Below are positions 1-50,099 of a stretch of DNA of 50,099 nt, one piece after another. The stretch spans positions 1 through 50,099 of IMG/VR virus record IMGVR_UViG_3300035703_000135, one strand, 5' to 3'. The translations under genes and the position numbers were made by a program. Each line of letters opens with the position of its first letter. The first letter of the stretch is position 1. Origin of the DNA: a virus. The notes beneath the pieces are model-generated. The model searched no databases. It saw only the letters and a list, made by a program, of their open reading frames with translations, and was not told the DNA's origin.

Positions 1-525
1 GACAGCAGTGGTCGAACATTCAAAGACCTGAGTTCTGCTTTGGGTATGGCTGTGCCTCAGGTCAAAGACCTGAGTGCAGCCTACCTTGGACTGGCTTCGA
101 CCACTGCCGCAGCGGCTGCGCCGCTGGACAGCAGTGGTCGAACATTCAAAGACCTGAGTTCTGCTTTGGGTATGGCTGTGCCTCAGGTCAAAGACCTGAG
201 TGCAGCCTACCTTGGACTGGCTTCGACCACTGCCGCAGCGGCTGCGCCGCTGGGCAGCAGTGGTCGAACATTCAAAGACCTGAGTTCTGCTTTGGGTATG
301 GCTGTGCCTCAGGTCAAAGACCTGAGTGCAGCCTACCTTGGACTGGCTTCGACCACTGCCGCAGCGGCTGCGCCGCTGGGCAGCAGTGGTCGAACATTCA
401 AAGACCTGAGTTCTGCTTTGGGTATGGCTGTGCCTCAGGTCAAAGACCTGAGTGCAGCCTACCTTGGACTGGCTTCGACCACTGCCGCAGCGGCTGCGCC
501 GCTGGGCAGCAGTGGTCGAACATTC
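1..525 (+). repeat. 126-bp tandem repeat, four full copies plus a partial one
   Basis: Units begin at 1, 127, 253 and 379, with a partial fifth at 505-525. They are virtually identical at nucleotide level; the only difference seen is GACAGC versus GGCAGC at the unit start. Each unit encodes 42 in-frame residues of the tape measure protein. Each also contains two hairpins: an 8-bp stem with an AAA loop (182-200 in copy 2) and a nested structure (222-268), in which a 12-bp outer stem encloses a 7-bp inner stem. The array touches the window edge, so the true copy number is unknown. Near-identity implies recent expansion or ongoing homogenisation. Confidence 0.95.
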
Positions 526-2799
526 GCTAATATACACACGGCGTTAGGAGCCTCGCCTGGATTTGGAACATCGCAAAAAATCGCTCCCTATGATCCTAAA
601 ACAGATAAACAAGAAGCAGAGCGAAATCGAAAGATTTTCAACAACTATCTTGAACAAGTCCGAAAAGAAATCAAGGAACTAGAGAAAGCAGAAAAAGAAA
701 AAATAAAAATAGCCGACAAATCCGAAAAAGAGAAAGTTAAACTAGCTAAACAATCGCAGAAAGATATCGAAAAAACCGAAAGAGACAAAGTACGCGCCGC
801 TGAGAAGGCAGAACGAGATAAAGTGCGTGCCGCAAAACAGGCTGAGAGAGAACGCGCAGCCGCTACAAGAGTTTCCATGCCTTCTGGGCTAGGTTCCGGT
901 TTGACGGCTCGCGCAGATATTTATATGCACGCAAATGCAATGCGTGCCTTGATTTCTTCTGGTCAAGGTTTGTTGGATATGTACGGCAACCTTAAACTAG
1001 CGGAAGCTGGATTGCAAGCATTTACCAACAACGCACAAACCACGGCTAGTGTAATGGCCGAGATTAAAGACCATGCCGAAAAGACCACATTTACTAGGCT
1101 AGGACTAACACAAGCAACTCGTAACATGATGGCTTATGGACTGTCGGCTAAGAGTGCGATAGAACACATGAAAATGTTGGGGGATGTAGCTGGTGGCAGT
1201 GAGATGCGTTTTGATAGGTTAGCCTATGCCATGTCTCAAATAACCTCCAACGGCAGACTCCAAGGTAACGAACTGCGTCAGCTTACCGAACAAGGCTTCA
1301 ACCCGCTAGAAACCATGAGTCGCGTCACGGGCAGGTCTATGCTCGAACTGCGTAAGATGATGGAAGCCGGAGCCATCTCAGCCGATCACGTCACAGAGGC
1401 TTTGAAGATCGAAACTTCCGCAGGCGGAAGATTCGCCAACATGCAAAAGCAAATGGCTAACACCCTACCGGGCGTTAGGAACCAACTCAAAGAAACTGCA
1501 CAGAACCTAAAGATGGGGTTCATTTCAGCTATTGAGAAGGATCTTGTCTATGCCATGAAAACAGTGATTGGCTATCTCAAATTGTTCGAGCAGTATTTAC
1601 AAACGCCTGCTGGAAAAGCAATGGCTATCCGAATGGTTGAGATCGCCAAGAACGTATTTATTGCGGCGGTTGCTTTCCACGCCATAGGCTTTGCGATGGC
1701 TAGTCTGATGTGGTGGAGCCAATCCGTATTCTCCATGTTGAATCGAATCGTATTCGTATTTCGAGCATTGGCTACGGGGATCTCGCTTTTGGTCAGCATA
1801 GTCACGAGCCCATTCGCACTGATCGTAGCCGGAGCAATCGCAGCAGGGCTTGCAGTTGCTTATGTCGCATCTCAAATCTGGGGGCCGAATTCTGTTTACG
1901 ATGCCTTCCTGAATTTGTACAACACAGCTATGTGGTTTTTCAATTCAGTGTCCGGATTCTTGTACAACTTCGGACACAACTGGTCAGTCATCAGCAAGTG
2001 GTTGTTGGACAACTGGGCTACCATCATCCCCGACATGATGGATCTAACTATGCGGTTCTTCGGCGCGATGATTAACAACGCACAGGTCGGATTCCGGACT
2101 GTGGCTAGGCTTATGGTTGTATTCACCACATGGCTTGTTGATACTTGGTACTCGCTATTTGATGGTCGTGTCTACGAAGCTATGGTTTCTGGCTTCATCA
2201 AAATTTTCACTTGGCTTGAGGACAAGTGGAAAGCCTTTGCGAACTTCATGTCGAAGGTATGGGAAAACTTGTTTGATCCAGGCGCGCTCTACGACATCCT
2301 TAGCGAAGGTATGGGGATCGATGCCACTGCCAATAAGATGACAGAGGACATCCAAACAACCCTTGATAAAGGGTTGTTTGAGGGGATCAAAGGCGTAATC
2401 GAAAGCGAATACGGTAATCTATCTACTGGCTTGGAAGGATTCCAAGCCAGTACGCCAGAATTGACTGGTTTGAAGTTCGATATGCCAACCATGCCTCCCC
2501 CGCCAAAAGCACCAGAATTGCCTGACGCTGGTAAGTACACTGGCCCTGGATTCGCAGGTCTAGGCGCAGGTGGCGACAAGGCTTTCAAAGCCACCGAAGC
2601 TATGTCTGCGACCGGAGCAGACTACAATAAACTGCTCGCAGAGCAGTCTGCTCGCATGGCTACATCGAAAGCCAATCCACAACTAGCTGCACAGCAACAA
2701 ACCAACACCCTTCTTGGTTTAATTTACAACGCCCTCAAGGGCGCACCCCAAGTTAATCTACAGCCAGCAGGCGTAGCAGGACAAGGAGCAGTACCGTAA
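1..2799 (+). CDS. tail tape measure protein, 5' end outside the window
   Basis: The frame is open from base 1, giving 932 visible residues. Residues 1-168 are four copies of a 42-residue Ala/Thr-rich repeat. Roughly 215-285 is a Lys/Glu/Ala-rich coiled coil. About 350-505 resembles the phage tape-measure N-terminal domain (LRQLTEQGFNPLETMSRVTG, then the TLPGVRNQLKETAQNLKMGF stretch). Two strongly hydrophobic segments follow (about 540-570 and 590-625), and the C-terminal part is Pro/Ala-rich. Tape measure proteins set tail length and help pass DNA through the host envelope. The next gene overlaps its stop by one base (TAATG), consistent with a tail operon. Domain order, size and position support the call; the start codon is not visible. 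Confidence 0.9.
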   Translation, partial: DSSGRTFKDLSSALGMAVPQVKDLSAAYLGLASTTAAAAAPLDSSGRTFKDLSSALGMAVPQVKDLSAAYLGLASTTAAAAAPLGSSGRTFKDLSSALGMAVPQVKDLSAAYLGLASTTAAAAAPLGSSGRTFKDLSSALGMAVPQVKDLSAAYLGLASTTAAAAAPLGSSGRTFANIHTALGASPGFGTSQKIAPYDPKTDKQEAERNRKIFNNYLEQVRKEIKELEKAEKEKIKIADKSEKEKVKLAKQSQKDIEKTERDKVRAAEKAERDKVRAAKQAERERAAATRVSMPSGLGSGLTARADIYMHANAMRALISSGQGLLDMYGNLKLAEAGLQAFTNNAQTTASVMAEIKDHAEKTTFTRLGLTQATRNMMAYGLSAKSAIEHMKMLGDVAGGSEMRFDRLAYAMSQITSNGRLQGNELRQLTEQGFNPLETMSRVTGRSMLELRKMMEAGAISADHVTEALKIETSAGGRFANMQKQMANTLPGVRNQLKETAQNLKMGFISAIEKDLVYAMKTVIGYLKLFEQYLQTPAGKAMAIRMVEIAKNVFIAAVAFHAIGFAMASLMWWSQSVFSMLNRIVFVFRALATGISLLVSIVTSPFALIVAGAIAAGLAVAYVASQIWGPNSVYDAFLNLYNTAMWFFNSVSGFLYNFGHNWSVISKWLLDNWATIIPDMMDLTMRFFGAMINNAQVGFRTVARLMVVFTTWLVDTWYSLFDGRVYEAMVSGFIKIFTWLEDKWKAFANFMSKVWENLFDPGALYDILSEGMGIDATANKMTEDIQTTLDKGLFEGIKGVIESEYGNLSTGLEGFQASTPELTGLKFDMPTMPPPPKAPELPDAGKYTGPGFAGLGAGGDKAFKATEAMSATGADYNKLLAEQSARMATSKANPQLAAQQQTNTLLGLIYNALKGAPQVNLQPAGVAGQGAVP

Positions 2800-3764
2800 T
2801 GGCAACTACACTCGTTGGTTTACGAAGTCAGTCGATGACCCGAGACGAGGAGGGTCATCGTACATACAACCTGTCTTGGCTGCTCAGGACGGATAGCCAC
2901 CTAGACGGCCCTGAGACAGTCTTGCAGACTGTCAATCTGCTCTTTCCAGTAGGCTCTGCCTACGCCTTGGACAACGACTATGATCCGTGGGCATTTTGCA
3001 CGCCTGATATGTCCATATCAGTCCACCAAGACCTAGAAGAAGGCGAGCCCTGTCAACATTGGATTGTGACCAATAAGTTCACAACCAAGCCTATGTTCAG
3101 GTGCAACACGGTTCAAATAGACAACCCGCTTTTGGAGCCGTACAACATCTCTGGTGATTTCACACACGTCAGTCGAGAGATGAAAACCGACCGGTTCGGC
3201 AAGCCGCTTTTGCATGTCAACTTTGAACAAATGCTTGGCCCCGAAGTCGAGGAGAAGATCAGTTACCCGACAGTATCCATCTCTTTCAACTCCTCGATAT
3301 TGCCACTGAGCCTCATTACGATGGTACTCAACAAGGTCAACGACGCACCGCTTTGGGGATTCCCAAAGCGATGCGTTCGGTTCACAGATGCTAAGTGGGA
3401 ACGGGTTTTGTATGGGGTGTGTTTCTACTACTACAAACTCACCTATTCGTTTGAGACAAACCTTGAAACCTTCGACAAATTCATACCGGCAGTCGGCACA
3501 AAAACCCTGTTGCCTAGATCCATGCCGTTTCTCCCCGGTAGTTACGCCGTTCAAAAAGACGTACTCGGTGAGAACGAAGGGCCAGTCGTACTTAATCGAA
3601 TTGGCGCAAAAGCTGACCCAAATAAGCCACCGTATATCATAGACGGTGAAGGCAACAATCTAAATCCAGGCCAAGGCAGCCTTGACGGGCCTTTGATCCA
3701 GAAGCGGGAAATCGCACAGGAAGCGAATTTGTTACTACTCGGTATTCCAACCTCAATCAACTAA
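2799..3764 (+). CDS. tail-associated protein of unknown function
   Basis: A 321-aa protein starting at an ATG that overlaps the tape measure stop (TAATG), so translation is probably coupled. I recognise no domain. It is soluble, with no signal peptide or membrane segment. Its place directly after the tape measure gene is where distal tail or baseplate hub proteins are usually encoded, so a virion tail-tip role is likely by context only. The next gene starts one base after its stop. Confidence 0.8.
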   Translation: MATTLVGLRSQSMTRDEEGHRTYNLSWLLRTDSHLDGPETVLQTVNLLFPVGSAYALDNDYDPWAFCTPDMSISVHQDLEEGEPCQHWIVTNKFTTKPMFRCNTVQIDNPLLEPYNISGDFTHVSREMKTDRFGKPLLHVNFEQMLGPEVEEKISYPTVSISFNSSILPLSLITMVLNKVNDAPLWGFPKRCVRFTDAKWERVLYGVCFYYYKLTYSFETNLETFDKFIPAVGTKTLLPRSMPFLPGSYAVQKDVLGENEGPVVLNRIGAKADPNKPPYIIDGEGNNLNPGQGSLDGPLIQKREIAQEANLLLLGIPTSIN

Positions 3765-3765
3765 C

Positions 3766-4233
3766 ATGGGCAACAAACACGAAGAACAAGTATTCCGTAC
3801 CGTAGGCTCGCCTAGAGCAGACGACCGTTTCACGGTCGTCTTGCATACGCACTACCTAGAATGGGACACCGGCGCGACGACCGACATCCGATGGGCCTAC
3901 GACCGGCTGATCCCTACCGGCAAGGGATCGAGTTATCAGAATACGATTCGAGTCCAACCCGGAAATAAGATCGCCATCCAGATCCCGAATATGGATGTCG
4001 ATAAATGCGAAATCGTGCTGGGGCATAAAATGCCCCAGCTTACGTCCAATGCTGAGTTAGCGGAAACCTTGGCGAAGGAGCAGAAACTCAACGAGATCGA
4101 AATATGGGATTCTGAAAAGCAGATAGGATTCATCGGCCCCGATAGAATGATGTTCGGCCAATTCAAAGGCCCATTGTTCGCGCAATGTACTAGAACTACA
4201 GCCCTTTTACACATCACAGCGGCCCCTATCTAA
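3766..4233 (+). CDS. small tail-operon protein of unknown function
   Basis: A 155-aa protein packed between two structural-type genes; its stop overlaps the next ATG (TAATG). No family is recognised. The sequence looks beta-rich (alternating hydrophobic stretches such as FTVVLHTHYLEW and KIAIQIPNMDV), with no signal peptide or membrane helix. Context suggests a minor tail or tail-tip component. Confidence 0.78.
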   Translation: MGNKHEEQVFRTVGSPRADDRFTVVLHTHYLEWDTGATTDIRWAYDRLIPTGKGSSYQNTIRVQPGNKIAIQIPNMDVDKCEIVLGHKMPQLTSNAELAETLAKEQKLNEIEIWDSEKQIGFIGPDRMMFGQFKGPLFAQCTRTTALLHITAAPI

Positions 4234-7200
4234 TGGACAGCAAACATTACGTCCTCTCGGAACGAGATCGCCGGGTTCTCGATAAGCTCCACTCAGAGGA
4301 TAAATCCGCACCACCGCCTGCCATGCTCCCTCCGGCTTCGGGGACGTATCTGTCTGCGCCGGATGTGTACTGGGCATTGCCTCCATGCGAAACCGGGTTG
4401 CCTGCTGCAACCCGTCTATCGGACGGATCTGTTCGACCGGGCGTGGCTCGATGTTGTTTGTACAAATCGGATGACGATTTGGATAAACTCGTCCCTGTCT
4501 TAGACCCTTCTGGCATACCGTTTCGTATTGAAGTTCGGAACCACTATTTCCGAGTCGCAAACGACTACGTTCAGGTATGGCGACACAAGAACGGCACTTG
4601 GACAAACGAACGCCCAGAGGTAGTCGCCGAATCCACGGCGACTACCTCCACCACAGCCTCGCCCGATAGCATCTCGACTGTCAACCCTCGATGCCAAGGG
4701 GAGTGCATTTGGGTTGCAGGCAGCAGTGCAGATGGGCCTGTTTGGAGGGGAGTCGTTGGTGGCTGTGCGAACACAACCACCACGACAACCACAACCACCA
4801 CGACAACCACGACAACCACGACAACCACGACAACCACGACAACCACAACGGCTGCGCCGTGTGAATCGACAAGGTGTATGCTTAGATGCGTGGCCGCGAC
4901 CACGACATCGCCCCCAGGGGGGACGACATCGTGGCCCCCTGCTCCGAGTACCGGGTACGTCTACCAAGTGATTGGAACGGCTTGCAACGCTCCTTGCAAC
5001 TGCTTCGGAGCAGGAGATCCCTGCTATCTGCTAAACGGGGAGATCGAAAGTCGATGTGTCTACACAGTAACGACGACACCAGGGCCGACGACCACTACGA
5101 CCACGGGCGGGCCGATTGACGGCCCGCAGACGTGCAACATCGCCAACAATCTGCTCGGAGTTCCCGCAGCGGGAACTTACCGTACTGCGACTATCAAAGG
5201 CTATGCGGCGGGCTGGATCATCTGCCAAGACTGCCCCAACGGAGACTTCCCATTGTTCCCTCGGGGGTCAATCGACTCGATTGACCCTGATCCTAACGGG
5301 CAGGTTGTCGTCCACGATAGCCCTTGCGGTAGAGATCCCTGTGGGGTGAACTCCACTGTTTATACTCAAGGCAAGGCGATCTACAGAGCGTTTTCACTAT
5401 CTGACCAACAATGGTTCTGGGGCAATAAGACTGATTCAGATCAGATCATCCAGTACGATGATGAAAAATGGTTGGCAAACTGGCGAGTTTGCCAGCAATG
5501 CGGGCCGGGTTTGCGTCCCGCAAACCCGCCTTCTCCGTGGTTGTTCTATGATTCTTCGGAGAACCAAAACGGCGTTTCTTTGAGTCAGACTGATGGGATG
5601 TATCTGTACGAAACATCCTGCGTTGCTGGGCCACCTTGCGATGTGTGCGAACTCGCACACATCGGGGATTTGTTAGGCACGACAACAAGCACGACGGCTT
5701 CGCCTACGCCTCGGCCAACGACTACGCAACCGCCCTGCGGTTGCGAGCCTCCTACGTTTTGTCCGAGTGCGACCGGTGAATGTGTTCGCACTCAATGCCG
5801 ACCCGGAGGGGCGGCGTTGGGCACGCCTGCGTGCCCAACGACGACTACTGGGCCGAACCAATGTTGGGATGCAGCTAATCTCAGAATGTGCGTGTGTGGT
5901 AGTACGACTACCACAACAACTACCACAACAACACGAACACCGTCTAACTGTAGCGGTACTTGTAGTTACGAAGTTGGCGTTTATCCCATAGGTTATGCAA
6001 GATGGATAACTAGGTGTGACTCGGGTTGTTATTGTCAGGTTACTGGACAACCTTCTACATCATGCGGCACTATTGTAACGGGTGTCTGCGTACCAACCAC
6101 AGCACTTCCCACTCTCCCACCAGTCGATTGTACATCCTGCCGTGGGACTTGTCTTTGGTACGCTATGTTTTTAGAGGGGTCATATAGATGGGTGAGCTTT
6201 ACATCGGCGCAGGCGGTCTGCACCCCTTATGAACTTGGTTGCGGGTGCAGAGGCGGTAATTATGATCCTTGGACTGGACTGGGATCAAACTGTTGTCACT
6301 GCCCAGCACCAGAAACATCTCCTACGAACATCTGCGATCTTGCTGAGACTTCGTGTGCTTTATATGTTCCTGATAACGATGGGGGTTGTGGTTGTTGCAC
6401 AACCCAACCTTGCGACAAGTATTGCTCGTTCAAAGGTAACGGCTACGGCGGTTGGACAAAGATCGACGATCCTTGTCCAACCACTTGCCCATGTCCAGCC
6501 TACCCACCTACGGCTAGCCAATCGGATTGCGATCTTCGTCGATACGCTTGCGGTTCGGTCGTTCCGACCACAACCGCAAGCCCAACAACCTCGACGACAA
6601 CGACAACCCCTGGCCCTGGGGCTTGCTGCTTCGGCGGTGGATGCGAGTTCATCCCCTACCAATGGTGTCAGAACTTTGGAGGTACGTTCCAAGGCGAGGG
6701 TGTAACCTGCGACTCGGTGACGTGCCCGACCACAGTTCCTCCGACGACAACTCAGCAGTATGGAGCATGTTGCAGACCGCAGGCAGGATTCCCATCGGTA
6801 TTCTGCGAGCAGGGCGTATCGAAATCCTACTGCGATTACTATCAAGGAAGCTCTTGGTACTCAGGTCAGACTTGTGCCCAAGCCAACTGTATTCCGACGA
6901 CCACAGCATCGCCTGTTGGGCGATGCTGTTTCTACTTTAACGGCGTATTCCAATGGTGCGCAGATAGCATCACTCAGGTTTCCTGTAGTGCTACTGGTTT
7001 TGGTGCGGGATGGTCGGCTGAGTGGTCGCAGGGACAAACCTGCTCCGCAGGTTGTCCAACAACTACTACCACAACTACCACAACTACCACCACAACGACC
7101 ACTACAACTACAGCAGCCCCGCCTTGCGGGGTCTGCGACTATTTGTCCAGTGACGGTGTTACTTGGGAGTTGATAGTCAGCGAGTGTACGGCCCCTTGCA

Positions 7201-7265
7201 ACTGTGTGCCGCCTTCAAATCCTCCGGCATTTGAAGGCGACTCAGCTACCACAAACTGCCAGTAA
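4233..7265 (+). CDS. Cys/Thr-rich multidomain protein, probable tail fibre or adhesin
   Basis: A 1010-aa protein. A short N-terminal region of about 130 residues is followed by many small Cys-rich modules joined by poly-Thr linkers; the longest run, near residues 180-206, is an ACAACCACG-type microsatellite. Several modules share a pattern beginning GACC or GRCC and ending in a GGTF...GxGVTC...CP-like block (about residues 790-930). I associate that pattern with Planctomycetes secreted proteins. Thr-rich linkers with disulfide-type modules suggest an extended surface-exposed structure. It is last in the tail operon and is followed by a terminator, so a host-contact role is inferred. No enzymatic motif is seen. 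Many codons lie in perfect hairpins (for example 5265-5287, 5639-5664, 6903-6929). Confidence 0.75.
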   Translation: MDSKHYVLSERDRRVLDKLHSEDKSAPPPAMLPPASGTYLSAPDVYWALPPCETGLPAATRLSDGSVRPGVARCCLYKSDDDLDKLVPVLDPSGIPFRIEVRNHYFRVANDYVQVWRHKNGTWTNERPEVVAESTATTSTTASPDSISTVNPRCQGECIWVAGSSADGPVWRGVVGGCANTTTTTTTTTTTTTTTTTTTTTTTTTTAAPCESTRCMLRCVAATTTSPPGGTTSWPPAPSTGYVYQVIGTACNAPCNCFGAGDPCYLLNGEIESRCVYTVTTTPGPTTTTTTGGPIDGPQTCNIANNLLGVPAAGTYRTATIKGYAAGWIICQDCPNGDFPLFPRGSIDSIDPDPNGQVVVHDSPCGRDPCGVNSTVYTQGKAIYRAFSLSDQQWFWGNKTDSDQIIQYDDEKWLANWRVCQQCGPGLRPANPPSPWLFYDSSENQNGVSLSQTDGMYLYETSCVAGPPCDVCELAHIGDLLGTTTSTTASPTPRPTTTQPPCGCEPPTFCPSATGECVRTQCRPGGAALGTPACPTTTTGPNQCWDAANLRMCVCGSTTTTTTTTTTRTPSNCSGTCSYEVGVYPIGYARWITRCDSGCYCQVTGQPSTSCGTIVTGVCVPTTALPTLPPVDCTSCRGTCLWYAMFLEGSYRWVSFTSAQAVCTPYELGCGCRGGNYDPWTGLGSNCCHCPAPETSPTNICDLAETSCALYVPDNDGGCGCCTTQPCDKYCSFKGNGYGGWTKIDDPCPTTCPCPAYPPTASQSDCDLRRYACGSVVPTTTASPTTSTTTTTPGPGACCFGGGCEFIPYQWCQNFGGTFQGEGVTCDSVTCPTTVPPTTTQQYGACCRPQAGFPSVFCEQGVSKSYCDYYQGSSWYSGQTCAQANCIPTTTASPVGRCCFYFNGVFQWCADSITQVSCSATGFGAGWSAEWSQGQTCSAGCPTTTTTTTTTTTTTTTTTTAAPPCGVCDYLSSDGVTWELIVSECTAPCNCVPPSNPPAFEGDSATTNCQ

Positions 7266-7295
7266 TTTGCCAACCTAGCAATTTGTTGCGATCAA

Positions 7296-7330
7296 AGAGA
7301 CTCCCTGTAGAATCAGGGAGTCTCTTTTTC
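7296..7330 (+). terminator. rho-independent terminator after the adhesin gene
   Basis: A perfect 12-bp stem (AGAGACTCCCTG at 7296-7307, partner at 7314-7325) with a 6-nt loop is followed by a T-tract. It lies 30 bp past the stop of the Cys/Thr-rich gene and just before the glycosyltransferase gene, so it should end the tail transcript. Confidence 0.9.
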
Positions 7331-7343
7331 TAGCGGGGAAACA

Positions 7344-9362
7344 ATGACCAAACCATTTTTGACGGTCGCAATGGCGACCTATGACGATTCCGACGGCGTT
7401 TACTTTTCGATCCAAGCCCACCGACTCTTGCAGGACAGTTCCGACTGCGAATTTATCGTTCTGGACAACAACCCAGATAGCGAACACGGCAAGACCACCC
7501 GAGAGTTCGTCCAAGGGATCGCACACAACGAACGGATTCGGTACATACCATTTACCGAATCCAAGGGCACTACGCAGACTCGCGAACGGCTTTTCAAGGA
7601 AGCCGAAGGCCAGTACGTCCTGGTCACCGATCCGCACGTCCTGGTGCAAGCCAACGGCTTGCACCGGCTCAAGGAGTTCCTGCGGAACTCCGACCCAGAA
7701 ATGCAGAAGAATCTGTTCACCGGCCCTTTGCTCTACGACGGTATGAACTACGTCGCCACCCACTTCGAGTGCTTATTCCGAGATCAAATGGAAGGGGCCT
7801 GGGCGACCGCCTGGAAGCATCCAGACGGTGCGCTGGTGGTTACATCCCAATCGTCTCAAGGAACCGTCCAGATGCGTCCTCTGCATCCTGAGGGGCTAGG
7901 GGAATGGGTGGCTACCGACATTTCGTGGCCGGGCCACGAAAAGGCTCTGATGGATCGCGGCTACAAAGTAGCGGGGATGGACTCGAACGACCCGCCGTTC
8001 GAGATCCCGGCTCAGGGCCTCGGGCTTTTCTGCTCGTCCAAGGAACACTGGTTGGGGTTCAACCCTGATTTCCGGATGTTCGGGGGTGAGGAATGCTACA
8101 TCCACCGCAAGTATCGCGCCGCTGGTCGGCAGGCACTCTGCCTGCCGTTTTTGAAATGGGTACACCGATTCGGCAGAGTCGGTGGGCCTAAATACCCTCT
8201 GACGATGGAAGGCAAAGTCCGGAACTACATTCTGGGGTACAAGGAATTGGGGCTCGATCCTGAGCCTATCCGCAAGCACTTCGTAGACGAGATCAAAGTA
8301 CCGCAACAGCGGTACGACATGATCGCCGCCGATCCAGTCAACTTCACACCCTACGTCGCGCCGAAGCAACCACAAGTCGATGCCATCGGAACCTCGAACC
8401 TCGGGCATCCTCTGCCGGTATCGGCGCAGAACCTCGGCCAAGTGGCCGAGTTTCTGCTCAAGAATCCCCGAGACTTGGATCAGCATATCAACGCCTTCAT
8501 GCGATGGACTATCGACTGCGATACCGCAGTCGAGATCACCAAGCGGCGAGAAAGCACCGCTTTCTTGCTCGCTGCCCTTGGCCGCAAGGCGTGCCAAGGC
8601 AAATGCAACAAAGAATCCTGCGACAAGTCGCAGTGTAAGCAGACTGCCGAACTGTACTCTTGGCAAGAAGAAGGCGATACGCTCCTTGGCATTTTGCAGG
8701 AGCATGTCAAGATCCACGAAGGTCGTCCACTGTCCTACACCGTTACGATGGCGGATTTGACCGAGCCTGTCCAAGAAATCCCCGAAGCGGATTTCCTGTT
8801 CCTTGATACCCGCCATACCGGTGAGCGATTGCTCACCGAATTGAACCTGTATTCGCCCATGATCCGCAAGCGGATCATGGTACACGACACGGCATTATAT
8901 GGGGTTACAGGTGACGGTAACACCAAGGGACTCTGGTGGGCCATCAAGTCATTCTTGGCCGAGAATCCAGAATGGTTCGTGGCCGAACACAACGATGCTC
9001 AGTACGGTATGACCGTACTGAGTCGGGTTGTTGAGGATCGTCCGAAGGACGAGACGAAGCCTTGGCCTAAGACTGACAAGGAAGGCAAGCCTTGCGGTTG
9101 TGGAACCAACCTCAAGGCTTGGCTCAAGAAGATCGGCATCGAAGAGACTCCAAACTGCTCTTGCAACCAAAGGGCGAAGGTGATGGACGATCTTGGCTCC
9201 CAATGGTGTAGAGACAATATCGAGACGATCCTGGACTGGTTAAACGAAGAAGCTACCAAGAGAAATCTTGGTAGCTTGTTCTTCCGACCGGCTGTCAAGC
9301 TGGTTGTGCAAAGAGCAATTGCCAAAGCCGAGAAAGACGAGGCGAATGGCCTGTGTGGCTAA
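7344..9362 (+). CDS. glycosyltransferase family 2 fused to a methyltransferase-like domain
   Basis: A 672-aa protein. The N-terminal ~240 residues are a GT-A glycosyltransferase domain (LTVAMATYDDSDG near residue 5, LDNNPDSEHG, and a VTDPHVLV segment near 93 that can serve as the metal-binding acidic site). A region around 480-560 (DFLFLDTRHTGERL, MVHDTALYG) resembles class I SAM methyltransferase or CmcI-like hydroxylase folds. Cys clusters near 425-435 and 580-600 may bind metal. Such proteins may decorate virion or host surface glycans; the substrate is unknown. ATG follows a GGGG-containing leader. Its stop codon interlocks with the stop of the convergent next gene. Confidence 0.75.
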   Translation: MTKPFLTVAMATYDDSDGVYFSIQAHRLLQDSSDCEFIVLDNNPDSEHGKTTREFVQGIAHNERIRYIPFTESKGTTQTRERLFKEAEGQYVLVTDPHVLVQANGLHRLKEFLRNSDPEMQKNLFTGPLLYDGMNYVATHFECLFRDQMEGAWATAWKHPDGALVVTSQSSQGTVQMRPLHPEGLGEWVATDISWPGHEKALMDRGYKVAGMDSNDPPFEIPAQGLGLFCSSKEHWLGFNPDFRMFGGEECYIHRKYRAAGRQALCLPFLKWVHRFGRVGGPKYPLTMEGKVRNYILGYKELGLDPEPIRKHFVDEIKVPQQRYDMIAADPVNFTPYVAPKQPQVDAIGTSNLGHPLPVSAQNLGQVAEFLLKNPRDLDQHINAFMRWTIDCDTAVEITKRRESTAFLLAALGRKACQGKCNKESCDKSQCKQTAELYSWQEEGDTLLGILQEHVKIHEGRPLSYTVTMADLTEPVQEIPEADFLFLDTRHTGERLLTELNLYSPMIRKRIMVHDTALYGVTGDGNTKGLWWAIKSFLAENPEWFVAEHNDAQYGMTVLSRVVEDRPKDETKPWPKTDKEGKPCGCGTNLKAWLKKIGIEETPNCSCNQRAKVMDDLGSQWCRDNIETILDWLNEEATKRNLGSLFFRPAVKLVVQRAIAKAEKDEANGLCG

Positions 9363-10174
9363 TCCACCGAGGCTGTAAGCCTCGGTGGTGGAGGCGTAGT
9401 AGCAGATAGGTTATTTCTGTAGTACGCCTCGATCTCTTGCCGAGTCTGTAGGTAGAACTCGTCATACACAGCTTCTAAAGGCTTGCCCGACACGCTGTAC
9501 GGGCAAGCATCCCAGGACGATTCGCAGTTGAATCCCTGTGAGATACCTGACCAATGTTGCTCACCTTCTAGCCCCCACCTATAGACATAGGTGGGAATCG
9601 TTGGGGTGGCTCTGCTGTCTGCGAAGCGAGTCTTGAGTTCACCAAGGAACATCTGATCCTGGCCTATGTTTTTGCGGTCTGGGAACAGACCGTCCCAAGG
9701 GTCTAGGCACTTTCGGTCGAAGGTGATGCTTGACCAGAACCGACCTTCGGTCGGTTCTACGTTCAGAGATCCACCGAAGGTGCTGAACACTTTGTCGGGA
9801 TAAGTCCACAAGGCCCCAGTCCCATAGTGCCATGCTGCATGTTCTAGGTGATTCCCGGTGAACCCATCGTCGTCATCCCAGATGGCGACGTGGGTGAAGT
9901 GAGGCCCCATGTACTCCAAGGCGAAGTTGTACTTTGCCGCAATACTGCGGAACTTCTCGCCGTTTTGTGGCCTGAGTAGATAGACGTTGCGGCTTTTCCA
10001 TTCTTGCCACTGTTCTTGGGTCGGAGAACATCTCGCATCTTTCGGGCGATCATCAATGATCGCCAACGTAGCGTTCTTGTAGGTCTGATCCAAAAAGCAC
10101 TTGAGGGCGTTTTGGATGGTTTCGTGCCGGTGATTCCACACCGGCATCAGGCACAAAAAATGAGGTCGGTTCAC
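9359..10174 (-). CDS. GT-A fold glycosyltransferase
   Basis: A 271-aa protein with an N-terminal FLCLMPVWNHRHETI segment typical of family 2 glycosyltransferases and an acidic WDDDDG motif near residue 100 that fits the DXD metal/nucleotide-sugar site. I place the start at GTG 10174, where it overlaps the upstream stop (GTGA) and AAGGAG lies 8 nt upstream; a TTG two codons earlier is the alternative. It is convergent with the other glycosyltransferase gene, their stops sharing bases 9360-9361. Together they may modify the same glycan; acceptor unknown. Confidence 0.78.
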   Translation of the reverse strand: MNRPHFLCLMPVWNHRHETIQNALKCFLDQTYKNATLAIIDDRPKDARCSPTQEQWQEWKSRNVYLLRPQNGEKFRSIAAKYNFALEYMGPHFTHVAIWDDDDGFTGNHLEHAAWHYGTGALWTYPDKVFSTFGGSLNVEPTEGRFWSSITFDRKCLDPWDGLFPDRKNIGQDQMFLGELKTRFADSRATPTIPTYVYRWGLEGEQHWSGISQGFNCESSWDACPYSVSGKPLEAVYDEFYLQTRQEIEAYYRNNLSATTPPPPRLTASVD

Positions 10175-10551
10175 TTGCAAAACTCCTTGGGGTGGATGCT
10201 GATAATTTTCCTATAGATGGTTTTTCGAGTGGTGTGAATGACACCGGCTGTCTTGAATGTTACTAGACGACTATGCTCAGTCGCCACGCCGTATTCCAGA
10301 ATCCACGCGCCTTGCTCGATAGCGAGCAAGGCTTGGATAAGCCGCGAAGCGTCCAGAGGCCGCTTCGCATCTAACATCCTCTTAGCTTTTTTGAGAAGCC
10401 TGCGCTGTAGAGCGCAGGCTTCTGCCTGCGATCTAATCTCACGATGCCATCTGCCATCGACACTTGTATGTCGCCGTTTTGGTTTCGTTGTCGGGGGCTT
10501 CCAGCAACAGACTTCTACTTCTGTTGGCGGGTTCTTACAGTTCTTGCTCAT
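10171..10551 (-). CDS. hypothetical basic protein
   Basis: A 126-aa Lys/Arg-rich protein of unrecognised family, with a helical central part (QAEACALQRRLLKKAKRML). An upstream in-frame start would overlap the neighbour by about 100 bp, so I chose the ATG at 10551, which overlaps the preceding gene by 17 bp. Its 3' end overlaps the glycosyltransferase start. It contains a 13-bp hairpin (10394-10423) inside the coding sequence. Confidence 0.6.
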   Translation of the reverse strand: MSKNCKNPPTEVEVCCWKPPTTKPKRRHTSVDGRWHREIRSQAEACALQRRLLKKAKRMLDAKRPLDASRLIQALLAIEQGAWILEYGVATEHSRLVTFKTAGVIHTTRKTIYRKIISIHPKEFCK

Positions 10552-10768
10552 GGTTCGGTTTGATAAAGGTAAGGCCAATCCCTTGCCAATCGGATCGGTC
10601 GTTTTCGTGGAAAATAGGTTGGCCGAGTTCTGCACGTTTGCGCATCACTTCGATTTTCTCAGGAGATCCGGCAGGAGCATCCGTCCCGACGAACATGGCT
10701 TGTGCCACGTCGTCGTCGATTGGGGTGTTGCCGTATCTCAAGACATACTCGAATCGGTCGCTGGTCAT
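10535..10768 (-). CDS. small conserved-looking phage protein
   Basis: A 77-aa protein with a distinctive organisation: an RFEYVLRYGNTPIDDDVAQA block, a Gly/Pro-rich turn (GTDAPAGSP), then an EVMRKRAELGQPIFHENDR helix-plus-turn segment. I recognise the general type from other phage genomes but know no function. No signal peptide or membrane segment. It sits in the leftward block with small overlaps on the 3' side. Confidence 0.7.
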   Translation of the reverse strand: MTSDRFEYVLRYGNTPIDDDVAQAMFVGTDAPAGSPEKIEVMRKRAELGQPIFHENDRSDWQGIGLTFIKPNHEQEL

Positions 10769-10770
10769 TC

Positions 10771-11031
10771 TTATCGTTTTCGTGGTGGGGGTGGTGATGT
10801 CGGTATGTTGCTTGTTTTTCTTTTTCTAGCTCGCCTAGCCCAGATCGCCAGCAACTCTCGAACCCACTCTTTAGCAGAAACCATTTCAGTTCGCCAATCT
10901 TCCCTATCCTCGGGATCTACACCGCACAGTTCGGCATAACAGGCCGCAAGTTCGAGCCGTTGGTCATCGGTTAAGGGTGGGATTACGTCGCCGGTTGGTG
11001 GTGGCGGTGGGACTGGTTCTTTAGTTGGCAT
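10771..11031 (-). CDS. small hypothetical protein with proline-rich ends
   Basis: An 86-aa protein starting at ATG 11031, with Pro-rich N- and C-terminal tails and a central helical segment (LTDDQRLELAACYAELCGVD). An extended version from 11229 would read through the overlapping gene in another frame and was not chosen. No function is recognised. Confidence 0.6.
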   Translation of the reverse strand: MPTKEPVPPPPPTGDVIPPLTDDQRLELAACYAELCGVDPEDREDWRTEMVSAKEWVRELLAIWARRARKRKTSNIPTSPPPPRKR

Positions 11032-11239
11032 CTTGCACCTTCTTCGATAGTTCTTTGAGCAGTGCATCGGCGTGCTTAACGGCCCACCATTCAATGCTCT
11101 CCTGCCCTGCGTGCAAATTCGGATTCGCCAACAGCCCCTGCAACGCCATCGCTGCGATCTTCTCGCGTTTGCTAAGCCCAAACTCAGGAAGGTATTGATC
11201 TGGGTGGCTCGGATATGCCCTATCTCCATAGATCATCAT
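11021..11239 (-). CDS. small phage protein, ALQGLLANP type
   Basis: A 72-aa protein with GLSKREKIAAMALQGLLANP followed by a C-terminal HADALLKEL helix. I recognise this arrangement from small proteins in many phages; the function is unknown. The start overlaps the stop of the SbcC C-terminal-half gene and follows GGAG. Two consecutive ATG codons make the exact start ambiguous by one residue. Confidence 0.75.
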   Translation of the reverse strand: MMIYGDRAYPSHPDQYLPEFGLSKREKIAAMALQGLLANPNLHAGQESIEWWAVKHADALLKELSKKVQDAN

Positions 11240-11799
11240 TTAATCTCCAATCTGTTTTCAAAGTCCATGAATTCCTCGATGTGCGTCACCATGATGATCT
11301 GCACACCCATCTCTTGTGAAAGCTCAGACAGAAGTGCCCGGACGTTGCTGCGGTAGTGCGACGAGACGAACCGGAACGGTTCGTCCAGAACCAAAACCCT
11401 AGCGGGTTGAGGACGTTGCAGCATGAGGCAAGCGAGCCGCAAGCCGAAAGCTGCTACGTCTAAAATTCCGCCGCCGCACGATTGGAGGGGGTCAAGCTCG
11501 TGACCTTCCGCATCGACAAGTACGCCGCGCACTTCTGTCTGTCCCCGTTTCTGCTCGAAAACGAGCAGAAACTTCAATGCTTGGTCGCCAAAGACCGCCT
11601 GTAAGCATCGGGTAACAACGTACCCGATGCGTTTCTGGCAAGCCTCTTGGCACTCCATGCTGATCTGTTGGACAATCTCTTTGGCCGCCAAGGCGGCCTC
11701 GTATCGTTCACGCAAGTCGTCTATCGACGACTTGCTATTCTCAACCGCCATGACGGCAGCCTCAAATTTATTTGAGGCTGCCGAGAGCGTTGATTGCAT
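11236..11799 (-). CDS. SbcC/Rad50-like ATPase, C-terminal half
   Basis: A 187-aa protein. The N-terminal ~70 residues form a coiled coil. The rest is the C-terminal lobe of an SMC/Rad50-type ATPase: a Gly-rich signature-like segment (LQSCGGGILDVAAFGL), Walker B (RVLVLDEPF) and a MVTHIEEF H-loop. It lacks Walker A, which is encoded by the gene at 13035-14165, so the two would have to assemble into one head. ATG 11799 was chosen because longer versions extend far into the upstream gene. It probably works with the SbcD-like nuclease in between to process DNA ends or hairpins. Confidence 0.8.
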   Translation of the reverse strand: MQSTLSAASNKFEAAVMAVENSKSSIDDLRERYEAALAAKEIVQQISMECQEACQKRIGYVVTRCLQAVFGDQALKFLLVFEQKRGQTEVRGVLVDAEGHELDPLQSCGGGILDVAAFGLRLACLMLQRPQPARVLVLDEPFRFVSSHYRSNVRALLSELSQEMGVQIIMVTHIEEFMDFENRLEIK

Positions 11800-12016
11800 C
11801 TTGGTTAGCCGCAAAAAATTCGTCACACTGTTTGTTGAAAGATGGTTCATTGGTTTCGATGTACTGTTCGAGTTCCTTGATTTCCGCCTGCGCTGATTCA
11901 ATCGTCTCGTGTCCGAGATCCTTGAGGTTGCGAAGTAGTTGCTCCTTCTGCCCCTCCAATCTCGTTCGCTGAGTCTTGGCTGACTCTAATCTCTTTTGAA
12001 TTTCCGCATAGTCCAC
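11768..12016 (-). CDS. small coiled-coil protein within the split SbcCD cluster
   Basis: An 82-aa almost entirely helical protein (EIQKRLESAKTQRTRLEGQ, AEIKELEQYIETNE). I chose GTG 12016, preceded by AGGAG with 8 nt spacing; an ATG at 12067 lacks such a site. It lies between the SbcD-like gene and the SbcC C-terminal half and overlaps the latter by 32 bp. Position and composition suggest it may represent the returning arm of the Rad50 coiled coil as a separate polypeptide. That is an inference; it could be an unrelated small protein. Confidence 0.55.
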   Translation of the reverse strand: MDYAEIQKRLESAKTQRTRLEGQKEQLLRNLKDLGHETIESAQAEIKELEQYIETNEPSFNKQCDEFFAANQDAINALGSLK

Positions 12017-12158
12017 AATCGGTTCTCCTGGCTTTGAGTGTGCATGGTTTATCGCCTGCCCCACCATAGGGGCAGGCGATGTATTGTACGTCTGGGCTAG
12101 GTACTTCTGGAATACGATAGACCAAGTTTTTGCAGATTATGCAAACATAATCAGCCAT
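11898..12158 (-). CDS. small Cys-rich, probably zinc-binding protein
   Basis: An 86-aa protein beginning MADYVCIICKNL. Its ATG overlaps the SbcD-like gene stop (ATGGCTGA), so translation is probably coupled. Cysteines form a CxxC near residue 6, single Cys near 30 and 39, and a CGLC near 48, which suits a zinc ribbon. The 3' half overlaps the coiled-coil gene by about 120 bp in another frame and has low-complexity composition after residue 55. Either the overlap is real or a frameshift joins the two. Confidence 0.5.
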   Translation of the reverse strand: MADYVCIICKNLVYRIPEVPSPDVQYIACPYGGAGDKPCTLKARRTDCGLCGNSKEIRVSQDSANEIGGAEGATTSQPQGSRTRDD

Positions 12159-13062
12159 CTTGTTTCAGATCCGCAAGCATCTGCCTAAGGATGTGAGCAG
12201 TCCGTGGCGGGACGGCATCGACGGAACGCTCCAAGGTTTCCAGAAACGAATCGCCGGTGTGTTGGAGATCCTGCAACTCTTGGATGACCTCGGATGCCAC
12301 CTTGGCATCCTCGATCCCAGGTTGCCACGATTCTGCCCACACAGGTTCAGGCACGTCGTAGGGGTGCTTCTCAATGGAGCCGTCTGACATCAGGACTCCG
12401 TAGTGGGGCACTAGGGACTTCTGATCGGCGTTTTGCGGGATGAACCCGCCGTGGTTCATCACGTTGGGTAGCATCCAAGGGATATGGTTGTCCCCGATAA
12501 TCATGGCATCGAGGTTGGGGTAGAGTCGCTCGAAACGAGACGACTCGTCGGCTTTGGCGTGGCAGTTGAACTGGTTGCTCCATGCGTACTTATGTAGGAC
12601 TCCCAGCTTGATTGTGCCCTCTTTTTTATTCTCTGTCGGTGGTTCCCACCGACCCCAAGGCATAGCCCATAATTGCAAGCCCTCGGCAGGGATGCCGTCC
12701 CATTGGCCTGCGGGTAGATCGTATATGACCTCAGCGGCGACCAAACACCCGTAGGCTCCTCGGAGCCTACTTTCATAGTCGTGGTAACGAAGATCGTGTT
12801 GGCCGGGAATGGCCGACATCTTAGGTAACTTCTGGATCGCAAACCGGACGAGTTCGCTCGATGGGTTCCATCGGTCGAACACGTCCCCTGCGCAGATGAT
12901 CGGAATACTCCTCTCACTGTTGTTGGCTGCCCGGTAGAGGGCATTGAGATGATTCTCCATGACCTCGTACCAGTCCTTTTCGGCCCTGGCACTCGGGGTA
13001 GTCTCCCGCAAGTGGAGATCGGAACACAGGATGGCTAAAGGGGCCTTTTGCACGTCGGACAT
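12151..13062 (-). CDS. sbcD: SbcD/Mre11-like metallophosphoesterase nuclease
   Basis: A 303-aa calcineurin-like phosphoesterase with its motifs in order: CSDLHLRE (DxH), CAGDVFDRW (GDxxD), IPGQHDLRY (the usual GNHD with Q for N), VLHKYAW and GDNHIPW (terminal His motif). The ATG at 13062 has a GAGGGA site upstream. Mre11/SbcD nucleases act with Rad50/SbcC to cut hairpins and blocked ends. It lies between the genes for the two Rad50-like halves, supporting a single complex. Confidence 0.85.
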   Translation of the reverse strand: MSDVQKAPLAILCSDLHLRETTPSARAEKDWYEVMENHLNALYRAANNSERSIPIICAGDVFDRWNPSSELVRFAIQKLPKMSAIPGQHDLRYHDYESRLRGAYGCLVAAEVIYDLPAGQWDGIPAEGLQLWAMPWGRWEPPTENKKEGTIKLGVLHKYAWSNQFNCHAKADESSRFERLYPNLDAMIIGDNHIPWMLPNVMNHGGFIPQNADQKSLVPHYGVLMSDGSIEKHPYDVPEPVWAESWQPGIEDAKVASEVIQELQDLQHTGDSFLETLERSVDAVPPRTAHILRQMLADLKQDG

Positions 13063-14165
13063 ACTTCCCTCACTAATTTGATTTTGGTTTCTAACTCGGT
13101 GACAGATTGGCAGGCGACTTGGTAAGTCCCCTGCCAATCTGCTATACCACTCAACACACGTTCCAACTTTGACTGCTTCGCTCGCGACTCTGCGAGTCGC
13201 TTGCTTGCTTCGAGCAGGAGATCCACGTCGCCGTGGATCTCCTTAGTCGATGTGAGGCGTTGTATTGCAGATTGCAATACAACGAATCGGGATTGCTTGG
13301 CGGCAATCTGCTCGCCCTGCTTTTTCAGTTTTGCTAATCCTGATCCAACAGTATTAACTAAACTGATCTTGGCCGACACGTCGGCCAAAGGTGCAACCGT
13401 CGTCAGAATCGCCTTACGGCGATTTTGCTTGTCGGCTAAAGCCTTGGCCTGATCGGCCAAGGCTTGCAAGCCTAGTATCAACTTTTCTAATGCTAGCAGA
13501 GACTTGGATAGCTCCACGACTACCTGCGTCTTGTCAGACAGCAGCGTGTATCGGCTTTGCTTATCCTGCAACTCTTGCATAAGCACTATTAATGATTCGT
13601 GCTGGGCCAGAACGCCTGGAACCCAGGCGATCTGGTCAAGTTCTGCTTTCTGCTTCTCGGCGATGGTTTCCATCGCCGAGAGTTCGCCCTTGGTTCGAGT
13701 AGCGTTGCTGGCCGCCATCGCGTTTGCCTTGTCGATGATCGACAAGTCCACAATGCGGTTGAGTTCCTTTGCCATCTGGCCTGGGGATAGCGTCAGTAGG
13801 AATGGGGCATCGTGCTGGCCTTGCAGGTTGATCTCCGAGAGTCCGAGTGTAGCTTGGACTTCGGATGGTTGCTTCGTGGCGCACGCCACGAAGGTCTGTC
13901 CGGCGACTCTGTAGCCGTACCCCTCGGATGGATGCTTGAATCGAGTGACCTCGCCTCTCTCAGAGGCGATGGTCACTTCGGTATGCGGCTCGTCGAACGT
14001 CTGCAATCCGGTGATTGGCTTGTGTTCCACAAGCCACCGGATTGCACGAAAGACGGACGATTTACCTGAATTGGTTTTGCCTGTGATTAAATTGACGTTC
14101 GGAACGAACGTCAATTGTCGGTCGCGGTGGGCCTGGAAATTGGTCAGGTGGATTTCTGTGAGCAT
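13035..14165 (-). CDS. SbcC/Rad50-like ATPase, N-terminal half ending at the zinc hook
   Basis: A 376-aa protein. An AAA/SMC head begins TEIHLTNFQAHRD and has Walker A GKTNSGKSS (29-37) and a Q-loop NLQGQHDAPF near 112. A long coiled coil runs from about 150 to 365, and the protein stops right after CPTC (369-372), the Rad50 zinc-hook motif. Full-length SbcC would return along a second coil to the C-terminal lobe, which here is encoded separately at 11236-11799. Overlaps both neighbours by about 25 bp. A 12-bp/3-nt and a 12-bp/4-nt hairpin lie in the coding sequence. Confidence 0.88.
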   Translation of the reverse strand: MLTEIHLTNFQAHRDRQLTFVPNVNLITGKTNSGKSSVFRAIRWLVEHKPITGLQTFDEPHTEVTIASERGEVTRFKHPSEGYGYRVAGQTFVACATKQPSEVQATLGLSEINLQGQHDAPFLLTLSPGQMAKELNRIVDLSIIDKANAMAASNATRTKGELSAMETIAEKQKAELDQIAWVPGVLAQHESLIVLMQELQDKQSRYTLLSDKTQVVVELSKSLLALEKLILGLQALADQAKALADKQNRRKAILTTVAPLADVSAKISLVNTVGSGLAKLKKQGEQIAAKQSRFVVLQSAIQRLTSTKEIHGDVDLLLEASKRLAESRAKQSKLERVLSGIADWQGTYQVACQSVTELETKIKLVREVCPTCKRPL

Positions 14166-15364
14166 TTTGCTGGTAGATACTTACTAGGTACGAAGTGTTC
14201 CTTGATGATGCCATTCTCGACCATCTGCATCGAAGCTAGCAGCAATTCGACTATGGCATCCATCCCGTTATACGTCAGGAGCTTTGGTGTGGGAATCGAA
14301 AATATCTTGTTTCGCTGAGAATTTTCCTCGGACTCGAAGAACGAATCCACATCATCAGCGAAGTAGGGCACGCCCAACTTCGCAAACGCCTGAAACTTCA
14401 AGCCCGTGATGCCGCTATTGGGATTCTCCCAATGCGCGGCCTGCATCGTATCCCACCACCACCGGCGAACCTGAACCCCCAGCTTGGATCGGCTCCACCG
14501 ATCCTCGAACTTCATGTTCGCAGCAATCTTCTGGATGTCCGATACCAAGAATCGCCGAATCGCATCGTGCGTGTCGGCGAACACCGGGAACGATATGCAA
14601 TGTACGTCGCCTTCGGCGACGTGCGCCACCGCCATCGACACGATCAACTGGTTGTCCCACTCGGGCTTTAGCCCGGTGGTTTCATAGTCGAACGCTGCGA
14701 TCTTGGCCGTCTTGGTGATCTTGTCCAGTTCAGCGATGATCTCTTGGGCGTGGTAGACCTGTCGGATTCGACTGCCTAGCGGTACGCACCCATCGGGCCA
14801 CGGGCGGCCCGATATTCGCATCGCATCCCGTAGGTACTTGTACTCAAACATGCTCGACACGTCGAGCATCCGTTTGTGTTCGCCCATGAGGCCCACCGGG
14901 CAGATCCAGGCGTTGAGATCCCTGCAAGGGATCACCGCGCCGTACCACCGGTCGTAAAGCTCGGCAGGCTGTTGCCAGTACCGGCCAATGACAGACTGCG
15001 TGGCCCTTGGCCCGTAGGGAATGACGACTTCGGGGTTGAGGCGAGCGAGTTCGCTCGCCACAAGCGGTTGGCAATGCCTCCACGCCTCATTTGAGGCCCC
15101 TGGGCAGGCCGCTGCTGGCACTTTAGGGTAAGCATCAAGAGTTACGCCAACCCGACTGCAAACTGTCCCTAAACGGCCAAATTGGCCGTTTAGGAGAGCA
15201 TCCGGCGCGTCGTCACCGGCTTTATCGACCACAAAGACGACTTTGGCCGGTTTACCCGGCCAAGTCTGCTTTGGATGCTGGCAACTTCGGTCTGCCTTGC
15301 ACGTCCCGCAAAGCGGGACGACGGGCAAAGACTTAGTTAGCTTTGCGGAAGCGAACAGCGGCAT
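14144..15364 (-). CDS. UDG-like domain fused to a DnaQ-like 3'-5' exonuclease
   Basis: A 406-aa protein. Residues 1-190 resemble the family 4 uracil-DNA glycosylase fold (PLCGTC near 17-22, a VVFVVDKAGDD segment, AACPG and RHCQPL, then EVVIPYGPRATQSVIG), with Cys spacing that could hold an Fe-S cluster. Residues 210-380 are a DEDD exonuclease: AAFDYETTGLKP (Exo I), AANMKFEDRW (Exo II), YNGMDAIVEL (Exo III). This corresponds to the N-terminal portion of some phage family A polymerases, but the polymerase domain is a separate gene at 25445-26800. It probably supplies proofreading. Confidence 0.82.
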   Translation of the reverse strand: MPLFASAKLTKSLPVVPLCGTCKADRSCQHPKQTWPGKPAKVVFVVDKAGDDAPDALLNGQFGRLGTVCSRVGVTLDAYPKVPAAACPGASNEAWRHCQPLVASELARLNPEVVIPYGPRATQSVIGRYWQQPAELYDRWYGAVIPCRDLNAWICPVGLMGEHKRMLDVSSMFEYKYLRDAMRISGRPWPDGCVPLGSRIRQVYHAQEIIAELDKITKTAKIAAFDYETTGLKPEWDNQLIVSMAVAHVAEGDVHCISFPVFADTHDAIRRFLVSDIQKIAANMKFEDRWSRSKLGVQVRRWWWDTMQAAHWENPNSGITGLKFQAFAKLGVPYFADDVDSFFESEENSQRNKIFSIPTPKLLTYNGMDAIVELLLASMQMVENGIIKEHFVPSKYLPAKCSQKST

Positions 15365-16158
15365 TTCTTCTCAGCATCCTTTACAGAGTTCAGTAGGGCA
15401 AGCAATGCTTCGGGGTCGTCGAAAGACCAACCCGAAGTGGTTCGGATTACGAAGAACGGCTCCTCTCCGGGGAGTTGGTATTCGCACTCGACGGTCAGAT
15501 CCTCAGATCCACACCCCGAGGCATAGGTAGTGCCGAGGGTATTGAGGTCTTGGGTGAACTCAAACCTGACTCTGCTGATGTCTGGGCCGTAGTCGGAATT
15601 GGTTATTACGGGTTGCTTAGCTTCCGGTTCGGGTTCGATGGGCGAAAGCTCGCTTTCGCCTACCCATACACTACTCCCATTTTCGTGCAAAAAGCAAAAC
15701 CTCTGCGTTGTCTCACACCACCCTGCGACAATGCCCTTGTACCCACGCCACGTTACGTCATCACCTACGCAGATCGTTTTCGGCCCGACCGTCTCGACTG
15801 CTTCGGGTTCAGCCTGATTCCAAGCCTGTTGTACCTGCGGTACAACAGGGACATCGGAAGCAAGGATACGCTCACCCTTATCCAAATACCTAAAATCTTG
15901 AGAGCATTGAGGAGGCTCTACTGGCTGATCTTGAGTTGCCCAAAGCGCTTTTAAGGTTCGCTCTGCTATCTTCTGCGCCTCGGTCGGCTCTTTCTTTGTT
16001 GGTTGCTCAACCGCTTCTGGCTCGACGGGCTTGCAGTCGCTTGTCTTGACCCAGAAGTGACCTGGACGAGATACTAATGAAACCCTCGCCGCGCTCTCAT
16101 TGAGATTGATTATCTCGCACAACACCCAAACCTTATCACCAACTTTGAACTCGCTCAT
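15337..16158 (-). CDS. hypothetical protein with SH3/KOW-like segments
   Basis: A 273-aa protein. The N-terminus (FKVGDKVWVLCEI) and a central block (ICVGDDVTWRGYKGIVAGW) look like two small beta-barrel SH3/KOW-type modules separated by a Pro/Glu-rich linker. The C-terminal ~70 residues are a different domain. It lies between the clamp and exonuclease genes and overlaps both (4 and 28 bp). No catalytic motif is seen. Confidence 0.7.
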   Translation of the reverse strand: MSEFKVGDKVWVLCEIINLNESAARVSLVSRPGHFWVKTSDCKPVEPEAVEQPTKKEPTEAQKIAERTLKALWATQDQPVEPPQCSQDFRYLDKGERILASDVPVVPQVQQAWNQAEPEAVETVGPKTICVGDDVTWRGYKGIVAGWCETTQRFCFLHENGSSVWVGESELSPIEPEPEAKQPVITNSDYGPDISRVRFEFTQDLNTLGTTYASGCGSEDLTVECEYQLPGEEPFFVIRTTSGWSFDDPEALLALLNSVKDAEKKCRCSLPQS

Positions 16159-17162
16159 ACCACCGTCTCCATCGAAGTAAGGAATACAAAGGATTCGCCG
16201 CGAATACGCAGAGCAGTCTGCGTCAGCGAAACCGGGTAATCATGCTTGAGAAGCGTTTGGACATACTTTGGATTGATCCCAAACGCTCTGGCAGGCCCAT
16301 CGTATTGTACGTCTCGGACTTCTTCATAAATCCCACTTTCGTTCTGCCCACGCACCATTATTTTTCCAGGCTTGAGCCGGAACTGGGCTTGCTTCCCAGT
16401 TCCGGTGTCAGCGAGGAACGCAGTTGCCTTCTGCAATGCGTCCAATAAGCAACTCGGAAATCTCAAGCTAGATTCCGATTCCGACCGGAACGCATCGGAC
16501 AAATCAGGCAGAGATCCACTGTACGTCCGGACTGCAACTTGCAGTCCGGTGTACGTCTTGAAATGCAACCAACCTTCCGATTCGGCCAGGGCGGCAACGC
16601 CCAGGCCGTTTACCGCACCGCAAGCCGCACGCTTGATAAGCGTCGGCTTGCTGATCGGGCAATCCAGTTTGTAGCGGATTGCCTGGAACACATCCGTAGC
16701 CTGTAGGCCACGGGGGCTGATTTCTACGCAAGTCAGTTCCCACGTTTCGGAGTCTTTGGCCGCCGAATCGGCGGCCATCGCCAATGCGTCTGCGAATACC
16801 GGTGGAACGTCAGCCCACTCGCCTGCGGCATCCACCGCTTCATAGTGGGGGATGACTTCGGGATGGACATTGAGTTTGATCTGACGGACGTTGGCACACT
16901 TGATTACCAATCGGTCGTCTTTGTACTCGATGTCGATCTCCTCCTCGGTGAGCTTACGCAGGGTTTCCAAAAGCGGCTTCGCAGGAGCCGCGCAGCGGAA
17001 ATTGACAATGGTATCCTGTTGGCAGAGTACCTCGTCGTTGAAGGTGTAGACCTTCCCGTTGGAGAACAGAAAGCAGTCAGACTGCTCGATGTTCTCGGTA
17101 GAGGACAAGCCAGGGGCGCAGGACTCTAGGTGACGAAGGAATTCTTTACGCTGGATTTTCAT
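16155..17162 (-). CDS. dnaN: DNA polymerase sliding clamp (DnaN-like)
   Basis: A 335-aa protein, close to the ~365-aa bacterial beta clamp. I recognise the family from its three similar beta-rich sections and from the C-terminal block FGINPKYVQTLL...ALRIRGESFVFLTSM, where beta clamps have their last domain. Expected role: ring-shaped processivity factor for the phage polymerase, loaded by the AAA+ protein at 23247-24149. It overlaps its neighbours by 4 and 17 bp. Assignment is from overall pattern, not catalytic residues. Confidence 0.78.
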   Translation of the reverse strand: MKIQRKEFLRHLESCAPGLSSTENIEQSDCFLFSNGKVYTFNDEVLCQQDTIVNFRCAAPAKPLLETLRKLTEEEIDIEYKDDRLVIKCANVRQIKLNVHPEVIPHYEAVDAAGEWADVPPVFADALAMAADSAAKDSETWELTCVEISPRGLQATDVFQAIRYKLDCPISKPTLIKRAACGAVNGLGVAALAESEGWLHFKTYTGLQVAVRTYSGSLPDLSDAFRSESESSLRFPSCLLDALQKATAFLADTGTGKQAQFRLKPGKIMVRGQNESGIYEEVRDVQYDGPARAFGINPKYVQTLLKHDYPVSLTQTALRIRGESFVFLTSMETVV

Positions 17163-17742
17163 ATTGGGCCACCATATCTTGTAATGCTTTTCGTCTAACT
17201 TCGTTCCAAAACTCCGATGCCGGTCGGATCACGATTGCGCCATCACCGCCTTCGTATCCCATAATGCAATAACTCTTAGCATTACAGTTGGCGGTCATGT
17301 TGGTGACGATCAGTTCTTCCCGCTTGTCTCGCTTGAGAACCAGAATCCAATACGGAGTCCCCGCAAGCGAAGCGGATCGCTTCGCTTGCTCGATGAAATC
17401 CCGCATCTGATTAGGCCCTTTGGGCTTATCAAATAGGTCTTGGATAGTCGTACTGGAATAACCTCGTTTAAGCTCAAAAGTCGCTATGTTCAGCAACTTC
17501 TGTGCTTCGGGACATTGCGCTGCAATGTCCCCATATCCGTTGGCTGTGTTCCTGCCGGACTTGGCCCGGTTGGTGGCTCGGCCTCCCGAGCCACCAAGCC
17601 GCCAGAACCAGTCGTCGGCTTTGCCTTCGCTCCACCACAAGGATAGCTTTCGAGCGAACTCTCGCTCGAAAGCGGAGCCTTTCTTCGGATCGCCCTTGCG
17701 TTTCTTTTTGGGGGTAATAGGTGCAGTTGATTTCTTAGGCAT
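17146..17742 (-). CDS. PD-(D/E)xK nuclease, probable Holliday junction resolvase
   Basis: A 198-aa protein. A basic N-terminus precedes GSAFEREFARKL, then NGYGDIAAQ and ATFELKRG, which fit the E...GD...ExK catalytic core of the resolvase/RecB-like nuclease superfamily. Size and motif spacing match phage resolvases. It sits between the clamp and a nucleotidyltransferase-like gene in the recombination block, so junction resolution or end trimming is plausible. The exact substrate cannot be read from sequence. Confidence 0.72.
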   Translation of the reverse strand: MPKKSTAPITPKKKRKGDPKKGSAFEREFARKLSLWWSEGKADDWFWRLGGSGGRATNRAKSGRNTANGYGDIAAQCPEAQKLLNIATFELKRGYSSTTIQDLFDKPKGPNQMRDFIEQAKRSASLAGTPYWILVLKRDKREELIVTNMTANCNAKSYCIMGYEGGDGAIVIRPASEFWNEVRRKALQDMVAQYENPA

Positions 17743-18116
17743 TATTCGTCGTCCATTTCTGGCCCAGACAATGCTGGCCCCTCAAAGTAGTTTTGGAATC
17801 CAAAATCAGCAAAGACTTTGACATGAATCGCGAGTCGTTCGGGCTTGGCTAGCTTCCTGCCAAGGTCTTTCTGTGTATCTGCACACACTTGCAAGGCCCG
17901 CCTCCAAGCAACGTATTCAAAACTGCTGGTGCAGAGTATCAGATTCAAGCCAGTCTTTCCACCGTACCTACATGGAAGTTTTCCGAGGTCGGATAGTCCG
18001 ATCAACTTTTCTTTGGTTTCTTGGTCTACGAGGACGACCAAATCAACATCGGATTCGGAAGAATCCGATGTCAAAGCCTTACTCCCCGTAATGAACGCAG
18101 GTGTTGTGCTATCCAT
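17742..18116 (-). CDS. minimal nucleotidyltransferase-fold protein
   Basis: A 124-aa protein with an N-terminal TGSKALTSDSSESDVDLVVL segment that fits the nucleotidyltransferase signature (GS followed by DxD). The rest is short, as in stand-alone minimal nucleotidyltransferases. Known relatives modify small molecules, RNA or proteins with nucleotides; which one applies here is unknown. Its start overlaps the upstream stop and its stop overlaps the next start. Confidence 0.65.
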   Translation of the reverse strand: MDSTTPAFITGSKALTSDSSESDVDLVVLVDQETKEKLIGLSDLGKLPCRYGGKTGLNLILCTSSFEYVAWRRALQVCADTQKDLGRKLAKPERLAIHVKVFADFGFQNYFEGPALSGPEMDDE

Positions 18117-18354
18117 TATTGCCTGCCCTCCTCGCGACTGCTTGCAGCACTCGCTCGTCCTTGATGTGTTGGTATCCAGGCCACTTGTTCTCGACTGCCT
18201 GGACGAGTTCGCGGAAGCGAACTCGTCGAGGGTGTTTACGCAGTTGAGTCGTCCTGTTCTTCTGCTTGTCAGCCTTTTTCTCCTCGGCGGTTCGCCGATC
18301 TTCCGGCTTTTTGTTCGAGTCTAGCCATTGCTTCCTGGTGAATCGGATGCTCAT
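18109..18354 (-). CDS. small basic hypothetical protein
   Basis: An 81-aa Lys/Arg-rich helical protein (FTRKQWLDSNKKPEDRRTAE). ATG 18354 overlaps the upstream exonuclease stop (ATGA). A longer upstream extension is out of character and was not used. No family recognised; nucleic-acid binding is possible from its charge only. Confidence 0.62.
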   Translation of the reverse strand: MSIRFTRKQWLDSNKKPEDRRTAEEKKADKQKNRTTQLRKHPRRVRFRELVQAVENKWPGYQHIKDERVLQAVARRAGNNG

Positions 18355-19202
18355 TTCTTGATGCCTTTCGGGGTTCGTTGGGGGATGCTGTCGAATACTC
18401 GGCCCATCACTGACCAGTCCAGCGGAACGTCCTGTGGAACAGGACGGCACGCTGGGGTTTGTGGTGCTGGGAGTTTCGTAAGCTGAATGTTCTTGTTGTA
18501 CACTTCTACGCTGTCGGTGAAGCGTTTTCGGAACTCTGGGTTGCCTTTTCCCATTAAAAATTTTGCGGCCTTCGCCATACCGATGCCTGTTAGTCCGACA
18601 ACATTGTCGGACGAACAGCCTGCCCATGCCTTTGCCGAAGCGTAGAGGCATGGTGGCATCTCGGAGTGTTTCCTTCGGAAATCCTCCTCGTTGACAATCG
18701 TTTTGGAAGTCGGGCGGTAGACTACCACCCGACTGCCCTCGATCATCTGGTAAAGATCCTCGTCGTTGCTGACAATGTAGACCTTTCGAGCCTTTGGCAA
18801 ATTCAGTACGCAGGATGCAATCAGATCATCAGCCTCAAACCCTTTGGCCCAGAAGATATTCTTGGCCCCGATGGTTGGTAGGTGGATCTCACGGAACGCT
18901 GCAATCTGGTCAAATAGGATCTGCCTGAGTTCCTTTTCGTCCTCGGGTGCTTGCAACCTCGCCTCTTTGCGAGGTTGCTTGTACGCAGGGTCGATTTTCT
19001 TGCGAAAATCGTACCCACCGTCAAAGCAGAAAATCAGGGTGTCTACACACAGATCGTCCTGCAACTTGTTGCAGGACTGATGCAATGCCTTGAACAGCGT
19101 ACCTGGATCATCCCGCCAAAACTGAGGCGGGATGGCGTGCCACCGAGCGTAAGCGAGGTTGCTTACGTCGATGATCGCGTAGCGAGCATCGTCGGTCATC
19201 AT
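18351..19202 (-). CDS. 5'-3' exonuclease / flap endonuclease (PolI N-terminal type)
   Basis: A 283-aa PIN/FEN-type nuclease. Visible motifs are AIIDVSNLAYARW at the N-terminus, FCFDGGYDFRK, the acidic KGFEADDLIA, VSNDEDLYQM and the helix-hairpin-helix-like VVGLTGIGMAKAAKF. In phages lacking a full-length Pol I this enzyme removes RNA primers and flaps. Together with the separate exonuclease (14144) and polymerase (25445) genes it means all three Pol I activities are encoded apart. Overlaps both neighbours by 4 bp. Confidence 0.88.
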   Translation of the reverse strand: MMTDDARYAIIDVSNLAYARWHAIPPQFWRDDPGTLFKALHQSCNKLQDDLCVDTLIFCFDGGYDFRKKIDPAYKQPRKEARLQAPEDEKELRQILFDQIAAFREIHLPTIGAKNIFWAKGFEADDLIASCVLNLPKARKVYIVSNDEDLYQMIEGSRVVVYRPTSKTIVNEEDFRRKHSEMPPCLYASAKAWAGCSSDNVVGLTGIGMAKAAKFLMGKGNPEFRKRFTDSVEVYNKNIQLTKLPAPQTPACRPVPQDVPLDWSVMGRVFDSIPQRTPKGIKK

Positions 19203-19414
19203 TGCCTCCGAGCTTCTGCCAACGCTGCGCGGGTGATGGCGATGCCTTCGAGTTGGTGTCCGATCTCATGGAACTGATCTCGCAGTCGTGCGAGATCAGT
19301 TTTGAGCTTGACCAACAACTCAGTCTTTTCGTCGGCTGTTAGGGCATCCCCAACTAAGACCTTTTGCTCCACGTTCAGAGCCGCAGATCGGATCTGCTCA
19401 ATCAGTTCATCCAT
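19199..19414 (-). CDS. small helical hypothetical protein
   Basis: A 71-aa mostly alpha-helical, acidic protein (MDELIEQIRSAALNVEQ, LVKLKTDLARLRDQFHEIG) with coiled-coil character. It lies directly between the recA-like and exonuclease genes, with a 1-bp gap upstream and a 4-bp overlap downstream. No family is recognised. Confidence 0.65.
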   Translation of the reverse strand: MDELIEQIRSAALNVEQKVLVGDALTADEKTELLVKLKTDLARLRDQFHEIGHQLEGIAITRAALAEARRQ

Positions 19415-19415
19415 T

Positions 19416-20486
19416 TTATTCGTACCTTTTCTTACGGGTTACTGTTAGTTGGGACTCGATAGAGTCCCAACAAGCCTGCATTGCCGCGAACAACTCTTGT
19501 TCGCGGCCATCATCTTCGATCTTGCGAATCAATTCTTCGCGGTTGTAGGTCTTGTCGTACATGGTAGAAGTGATCCTACCTGACGCAGCCGACCATGTTT
19601 TTTCTTTGATAAGGAAGTCGACCGCCGCGCCGGTCGCATCCACGCCGAAGTCGGGCATGATGGGGATGCTGACGGTTCGCTGTCTGCCGTTGATCCGATT
19701 CTTTTCGATCTTGAACGTAGGGACGATCCCTATAATCCGCTTCTGGCCGTTGACTTCCTTCGTCAGCTTCTCGCCGGGGTAAGTCCAAATCTCGACCGAT
19801 CCGCCAAACTTGATCGCGTGGCCGCCACCGCGAACATGCTTTGGCCCATACAAGCCTGCTTTGAGGTTATCTCGCACCTGCGAGATGCTCAGCAAAATCG
19901 ATCCGGAATCCTCGATCATGGTGAGGATTCTAGGGAGTCTTTGGCTGTTGATTTTGGCTTTGCCGTCACCGTAGTTGCCGTCGATCTCCTTGCCTTCGGC
20001 GCGATTCTTCGCGTCGTCGGCAATCTGCTTTTCCTTCTGCTCGCTGGACAGGGTGTCCATCGAGTCGATGATCGCGACGAACTTCTTGCCCGCTTTGATC
20101 TTGGCTTCTAGCCAATCGTAAACGAATTCGAGTAGCATCGGCTTGCCGGGTTCGGAGCGAAGCACTTGGATTCGCTTGGCCGCCTTCAACCCGAAGAACT
20201 TCTCGAAGTCGAAGTGGTTGCCCACTTCGGCATCAATATGCCACAATTCGTAATCATCGAAATCAGGGTTGTTGGCCGCCTCGGCCAACAACGTCAAGGT
20301 CGCCAGCGTCTTGCCGCTGGACGAGTCACCGACGTAGAAAACATACGTTCCTGCCATGATTCCCTTACGCCAATCGCCGGATACGGCGAGGTTCAGCAAG
20401 GGGCATCCAAGCGAAAGGAACTTCTGTTCCTTTCGCTTGGTGGTTGCTGCTTCTTCGAGGACTTCGAGTGGTTTCTTTTTAGCCAT
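19416..20486 (-). CDS. recA: RecA/UvsX-like recombinase
   Basis: A 356-aa RecA-superfamily ATPase. Walker A is GDSSSGKT (53-60), Walker B is in KKFVAIIDSMDTL, and ILLSISQVRDN follows like the L2/sensor region, with VRGGGHAIKFGGS after it. It should form filaments on single-stranded DNA for strand exchange and recombination-dependent replication, with the nearby gp32-like SSB. A 15-bp perfect hairpin with a 4-nt loop (20407-20440) covers residues 16-27; two more hairpins lie near the 3' end (19448-19471 and 19483-19507). Confidence 0.87.
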   Translation of the reverse strand: MAKKKPLEVLEEAATTKRKEQKFLSLGCPLLNLAVSGDWRKGIMAGTYVFYVGDSSSGKTLATLTLLAEAANNPDFDDYELWHIDAEVGNHFDFEKFFGLKAAKRIQVLRSEPGKPMLLEFVYDWLEAKIKAGKKFVAIIDSMDTLSSEQKEKQIADDAKNRAEGKEIDGNYGDGKAKINSQRLPRILTMIEDSGSILLSISQVRDNLKAGLYGPKHVRGGGHAIKFGGSVEIWTYPGEKLTKEVNGQKRIIGIVPTFKIEKNRINGRQRTVSIPIMPDFGVDATGAAVDFLIKEKTWSAASGRITSTMYDKTYNREELIRKIEDDGREQELFAAMQACWDSIESQLTVTRKKRYE

Positions 20487-21009
20487 TCAGGATCTCCTTG
20501 ATGACACGGAGTTGAGTGAGGATGAATTGCGTTTTGTCTTTAATCTCAATCGTACTGTTGTACGATTGAGGATACAAGATTGCGCGACCGCCTTTCGCCT
20601 CAAAAAGCCGACAATTATCGACATTATCGTCGATCAGGATCGCCCCTGGGCGAGCCAGTTCGTACTTGTCGTGCATGTAGATCGTCTGCCGGATGCTGAT
20701 GCCCAACTCCTTTTGCAACCACACGGCTCTGCCGTACAGGCAATTCGGATGTGGGAACGGTCGAGTGCAGACGTATACCGAGTCGGCAAGTTTGCCGACC
20801 TCGGCCCAGAGTTTCTTGGCCCCTGGCAAGAGTTCCATCGAATCCCAGAACGATACGAACGACATCATGTCGTCAAGCTGGTCTTGGGTGATTCCGTTTT
20901 CCGAGAAGCCGTCCCAAGCCTTCCAAGGCTTGAGAGGCTTATCGGCCCATAGATGCACCTGCTTAACCCAATCACCCAAAACGCCATCACAATCAACGTA
21001 AACAACCAT
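20479..21009 (-). CDS. HAD-family 5'(3')-deoxyribonucleotidase-like phosphatase
   Basis: A 176-aa protein beginning MVVYVDCDGVLGDW, which contains the HAD nucleophile motif DxDG. VYVCTRPFPHPNCLYGR provides motif II (Thr) and AILIDDNVDNC provides the acidic motif IV. This matches 5'(3')-deoxyribonucleotidases that clear dNMPs. I chose ATG 21009; an upstream in-frame start would extend through a terminator hairpin. Only 24 bp separate the start from that terminator. Confidence 0.8.
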   Translation of the reverse strand: MVVYVDCDGVLGDWVKQVHLWADKPLKPWKAWDGFSENGITQDQLDDMMSFVSFWDSMELLPGAKKLWAEVGKLADSVYVCTRPFPHPNCLYGRAVWLQKELGISIRQTIYMHDKYELARPGAILIDDNVDNCRLFEAKGGRAILYPQSYNSTIEIKDKTQFILTQLRVIKEILNG

Positions 21010-21033
21010 TGTCTTTGCCCTTGTAAAAACATG

Positions 21034-21074
21034 AAAAAACCACCCACCGCCTGACTCAGTAAGCGGTGGGTGGT
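21034..21074 (-). terminator. rho-independent terminator or attenuator, leftward
   Basis: Read on the minus strand, a perfect 12-bp GC-rich stem (arms 21063-21074 and 21039-21050) with a 12-nt loop is followed by six T. It ends transcripts arriving from the DUF6496-like gene and lies only 25 bp before the HAD gene start. There is no room for a separate promoter, so partial read-through (attenuation) may set the level of the downstream recombination genes. Confidence 0.85.
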
Positions 21075-21214
21075 GTATTTGTTCGGTACGCAAGTTGGAG
21101 GTTTTGGGTCACTTGCCACACGAACTAGGTAGTTATGGGACAGATGAAGCCCGGCACTTACCTCGCACCAGCCTATCTTGCGGAGAAGTTAGAATCCGCG
21201 CGGCAGGCCAACCG

Positions 21215-21370
21215 TTATTTTTTCTTGCCCTTGGCTTTCGCCTTGGCTTTCTCAGCTTCCGAGTAAGCAATCGCAGCCGCCTGCTTGTTGCTCATTTCGG
21301 GATGCTTTTTCTTCTCTCTGCGGATATTCTCCGAGATCGTCTTTTGACTGTAACCTTTTTTCAGTGGCAT
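21215..21370 (-). CDS. small Lys/Ala-rich protein, DUF6496-like
   Basis: A 51-aa protein, MPLKKGYSQKTISENIRREK followed by KQAAAIAYSEAEKAKAKAKG. The KGYSxKTISENI start plus the KQAxAIAxSxA segment is a pattern I know from very small phage and bacterial proteins (DUF6496-like). The function is unknown. A clear AGGAG lies 8 nt before the ATG. The gene stands alone between the SSB gene and a terminator. Confidence 0.75.
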   Translation of the reverse strand: MPLKKGYSQKTISENIRREKKKHPEMSNKQAAAIAYSEAEKAKAKAKGKKK

Positions 21371-21459
21371 GGGTTTCTCCTGTTGCCGAGTGTTGTAAAA
21401 CGGGCCAAAACCCTATTGTATCGAAAACGTCGGGACTTGTTTACAAGTCCCGACAAAAA

Positions 21460-21635
21460 GATCGGGCAGGATTTGCGCCTGCTGGGGTTTACACTATGGG
21501 ACTGAATCGAACTGTCCTTAACACGCCAGACCAACGTGGCTTCTCGACTGCTTTCGCAGTCGAGAGTGCATTTATTGTCTGTCCCCGCGATTTAAGTCGC
21601 GTGTCTCGCCGTGGTAGCCGCCACGCCGCCGATCC
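21460..21635 (-). ncRNA. tRNA-derived or tRNA-like element, 176 nt
   Basis: On the minus strand it starts GGATCGGCGGCGTGGCGGC and ends with GCAGG, a 7-nt loop, CCTGC and CCGATC, as a tRNA acceptor plus T-arm would. The body is far too long (176 nt) and holds several tight hairpins, such as a 9-bp stem with a GAAA loop. The same ends occur in the element at 27199-27303, with only one mismatch over 25 nt at one end. No normal anticodon arm can be assigned. It fills most of the gap between 21371 and 21647. Confidence 0.4.
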
Positions 21636-21647
21636 TTGGCCTGAGTG

Positions 21648-22781
21648 TTACTCAGGCCAATCCGAATCCCACGCTTCGCTATCATCAGAACCAGCGGAAG
21701 CTGGTACTGGTTCCGGCGATGCCGCAGGCGTGGCTTCTGTCGCTTGTGCCACAGGCTCTCGCGACAAGTCTGCCAAGTTTACCTTGTGGGGTTCATCCTC
21801 TTTGTCAAAGACGCTGATGACCCCTCCGGCGTTCTTGTGGACTGTCACTTGGCCCAAGGTTCGGTGGTAAACCACCGAACCCTTGGCAGGCCAGGAATCT
21901 GCCGTCGTAGTCGCTGGTGCTGGTGGTTGGGTCGTCGTGACCGTGGGTCTTTGCACCTTTGACTCAGGAACAGCAGGCTTCGGAATATCCAACGGCTTTG
22001 GAGCCGGAACTGGTTTCATCTCAGCCGAAACCGTGGCGGGAGCCTCGGTTTCTGCGGGGACAGCCGAAAGATCCTCCGGATCTTCGTCGTAGAACTTGGC
22101 CTTCAAGGTTTCTGCACTCTCGATAACCAGCAGGTTATCGAGTTGCAAGGCTTGGGCCAAGATCGCATCAGGAATGCCGCCGTGTCGGTCGAAATCGAAC
22201 GAGACGGCTTCGTAGCACTTATTGCCAGGAAGCGGCTTCTCGGCGAAGGTGACGTAGATATACGCACCTTCGACTGGATCAGCGAAGTAGTCAATCCACT
22301 CGCGACCGGGGATCGCGACCTTGGCCGAGACGGTCATGTTCAACTGCTTGGAGAACAGGTGATAGCTGTGGTCAAACAGCACGACTTGATTCTGCTCAGG
22401 CAACCACACTGTGTACAGTGTGCGTTGCTTGGCGTAGAACTTCTTGGCCGTCTCCTTGGTCAGTTCCCCCGAATCAATGGCGGCACTGATGCCGTCACAG
22501 ATTGGGCACTTACCGCCTTTGGTCAACTTAGGGCAGATGGCATAGCCTTTGCCATCCGACCCCATGTTGTTGTGGACGTAGTAGTCGCGAGCATAGTGCA
22601 ACTCGCCGTCCTTTGCGACAGGGTGCTTCGCACCCTGTGGTACGGTGTACGGTAGTACCACCATCTTGATCGTACCTGCCTTGTCGATCTTGAGCGTCTT
22701 TACGCCCTGGGGAATCCTCAGGACACCGCCGCCACGACCTTCTGCTGCTTTATCTCGGGTTTTCTTGGATGACAACGCCAT
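21648..22781 (-). CDS. single-stranded DNA-binding protein, T4 gp32-like
   Basis: A 377-aa protein. The core contains a zinc-type motif (CPKLTKGGKCPICDG near 84-98) and aromatic/basic segments like T4 gp32. A Pro/Ala/Thr-rich linker (about 230-300) follows, then another small domain, and the protein ends in the acidic tail SDDSEAWDSDWPE, the typical protein-interaction tip of SSBs. It coats single-stranded DNA during replication and recombination. The linker region is longer than in T4. Confidence 0.8.
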   Translation of the reverse strand: MALSSKKTRDKAAEGRGGGVLRIPQGVKTLKIDKAGTIKMVVLPYTVPQGAKHPVAKDGELHYARDYYVHNNMGSDGKGYAICPKLTKGGKCPICDGISAAIDSGELTKETAKKFYAKQRTLYTVWLPEQNQVVLFDHSYHLFSKQLNMTVSAKVAIPGREWIDYFADPVEGAYIYVTFAEKPLPGNKCYEAVSFDFDRHGGIPDAILAQALQLDNLLVIESAETLKAKFYDEDPEDLSAVPAETEAPATVSAEMKPVPAPKPLDIPKPAVPESKVQRPTVTTTQPPAPATTTADSWPAKGSVVYHRTLGQVTVHKNAGGVISVFDKEDEPHKVNLADLSREPVAQATEATPAASPEPVPASAGSDDSEAWDSDWPE

Positions 22782-22782
22782 G

Positions 22783-23202
22783 TTAGTTCTTCACTCCCTT
22801 CGGTTGGATGTTTGTGGAACCGAGGAAGCCAGCGATGGACAACTCGGTCAGATACTTCAAACTCGAACGCTTTGCGTCGAGAGCATCGCAAACAGCGCGG
22901 CTCTCGGACAGCTTAGCCTTAGCGGCAACTACTGCCTGCTGGGCTTCGATGTAACTCGGCTGAATGAGGATCAATGCCTTGATCGTATCCTCAGTCGTCT
23001 TGGTAACGCCATAGTTGACGGGGTTTTGCCTGATGTCGATGCTGAGTTTAGCTTCGACGAGTTTCAGGTGGTTTTCGGCGACGAGGGCCGCTGTTGCGTC
23101 CTCGGTCGCAGCGCGATTCCACAGCAGGATGTCCTGCGGGAGTGTTTCGAGATCCTCGCTAAGACGGTTACGATCCACCGACAAGTTTGTTTGGTCAGAC
23201 AT
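22783..23202 (-). CDS. hypothetical helical protein beside SSB
   Basis: A 139-aa alpha-helical protein (DLETLPQDILLWNRAATEDA, IEAQQAVVAAKAKLSESRAV). Proteins of this size and style often sit next to phage SSB and clamp-loader genes. A replication or recombination accessory role is only a contextual guess. It ends 1 bp before the SSB start and has a GGAGG site upstream. Confidence 0.7.
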   Translation of the reverse strand: MSDQTNLSVDRNRLSEDLETLPQDILLWNRAATEDATAALVAENHLKLVEAKLSIDIRQNPVNYGVTKTTEDTIKALILIQPSYIEAQQAVVAAKAKLSESRAVCDALDAKRSSLKYLTELSIAGFLGSTNIQPKGVKN

Positions 23203-23246
23203 TGCTGCCTCCTAAGTGAAAATTGTTAATCCAACTGTGCTAGGTT

Positions 23247-24149
23247 CTACGTCGAAGCCCTGACCAAAGCAAGAATAAATCCTGGTTTGCGGGAAGAAAA
23301 AAATGGATTCTCAAACTGAGACATGATCTTGACTACGGTTGGTACGGATTTTGAATTCAAAATCATTGTCGCACCGTAGGACATGATCGCACAGCGCAGT
23401 CGCTCGATCTCCCCTTCGGGGAGATCCTTCAAGACTAGGCTATGCGTCGGGAAGATTTTCCTTCCGGCGTATAGATCCTGAACCAGCTTGAATACGTCTG
23501 GTTTGAGTTCCTCGGGGTTCCCGAGGATATCCGGCCAACGCTCCTTCGGAGCGTTGGCAATCTGCTCTAGCAGTACCAAAGCTTGCCTTGGACTGCCATT
23601 GGCCGCCTGCGAGATCGTCGTCGGGATGCAGTCGATCCCTTCGGCGGTCGCTACCCTGCCTACTAGGGTGTTCAAGTCGGCGATGCTGACATCGCCGAGC
23701 TTGAAATGCGTCAGACGAGTCTGCAACGGCTTTTCCAGCTTTTCCGGGTTGGTCGTACACAGGATGAAGTAGACGTGCGCCGGAGTGTCCTCGGTCATCT
23801 TGAGCATGGCTCGCTGACCTTGGGATGTGATTTGGTGGGCTTCATCGATGATGTAGATCCGCTTGCCCCCAGAGAGCCCACGCATTTGCAATCGGCCCTC
23901 GATCTCGCGGATAGCGTCAACTCCGTTGTCGCTAGCTGCGTTTTTCTCGATGATGTCAACGCCGGATGCTCCGAGTTCCTTGGCGAGTATTCTCGCCAAG
24001 GTCGTTTTGCCTGTTCCGCTAGGGCCGGAAAACAAGAGTGCATGAGGCAATGCTTGCTTGGCAAGCATTGACTTCAACTGGTTGACAACGGCTTCCTGGC
24101 CGACAAGATCGGCCAGGGTGGATGGTCGGTACTTTTGATAAAGGCCCAT
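23247..24149 (-). CDS. clamp loader AAA+ ATPase (DnaX/RFC-like)
   Basis: A 300-aa protein beginning with the RFC/DnaX box LYQKYRPSTLADLVGQE. Walker A is GPSGTGKTT, Walker B is IYIIDEAHQ, sensor 1 is FILCTTNP, and TRLTHF occupies the SRC arginine-finger region. It should load the sliding clamp (16155-17162). One loader subunit is visible in the window, so a homo-oligomer or a second subunit elsewhere are both possible. Its start overlaps the dNMP kinase stop. Confidence 0.88.
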   Translation of the reverse strand: MGLYQKYRPSTLADLVGQEAVVNQLKSMLAKQALPHALLFSGPSGTGKTTLARILAKELGASGVDIIEKNAASDNGVDAIREIEGRLQMRGLSGGKRIYIIDEAHQITSQGQRAMLKMTEDTPAHVYFILCTTNPEKLEKPLQTRLTHFKLGDVSIADLNTLVGRVATAEGIDCIPTTISQAANGSPRQALVLLEQIANAPKERWPDILGNPEELKPDVFKLVQDLYAGRKIFPTHSLVLKDLPEGEIERLRCAIMSYGATMILNSKSVPTVVKIMSQFENPFFSSRKPGFILALVRAST

Positions 24150-24766
24150 TACTTTAGAAATCCCTTCATAATTTCGGTGATCCGGCGTTGGAACTGGGGG
24201 AGTGATCCGTCGTTTAGGACGATGCGATCAACAGCAAATTGCTGTTGTTCGCTTCGGTGTGCAGGCAAGGTTGCGACTTCCTCGGAGACTCGCCCCTGGA
24301 TTTCCCAAATCTCGCCGCCGTTGGATTTGATGAACTCCGCTTCCTCTGGGAAGCGGAGATCGCGAATCGCGTACCTCGGCAGATTCTTTTCTCGCATACG
24401 TTGCTTAGCGATATTCACCCAACAGTAGTTGCCAAATAGATCCCTGCCATTCTCCGTACCGATGGTACGGAGCATTTGTCGAACGGCGGGATACCGCCGT
24501 TTGGTCGTGTCCCATCCGTCCTTATCAACGAGGGTTTGCAAATAGATACACCGGTGGTGGGCGACCAACACCGGGGGATTGAGTCGGTACAAGGCTTCGT
24601 ACACAGGATCGGAGAACCCCATAATCCCGTAGCCGAAATGGTACGCAAGCCATGAGGCTGCGGTATCCTTGCCGGAGCCAATAGCCCCCCGCAATCCGAT
24701 AATTGGAGGTAATTTGTCTAGCTTGCCTTGTACGGTCGGTTCTTGTTCCTGGACGGTTTCAGACAT
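24149..24766 (-). CDS. deoxynucleoside monophosphate kinase
   Basis: A 205-aa P-loop kinase: Walker A GLRGAIGSGKDTAA near residue 24-37, GFSDPVYEAL, and an RQMLRTIGTENGRDLFG segment typical of phage dNMP kinases such as T4 gp1. It phosphorylates dNMPs for DNA synthesis, matching the thymidylate synthase and nucleotidase genes. The 5' end overlaps the preceding homing endonuclease gene by 49 bp. Confidence 0.83.
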   Translation of the reverse strand: MSETVQEQEPTVQGKLDKLPPIIGLRGAIGSGKDTAASWLAYHFGYGIMGFSDPVYEALYRLNPPVLVAHHRCIYLQTLVDKDGWDTTKRRYPAVRQMLRTIGTENGRDLFGNYCWVNIAKQRMREKNLPRYAIRDLRFPEEAEFIKSNGGEIWEIQGRVSEEVATLPAHRSEQQQFAVDRIVLNDGSLPQFQRRITEIMKGFLK

Positions 24767-25398
24767 TCTTCACCTATTTTCCCTTTTCTGATGCGTTTCA
24801 ATACAGTTGTGCGAGCCAATCCATACTGGTCGGCCCATTCTGTATAGTGTTTAGTGACTCCATCTATTGTCAATACTATTGAACAGCGTTTGTTAAGTGA
24901 TTGTTCGATTTTTGTTGCCCATCTACAGTTTTCTGGGCAATAGTCTCCGTTGTTGTCGATGCGATCCAAAGAATGTCTATTGCTTGGACGGTCTTGCATA
25001 TCACTGAGGAAATTACTAAACCCATCCTCCCCGAGCCAGCGTTCACACACCCTAACTCCTCGTCCTCCGTAGTTGTGGTATGACTTGTTGTTTGGGTTGT
25101 AGCATCTGGCTTTCATGGCTAGCCATATATTGTGCAAGCTGGTCTTGGCTCGAAGGTGCTTGCCTACAGATTCTCGTACTCGCAAGTCCCTGTAGCATCC
25201 ACAACTGGTTGTTTTTCCGCCTCGAACATTGTCCCAAAAACAGCATTTGTAGGTTCCGCAATGGCATTGCACCACTACTAACCAATCTACCCTTGTTTGC
25301 GATTTACGAACACGGAACGGAGCCCCAACAACTTTTAGATTGCCAAAGACTTTGCCTACCTCCGAGGGCAGGATTTGAATACCATTGCAGTTTTCCAT
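24718..25398 (-). CDS. free-standing HNH-type homing endonuclease
   Basis: A 226-aa protein. An N-terminal Cys pair region (CHCGTYK...TTSCGC) precedes the block HNIWLAMKARCYNPNNKSYH, then GGRGVRVCERW and SLDRIDNNGDYCPENCRWAT, which fits the HNH-like homing endonuclease family common in phages. The C-terminus (TEWADQYGLARTTVLKRIRK) looks like a DNA-binding helix-turn-helix. AAGGAG precedes the ATG. It sits between the polymerase and dNMP kinase genes, interrupting an otherwise compact block; such genes spread by cutting alleles lacking them. Confidence 0.82.
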   Translation of the reverse strand: MENCNGIQILPSEVGKVFGNLKVVGAPFRVRKSQTRVDWLVVVQCHCGTYKCCFWDNVRGGKTTSCGCYRDLRVRESVGKHLRAKTSLHNIWLAMKARCYNPNNKSYHNYGGRGVRVCERWLGEDGFSNFLSDMQDRPSNRHSLDRIDNNGDYCPENCRWATKIEQSLNKRCSIVLTIDGVTKHYTEWADQYGLARTTVLKRIRKGKIGEECLKPSRNKNRPYKAS

Positions 25399-25444
25399 AG
25401 TTTCTCCTTTACTGCATTATTCTATGGTATTCTTATTGGATTGT

Positions 25445-26800
25445 CTAGCTTTTATGGTATGGTTTTTTATCGGCCCACGATTCTCCAACTTCTGTTTCCG
25501 TACTGAGGGGCAGCACTATCCAAGGCCACTGTGCGGCCAGTTTGTGCGTCATAATGGCGTTTGTCATTTCTATGTAATCATCGACTTCCTGTCTAGGTAC
25601 TTCCGCCAGAATAGAATCGTGAATCTGGCAGATCAATCGGGTTCCCATGCGTCTTTTGAGAATTTCTTTGGTAATCTCAATAACGCTTTTGAGAAGGCAG
25701 TGAAACGCGCATCCTTGGGTTTCTACGTTCAGGATCTCGTTTCGCTTGTAGACTCCATGAATTCTGAATCCAGTCTTTGTGTATAGACAGCCGTTTCGCA
25801 AATACCCTTCCCAGGTATCGTTTCGCCACTTGGCGAAAACCGGAAATCGTTGCGACCAGAATCTATCGCAAACGCCTTTCATGTGGTATGTGAAAGTATC
25901 TGGGGACATATTGTGTTCTGTGCCCAGTGATCGAATGTTTTTAGTCTTGAGGTATTCGTGCACTGGAACGTCGTTATATGTTGCTGACTCTGCACTTTTC
26001 CAGAGCTTTTTAGCAATGGCGGCATAGTAGTCTCCATAGATCAAACTGAAATTCGTGACTTTTGCCATCTGTCGCAAAGGCTTAGGAACATCTTCTCCAA
26101 GGAAAAAACAATCCTGAGCAGTGGCTCTATGGAAATCAAATCCAGTGGTTAGGTACTCCATCATCGAAGGATCTCGATGCAAACACGCGCCTATCACCAC
26201 TTCTAGGGTTGAGTAGTCGATCTCCACAATCACGTTGTTCGGATCGCTAGGCTTGATAATCCCCCGAATCACCTTCCCGATGTCGGGATCTCGGATCGGG
26301 ATGTTCTGCAAGTTCGGAGAATCCGAACTTGACCGATACGTCGTAACCTTGTGCAAATTGAAAAAAGCGTGAACTCTGCCGTTGCAGAGTTCACGTTTGA
26401 ATGGGGCCAGATACGTCCCACGCAGCTTTTCCAACTTCTGTGTGCGTTGGAATAGCTTTGTGTATGGAGTATTGATTTCTTGCAGGGCTTCGTCATCCAG
26501 AGACAGTTTACCTGTCTCTGGATTGATGACCCCGCCTGGGTGTCCCATGACGATGTAGAGGATATTGGCTAGTTGCTCTCGGGAGCCAAGTTTTGTCTTG
26601 GCTCCGTATCGCTTTCGCTGTTCCTCATACTCAGGCATCGACCGCAATTCCGCTTCCATCCCCTTGATGCGATTGCCGATGTCGGCAATCGCAGTATCCA
26701 GACGCTCTGCGCAGACTGGCATACCAACGCTTTCCATCCTGGAAAGCGCAAGAGATCCTTCGTGCATCAAGGCGTAGGCTTGTGGGGATGCTGGTTTCAT
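25445..26800 (-). CDS. polA: DNA polymerase family A, polymerase domain only
   Basis: A 451-aa protein. Motif A is EIDYSTLEVVI near 195, motif B is RQMAKVTNFSLIYGD near 250 (Phe at the E. coli 762 position), and motif C is QIHDSILAEV near 400. Motif C has HDS where most family A enzymes have HDE, so one carboxylate is replaced. No exonuclease domains are present; they are separate genes at 14144 and 18351. It is the likely replicative polymerase. The next gene upstream stops at its start. Confidence 0.9.
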   Translation of the reverse strand: MKPASPQAYALMHEGSLALSRMESVGMPVCAERLDTAIADIGNRIKGMEAELRSMPEYEEQRKRYGAKTKLGSREQLANILYIVMGHPGGVINPETGKLSLDDEALQEINTPYTKLFQRTQKLEKLRGTYLAPFKRELCNGRVHAFFNLHKVTTYRSSSDSPNLQNIPIRDPDIGKVIRGIIKPSDPNNVIVEIDYSTLEVVIGACLHRDPSMMEYLTTGFDFHRATAQDCFFLGEDVPKPLRQMAKVTNFSLIYGDYYAAIAKKLWKSAESATYNDVPVHEYLKTKNIRSLGTEHNMSPDTFTYHMKGVCDRFWSQRFPVFAKWRNDTWEGYLRNGCLYTKTGFRIHGVYKRNEILNVETQGCAFHCLLKSVIEITKEILKRRMGTRLICQIHDSILAEVPRQEVDDYIEMTNAIMTHKLAAQWPWIVLPLSTETEVGESWADKKPYHKS

Positions 26801-27036
26801 TAGCGTCGTCGTCCCAATCGGTCGTAGAGAACGACTTTGCCAGCGGTCTTGATGATCTTACCAGCAGGTCGGCCAACTCGGTCGTAGACTTGCGAGCAAG
26901 TCCCGCCAACGCAGGTTGCGACCTTCGCTACGGGACGACCCAAACGGTCAAAGACCGTTTGGGTGTCGCCAGCGTTGGCTGAACAGGTGAACAAGGCGGC
27001 GATTGCAATCGCCACGAAAATTGTTGGTTTCCGCAT
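26800..27036 (-). CDS. small secreted protein with three YDRxGRP-type repeats
   Basis: A 78-aa protein. Residues 1-22 form a Sec-type signal peptide (basic RK, hydrophobic FVAIAIAALFTC, cleavage likely after SANA). The mature part contains three short repeats: FDRLGRPV, YDRVGRPA and YDRLGRR, plus two Cys. I recognise no family. Export would place it in the periplasm or outside the cell. It directly precedes the polymerase gene with a 1-bp overlap. Confidence 0.7.
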   Translation of the reverse strand: MRKPTIFVAIAIAALFTCSANAGDTQTVFDRLGRPVAKVATCVGGTCSQVYDRVGRPAGKIIKTAGKVVLYDRLGRRR

Positions 27037-27102
27037 CGGAATACCCTCTTTCTAAATGAACCTAGAATCAGCAACCTAGCCCACGGCGGGCTAGGTTGCA
27101 AA

Positions 27103-27194
27103 GCTCCGAGCAGGATTCGAACCTGCGCCTCCTAGGTTTTGTCATTGAACAAAAATTGCTGGCCTAGGTATTCCACCGCATTAACTTCCGGAGC
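27103..27194 (-). tRNA. tRNA-like element with aberrant middle
   Basis: The minus strand begins GCTCCGG and ends TCGGAGC (7-bp acceptor stem). It has a perfect T-arm, GCAGG-TTCGAAT-CCTGC. The 92-nt length fits a long-variable-arm (Leu/Ser-like) tRNA. The middle cannot be folded normally: CCTAGG flanks both ends of a segment that folds as a tight TTTTGT/ACAAAA hairpin. The anticodon is therefore undefined. It may be a degraded or rearranged tRNA. Confidence 0.45.
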
Positions 27195-27198
27195 AAAA

Positions 27199-27303
27199 GG
27201 ATCGGGCAGGGTTTTCACCTGCTTAACTAGCGCATCAGCAAAGGCATTTAGTTTTTGCCTCACCGTATTTACTGCATCGTGGTTGCCGCCACGCCGCCGA
27301 TCC
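27199..27303 (-). ncRNA. tRNA-like element, 105 nt
   Basis: The minus strand starts GGATCGG and ends CCGATCC (7-bp stem). A T-arm-like GCAGG-TGAAAAC-CCTGC sits at the 3' end, and a GTGG-CGGCAA-CCAC hairpin stands near the D-arm position. It shares both ends with the 176-nt element at 21460-21635. No convincing anticodon was found. A 64-codon GTG-initiated frame (27132-27326) also spans it, so a coding role is not excluded. Confidence 0.4.
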
Positions 27304-27306
27304 AGT

Positions 27307-27374
27307 TGCAGGTCTAGGAATCGCACCTAGCACTCGGAGCTTATGAGACTCCGATAGGCACTTGCCCACCTGCA
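27307..27374 (-). tRNA. tRNA-Met-like (CAT anticodon), shortened D-arm
   Basis: The 68-nt minus-strand element has acceptor stem TGCAGGT/ACCTGCA. The anticodon arm is GGAGT-CTCATAA-GCTCC, with T33, anticodon CAT and A37. The T-arm is CTAGG-TGCGATT-CCTAG. The D-arm is collapsed to GGCA-AG-TGCC, a 4-bp stem with a 2-nt loop lacking the usual GG. No encoded CCA follows. CAT could also read as an Ile2 precursor. Functionality is uncertain because of the D-arm. Confidence 0.55.
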
Positions 27375-27383
27375 AAATTAAAA

Positions 27384-27450
27384 GGATCGGGCAGGATTCG
27401 AACCTGCGCCTCTGGATGCCTCCAGTGCCCTTCCGCTAGGCTACCGATCC
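27384..27450 (-). tRNA. tRNA-like element with collapsed anticodon loop
   Basis: The 67-nt minus-strand element has acceptor GGATCGG/CCGATCC, a good D-arm (GCCT-AGCGGAA-GGGC) and a perfect T-arm (GCAGG-TTCGAAT-CCTGC). The anticodon arm is CTGGA-GGCA-TCCAG, only a 4-nt loop instead of 7. As written it has no normal anticodon. It is either a defective tRNA or one altered by palindrome formation. Confidence 0.5.
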
Positions 27451-27547
27451 TCGCAACTGGTAGGCCGTTGCCGCCTTGCCGGTTTGGCCTCCGGCTTCGG
27501 CTCTGCTTGTGTTTATGGCCTCATTTCCGTTCTCCTTAATCCGGGAG

Positions 27548-27630
27548 GTTGCAAGATTCCTCACATATGGATCTACTTGGGGCTAGCTCGGTGTCTGGTA
27601 CTCTTTCACCCAGACTCGTCTGCTTGCAAC
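27548..27630 (-). other. 83-nt stem-bounded element in the tRNA region
   Basis: Ends pair perfectly over 8 bp (GTTGCAAG with CTTGCAAC). Inside are a 5-bp stem with a 2-nt loop (CAGAC-GA-GTCTG) and a 6-bp stem (GTCTGG/CCAGAC). The size is tRNA-like, but there is no T-loop consensus. Bases 27451-27547 between this and the preceding tRNA-like element hold no gene I can support. Confidence 0.3.
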
Positions 27631-27660
27631 TTGTTCGTACCAAGGTCGCCCCGGTCGATC

Positions 27661-28437
27661 CTATTCTACGTCCGGTGGTCGCCTAAAGGCGGCCACCTTG
27701 ATAGTTTTTCCGGTATTTTCTTCAAGAACAGGTAGATTCCCTGCTAATTCGCAGGGAATCCACGATGCAGGTAGATAGCCAGAACCGATACCATTCGAGA
27801 TGGCATACGCCATCTCGATAGGGTTGCTGACCTCGGCCACCCCCTCTTGCGTCTCCGACAAGTAGCCGTACCACTCGCCGGTGATAAGCCTATTCGGGTC
27901 TGCCCCGAACAGGCTTATTGGCAGTGTTTGGATGGCTTCGCCCTTCGCGTTTTCGTGCGCCGAGACGAATATGTCGTGTCCCGGCTTGTCTCGCTTCGCG
28001 AGCCAATCGCTGAAACTGTCGTAGGCAATTATCTTGGTGACTTGGTACTTGTCCGACAGGAGATCCGCAAGGTTGGGGGTGACAATCCCCAACCAGCGTT
28101 CGACGTGTACGGCCACTTGTGGCCGTACTTTTTGAGCATCTCCCAGCTTCTTCATCTCGCGCAGGAGCTTGCGGTGGGCCGCAAGCACCTTCTTAGCGTG
28201 CTTGTACAAGGCCATGCCGTCAGGCGTGGGCTTGCGAAAAGAATCAAGTAGCTTGACCTGGAAGATGGCCTCCATCTTCCGGTTGCTGTTAGGGATGATC
28301 GCCGTGTTGCCCATCTTGAGCTTCTTGCTAGCGGCTTGGGCACTGCCTAGCTCTACGCATAGGACGAACCAGCGGAGGGCTTCGAGCTTTGGTTCGACCA
28401 CTTGGTCGATAGGATAGCGACGTGAGGAGCTAGTCAT
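27661..28437 (-). CDS. LysR-type transcriptional regulator-like protein
   Basis: A 258-aa protein. Residues 15-80 fit the LysR winged helix-turn-helix (LRWFVLCVELGSAQAASKKL, then a recognition helix, then PTPDGMALYKHAKKV). About 85-250 resembles a shortened effector-binding domain. LysR-like regulators are unusual in phages and normally respond to small molecules. It follows the DnaB-like helicase in the same operon with an 8-bp overlap. No target site is identifiable. Confidence 0.7.
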   Translation of the reverse strand: MTSSSRRYPIDQVVEPKLEALRWFVLCVELGSAQAASKKLKMGNTAIIPNSNRKMEAIFQVKLLDSFRKPTPDGMALYKHAKKVLAAHRKLLREMKKLGDAQKVRPQVAVHVERWLGIVTPNLADLLSDKYQVTKIIAYDSFSDWLAKRDKPGHDIFVSAHENAKGEAIQTLPISLFGADPNRLITGEWYGYLSETQEGVAEVSNPIEMAYAISNGIGSGYLPASWIPCELAGNLPVLEENTGKTIKVAAFRRPPDVE

Positions 28438-29809
28438 TGGGCCAACATGATATTAGGCTAGGTCTGCCGACTTTGGTACAACCGGCCACGGCGACGTAGG
28501 CCGGTTTGTCTTGCATGAACTCCGCTTCGCGGAGTGCAACGTAATTGTAGCGGCAGATGTTCTGCCGCCTCTCAGATTCGGTCATATTTAGACCAATCAT
28601 CGCGGTGACGTGCGCCACCTTGGTCTTGGAGTCCGAGAAGTTTTTCTTTGTCAGGAGCCACGCCGAATATCCCTCGGTATCTGACTGCGATGCAGTCAGA
28701 ACCAAGCAACGCATACGAGTGGACAAGGCTCGGAGTTCTCGCCATGTCTCGTCGATCTGCTCTCGCTTTTCCTTGAATCCCGGCGGTGCGCCGAGGATGT
28801 CTGCGTAGTCGATGACAATAACTTCGGGAACCCAACCTTCGTCAGCCCACCGGCTGACTTGGTTGGAAATATCCTTGGCGGTGATCGTACCGGCAGGATG
28901 TGTGAGCAGTCTGAATCGTTTCGGATCTGCCCCCGCCGACGAGGAAAATGCCTTGATCGCATCTTCCTTGGTGATCGGGGGAGCCGATTTCGGCTCCCTT
29001 ACGATCTTCGGTTCTTTGTTTTCGTAGGCCAATTCCTTAGGAATCATAAAGCGACCGCCTTTTAGCGGTCGCCTGCAAAGCCTTGGAAGCAATCGTAAGA
29101 TGACCTGATCTTGGCTCATATCCCCGCAGGAGAAGAACGCCGTTCTTCTCCCTTGGTCTACGGATCTCCACGCCAAGTCCATCAAGACTGTAGTTTTACC
29201 AGTCTTTTCTGGGGCCAGTAGGGATACGAACGAATCCGTAGACATAACGTCGCCGAAGAATTCCCCGAGCGCGCCGGGGAATTCGATCAGGGGTTTCTTG
29301 GTGGATTGCTCGAAGGCTCGTTCAACTACGGACAGATCGGCCAGTGGGAATACTCCGGATTCCTCTTGGCCGATTTTCGGTCGTTTCCATTGAGCCTGGA
29401 TGTTCAGGGCATCCTCAACCTTGCCGGTTTCGGCAAGGTTGGTGATCGCATTTCCAAGTCGCTTGAGACTGTTGCGCTGGACGATGTTGCGGATAAGGTC
29501 GATGGCGTAGTCGGGGGTCATGTCCGACGTTGCAGGCAGACTGGCTAGCCAGTCTGCCATCGTGTCCACAATCGTCGAATCGGCGATGTCTTTCCAAGTA
29601 TCGAACTTGGCGGTGATGCCCCCGATTCCGGGGGCTTCGCCGTACTTGACGAAGTGGTCAACGCACCATCGAGCAAGTATGTTGGCATACTTGCTCGCGA
29701 AGGCTTCGTTGTCCCAAGCGGCGGAAACCGCCGCGAGGACTTCGGTGGAGTGGACGAGGGCGCAGACTGCGTGCCGTTCGTCACTGCCGTCGTGTCTGAC
29801 TACTTTCAT
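28430..29809 (-). CDS. DnaB-like replicative helicase
   Basis: A 459-aa RecA-fold helicase. The N-terminal ~150 residues are helical, followed by Walker A LAPEKTGKTT (near 205), FFSCGDMSQDQV, Walker B VIVIDYADIL, and a TASQSD segment like the DnaB Q/H motif. It should unwind the fork together with the separate primase (30617-31483). ATG 29809 overlaps the upstream stop (ATGA); upstream extension reads the neighbour's sequence in another frame. Confidence 0.83.
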   Translation of the reverse strand: MKVVRHDGSDERHAVCALVHSTEVLAAVSAAWDNEAFASKYANILARWCVDHFVKYGEAPGIGGITAKFDTWKDIADSTIVDTMADWLASLPATSDMTPDYAIDLIRNIVQRNSLKRLGNAITNLAETGKVEDALNIQAQWKRPKIGQEESGVFPLADLSVVERAFEQSTKKPLIEFPGALGEFFGDVMSTDSFVSLLAPEKTGKTTVLMDLAWRSVDQGRRTAFFSCGDMSQDQVILRLLPRLCRRPLKGGRFMIPKELAYENKEPKIVREPKSAPPITKEDAIKAFSSSAGADPKRFRLLTHPAGTITAKDISNQVSRWADEGWVPEVIVIDYADILGAPPGFKEKREQIDETWRELRALSTRMRCLVLTASQSDTEGYSAWLLTKKNFSDSKTKVAHVTAMIGLNMTESERRQNICRYNYVALREAEFMQDKPAYVAVAGCTKVGRPSLISCWPND

Positions 29810-30045
29810 TTGCAATACTTCCAATGTATCAGAACGTCTCGGGCGAATAGCCCAGTCCTCATACCAACGATGATGACCGTTACCCAATCGCCTCGCCTGT
29901 CCAATCGTTCTAGCATGTACGCAAACGCAATCGTAATGCCAACGAGATTCATTGCGAGGTTGATTGAATTCATCTTTGTTCCTGGTGCGTAGGCATAGTC
30001 CCAAAGGCAGGCAAACATAAACAGCAGTAACAAAAGTTCATACAT
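29806..30045 (-). CDS. small membrane protein
   Basis: A 79-aa protein with two hydrophobic segments: an N-terminal ELLLLLFMFACLWDYAY region and a central AMNLVGITIAFAYML stretch. A weakly hydrophobic VTVIIVGM follows. Holin-like size, but the position between primase and helicase genes does not suggest lysis. The function is unknown. Its stop overlaps the helicase start. Confidence 0.65.
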   Translation of the reverse strand: MYELLLLLFMFACLWDYAYAPGTKMNSINLAMNLVGITIAFAYMLERLDRRGDWVTVIIVGMRTGLFARDVLIHWKYCK

Positions 30046-30047
30046 GG

Positions 30048-30617
30048 TTACTTTCCAAATTCGACGGTATCAAGAGTAGCGTTGACTTTGAATCCAGTTT
30101 CGGTGATTTCGAGCCAGCACCCGTTAGGGTGCTGTATTCGGTCGCCTACCTTGACTTTGATCGACTCTGGGCCTTCCCAGACAAAAGAGCAGGTGAACGA
30201 TAGTTCACCTGCTTGTGCCTTGTCCACAAACTTGCGAAAGTCATTGTTTGTTGCGACGGGCGAATGCCCAGCTATCTTGGCAACGTCGCATATTTTGATT
30301 GTCTCGATGCGTCGGCGATACCAGACACCATAACTCTGCTTTGTCTCTCCGGTATAAGGACGTTCAGTTTCTTTCCATTCTCCATGCCTGAGCCATTCGT
30401 CACCTTTTTTTAGTTCCTCATCTGGAAACTTCCCAAGCAACTTGTACCCTTTGCCGGGATCGGGCTTGTTGAGCCACCATTGCGGCGGATCGTAGACTTC
30501 ATGTGGACATTGCAGGTTGTGCCAAAACCTTGACTTCACATCCTCGCCCTTCATCCACCTTGCGACATCATCGGCAGTTGCATCCCGCCAAAATTGTTCA
30601 ATCTTTTGTTCGCTCAT
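30048..30617 (-). CDS. hypothetical protein, Trp-rich
   Basis: A 189-aa protein rich in Trp (PPQWWLNKPDPGKGYKLLGK, GDEWLRHGEWKE), with a C-terminal beta-rich block (VKVGDRIQHPNGCWLEITET). The middle WYRRRIET motif is seen in small phage proteins that describe no known enzyme. It lies just after the primase gene (1-bp overlap). Confidence 0.68.
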   Translation of the reverse strand: MSEQKIEQFWRDATADDVARWMKGEDVKSRFWHNLQCPHEVYDPPQWWLNKPDPGKGYKLLGKFPDEELKKGDEWLRHGEWKETERPYTGETKQSYGVWYRRRIETIKICDVAKIAGHSPVATNNDFRKFVDKAQAGELSFTCSFVWEGPESIKVKVGDRIQHPNGCWLEITETGFKVNATLDTVEFGK

Positions 30618-31483
30618 TATTCCAACCCCGCAAATTCCCTTAGTTCCTTGATCTCCTCTGGACTTGCCGACCCAGGGTCGTCTGCGTCCAGAGTTACTTG
30701 CAGTGTTTCCCCTGGAAACACTGCTAAATCGCCAGCAAGTCGCGAAGCGACTTGCTGAGCGTCCGACGAATTGTCGAAGCAGATTACCCTACGAGGATAA
30801 CCTGCCATCAATCTAACCTGTTCTTGCGTGTAGGCTAGACCGAAGGTACAGACTGCTCCGTCCCCGATGTTCGCCATGTCGAAGAACCCTTCTACCACAA
30901 TGATCGTGTTCGTACAAGTTTCTGCACCGAAAAGTATGTCCTTTTCGGACATACTTTTCTGGTCGTCGGCGGCGGTCTTGTACCGCTGTCCGTCTACGGC
31001 TTCTCGGAATCGGATCGTCCAAGAGACGGGCCTGCCGTGAAACGTAATCGGAATGAAAATTCCCCTGGGTACACCTGAGAATGGCCCGATTGATTGTAGA
31101 GCATATCGCTTTGCAATTCGATCAGCGTCCAATCCCCTATTGAGCAAATACGCTCGATCTCGTTGGCTAAGGGCAACAAGACCTGTAGGGGGTGTGTACT
31201 GTCCATACCTGACAAGGCTGCTGCTAGTATCCGGTGCAGCGAAGGCTCGGATTTGCTTGAGTTCATCGAGGTTTTCCCTGGTAAGTAGGCGAAGTGCGTA
31301 AAGAACGTCCTTCTTTCCGCACTTGTAGCAGTTGGCGCGAGAGAAGTCGTTCTTGATCCCCAAGTGGTTTTTCTGCCCGTGGCAGAATGGGCACTTGGTA
31401 TTTGTCCAGCCCAGACGATAGTGGGGATCGTCTGGGCCTGCTACCGATATGTTATGCCTTTGGAGCAGATCCGTTGGTGTCAT
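30617..31483 (-). CDS. DnaG-like primase (zinc finger plus TOPRIM)
   Basis: A 288-aa protein. The N-terminal zinc-binding domain is CPFCHGQKNHLGI followed by NCYKCGKK. Then comes a primase-type middle region and a TOPRIM domain (NTIIVVEGFFDMANIGDG, VICFDNSSDAQQVA). Where classic TOPRIM has DxDxAG, this has DNSSDAQ. The C-terminal helicase-binding domain is missing or short. It makes RNA primers for the DnaB-like helicase encoded downstream. Confidence 0.85.
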   Translation of the reverse strand: MTPTDLLQRHNISVAGPDDPHYRLGWTNTKCPFCHGQKNHLGIKNDFSRANCYKCGKKDVLYALRLLTRENLDELKQIRAFAAPDTSSSLVRYGQYTPPTGLVALSQRDRAYLLNRGLDADRIAKRYALQSIGPFSGVPRGIFIPITFHGRPVSWTIRFREAVDGQRYKTAADDQKSMSEKDILFGAETCTNTIIVVEGFFDMANIGDGAVCTFGLAYTQEQVRLMAGYPRRVICFDNSSDAQQVASRLAGDLAVFPGETLQVTLDADDPGSASPEEIKELREFAGLE

Positions 31484-32072
31484 TGTACTCGTTCATCAGT
31501 CGGACGAAAGGTAGCGATTCACCCTGGCTCTTAGCGATTCCATGCAGGAATTGCTGGAACTTCGGGTGGTTGACCTCGAATTTGCGGAACTTCGGCGAGA
31601 AGGTTCCGCAGATTCGCTCGAACCACAGAAATGCAAACTCACTTGCCGGTGGCAAGTGAGTCACCAGCGTCTCGGCTACTCCGGTCTTTTGTTTCAGATA
31701 TGAAACAAAAGCATCGTAGGTATCCATGCAATGCTGGATGTACTGAGGTTCGATTGTGTTTTCCAAACGGCCAAGGACTTCCTTGGCCGTCTCGGAAATC
31801 GGATAATCATCCAAGGCGTTCTTCTGTTGCGAAAGCAGTTCTTTGTACTTGTGCCTCAACAGCGAACTGGAAATGTTCTTGACCGAATCAGGCTGTTTCC
31901 TAAGCCATGTCAGCATCTTGTCGATATCGGCATAGCTGTAGGTCTTGAGCAGTTCGTTGAAATCCTTCAACGAACTGTACTGGCCCCCGCTGACCTTGAT
32001 ATGCTTCCGGCGAAGCCGGACAGCAGGGGACTCCGTTTTGGGTTGGTCTGGCTCAGGTGGCAGTAGTGGCAT
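31452..32072 (-). CDS. hypothetical protein upstream of primase
   Basis: A 206-aa, mostly helical, basic protein (FNELLKTYSYADIDKMLTWL, SSSLLRHKYKELLSQQKN). ATG 32072 was chosen because earlier in-frame codons read the preceding gene in another frame. It overlaps the primase start by 32 bp. Helicase-loader or primase-accessory roles fit the place but nothing in sequence shows it. Confidence 0.65.
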   Translation of the reverse strand: MPLLPPEPDQPKTESPAVRLRRKHIKVSGGQYSSLKDFNELLKTYSYADIDKMLTWLRKQPDSVKNISSSLLRHKYKELLSQQKNALDDYPISETAKEVLGRLENTIEPQYIQHCMDTYDAFVSYLKQKTGVAETLVTHLPPASEFAFLWFERICGTFSPKFRKFEVNHPKFQQFLHGIAKSQGESLPFVRLMNEYNDTNGSAPKA

Positions 32073-32376
32073 GGTACGCAGGTGGGTGGAGGTTTCCTTT
32101 GTCGTCGCGAGTCCATCCGTTGAGGATCTTCTCGATGTGTTCTCGGGTCGCTTCGGGATGGTTGTTGTCCCAAGCATCGTTCAGTTTGACACGATATGCG
32201 TTGCTATCCAAACGCCCAATCACCACTTCCATTCCGCAAATGTCTATGCACGCAAAAGCCGGGACTTGATCGACTTCTAACCAAGTGATCTTGTACCAAG
32301 GCAGTAGTTTTTCGCAGATACGTTCTACGATCCTACCGCTGTCGCCTATGACTATTCGTCTGTTTTCGCTACCCAT
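32053..32376 (-). CDS. hypothetical protein
   Basis: A 107-aa protein with alternating beta-type segments (YKITWLEVDQVPAFACIDIC, MEVVIGRLDSNAYRVKL) and a C-terminal helix (REHIEKILNGWTRDDKG). It starts at ATG 32376, overlapping the upstream gene by 8 bp, and overlaps the next by 20 bp. No family recognised. Confidence 0.6.
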   Translation of the reverse strand: MGSENRRIVIGDSGRIVERICEKLLPWYKITWLEVDQVPAFACIDICGMEVVIGRLDSNAYRVKLNDAWDNNHPEATREHIEKILNGWTRDDKGNLHPPAYHATTAT

Positions 32377-32659
32377 TTTGAGTTTCCAGTTGTTTGAGTT
32401 TCGGTTGTAGTTGTTCCATCGAGGCTCGCAGTTTCCTGCGATCCTCAATCTCCTGTTTCCTGGCTTTCTTGAGCCGTTGTACCGGCACAAAGAGCTTTTG
32501 ACCATCGGTCAAAGCTCTTTCGAGAATGACAGTCATCAGATCCTCGACTGTGCAATCCAGTTGGATTGCCAGCGTCTTGATCCCTGTAACCAATCGCTCA
32601 GGCAATCGGTTGACCGTCAACGCCTTAACCTTTGGCTTTGTTAGGTCGTACTTTGCCAC
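32369..32659 (-). CDS. small basic, possibly DNA-binding protein
   Basis: A 96-aa protein. A short beta-like segment (KVKALTVNRLPERLVTGIKT) is followed by a helix pair, reminiscent of a ribbon-helix-helix fold. A Lys/Arg-rich coiled-coil tail (KKARKQEIEDRRKLRASMEQ) follows. DNA binding is inferred from fold resemblance only. The start overlaps the SNF2 helicase 3' end by 35 bp. Confidence 0.6.
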   Translation of the reverse strand: MAKYDLTKPKVKALTVNRLPERLVTGIKTLAIQLDCTVEDLMTVILERALTDGQKLFVPVQRLKKARKQEIEDRRKLRASMEQLQPKLKQLETQNG

Positions 32660-34016
32660 TTAATAGTCCTCCTGTCTTGGATAAGAGTAAATCTAGCACA
32701 GGCATCGTCGCGGCCTGTCGGCCATCGACGATGCTATTTGCAACTTGCTGTTTGGTTTGGATCGCTTGGCAGATACGTTCTTCGACCGTCTCTGGGACGA
32801 CCAAATAGTAAATGTCGCAATCCTCTTTTTGGCCGATGCGGTGTACACGATCCGCACCTTGAGCCATTACCGCTGGTGTCCACCACATCTCGGCATTGGC
32901 AATCGTGCTTGCCGCCGTCAGCGTCAAGCCCACTCCCGCCGCCTTAATGTTGGCTACCATCAGCTTGCATTGTGGATCGGTCTGGAACCGATCCACAATG
33001 CCTTGGCGTTTCTTGGTTGGAGTCGAACCGTCGATGACGACGACGTTCTGCTCGGGCAAGATTCTACGCTTGAGAACATCGACCATCTGCGTGTGAACCG
33101 CAAAAAGAATCAACTTCTCTTTGGGATTGTCACGAAAGAACTTTCGTGACCAATCCACCACGGCGCGCGCCTTTAGCCTGCTGGTAAGTCTAAGCAGAAC
33201 GCCGAGCCGTGTAACGGCTTCGGCTTTCTGCGCAGAACTGACGCTGCCGTACTTGGTGTTTTGAGCTAACCAGCCGAGGAAATCTTCCTCGGCGGCATCG
33301 AGTTCGCTTCGGTCGTCTAAATGTAGAGGCACAACGATCATTTTCTTCTCGGGCAGATCAAGTACATCCTCTTTGAGCCTTCTGAGCATAAACGGCTTGA
33401 TCTTCTCATGCAGTTCTTCAAGGTTCTTGGCCCCTTTGTATTCCCAGCCCCAATGCGTTTTTCGCGGATCGCAGTAGCGAGTCGCGTAAGCCTGCCAACT
33501 TGGAAATAGCTCAGGTCGGATGATGTTCAGGATAGGCCAGAAGTCAGCAGGCCGGTTCATAACCGGCGTGCCTGACATTCCGATTACCTTGGTCGTCATG
33601 CGGCTAAGGTACTTAGCCGCCTTGGTTCGATTGCTAGTTCGATTGCTGAGGTTGTGTATCTCGTCGAAAGCGATGCACTTCCACTGGTAGCGGCCCAGTA
33701 AGGGCCGCTGATCGTAGAGGATGTCGTAGTTGACGATGACAGCAGGCGGCAGATCGTCGGGCAAAGTCGCAAGCGACTTGCCCTCGATGACCAGCGAGTC
33801 TGCTCCGGCCCACATCTTGAGTTCGCGTTGCCAGTTTCCCTTTAGGGAAGCTGGGCAAACGATAAGCATAGGCCAGAGACTCTGGCGAGCCGCCAGAGTC
33901 GAGACTTGGCAGGTTTTTCCCAAGCCGGGTGCGTCTGCAAGTAGAATTCCGCCGTGGACTTTAGCCATAAAGTCCACGCCTTGTTCTTGGTACGGGAACA
34001 GTTTATGTTTCGCCAT
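32625..34016 (-). CDS. SNF2-family (SMARCAL1-like) helicase/translocase
   Basis: A 463-aa SF2 helicase. Motif I is ADAPGLGKT, motif Ia ILIVCPASLKGNW-like, motif II FDEIHN (DEIH box), motif III GMSGTPVMN, motif V VANIKAAGVGLTLTAAS and motif VI GADRVHRIGQ. Phage SNF2 enzymes may remodel forks and anneal strands, acting with RecA-type proteins. ATG 34016 is used. It is preceded closely by a 38-aa membrane peptide gene. Confidence 0.9.
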   Translation of the reverse strand: MAKHKLFPYQEQGVDFMAKVHGGILLADAPGLGKTCQVSTLAARQSLWPMLIVCPASLKGNWQRELKMWAGADSLVIEGKSLATLPDDLPPAVIVNYDILYDQRPLLGRYQWKCIAFDEIHNLSNRTSNRTKAAKYLSRMTTKVIGMSGTPVMNRPADFWPILNIIRPELFPSWQAYATRYCDPRKTHWGWEYKGAKNLEELHEKIKPFMLRRLKEDVLDLPEKKMIVVPLHLDDRSELDAAEEDFLGWLAQNTKYGSVSSAQKAEAVTRLGVLLRLTSRLKARAVVDWSRKFFRDNPKEKLILFAVHTQMVDVLKRRILPEQNVVVIDGSTPTKKRQGIVDRFQTDPQCKLMVANIKAAGVGLTLTAASTIANAEMWWTPAVMAQGADRVHRIGQKEDCDIYYLVVPETVEERICQAIQTKQQVANSIVDGRQAATMPVLDLLLSKTGGLLSGKVRPNKAKG

Positions 34017-34017
34017 T

Positions 34018-34134
34018 CTATTCCTCAAACAAGTAGCCCAGGAACCATTCAAGGGCTCGTAGGCCGATATAACCAAAAACGAAAGACGACAATAGAAAAA
34101 TTCCGCAGAAGCCGATTTCCATCCAGTCGATCAT
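34018..34134 (-). CDS. 38-aa single-pass membrane peptide
   Basis: MIDWMEIGFCGIFLLSSFVF, then GYIGLRALEWFLGY and an acidic end. One long hydrophobic span covers roughly residues 7-35. GGAGAG lies 5 nt before the ATG. It fits exactly between the neighbouring stop and start codons, which supports translation. Function unknown. Confidence 0.65.
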   Translation of the reverse strand: MIDWMEIGFCGIFLLSSFVFGYIGLRALEWFLGYLFEE

Positions 34135-34136
34135 AG

Positions 34137-34544
34137 CTACTCTCCGAAATTTGGGGTTATGTTTTTCCTAAGCCATTCGGCTTGGGCGGATCTAATTTTA
34201 TCCCAAGCGAAAGACCTAGACTTTTTCCCGCCTTCGGCTGCCTCCTTAGAGGCTGCCTTAGCCGAAGCTAAGGCAATATCCCAAGCCATGTCATTTTGTT
34301 TGGAATGATTTCTTTTTGTTTCTTGCTGATCTATTGGTAGATGTTGCATTTGCTGTTTGCAAAACTCTACAAACATTTGTAGTTCTTTGCCAGACAATAC
34401 ATGGGGGCGAGTTGCAACCCACACCAATAAATCCCCACGAGATTTATTCCATACGTCAGTCATTGTTTGGCAATGAGACGTTGCCCATTCTTGCCCAACG
34501 CCACACTCTTTGTGGTTTTCAAAAAAGTCGGAAATAGAAATCAT
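34137..34544 (-). CDS. hypothetical protein
   Basis: A 135-aa soluble protein with an N-terminal MISISDFFENHKECGVGQEW segment and helical C-terminal half (AWDIALASAKAASKEAAEGG, WDKIRSAQAEWLRKNI). No family recognised. Start overlaps the CsrA gene stop (4 bp). Confidence 0.65.
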   Translation of the reverse strand: MISISDFFENHKECGVGQEWATSHCQTMTDVWNKSRGDLLVWVATRPHVLSGKELQMFVEFCKQQMQHLPIDQQETKRNHSKQNDMAWDIALASAKAASKEAAEGGKKSRSFAWDKIRSAQAEWLRKNITPNFGE

Positions 34545-34735
34545 CCTCGCACCCCTTGTGCCTTTCCAGCCTTCTTGAGTTCCAAGAGTTCTTCTCGAAT
34601 GATCGGAGTTTCTTTCGGAGCCTCAATCTTGAGGCGAATCCGATTGCCACGCCCAATCGAAACGACGGTGATCTTGATGTTGTTGCCAATGAAGATAGAT
34701 TCACTGGGGCCACGAGTAAGTGATAGTCCTGCCAT
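34541..34735 (-). CDS. csrA: CsrA-like RNA-binding translational regulator
   Basis: A 64-aa protein. MAGLSLTRGPSESIFIG matches the CsrA N-terminus (LxLTRxxxESIxIG), then IKITVVSIGRGNRIRLKIEA matches the beta-strand core, and PKETPIIREELLEL matches the conserved end. CsrA dimers bind GGA motifs in RNA hairpin loops near ribosome sites and change translation and mRNA stability. A phage copy could retarget host or phage messages. The start overlaps a 25-aa peptide stop (TAATG). Confidence 0.88.
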   Translation of the reverse strand: MAGLSLTRGPSESIFIGNNIKITVVSIGRGNRIRLKIEAPKETPIIREELLELKKAGKAQGVRG

Positions 34736-34812
34736 TAGTCTACTCCTGAAAAAAGTAAAATCACCAAACAAACCACGCCTGCGAAAATTGAAACCAGAGT
34801 TTCAGGATTCAT
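34735..34812 (-). CDS. 25-aa hydrophobic peptide
   Basis: MNPETLVSIFAGVVCLVILL, then FSGVD: one probable membrane span in a very small gene. Its stop overlaps the csrA start (TAATG), and GGAGGGG lies upstream of the ATG, so it is likely translated and may couple to csrA. Confidence 0.5.
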   Translation of the reverse strand: MNPETLVSIFAGVVCLVILLFSGVD

Positions 34813-34816
34813 CTGT

Positions 34817-35173
34817 TTATAACCCCTCCCCTTCCTCTACTTCGATGTCGATTTCCTTGCAGGCGATGCGATTAACACCTGCGCCCGCATCGGCATCCTC
34901 CCTGTTTTTGTGTACGTTAAAAGCACCTCCTGGGTAGCAATTAACCCACATCCTTACTCGCACCTTCTTTTTTGGTGGAGGTGCAAGGTTGCGAGGGTGG
35001 TCTGTTGTGCCCCACATCAACCTACCGTCAGCGTGCCATCCAGCAGGGACGAAGCCATCTTGACCCATCATCCTGCCGGTGTATCGATAATGCTCCTGCT
35101 CCTCATTGATCGCATCGATAAACGCATCTTCGCCGTTAGCCAGTTTAACCGGCCCGACTTGCCATTTGTTCAT
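34817..35173 (-). CDS. hypothetical protein
   Basis: A 118-aa protein beginning MNKWQVGPVKLANGEDAFID with a beta-rich middle (KVRVRMWVNCYPGGAFNVHK) and an acidic tail. The MNKWQVGPVKLANG type of start is familiar from small phage proteins with unknown function. The chosen ATG 35173 excludes an unlikely N-terminal extension. Confidence 0.68.
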   Translation of the reverse strand: MNKWQVGPVKLANGEDAFIDAINEEQEHYRYTGRMMGQDGFVPAGWHADGRLMWGTTDHPRNLAPPPKKKVRVRMWVNCYPGGAFNVHKNREDADAGAGVNRIACKEIDIEVEEGEGL

Positions 35174-35204
35174 TGTTACTTTCCTCGTTGCTCTTGGCTC
35201 ATAA

Positions 35205-35651
35205 TTAGGCCCTTTCCAAAACAGAATCGAACGCCTCGGCGATTCGATTCTTGCCCCAACCCGCTTCGACAAGAGCGTTTTCAACGCTCTTGCGAATCGT
35301 CTTGTGTTTCTTGCCGCTAGCGGCAAGATCCAAGGCAAGTCGAACCACCACCGACGAATCGTCGTCGGAATTTCCATCGTTGGTCGCCACCGCACCATCG
35401 CACACTACCTCAGAATTGCTCTTGACGCAGGATCGAACTTTGCGAGATCGCAAAGTCGTGATGATTTGGCGGGTGACCACCATATGGATATACGTCGATA
35501 GCTTGGCCTTTTCTGGATTAAACTTGGCAAGTTTCTCGGAAACTGCCAAGTAGCCGTCAGAAACAGCGTCGTCGATGTCGATTCGGTACTTCTTTGCTGT
35601 GACAATCGCGAAAACTTTGGCGAGATGATACGCCTCGTTATAATCAGTCAT
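35205..35651 (-). CDS. sigma-70 region 2-like factor
   Basis: A 148-aa protein. Residues 12-55 (AIVTAKKYRIDIDDAVSDGY, then KFNPEKAKLSTYIHMVVTRQ) match sigma region 2 core: the acidic D-rich helix, the xFDPEKxxxSTY segment and the helix binding the -10 element. The rest has no clear region 4. GGAGG lies before the ATG. As the first gene of the leftward replication block it might redirect host RNA polymerase, but a structural resemblance without promoter function is possible. Confidence 0.65.
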   Translation of the reverse strand: MTDYNEAYHLAKVFAIVTAKKYRIDIDDAVSDGYLAVSEKLAKFNPEKAKLSTYIHMVVTRQIITTLRSRKVRSCVKSNSEVVCDGAVATNDGNSDDDSSVVVRLALDLAASGKKHKTIRKSVENALVEAGWGKNRIAEAFDSVLERA

Positions 35652-35741
35652 GGTTTGCCTCCTATGGAATGAAACTGATGTGAAGTAGTCTATCGGGATG
35701 TTGTCTTGTTGCAATGACAATTTCCCACAATCGGGTGGAAA
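35652..35741. promoter_or_regulatory. divergent intergenic region, probable promoters
   Basis: 90 bp separate the divergent starts at 35651 (minus) and 35742 (plus). A TTGCAA...TAGACT pair with 16-bp spacing reads leftward but is weak. The strand arrangement implies promoters for both directions; I cannot fix their exact position. Confidence 0.4.
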
Positions 35742-36182
35742 ATGTCCAAAATAAACAAGAATTGCAATCTCGGAGACGTAGTGCGAGTGGTTTTCGACGA
35801 CCACTCCGAGGGCGAACAACACGTCGTTTTTGAAGTTTTCGGGCGTGTCTTGCGGAAAGACAGGCGATCCTTCGTGATCGCCTGCTGGAAGTACGCCGAT
35901 AGCGACGTGGACGAAGAAGATCGAAACATGACCGTTTACACGATTCTCCGCGCGGCGGTGAAATTCATCGACATCCTAGTACCCAAAGAAACATGCCACT
36001 TCCCTACCACAAAAACCAAGACGACGGCAAACAACTCCCCCCGAAAGCGTGCAAATTCTGCTGCTTCTCGTCAGGTAGCGGGAAAGCCAGAGTGTGCCGA
36101 TACAATCCACCCCGATCCACCGGATTCCCCAGAGTCGATCACGATGCGTGGTGTTCCAAATACCAGCCAGACGACCACCTGA
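35742..36182 (+). CDS. hypothetical protein, long overlap with next gene
   Basis: A 146-aa frame. Residues 1-84 look like a folded small domain (NLGDVVRVVFDDHSEGEQHV, VIACWKYADSDVDEEDRN). From about 85 the composition turns to Thr/Ser/Pro-rich low-complexity sequence where it overlaps the next gene by 190 bp. Either the overlap is real or a frameshift has replaced the true C-terminus. ATG follows GGTGG. Confidence 0.55.
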   Translation: MSKINKNCNLGDVVRVVFDDHSEGEQHVVFEVFGRVLRKDRRSFVIACWKYADSDVDEEDRNMTVYTILRAAVKFIDILVPKETCHFPTTKTKTTANNSPRKRANSAASRQVAGKPECADTIHPDPPDSPESITMRGVPNTSQTTT

Positions 36183-36259
36183 TCGAAGCGGAAATTCTGC
36201 GAAAGGCCGCAGAAACCAAGAAGAAACTTGAAATTGAGAAAGCTCTCAACCCCAAATGA
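35993..36259 (+). CDS. small Cys-rich protein
   Basis: An 88-aa protein with KACKFCCFSSGSGKARVC...DAWCSKYQP, a pattern suited to a small zinc-binding fold, followed by a charged C-terminal helix. Short phage proteins of this style are familiar. Its stop overlaps the next start (ATGA). Confidence 0.65.
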   Translation: MPLPYHKNQDDGKQLPPKACKFCCFSSGSGKARVCRYNPPRSTGFPRVDHDAWCSKYQPDDHLIEAEILRKAAETKKKLEIEKALNPK

Positions 36260-36639
36260 TCGTTGACTATTCCATCTATGTGACTGCCGATGTAGGCAAG
36301 TGGGCATCGAACACTTATCCAGACAACAGAAAGTGGGTTGCGGAATTGCAGGGAACCTGCAAGACCCGCAACCGGAAGGTAGCTTTGATTCGAGGGGTGG
36401 CTGCCGCACTTGCCGATCTTGATCTGCAATGCAATGTCCATTTGTTTATTGACGACGATTTCCTGGTAGATATAATCGCAGACATAGCTCTTGGGCTGAG
36501 TCCACAATCCGCAGCGGGTATTGGGGACTCGGCCCTTGAGCGTTTATTGGAGCAGATCGATAGGCACATCGTCGTGTTGTGCTACTGGCCCAAGGATAGC
36601 AGGGCCAAGGCCCTGCGTAGACGATTGGACGATCTGTAA
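36256..36639 (+). CDS. hypothetical protein, possibly RNase H-fold
   Basis: A 127-aa protein. An N-terminal MIVDYSIYVTADVGKW strand region, a helix (ALIRGVAAALADL), NVHLFIDDDFLVDII and a final helix follow the order of an RNase HI-like fold. The classical D-E-D residues are not clearly conserved, so this is a weak structural guess. It overlaps both neighbours by 1-4 bp. Confidence 0.6.
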   Translation: MIVDYSIYVTADVGKWASNTYPDNRKWVAELQGTCKTRNRKVALIRGVAAALADLDLQCNVHLFIDDDFLVDIIADIALGLSPQSAAGIGDSALERLLEQIDRHIVVLCYWPKDSRAKALRRRLDDL

Positions 36640-38234
36640 TGGTGAACAAGAGAACTGGGACTTTCAATTCCTATATCGTGCGATCCCCTGATGACAGTTC
36701 TCCTGTTTTTTGCGTCAAATGTGGAAAAGACAAGCCCCTATCAAATTTTTATAAACACAGTGTTCGTGGCGATGGGGCCATTCGATATCGACAATACTGT
36801 AAAGATTGCAGGACAAAAGGCGGAAGAAAGCATTGGCCGAGGCCGAAACATGCGAAAATTCTCGAAGCCGGAGAACAAACTTGCGGCATTTGTTTGGAAA
36901 CTAAACCGCTTGTTGATTTTTATGCAAATGGTTGCTTTGCCGACGGTACAAAGAAGTATAGGACTTCGTGCAAATCTTGCGTGCTGAAAGCACGCAAGAT
37001 TAAACATCCAGAAATATACAAAACAAGCGTAGAAGTCCGTTCTGAATCTCCTAAAAACTACATGGCCAACCTATTGTTAAAAGCATCTAGAAGAAAAGAC
37101 ATATCCAAGTTTGACCTTACTATTGCTTTTTTGTGCGATTTGTTTACCAAACAAGACGGAAAATGCGCCATATCTGGCGTGCCTATGACTTATATTGCAG
37201 GAAAAGGCAGGCAAGCAACCAATATCAGCATTGATAGGATATGTAGCGATGGGCACTATAGTAGGGATAATGTACAACTGGTTTGTCTGGCAGTGAACGT
37301 AATGAAACAGTCCTTTTCTACAGATGAATTGGTATCGTGGTGTTCCTTAATATTGGCCCAAAATGCACAAAAATCAAAATTCGCGGATCAACAAATCACT
37401 CAGGAAATGGGACTGCTGATGCTCGATCATTATCCAACCAACGCCTACGAACATGAAGCAGGGTATCTTACCCTGCTTCATTCAGTTTTCGCCTACGGCT
37501 CACAACAGATGGATCGTACCGGTGTCGGTACGACCAGCATCTTCGGGGCTCAGATGCGGTTCGACCTCCGACGAGGATTCCCACTACTCACGACCAAGCG
37601 ATTGCCGTTTCGGCATATCGCTGAGGAACTCTTTTGGTTTCTCCGTGGAGAAACCAACGTCAAGTCCCTGCAAGCCAAGGGTGTCTCAATTTGGGACGAA
37701 TGGGGTTCTGAAACCGGCGATCTCGGCCCGATCTACGGTAAGCAGTGGCGAGACTTCGGCGGGGTCGATCAGATCAAATGGGCGATGGATGAACTGCGAA
37801 ATAACCCTGCGAGTCGCAGGGTTATCGTGTCGGCGTGGAACCCTGCCGAGATCCCAGACATGGCGTTGCCGCCATGTCATACCCTATTTCAGTTCCACGT
37901 TGACCGGACATTCCTCGACCTGCAACTGTACCAACGATCCGGCGATATGTTCCTGGGCGTTCCGTTCAACATCGCTTCCTACTCGCTCCTGCTGTCGCTC
38001 GCAGCAAAGACTCTAGGGAAGATCCCTCGGTACTTCATCCACACGCTAGGCGATGCGCACGTCTACCTCAACCACCGAGATGCGGTCACTGAGCAACTGG
38101 CTAGGAACCCCAAGAATGAACCAATCTTGCAGATCAAGACTTGGCGAGAGAACCTGTGGGACTACACGTTCGAGGATCTCGAACTCTCCGGCTACGACCC
38201 GATGCCAAAGATCAGCGCACCGGTCGCTGTCTAG
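36639..38234 (+). CDS. thyA: HNH endonuclease fused in frame to thymidylate synthase
   Basis: A 531-aa protein. Residues 25-58 and 82-115 are two similar Cys4 zinc motifs (CVKCGKDKPLSNFY, CGICLETKPLVDFY). About 165-235 is an HNH domain (CAISGVPMTY, SIDRICSDGHYSRDNVQLVC). From about 257 on it is thymidylate synthase: QQMDRTGVGTTSIFG, the LPPCHTLFQF active-site Cys near 414, RSGDMFLGVPFNIASY and HTLGDAHVYLNH. ThyA makes dTMP from dUMP. An internal ATG at 37423 with AGGAAATGG upstream could give a separate, normal-length ThyA. No stop or intein motifs lie between the two parts. Confidence 0.88.
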   Translation: MVNKRTGTFNSYIVRSPDDSSPVFCVKCGKDKPLSNFYKHSVRGDGAIRYRQYCKDCRTKGGRKHWPRPKHAKILEAGEQTCGICLETKPLVDFYANGCFADGTKKYRTSCKSCVLKARKIKHPEIYKTSVEVRSESPKNYMANLLLKASRRKDISKFDLTIAFLCDLFTKQDGKCAISGVPMTYIAGKGRQATNISIDRICSDGHYSRDNVQLVCLAVNVMKQSFSTDELVSWCSLILAQNAQKSKFADQQITQEMGLLMLDHYPTNAYEHEAGYLTLLHSVFAYGSQQMDRTGVGTTSIFGAQMRFDLRRGFPLLTTKRLPFRHIAEELFWFLRGETNVKSLQAKGVSIWDEWGSETGDLGPIYGKQWRDFGGVDQIKWAMDELRNNPASRRVIVSAWNPAEIPDMALPPCHTLFQFHVDRTFLDLQLYQRSGDMFLGVPFNIASYSLLLSLAAKTLGKIPRYFIHTLGDAHVYLNHRDAVTEQLARNPKNEPILQIKTWRENLWDYTFEDLELSGYDPMPKISAPVAV

Positions 38235-39010
38235 CTTATGACCTGACCATCGACGACCGACCGGTCGTCGATCATAAGCCCGTCCATATCGAGCATCCCT
38301 GCTTGCTTACAAGCAAGCAGGATCTTCGACTTGGTTTCTACATCCAAGTCCAGCTTGCTGATGTCGATATGGGCGTGGACATGCTGAACCTGTCCGGTGA
38401 CTTTAATTTCCTGGCCGTACTGCTCTCGATTGAGCCGTTCGTTGGCGAACAGAACGGCTCTCGAATTGCCATCGGCAACCAGTTCCATCAGCTTCGACTC
38501 AACGAAGTTCTTCTTCTGGAAGTGGACTTCTTCCCATAGCTTCGGGAATCGCGGATCGTCTTTGGCCCACTTGTCAAGCTGGGCCTTGGAGATGTCCAAG
38601 AGGCGACAGCATGAGTTCAGATCGAACCTCGTCACGCTAAGAGCGTGGACGAGGAGTCGCTGCTTATCGAAGTCCCCTCGCGTTGCGAGGTTGTACAGTA
38701 CGGCTTCCCGGTCGGATTTCTCCTCGACCAGTTCGTCCCAAAGCTCGCGTAGCTCGTTTGGGAGCGAGTTGCCGACGTGGCGAGCAATCACACCGCTGGA
38801 CTTTCCGGAGTCGCTACTGCCCTCTCTAGCGGCCACAATAGCCCGATAGAAAGCTGGTTCGTTCTGCTTCCACTCTTTGAGCCTGCTCTCGGTGATACCG
38901 AGGGCAGCGGCGAGTTCCGGATCGTTCGTCGTCGTAAGAGCGCAGGCGAACGCCTGCCAAATTCTATCGGGGGTAAAGACGGATGGATTGGTTTCCGGTT
39001 GCGTTGTCAT
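38231..39010 (-). CDS. terminase small subunit-like DNA-binding protein
   Basis: A 259-aa protein with two helix-turn-helix-like repeats (ELAAALGITESRLKEWKQNE and CRLLDISKAQLDKWAKDDP) and a block VESKLMELVADGNSRAVLFA that occurs in many small terminase-like proteins. It would recognise viral DNA for packaging; the large subunit is not in the window. ATG 39010 has AGGA 8 nt upstream. It is convergent with the thyA gene (4-bp overlap). Confidence 0.68.
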   Translation of the reverse strand: MTTQPETNPSVFTPDRIWQAFACALTTTNDPELAAALGITESRLKEWKQNEPAFYRAIVAAREGSSDSGKSSGVIARHVGNSLPNELRELWDELVEEKSDREAVLYNLATRGDFDKQRLLVHALSVTRFDLNSCCRLLDISKAQLDKWAKDDPRFPKLWEEVHFQKKNFVESKLMELVADGNSRAVLFANERLNREQYGQEIKVTGQVQHVHAHIDISKLDLDVETKSKILLACKQAGMLDMDGLMIDDRSVVDGQVIS

Positions 39011-39013
39011 ACA

Positions 39014-39044
39014 GCCAATCCTAGCGATTTTCGCTAGGATTGGC
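39014..39044 (-). other. 14-bp perfect hairpin upstream of the terminase-like gene
   Basis: Arms 39014-39027 and 39031-39044 with a TTT loop lie between the 39050-39739 gene and the terminase-like start and include the presumed ribosome site. No T-tract follows, so it is not a canonical terminator; it could block the start site. Confidence 0.7.
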
Positions 39045-39049
39045 AAGGA

Positions 39050-39739
39050 TTACTTGCGAATCCGGCAGTATCGCCAATCTAAACTTATAGTTCGATATGG
39101 ATAGTAGTTTAGCGATGCAATGGATTCTAGCGTTCGCTTTTCCCACACAGCGTCAAGCGTATCTCGCACTTCGCACTCGATTGGGCCGTTTTTCAAGTCC
39201 TCGACGGTTGGCGAACGCCAACCGTCGTCGGTTGGCTCGACTTGCTTCGGCAACTCGTCAGTCTCAGTCTTGACAGCCTCGACTTCCGTATCGACGATTT
39301 TGACGTGCCATCGGAATCTTGGGCCGTCAGTGCTTTTGTCGTGCAAGTACCTAACGTGGTACGCCATGCCGGTCGTGTTGTTGGGATTTGATCGGTGTTG
39401 CATACCGACCAAAAAGGCTTTGAGAGGTGAATGAGGTGAATTAGGGTTGTCGTTTTCGTAGACCATGCACTCAATCGGGCCATTTTCGAGATCCGAAAAC
39501 TTCGGATCTCGGAGAACCTGCGTCTTGATTTCGCATTGTTTCCACACAAACCCTGTCGATTTGACGTAACACCTTTCGCCATCGCTGAGCCGGAATCCCA
39601 TCAATGTTCCTTCGTGCCACTCTTGATGTTGATTGTCTCGGAAGCGAGCCGCTTGCGGCTCGCCGCCGTCGATCAAGTCGATCAAATCCTGCTTGGTGAC
39701 TGGTCGCCATCCTGATTCAGTTGCTTTGTCAATGGTCAT
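39050..39739 (-). CDS. hypothetical protein with internal repeat
   Basis: A 229-aa protein. Two copies of a module with GWRPVTKQDLIDLIDGG-like start, an R-D/E-x-x...W...GTL middle and a W-x-Y/Q-C-R/E-I end (residues ~10-72 and ~170-228) flank a related central unit. Such repeat proteins occur in phages without known function. Soluble, no signal peptide. Confidence 0.65.
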   Translation of the reverse strand: MTIDKATESGWRPVTKQDLIDLIDGGEPQAARFRDNQHQEWHEGTLMGFRLSDGERCYVKSTGFVWKQCEIKTQVLRDPKFSDLENGPIECMVYENDNPNSPHSPLKAFLVGMQHRSNPNNTTGMAYHVRYLHDKSTDGPRFRWHVKIVDTEVEAVKTETDELPKQVEPTDDGWRSPTVEDLKNGPIECEVRDTLDAVWEKRTLESIASLNYYPYRTISLDWRYCRIRK

Positions 39740-39760
39740 AATTTTGCCCTTAAATGTAGG

Positions 39761-39979
39761 TTACGCTTCATAAAAATCCGCACAAATGACTTGACTCTTG
39801 CCTCGCACTTGCAGTTTCTCGCAAGTGCTTTGCTTTTCGTCAAGCCAAACTTCTTTGCCTTCGTAGCCTTTGTAAGTAGAGGCGAGCAGGCGAGCCTCCT
39901 CCTCATTCTTTGCACGAACTACGACTTCTCGTAGTTCGTCGTAGCTGCAATCAGGTCTGTTCAAAATATACAACGGCAT
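39761..39979 (-). CDS. small phage protein
   Basis: A 72-aa protein, MPLYILNRPDCSYDELREVV followed by VRAKNEEEARLLAS. This VVRAKNEEEAR pattern is familiar from short phage proteins of unknown function. AGGAGG precedes the ATG. Confidence 0.7.
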   Translation of the reverse strand: MPLYILNRPDCSYDELREVVVRAKNEEEARLLASTYKGYEGKEVWLDEKQSTCEKLQVRGKSQVICADFYEA

Positions 39980-40023
39980 AATTTCCTCCTAAGTGTTTGG
40001 GATACTTCGATTCTGCCATAGTT

Positions 40024-40434
40024 CTACGTCGGAGGTTTTTCTATTTTGTCTACAAATTCTTCAACATCGTGCAATTTGCAATGACAAGCATAGCAAACGA
40101 CCATGATGTCTCGACGCTGTTCATGCCCCAGCGTTCGATAATGTTTGTGGTGGCATTGTAGATTTTCTGTGGCTCCGCACATCTCGCAGGCTTTCGTTTG
40201 CTTTCTCCAATAGCGAGATTTTTTCTTCCACTCAATAGATCGTATGTACTCGTGATACTTCGGCCTCTGCTGCTTTTGCTTATTCTTTTTGCCTTTTTGC
40301 TTCTTGTTCTTCGGTTTCTTTCGATTCCTGGGACGCATCTTCGGGGCCGTCGTTTCCAACCATTCTTTGTAAGCCTCTTGCTTTTGTTTGAGCCCGTGTT
40401 GCTCATACCATTTTTCAAAGGCTTCTGGGTACAC
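40024..40434 (-). CDS. HNH endonuclease
   Basis: A 136-aa protein with a very Lys/Arg-rich N-terminal half and a C-terminal HNH domain: CEMCGATENLQCHHKHYRTL, then CYACHCKLHD. The HH pair and two CxxC motifs form the zinc-stabilised nuclease core. GTG 40434 overlaps the preceding stop (TAGTG), with AAGGAG upstream. It may be a homing enzyme or act in packaging. Confidence 0.8.
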   Translation of the reverse strand: MYPEAFEKWYEQHGLKQKQEAYKEWLETTAPKMRPRNRKKPKNKKQKGKKNKQKQQRPKYHEYIRSIEWKKKSRYWRKQTKACEMCGATENLQCHHKHYRTLGHEQRRDIMVVCYACHCKLHDVEEFVDKIEKPPT

Positions 40435-41537
40435 TAGACCAACTCCTTGACCCTAAGGTGGGGTTTCATGCCGTGTTTCAAAAACTCCTCGCGAATGACT
40501 GACTGCACATTCTGGCAATGTTCTTCTGGGACGATGAACTCGTCGTGGATGGTAATCATGGGTATCTTAGCCAGTCTCGGAACGACGGTCGAGATCAGGA
40601 TGGACGACTCCATCCTCTGACACTGCCTAGCGACTTCCTGATGCCCATCTTTTTTGCCAGAAACCAGAAACCTCGCTATAGCCCCAAATTCGCGTTCTAA
40701 CGCATCGTACTCGCACATGGCTGTCATCATACCAACACGCTCGAAAACGCATCGTATGAGGCCATTCTTGGCCTCCTGGCGGGTCTTTCCGGTCAGGCTC
40801 CCGATGTAGTCGTACAGTTCACCGGATTTGCAGAAACTAAACCATCTGTGAAGATCGTCCGAATCGCCGCAGGCGTTTCGGACTACCGCGCCGAGAACAA
40901 ACATCTGACAAGCGGCAACGTCTATCGCCACCAAAGGAGAGTCGCTTTGCAGCATATGGCGATGCCGAAAGGCAGTGAAGTTGGAATGGAATCTTCCGAA
41001 GTCGCATCGACCTGCGTAGAAATCCCCTGCTCCGATGCGATCCCAAGCAAACGCTTGCCAAGCGTTTGCAAACGTAGGTGGCGATTCTGGCAACCAGAAT
41101 CGCTTAAAATGCGACACTAACGCCCTGCTAGGGGAATCTAATGAGCCGTTAGGCAGGTGGGTGATAGGCTTCTGTTTGCGACTAGGTGTGTAAGTTTCGC
41201 ACCTGCCGGTGCGAAACTGTTGTGCCAATCGGATGCTTTGTGAGAAGCAATTTCCTTGGAAATTGCTGTATCTGTCGTTGAACTCGAAGATTTCTGGATG
41301 ACTACGGGCAGCTTTCTTGACCTTATCTGCAACTCCACCAAACTTGAGTCGCCACTTGTCTTTTGGGAAGGGTATGAAGAATCCCAAATCCCGCCGTTCC
41401 TCGGTAGCTGATGTTAGCAACATCAGCAGAAACGACAATCTGGCAAGATTGTCGGCTTGCTCACCGTAAAATTTTGCGCCTAATGGCACAGGAATCCCTT
41501 GGATTCCGTTGCCTTTGTGGCGTGTTTGTGGTAACAT
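40434..41537 (-). CDS. palm-domain polymerase-like protein of unknown function
   Basis: A 367-aa protein. GRFHSNFTAFRHRHMLQSDS, then VAIDVAACQMFVL resembles a motif A (Asp), RQEAKNGLIRCVF resembles a helix with Lys like motif B, and MITIHDEFIVPEEH resembles motif C of family A polymerases. I know related proteins from other phages and plasmids, with no proven activity. It could be a second polymerase or primase. ATG 41537 was preferred over an earlier TTG. First gene left of the strand switch. Confidence 0.6.
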   Translation of the reverse strand: MLPQTRHKGNGIQGIPVPLGAKFYGEQADNLARLSFLLMLLTSATEERRDLGFFIPFPKDKWRLKFGGVADKVKKAARSHPEIFEFNDRYSNFQGNCFSQSIRLAQQFRTGRCETYTPSRKQKPITHLPNGSLDSPSRALVSHFKRFWLPESPPTFANAWQAFAWDRIGAGDFYAGRCDFGRFHSNFTAFRHRHMLQSDSPLVAIDVAACQMFVLGAVVRNACGDSDDLHRWFSFCKSGELYDYIGSLTGKTRQEAKNGLIRCVFERVGMMTAMCEYDALEREFGAIARFLVSGKKDGHQEVARQCQRMESSILISTVVPRLAKIPMITIHDEFIVPEEHCQNVQSVIREEFLKHGMKPHLRVKELV

Positions 41538-41579
41538 TTCAGGACTCGCTTGTTCTTGGGTAAAGGCCAACAGGCGACA

Positions 41580-41611
41580 GAAAAGCCGAGGTTTCCCGAC
41601 CTCGGCTTTTC
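41580..41611. terminator. 13-bp perfect hairpin at the strand switch
   Basis: Stem 41580-41592 / 41599-41611 with 6-nt loop; the arms include A4 and T4 runs on their outer ends, as in a bidirectional terminator. It lies just upstream of the leftward gene start, so it may instead separate the repeat array from the coding region. Confidence 0.5.
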
Positions 41612-41650
41612 GCTTTTACGATTCGCCATCGGCTATTCTAGCCCTACTCT

Positions 41651-41852
41651 GCGCAAATTGCAAATTTGCGCAACCTCACTACGTTCGGTTGCCATATGCG
41701 CGCAACCTCACTACGTTCGGTTGCCATATGCGCGCAACCTCACTACGTTCGGTTGCCATATGCGCGCAACCTCACTACGTTCGGTTGCTATATGCGCGCA
41801 ACCTCACTACGTTCGGTTGCTATATGCGCGCAACCTCACTACGTTCGGTTGC
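41651..41852. repeat. hairpin plus six copies of a 32-bp direct repeat
   Basis: Copies begin at 41671, 41703, 41735, 41767, 41799 and 41831, period exactly 32 bp. Each has CAACCTCACTACGTTCGGTT, with GCAACC/GGTTGC as arms of a 6-bp stem, and a linker of C(C/T)ATATGCGCG. Copies 1-3 have CCATATG and 4-5 CTATATG. A 9-bp hairpin (41651-41671) precedes the array. There are no variable spacers. It occupies the divergent junction, so origin iterons or operator clusters are the leading options. Bases 41853-42088 hold no gene. Confidence 0.92.
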
Positions 41853-42088
41853 GGGGTCGGGAGCCCCGCCTCCCCCAATATGTGGCACAAATTGCTGTTT
41901 GACCAATGAAAACATTGGGTAAACGCACGAAAAAATTAACAACCAATTGCACCGAAGTTTCGACCCATTTTTGACCCAAAATTTGATCCAAAATGGGGTC
42001 GATTTTGACGCAAGTTTTTCTTTGTTGGCTAAGGTCGGCTACAATGATGGGCAGTCTTGCCCATCACCCTTACCCTAGAAAGCCAAAA

Positions 42089-42709
42089 ATGGCTAAACCA
42101 GAGCAGACTGAGCCAACCCGTCGTAAGTTCAACGCGAGTCAGGAAACGGGAATGAAACTCTTGCAGGAGTATCCGATAGTGGCCTTGGTCGGCCCTGCGG
42201 GCTCGGGCAAGACGCACCTTGCCCTCGAATACGCCGGGTGGGCGATCCGCAGGCAAAAGGCCGAACGAATCTTTTTCGTTCGGGCTCCGGTGGAGATGGG
42301 CCGAAGTTCGCTGGGGTACATCCCCGGCGAACCCAACGACAAGATGGCCCCGTATGTCGCACACGCCAAGGAAATCGCCAAGGAAATTGGCATCAGCGAA
42401 CACGCTCTTAGCGTGGTTCCGCTGTGCTACGTTCAGGGGCGTACTTTCACCAACTCGGTTGTGATTGTGGACGAGTGCCAAGTCCTCGACTTGGACGAGT
42501 TCAGGGCAATTGTCACTCGACTCGGCAAAGGATCTACCATGATTTTTTGCGGAGATCCGGCTCAAGATACTAGACATCAAGGGCGATTCAGAGTATTTTT
42601 GGATAAAGTGCAAGGTTTGTCGTGTGTAGCGATTCAGCGGTTTACCGCTGCTGACAACATGCGACACCCTGCGATTATCGAAGTTTTAGATGCTTTGGAT
42701 GATGCTTAA
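42089..42709 (+). CDS. phoH: PhoH-like P-loop ATPase
   Basis: A 206-aa protein with Walker A VGPAGSGKTH, an RAPVEMGRSSLGYIPG segment, Walker B VVIVDECQVL, and a TMIFCGDPAQDTRHQG sensor region, all diagnostic of PhoH. PhoH-like genes are common in phages; their role may involve RNA or stress metabolism. ATG 42089 was preferred since the upstream in-frame sequence is not PhoH-like. First gene of the rightward block. Confidence 0.88.
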   Translation: MAKPEQTEPTRRKFNASQETGMKLLQEYPIVALVGPAGSGKTHLALEYAGWAIRRQKAERIFFVRAPVEMGRSSLGYIPGEPNDKMAPYVAHAKEIAKEIGISEHALSVVPLCYVQGRTFTNSVVIVDECQVLDLDEFRAIVTRLGKGSTMIFCGDPAQDTRHQGRFRVFLDKVQGLSCVAIQRFTAADNMRHPAIIEVLDALDDA

Positions 42710-43122
42710 TGACGGAAACGTCCCCTAACGAAAAACTGAAATCGGCTGCGGAACGCGCCGAGGCTTGGGATCGCCTATATGTTCAAATGATTGCGGCGTT
42801 GAATCACAACGCTCGTATGATTGACGACATGAGGATGCGATTCGACTCAGCGACCAACAATTTCTGTAGTTACGAGGACGACATCCGGAAGATAAAACAA
42901 AGGCAACAACACATACGCGAAGGCATTGATTTTCTTTGTGGAGAAAATCGCAGAATCGCGAATGAAGCCTACAATCTGAAAGAGGATGTGGCGTTACTTG
43001 GTTTTGGGCAAAAGCTGGTCTTAGGGGCCGTTGTCTTAGTGGCTCTGATTGGTTTTATGACGGCAACAAGCATCTACCAAAACACCAAGAAAATTCAACA
43101 GCAGATTGAGGCCAAACTGTGA
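42709..43122 (+). CDS. membrane protein with coiled coil
   Basis: A 137-aa protein. Residues 10-95 are helical and coiled-coil-like, and one membrane span (KLVLGAVVLVALIGFMTATS) lies near 103-122. A short charged tail follows. Start overlaps the PhoH stop. Possibly membrane-anchored; function unknown. Confidence 0.7.
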   Translation: MTETSPNEKLKSAAERAEAWDRLYVQMIAALNHNARMIDDMRMRFDSATNNFCSYEDDIRKIKQRQQHIREGIDFLCGENRRIANEAYNLKEDVALLGFGQKLVLGAVVLVALIGFMTATSIYQNTKKIQQQIEAKL

Positions 43123-43406
43123 GCGAACCAAAACGAGAACCGTGGGACGAATTGGTCAAGTCCGTCTTGGGCGTGATCGAGGCTGACCAAATGGAATTGG
43201 AGAAAGTGCGAAAAGAACGCGACGAATGGAAGGATCGGTATTTCAAGCAGGCGGATAGAATCGACTCGATTGGCTTAACCATCAGTCGGATGGAAGATGA
43301 TGGGATAATGATGGGCAAGGCCGTCAGCACTTTCGCGGCTGTGTCTATCGCAAACCTCGTCTTGATCTGTGTCGTCATTGTTCGCCTTTGGAGTTACGGA
43401 AAATAA
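43119..43406 (+). CDS. membrane-anchored helical protein
   Basis: A 95-aa protein with a charged helical N-terminus (EADQMELEKVRKERDEWKDR) and a C-terminal membrane span (FAAVSIANLVLICVVIVRLW). GTG start (GTGA) overlaps the preceding stop. Topology resembles the preceding gene product, so the two may pair. Confidence 0.65.
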   Translation: MSEPKREPWDELVKSVLGVIEADQMELEKVRKERDEWKDRYFKQADRIDSIGLTISRMEDDGIMMGKAVSTFAAVSIANLVLICVVIVRLWSYGK

Positions 43407-43441
43407 GCGATAGAGTCCACCAAAATAGGTGTACACCAACC

Positions 43442-43582
43442 ATGATTGATAAACCAGATACAACCGGCCAAGCCTGGATAGTCTTGACGATCATCCTCGG
43501 GCTACCGATCTTCGGATTCCTGCTTACAATCGCATTGCTTATCCTTTCGTTTTTCTTCGGCAAACGAAAGGATGACAAATGA
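43442..43582 (+). CDS. 46-aa membrane peptide
   Basis: MIDKPDTTGQAWIVLTIILG and a continuing hydrophobic span ending FFFGKRKDDK. One or two membrane passes. The ribosome site is weak. Its stop overlaps the next ATG (ATGA), supporting co-translation. Confidence 0.55.
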   Translation: MIDKPDTTGQAWIVLTIILGLPIFGFLLTIALLILSFFFGKRKDDK

Positions 43583-43914
43583 TCGACTTCCCCAAAGACA
43601 AACGCAAGTGGACGATCCTTCACAGGATCGCCCACTACTACCCTAGAATCGGAGCGCAGTTGCTTGTAGTCATCGAGGACTACAAGCAGGAAAAAAGCGA
43701 GATTCGACAATGGCTTACCGATGTCGAACTGATTGACAGTCTCATGCGAAGTCACCCTGAAATCATAGCACTTTCCACGGTAGGTGGGTGGCAAAACTTT
43801 CTCAAAAAGGTGCGTAATGGCGAAATCGAAATCACTACTCGGCAACCTCCAAAAAACCGTAGCCGAAAAGCAGGAAAAACTGCAACAGGCCGCCGAAGCA
43901 CAAAAGCCAAATGA
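43579..43914 (+). CDS. hypothetical protein
   Basis: A 111-aa protein; helical N-terminal part (WTILHRIAHYYPRIGAQLLV) and a basic disordered-looking tail that overlaps the phosphoesterase start by 98 bp. No family recognised. Confidence 0.6.
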   Translation: MIDFPKDKRKWTILHRIAHYYPRIGAQLLVVIEDYKQEKSEIRQWLTDVELIDSLMRSHPEIIALSTVGGWQNFLKKVRNGEIEITTRQPPKNRSRKAGKTATGRRSTKAK

Positions 43915-45061
43915 CCTCTCAGCGGTGTTCTCCGACGACACCGCTGATCTTGTTTACCACGGAGACAAGATCACCACGGCAGAGGAACTGATCGCCAACG
44001 CCCAGATTGATCTCGATATTTGGGAAGTCACCGAGGTTAAAATCAACCGATGGGAGATCGCTGGCAAGAGAAAAACCGTCGTCAACAAAAACAGCATCGA
44101 GACGCTGTGGCAGATCCCATGCAGGCAGATCACCGTCAAGCTCAGGCGCAAAGCCCCCAAGACGATCCAAGAGGGCATCCTTTCGCTTGTCGAAAGGATG
44201 CCTCAGTGTAAGCCGGTCAAGGCGACTCGCAAGCGAGTCGCTAAACACTTGATCGAATTCAGCCTGTACGATTGTCACTTCGGCAAACTCTGTTGGAACA
44301 AGCAAACCAAGTCCGACGACTACGATTTGGAAATCGCTGCAAGCGATTACCAAAACGCCGTCGAAGTGATGATCGAGCGCGTCGAGCCGTATCAGGTCGA
44401 GGAGATCATTTTGCCGATAGGCAATGATTTCCTGCACTTCGATGGAGCAAACAAGCAAACGACCAAGGGAACCTTGGTCGATTCCACCGACGACCGATAC
44501 ACCAAGGTATTCAGGCAGGGCTTCGTCAGCATCAGAGATGCTGTCGAAGCGTGCGCACAGATCGCCCCGGTTCGCGTCTTGTACGTCCCAGGCAACCACG
44601 ACAAGTACACGTCCTGGCATCTCTGCGAGATGCTCAGGCACTACTTCGCGCCGAACAAGCAGATCACCGTAGAAAACGACGAGACGAGGAAATTCCTCTT
44701 GTGGGGGAAAAACCTGATCGGATGGGATCACGGGGAAAAAATGAGTTTCGATAAGCTCGCACACATGATGCCGGTCGAAGCTAGCTCCCAGTGGAGCCAA
44801 AGCATTTTCAGGTACATGCGAGTCGGCCACTTCCACACGAAAAAGCAGATCCGCCATATCAACACAGACACTCACCAAGGTATTCAGGTCGATGTCATTC
44901 CGTCGCTCAGCGCGACGGACGCATGGCATTACGAAAACGGCTACATCGGCAACCAAAGGGCCGCCGAGGTAGCCGTGTGGGATCGCGAGGCCGGGCTGAT
45001 CTCGACGATGGTTGTTGAGGCAAAAAGCGCAATCGAAAATAGGAAAAAGCAGCATGGTTAA
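43817..45061 (+). CDS. calcineurin-like phosphoesterase
   Basis: A 414-aa protein. Residues 1-140 form a helical/mixed N-terminal part, then the phosphoesterase core: SLYDCHFGK (DxH), LPIGNDFLHFD (a GND version of GDxxD), YVPGNHDKY (GNHD) and GHFHTKK (GHxH). Distinct from the SbcD-like protein and probably a separate nuclease or phosphatase. AAGGTG lies before ATG 43817. Confidence 0.83.
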   Translation: MAKSKSLLGNLQKTVAEKQEKLQQAAEAQKPNDLSAVFSDDTADLVYHGDKITTAEELIANAQIDLDIWEVTEVKINRWEIAGKRKTVVNKNSIETLWQIPCRQITVKLRRKAPKTIQEGILSLVERMPQCKPVKATRKRVAKHLIEFSLYDCHFGKLCWNKQTKSDDYDLEIAASDYQNAVEVMIERVEPYQVEEIILPIGNDFLHFDGANKQTTKGTLVDSTDDRYTKVFRQGFVSIRDAVEACAQIAPVRVLYVPGNHDKYTSWHLCEMLRHYFAPNKQITVENDETRKFLLWGKNLIGWDHGEKMSFDKLAHMMPVEASSQWSQSIFRYMRVGHFHTKKQIRHINTDTHQGIQVDVIPSLSATDAWHYENGYIGNQRAAEVAVWDREAGLISTMVVEAKSAIENRKKQHG

Positions 45062-45596
45062 GGCAGGTTTGGATTACTTTTTGGATGTGCCGGGACACTT
45101 GTTTGAAACCGAGGGGCGGTTGCTACAGCAACTCGCCGAGGGAAAAAGGGTGCTGGACATCGGGACACATCACGGCAGGGCCGCCGCCGCTATGGCGGCG
45201 ACGGCAAAGCATGTAAGGACGATTGATTGGTATCAGGGAGACTCGATGATCGGGGCTCCCGATATGGACGTGGTGAAAGAATTGATCTTCCCTTTAGAAA
45301 ACGTCGAGTGCCTATGGGGTGATTGGTTGGAATGGTGGGAGCAGATGTTCGACCATGCCGATTACAGCCTGATCTTCTACGATGCCGCCCATAGGCCCCC
45401 AGAACCCTACGAGAAAGACTTTCTCGCCTTGGTCGAGGATTTCCCTGATATTCTCATAGCTCTCCACGATCATAAACCAAAACAACCGGAATACCAACTT
45501 GCCGTAGCGGCGATGAACGACTTCGCAAAAAGAACGGGCCGAACGATGTTCGGCCCGGTCGCGGGATCTTCGATTGTGTGGTTTGAGGCTACCTAA
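45054..45596 (+). CDS. class I SAM-dependent methyltransferase
   Basis: A 180-aa protein. Motif I is VLDIGTHHGRAAAAMA, then TIDWYQGDS, then SLIFYDAAH, as in small cephalosporin-hydroxylase/Methyltransf_24-type enzymes. Substrate unknown. ATG 45054 overlaps the phosphoesterase stop by 8 bp. A 10-bp hairpin (45535-45557) lies near its 3' end. Convergent with the next gene. Confidence 0.78.
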   Translation: MVKAGLDYFLDVPGHLFETEGRLLQQLAEGKRVLDIGTHHGRAAAAMAATAKHVRTIDWYQGDSMIGAPDMDVVKELIFPLENVECLWGDWLEWWEQMFDHADYSLIFYDAAHRPPEPYEKDFLALVEDFPDILIALHDHKPKQPEYQLAVAAMNDFAKRTGRTMFGPVAGSSIVWFEAT

Positions 45597-46027
45597 TTCG
45601 TCGTAGGGATAACCCAAACAGGGAGAGTCCCTTGGCGAATCTCGCTTTCTTTCTGGTAGATCACCCGCATTGGGAAAAGACCGATTGTCTTGGGCATATC
45701 GCCCAAGACAGCGCGAATATCTAACTTAGCCGCTTGGCTCAAAGATTGCCTCCAAACCCCCTCGCTACATTCTTGGCTAAGTGTTTCCCCATCGTCCTTA
45801 ACGAGATCATCAATTTCTACGGGCTTGAGCGTTTCAATATCGGGCCACTCGTCAGCGGATAGCGAAATCTCTTTCTTGCTTTGTAGCGAGAAAATTTCAG
45901 CTTGTAACGCTTCGACCTTGTTCTCAAGATCCATGATCTTGAGAACCAATTCCAAGCTACCGTTGGGCTTGTCCAAGATTGAAGCCAACACAAAACCACG
46001 GGCCGAAAGACTCTTGTCAACTGCCAT
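45593..46027 (-). CDS. hypothetical protein
   Basis: A 144-aa protein with a central coiled coil (LVLKIMDLENKVEALQAEIF) and an acidic middle. GGAGG lies 8 nt before ATG 46027. Its end is a basic beta-like segment (IYQKESEIRQGTLPVWVIPT). No family recognised. Confidence 0.68.
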   Translation of the reverse strand: MAVDKSLSARGFVLASILDKPNGSLELVLKIMDLENKVEALQAEIFSLQSKKEISLSADEWPDIETLKPVEIDDLVKDDGETLSQECSEGVWRQSLSQAAKLDIRAVLGDMPKTIGLFPMRVIYQKESEIRQGTLPVWVIPTTN

Positions 46028-46032
46028 AATCA

Positions 46033-46197
46033 CTACCTCCGATAACTAAAATCAGGATGAAACTCGACCGCAAATTCGTACTTGTCCACGTCGCGTGGCG
46101 ACGGGACAGCACGAACCACAACCTTACCGGGACTTTGGCAACCTGCCAAAGTCCCTACCACCACGAACAGCAAAACCAGAAGCAAAAATCTACTCAC
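46033..46197 (-). CDS. 54-aa lipoprotein
   Basis: GTG start; VSRFLLLVLLFVVVGTLAGC gives a short basic N-end, hydrophobic core and lipobox LAGC, so it should be a lipid-anchored protein of the cell envelope. The mature part is about 35 residues. An outer-membrane spanin (Rz1 type) is possible by size, but no partner Rz gene is adjacent. A GAGGGGG site precedes the start. Confidence 0.65.
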   Translation of the reverse strand: MSRFLLLVLLFVVVGTLAGCQSPGKVVVRAVPSPRDVDKYEFAVEFHPDFSYRR

Positions 46198-46639
46198 AGG
46201 AATACCCCCTCTTTCGGTCAGCGTCGATAGCACAGACCAGCGTTTCGCGGAAAGCCTCTCGGCTTTCCTCGAAGCTCGGGATCTTCCACGACCCCGCCGA
46301 GTTCGCATGGGGCCGGAACGGCGGCGTAGCCGTCGTTCCGGGCGGCCAGCTTGCCAACACTCGGTTAAGATCATTCGCATTGCGAATGATCGTTTCTGTG
46401 ACGTTGTATTGATCGGGGAAACTGTCACCGGGTTTGACCTCGTGCCCGAACCGGAGTTCGTCGGCGACGAACTCCGGAAAACCGGACAAGAACCGAAGTT
46501 GGATAGCTTCGGGCGAATCGACGCGCTCGCCAATCCATCGCAGTTGCCGAGTCGCTTCGAGTCTCGCGTCGAGGGGGGTATCCCCCTCGACGACGATCAT
46601 ACACGGGCCTAGAGTCGCCACAAATTTACCTTTTGGCAT
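46190..46639 (-). CDS. hypothetical protein
   Basis: A 149-aa soluble protein. Beta-rich start (KGKFVATLGPCMIVVEGDTP) and a helical end (FEESREAFRETLVCAIDADR). Overlaps the lipoprotein gene by 8 bp. No family recognised. Confidence 0.65.
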   Translation of the reverse strand: MPKGKFVATLGPCMIVVEGDTPLDARLEATRQLRWIGERVDSPEAIQLRFLSGFPEFVADELRFGHEVKPGDSFPDQYNVTETIIRNANDLNRVLASWPPGTTATPPFRPHANSAGSWKIPSFEESREAFRETLVCAIDADRKRGYSCE

Positions 46640-46641
46640 AA

Positions 46642-46707
46642 TTACTTACCCCCTCCGATTGAACCGAGACACCACAACGCCAAGACGATACAAACCAAAA
46701 CTTCCAT
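46642..46707 (-). CDS. 21-aa hydrophobic peptide
   Basis: MEVLVCIVLALWCLGSIGGG plus K; a single hydrophobic helix. The gene has the same 24-nt leader as the 47180-47722 gene, which argues for translation. It lies 2 bp from the next gene. Too short to assign. Confidence 0.4.
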   Translation of the reverse strand: MEVLVCIVLALWCLGSIGGGK

Positions 46708-46731
46708 CGAAAAAACCCTTTGCTGAAAAAA
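46708..46731 (-). promoter_or_regulatory. shared 24-nt translation leader, copy 1
   Basis: Directly before the ATG of the 21-aa peptide; reads TTTTTTCAGCAAAGGGTTTT and TTCG on the minus strand. Identical to copy 2 at 47723-47746, with a variant before the 46862 start. AAAGGG is the likely ribosome site, framed by T-tracts. Confidence 0.7.
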
Positions 46732-46739
46732 AAACCAAA

Positions 46740-46862
46740 CTAACCGAAAATTCGTTCCCAATATGTCCATGATCCGTTTCTCGAAACTCGCACGAGATCC
46801 GGGTTAGAAAACCCGCCGATCAAGTAGAAATGCCTTTTGGTGATCTGTATGTAACCGATCAT
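46740..46862 (-). CDS. 40-aa small phage protein
   Basis: MIGYIQITKRHFYLIGGFSN, then PDLVRVSRNGSWTYWERIFG. The FYxxGGFxNPxLxRxxRNGSWxYW pattern is one I know from tiny phage proteins of unknown function. Leader resembles the 24-nt one (CAACAAAGGGTTTTTCCA before the ATG). Confidence 0.7.
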   Translation of the reverse strand: MIGYIQITKRHFYLIGGFSNPDLVRVSRNGSWTYWERIFG

Positions 46863-46883
46863 TGGAAAAACCCTTTGTTGAAA

Positions 46884-47144
46884 TTACCGAGACGGAAAAA
46901 GAAAAATATTACCATCGCCTTTTCGGCGACGAATCTCTATACGACCTTCGGCTACTTTCTGCTTTGTTCGCAATGTCGATTCAGCCGGACTGTTACGCAG
47001 TTCTATAGCCTCTATACGCAAATCCCCTATCTCGTGGTCAATATACTCTTGAGCTAGCTCCTTCGTAGCAAACGCTGCTTCTACAAAGGTATGCTCATTG
47101 CCGTCGGCATCATCATAAGGCTTTAGCACTAGAAAAATTGTCAC
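46884..47144 (-). CDS. hypothetical protein
   Basis: An 86-aa protein starting at GTG 47144 after AGAGAGG. VTIFLVLKPYDDADGNEHTF, then FATKELAQEYIDHEIGDLRI, a beta-then-helix arrangement. Longer in-frame versions read the neighbouring gene. No family recognised. Confidence 0.62.
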   Translation of the reverse strand: MTIFLVLKPYDDADGNEHTFVEAAFATKELAQEYIDHEIGDLRIEAIELRNSPAESTLRTKQKVAEGRIEIRRRKGDGNIFLFPSR

Positions 47145-47179
47145 GATAAACCTCTCTTGAAAACTGGAAACCGAAAAAC

Positions 47180-47722
47180 CTAGTTGCTCTCGCAAACGAG
47201 GTCGATATAGCCCAAGGCTTGCCCAATGGCAAGCAGGGCCGATTTGATTGCCGACTCGCCGACCCCGCCGATGTTGCAAGGCTTGGCAAAATCGACTTCA
47301 CCGGTCGAACTGTATGGCGTGCCGTACAGTTCGATCCCCGCCGACTCGATGGCGCGGGCGGCGGCTTCGGAGTATTTGCAGTATCCATATCCGCCCGCCG
47401 ATCCTTTGCCAGTCGTCCACTGGTCGCCGTGTACCCAAAGCGCGGAATACACGGTCGAAGCCGAACGACTTCGACCGCAATACAAACGCAGGGTGACAAG
47501 GCAACGCGAAACCGGCCTGCCGGTTTCGCCGATCTTGATCCCGTGGACGGTGAAGGTTTTCACCGTCTCTTTCGTGTCACCGAGGTTGCGGGCGTTTTGC
47601 CGGGGTTCAACCGGCAAAACGGCCTTGATCGTAAGCTGGACTTCGCGCCCGTCGTATCCCGCATCGAAAATCGGTGCGGGTGCTGGAACTGGGGAAACCG
47701 TGGTCAAAATTGCTGTAGTCAT
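47180..47722 (-). CDS. hypothetical protein
   Basis: A 180-aa soluble protein. Beta-rich first half (VQLTIKAVLPVEPRQNARNL) and a conserved-looking YCKYSEAAARAIESAGIELY segment. The CKYSEAAARAIESAGI pattern is one I have seen in phage proteins of unknown function. It has the 24-nt leader. Confidence 0.68.
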   Translation of the reverse strand: MTTAILTTVSPVPAPAPIFDAGYDGREVQLTIKAVLPVEPRQNARNLGDTKETVKTFTVHGIKIGETGRPVSRCLVTLRLYCGRSRSASTVYSALWVHGDQWTTGKGSAGGYGYCKYSEAAARAIESAGIELYGTPYSSTGEVDFAKPCNIGGVGESAIKSALLAIGQALGYIDLVCESN

Positions 47723-47746
47723 CGAAAAAACCCTTTGCTGAAAAAA
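47723..47746 (-). promoter_or_regulatory. shared 24-nt translation leader, copy 2
   Basis: Identical to 46708-46731 and directly before ATG 47722. See copy 1. Together with similar T-rich AGGAGG leaders before 48612, 49317 and 49954 it defines a common initiation style in the right arm. Confidence 0.7.
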
Positions 47747-47833
47747 GCTGAAAAACCGTGAATTGTGTGAAAGTGTAGAGTTGATCGGCTTGTTGTCAAG
47801 GCAACTTGACAACAAAACCAAAGAAAAAAAAAA

Positions 47834-47986
47834 CTAATCGTTTGCGATTTCTTGGGAAATAAGCTCGCGAATACCCGCTTTGGTATCTGCTCGCAGATAC
47901 CCGCCGCGACTTGAAAGACAGTATCAACGGATGCCCGAAGCGTTACGCGCTGCCGGGTAAACAAAATACCCTTTGTATTGCCACAT
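47834..47986 (-). pseudogene. 50-aa small protein frame with in-frame TGA
   Basis: MWQYKGYFVYPAARNASGIR, then TGA (47924-47926), then YCLSSRGGYLRADTKAGIRE and LISQEIAND in the same frame, ending TAG. Homologous-looking phage proteins have Trp at the TGA position (SSGIRWYA). A proper T-rich leader precedes the ATG. The TGA may be a sequencing error, a nonsense mutation or a read-through site. The rest of the 47747-48039 stretch holds nothing else. Confidence 0.6.
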
Positions 47987-48039
47987 GATAGAAAACCTTT
48001 CTTGAAAAACTGGACTTGTAAACAGCTTGCGACGGCGGG

Positions 48040-48612
48040 CTAATCGTTGTACCCGAGAGCGCGCCGCCATTCATCGCCCGGAACGCTCGACGTTTGGCCC
48101 TTCTTGTTGAGGAATACAAACACTTGGGCGAACGTATCGCAAACGTCGGCGAAGTGCTTAGCGGCGGCTCGATTCTCCTTGTCGAGTTTCCTAACGGCTT
48201 CGGCTTCGGTAGATCCTTCGGGCAGTTTCCACCACTTCGGAACGTCTTTATGGGGCACAAGGCCAAACGCTTCGGCACAAACGCCGAGATTGTCAAAGGC
48301 GTTTATGATCGTCCCGAGATACGCGCCCGACTTGCCAAGGTGATAGAAAAACAATCGGCCAAAGGCCGATTGTAGGCACTGTAACCGCTTGGCTTCGTCG
48401 ATTGTGCCGTCGTTGCGAACGTATCCGCACCAACTAAGGGCCGCTTTGCGTGGCGCAGTTTGCGCCACGTTAAACAGCCCGTCGAAAGCCTTGCGAAGCA
48501 AGGCAAGCTCTTGCGTGGTCGCGTCAAAGCCCTTGACGTGTTGCGCGGAGCGCAACACTAGGTCGAAAACCGCTTGAACTTGGATCTTTTGTTTTGCTTG
48601 TTTTGTAGCCAT
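48040..48612 (-). CDS. hypothetical protein
   Basis: A 190-aa helical protein (FDLVLRSAQHVKGFDATTQE, AAKHFADVCDTFAQVFVFLN). CGGAGG-T5 leader before the ATG. No family recognised; early-type position in the right arm. Confidence 0.68.
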   Translation of the reverse strand: MATKQAKQKIQVQAVFDLVLRSAQHVKGFDATTQELALLRKAFDGLFNVAQTAPRKAALSWCGYVRNDGTIDEAKRLQCLQSAFGRLFFYHLGKSGAYLGTIINAFDNLGVCAEAFGLVPHKDVPKWWKLPEGSTEAEAVRKLDKENRAAAKHFADVCDTFAQVFVFLNKKGQTSSVPGDEWRRALGYND

Positions 48613-48715
48613 TGTTGAAAAACCTCCGAAAGTAAAAAAAGCTGTAAAACCAACGATTGCAGGATTCTAGGCTTGCTATCGACAGATAGCAAGCCCAAGT
48701 GGACTAGAAAACCGA

Positions 48716-49027
48716 CTATTTGTCGGTTTTCTTTAGATCGGACAAAACCGCCTTCAAAAGTGAATCGACGTGAGCATCATTCGCGCCGTCGTCATAGTAA
48801 AAACAAGGCTTGCGACCATCGAAAGGCAGTACGCGCCCTTGGGGGTTGTGCATGTGTGTAGGGTGGCAGTCGTTGTACGCCCTATCGGTAGTCACCTTGT
48901 TGAGCAACTTCCACGCCTCAGCCGTTCCAAGATCGGCAACTAGATTGCCGATCCCCCAAGCGTCGATAATCGCCTTGAAATCAGCAACAAGCCCCGCGCG
49001 TAAGTGTTCCAGCTTTAATCTAGCCAT
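48716..49027 (-). CDS. hypothetical protein
   Basis: A 103-aa protein with a helical N-terminus (LKLEHLRAGLVADFKAIIDA), a YNDCHPTHMHNP His-rich turn and a charged C-terminus. A hairpin with 8-bp stem and partial T-tract covers its stop (48715-48736), possibly a leftward terminator. Start overlaps the next gene by 13 bp. Confidence 0.66.
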   Translation of the reverse strand: MARLKLEHLRAGLVADFKAIIDAWGIGNLVADLGTAEAWKLLNKVTTDRAYNDCHPTHMHNPQGRVLPFDGRKPCFYYDDGANDAHVDSLLKAVLSDLKKTDK

Positions 49028-49317
49028 AGTGGACGATCCTCCGGTAAAACGGTTGCGGTATCAAACAAAATCGGCCTAGAAAGCCTAGCAGAGTTCCTAG
49101 CGGCCATATCGCGAACATCGGGTAATAGATCCCTATCCTGCAAAACCTCAAAGCATTGGCTAAACTCGTCTGCCTTGTTGGCAACCTTAGCAGTGACAAA
49201 AAAGCCGTAGTAGAAGCCCCCGCCGCTAGCGGGGGCTTCCCTAGTCACAATCGCACTTGCGATAGGAAAGCCGTTCAAAACCACGTCGCAGCGTTCAAAC
49301 TCGTTTGGCGTAGCCAT
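49015..49317 (-). CDS. hypothetical protein
   Basis: A 100-aa protein, beta-rich centre (GGGFYYGFFVTAKVANKADE) and an RDMAARNSARLSRPI helix. It has an AGGAGG-T8 leader. An 11-bp hairpin (49213-49239) encodes the Ala-Ser-Gly-rich stretch. No family recognised. Confidence 0.66.
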   Translation of the reverse strand: MATPNEFERCDVVLNGFPIASAIVTREAPASGGGFYYGFFVTAKVANKADEFSQCFEVLQDRDLLPDVRDMAARNSARLSRPILFDTATVLPEDRPLWLD

Positions 49318-49339
49318 AGCAAAAAAAACCTCCTAAAAC

Positions 49340-49954
49340 CTAGTACAAACGGGCCTTGTAATCGTCGAAAAACTTGTAATCGTCGTCGTCGGAAAAGTAG
49401 TCCTTGGCGCTCCACTTCCGGGGATCGTAGCAACGCGACGAACCACCACCGTTTAGTAACATACCGTTGCTATGCCACGTCTTAGTGGAAGCGTCGTATT
49501 GCCAAGTCCCAAATTTTTTCCATTGGTTGCCGTTGAGTAGGCAAAACCGGTTGTTGTAGGCAAGCTGCGTAAGCAGCTTGCATCGGTGCTGATGTTCCAT
49601 CGGAATAAGCGACTTAGCTAGGAGCGCCGTATCGCTATGCTTACCCTTGGGACAATCGTATTGATCCCCACGCAAAACGCCGTTGTGCATTAGAAAAACG
49701 TCGTTGCCTACGGTGAAGGGGTGCGCGTTCTGCTTGGTAACTTTGCCGTGAGTCGCCAAGCGAAAATGGATCGTAGCCACGGTATCGCCCGGCAAATTCT
49801 GCAAAAGCTCCGAAGCGTAGAAAGCTGGAAAATCGAAAGAGAAAAACAGATTATCGGGCGTATGGATACCGTATCCATCCGGGTTTCTGTTTTCAGCAAT
49901 ATCCAAGTCCAGCTTGAGTAGATTACTAACGCGACCTCGAACTATCAAACACAT
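49340..49954 (-). CDS. class II glutamine amidotransferase-like protein
   Basis: A 204-aa protein beginning MCLIVRG: Cys2 would be the N-terminal nucleophile after Met removal. NPDGYGI, then HFRLATHGKVTKQNAHPF and LMHNGVL match the Ntn-type glutaminase domain (RxATHG, NAHPF, HNG). There is no synthase domain, so ammonia would go to a partner. Phages carry such genes near DNA-modification or nucleotide pathways. A strong AGGAGG-T5 leader is present; this is the first gene of the right leftward block. Confidence 0.83.
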   Translation of the reverse strand: MCLIVRGRVSNLLKLDLDIAENRNPDGYGIHTPDNLFFSFDFPAFYASELLQNLPGDTVATIHFRLATHGKVTKQNAHPFTVGNDVFLMHNGVLRGDQYDCPKGKHSDTALLAKSLIPMEHQHRCKLLTQLAYNNRFCLLNGNQWKKFGTWQYDASTKTWHSNGMLLNGGGSSRCYDPRKWSAKDYFSDDDDYKFFDDYKARLY

Positions 49955-50099
49955 GGTAAAAACCTCCTAAGGGGAAAAACAAACTAGCAAAAAGCTGCAA
50001 AACCAACTAACGCAACAATAGTAGGATTATCGGGAAACAATGCAAGGGCAAAAAAGCAAAACGTAAAAAAGAAAAGGGAAAAAGGGAAAAAGAAAAGCA
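49955..50099. other. A-rich non-coding right edge
   Basis: Contains the ribosome site of the amidotransferase gene and, beyond about 50040, a purine-only A/G-rich stretch. No gene or terminator visible; promoter sequences for the right-arm block should be here or further right. Confidence 0.5.

Follow-up and report, generated by a model that had tools for sequence, protein, structure and literature searches.

We report a gene in which the frame of an HNH/endonuclease VII-like nuclease runs into that of thymidylate synthase (ThyA), found in the 50,099-nucleotide stretch of viral DNA analyzed here (the window). Comparison with viral relatives suggests that the stop codon of a free-standing nuclease gene was most likely lost through a deletion in a neighboring DUF6321 gene, which would have joined the nuclease to ThyA in frame. 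The fusion is probably genuine but accidental, a one-off genome scar and not a purpose-built two-function enzyme. The distribution of related sequences indicates that the nuclease tracks DUF6321, with thyA as an apparent bystander.

One frame for a nuclease and a thymidylate synthase

Translation of the window yields a single frame of 531 codons without a stop (36639-38234, plus strand). In its product, a pair of Cys4 motifs precedes a nuclease core within residues 1 to ~247, and residues 261-531 are ThyA. This agrees with the original prediction of two Cys4 motifs in frame with a complete ThyA and its active-site Cys. The ATG of the frame overlaps the TAA (36637-36639) of a 127-amino-acid gene, which forms the left edge of an interval that varies among relatives. 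GC content is ~0.34-0.45 in the HNH segment and 0.50-0.57 in the flanks, so that the segment is AT-richer than both.

Table 1. Features of the fused gene and its surroundings (positions in the window).
Feature	Position	Strand	Basis
Conserved 127-aa gene, function not assigned	36256..36639	+	75-97% identity in L002, L003, L006, L007
HNH/endonuclease VII-like nuclease, only own stop missing (fusion residues 1 to ~247)	36639..37377	+	homologs L042-L052
First Cys4 motif, C25/C28/C54/C57	36711..36809	+	cysteines conserved in L042-L052
Second Cys4 motif, C82/C85/C111/C114	36882..36980	+	C111 invariant, C82/C85/C114 nearly so in 32 sequences
Predicted beta-beta-alpha nuclease core, residues 195-225 (NISIDRI...DNVQLVC..VNVMK)	37221..37313	+	AlphaFold2
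18-codon frame MHKNQNSRINKSLRKWDC, carries DUF6321 tail	37363..37419	+	TGA 37417-37419 overlaps thyA ATG
DUF6321 remnant, last 13 codons NSRINKSLRKWDC + TGA	37378..37419	+	identical to L002 DUF6321 end from 37381
Complete thymidylate synthase (fusion residues 261-531)	37419..38234	+	PF00303 1e-104

The ThyA part is intact. Its PF00303 match covers profile positions 3-266 of 266, the whole ThyA domain, and the conserved family residues are present. The active-site Cys, residue 413 of the fusion and C153 of ThyA, is invariant in 12 sequences. The full-length domain, the catalytic residues, and the C-terminal APVAV are shared with other phage ThyA proteins, to which the fusion adds an N-terminal extension of 260 residues. 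Compared with ThyA of the viral contig L002, dN is 0.05 and dS 0.32, which indicates purifying selection, although most of this divergence probably predates the fusion, and the comparison reveals little of the fusion itself.

The fusion is direct and N-terminal, as had been predicted, and involves neither an intron nor an intein. A group I intron was rejected on the grounds that thyA is uninterrupted and that Rfam returns no intron at 35000-40500. An intein was rejected because ThyA is complete and has the nuclease on its N-terminal side, an N-extein is missing, and the linker is DUF6321 debris. A different arrangement is seen in contig L027 (2101-3531), where one open frame encodes a ThyA whose sequence is broken in frame by ~200 endonuclease-like residues (LLNVWQRMMLRCYDP...). 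No Rfam intron scores above threshold for this insert, which may be either an intron that is read through or a genuine in-frame insertion.

The nuclease-ThyA frame might also have been kept because a bifunctional enzyme is useful, for example by shielding a selfish gene from loss or by engaging a nuclease in DNA or nucleotide metabolism. The 531 codons are clean, both domains retain their conserved family residues, and N-terminal fusions to thymidylate synthase are tolerated elsewhere, as in the protozoal DHFR-TS. Against this, the linker is out-of-frame debris of DUF6321, a close relative (L288) has no thyA at the same place, and the fusion is a single instance. A survey of 109 viral thyA loci yielded no second HNH-ThyA fusion, and of the 3,908 phage records with a match, not one spans 80% or more of the fusion protein; these figures cover the viral and phage collections, as distinct from the plasmid, E. 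coli, genome_contigs, and PADLOC ones. Nor was an in-frame nuclease-ThyA fusion found in the titles, abstracts, and passages returned by a literature search. We therefore regard a functional bifunctional enzyme as quite unlikely. Other viral ThyA proteins with N-terminal extensions, read stop to stop (L275, L207, and others), have no HNH or DUF6321 profile match; they have the appearance of frames left open by chance where the DNA is rich in GC.

The nuclease and its DUF6321 neighborhood

The N-terminal half is predicted to be a nuclease with an unusual active site. The phage profile phrog_1035 (“endonuclease VII”/HNH) matches it at 5.4e-30; no Pfam family scores above its cut-off there, and a sequence search of the PDB with the HNH part gave no match. 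The AlphaFold2 model of the nuclease (mean pLDDT 87) has strands at residues 195-200 and 212-216 and a helix at 217-225, and its best structural match in the PDB, albeit a weak one (E 3.5e-3, prob 0.98), is the beta-beta-alpha-Me (bba-Me) nuclease Hpy99I. The modeled bba core and the profile match point to membership in the HNH/bba-Me superfamily, and to that extent the predicted HNH core stands. It falls short at the usual general-base position: the catalytic His expected at the end of the first strand is absent from this nuclease family. The SIDRI motif places D199-R200 at that position, followed by N211 and N220, and S197-x-D199-R200-I201 is nearly invariant in 32 relatives. Some members of the superfamily use residues other than His, and the chemistry of the predicted nuclease may likewise rest on other residues.

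One of the closest described parallels is F-CphI, an endonuclease VII-type homing endonuclease from a cyanophage (PMC6083498). The fusion's nuclease shares with F-CphI/DHHRN the endonuclease VII profile match, the N-terminal Cys motifs, and a core in the C-terminal half; Hpy99I also served to model F-CphI in that paper. It differs from F-CphI and Endo VII in that the DHDH motif with its conserved first His, by which the same paper defines DHHRN, is absent: SIDRID is found here, with the catalytic His replaced.

The nearest homologs of the nuclease are free-standing genes next to DUF6321. A single-sequence HNH scan of viral contigs gave no match and a profile scan was needed, which returned 506 relatives, the best 80 of which were kept. 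The nearest 11 (L042-L052) are 46-58% identical to the nuclease over almost its full length, and each of these genes terminates near the junction point, its own stop no more than a few codons away. DUF6321 lies directly 3' of the HNH gene at all 11 of these loci and at 26 of the best 80 of 506, the HNH stop and DUF6321 start mostly overlapping or a few bases apart. Since the loci were retrieved with the HNH sequence only, this neighborhood was not selected for. The genes around the pair vary (endolysin-like, tail-like, and RecB-like, as read from translations). The original prediction held that relatives with the HNH part as a separate gene would speak against a fusion; separate genes are the rule for the HNH family overall, whereas in this contig the frame is fused.

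A homing target in thyA itself, as the original prediction implied, would place the nuclease at its target in the window, where it is directly 5' of thyA, a gene known as a home of intron-borne endonucleases (T4 td/I-TevI; PMC2988022). This finds no support in the 80 HNH loci and 109 viral thyA loci surveyed. A thyA match is present in the flanks of none of the best 80 of 506 HNH loci, and the fusion's HNH is present at none of 80 thyA loci; the nearest HNH genes adjoin DUF6321, and close relatives of the window have DUF6321 before thyA. Homing to thyA is thus highly improbable.

DUF6321 itself is widespread and usually stands without the nuclease. It is present in 507 phage records, mostly cyanophages, and of 75 DUF6321 loci whose upstream sequence is long enough, not one has the HNH. 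Those cyanophages and pelagiphages that were examined have DUF6321 without HNH, sometimes as the C-terminal portion of a longer protein, as in the T4-like cyanophages L122 (157-1746) and L125 (478-1761). In phage S-P4 this longer protein carries a structural annotation, a hint that the domain may act in the virion. A literature search for DUF6321 found no paper. On a DUF6321 tree, built from few columns and an uneven sample, the presence of the HNH switches at least three times across well-supported branches, and seven times by parsimony, as expected of a mobile neighbor.

This distribution, in terms of sequence, is that of a free-standing homing endonuclease: sporadic, beside one gene, and with empty sites in relatives. 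Because the nuclease is sporadic beside one gene, DUF6321 is its candidate target, and we put the chances that it is a homing endonuclease aimed at DUF6321 as about even. Alternatively, the pairing could mean that the two proteins are functional partners. In T4, stand-alone endonucleases situated between conserved genes are well documented (Mob proteins; PMC2988022), as they are in other phages (PMC10448857). Like the T4 Mob proteins, the nuclease is a compact gene between conserved genes that occurs sporadically beside one particular neighbor; unlike them, it has lost its stop, its frame runs into the downstream gene, and homing is here a matter of inference.

Several other features of the window were observed. 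An HNH-like ORF (24718-25398, minus strand) lies between a DNA polymerase ORF (25445-26800) and a kinase-like ORF (24149-24766), overlapping the start of the latter, and a second HNH-like ORF (40024-40434, minus strand) matches Pfam HNH only weakly (E 0.12). An ORF at 14144-15364 (minus strand) is uracil-DNA-glycosylase-like and exonuclease-like and lies ~10 kb from the DNA polymerase ORF, also on the minus strand; from the translations, by eye, polymerase and exonuclease appear as if split over these two genes. Near-identical in-frame repeats of ~126 bases (SSGRTFKDLSSALGMAVPQVKDLSAAYLGLASTTAAAAAPL) occupy 1-530, at the start of a tape-measure-like ORF, and short tandem repeats (ARNLTTFGCHMRATSLRSVAICAQPHYVRL in one frame) lie at ~41640-41900, upstream of a PhoH-like ORF (41993-42709).

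The junction and the relatives of thyA

Five close viral relatives carry DUF6321 where the window carries the nuclease. Six viral contigs (L002-L007) have a ThyA 84-93% identical to that of the fusion and remain collinear with the window to either side; none of them has the HNH. In L002-L006, the order is 127-amino-acid gene, DUF6321, thyA, and the DUF6321 stop overlaps the thyA start as TGATG in all five. The DUF6321 product has 93 amino acids in these contigs, and the L002 copy was identified by PF19846 (2e-21). The original prediction had proposed that close relatives with an uninterrupted thyA would define the insertion point, and they place it in the interval between the 127-amino-acid gene and thyA.

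What remains of DUF6321 in the window is its tail. The full frame that formerly ended at the thyA start is lost, and from 37381 into the thyA start the DNA matches L002 base for base, with no indel. The fusion reads this remnant out of frame as the linker FADQQITQEMGLL, leading to Met261. The 18-codon frame that carries the DUF6321 tail might restore translational coupling to thyA; its own ribosome site is weak.

A sequencing or assembly error might instead have hidden the stop of a separate HNH gene overlapping thyA, through a missed base. The fusion comes from a single metagenomic contig, and the HNH homologs terminate at stops of their own only a few codons from the junction. The flanks are nevertheless collinear with those of relatives, and the match to L002 from 37381 onward is exact. 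As the downstream tail has no indel relative to the relatives, a one-base error would be confined to the ~10 codons before 37378. We consider such an error very unlikely. The junction represents real DNA order and not a chimera, since one set of relatives is collinear with the window on its left and on its right.

The interval between the 127-amino-acid gene and thyA appears to be unstable among relatives. L007 has lost DUF6321, leaving a scar that starts ATGGCTAAGAAA and continues into TTTTGCTGATG. L288 (3547-3822 and downstream), the flanks of which are 91-93% identical to the window, has kept DUF6321 and lost thyA at this place, the join lying close to where thyA would end.

The native start of thyA has been preserved within the fusion. 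The internal ATG of the original prediction is the in-frame native start, which L002-L006 share together with the sequence before it, but it lies at 37419-37421 (Met261 in fusion numbering) and not at 37423; a further in-frame ATG is at 37407. Its ribosome site, which had been called good, is moderate: the best anti-SD pairing is -4.8 kcal/mol, the same as in L002, L003, and L006, where for arbitrary ATGs in the window the median is -2.9 and the 10th percentile -6.3 kcal/mol. The DNA just upstream is that of L002. Since the start and the preceding DNA are unchanged, free ThyA may still be produced. On this sequence, ThyA may be supplied as the fusion, as free enzyme from the native ATG, or as both.

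Origin and meaning of the fusion

The simplest ancestral order would be upstream gene, HNH, DUF6321, thyA. A free-standing HNH gene 5' of DUF6321 would have come to lie between the 127-amino-acid gene and thyA. Deletion or one-sided recombination in DUF6321, extending from the 3' end of the nuclease to near the 3' end of DUF6321, would then have removed the HNH stop and most of DUF6321, with the frame into thyA kept by chance. The 13 remaining DUF6321 codons and stop, read in the thyA frame, would join the nuclease to an intact ThyA. We infer the order of these events from the comparison of loci. An HNH-DUF6321-thyA intermediate is present in none of the contigs searched, so HNH arrival and DUF6321 loss may have been one recombination event.

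It is unlikely that the fusion is expressed and retained, with a single mRNA yielding the nuclease-ThyA fusion as well as free ThyA initiated at the internal native ATG. If it were, a selfish nuclease would be bound, both physically and in its translation, to an enzyme of nucleotide synthesis. The history proposed here would show concretely how a free-standing phage nuclease can enter the frame of a metabolic enzyme through loss of the intervening gene, the tail of the lost gene remaining as a linker. It also suggests that this nuclease family, the nearest members of which all lie at the 5' edge of DUF6321, is a candidate homing endonuclease together with its candidate target.
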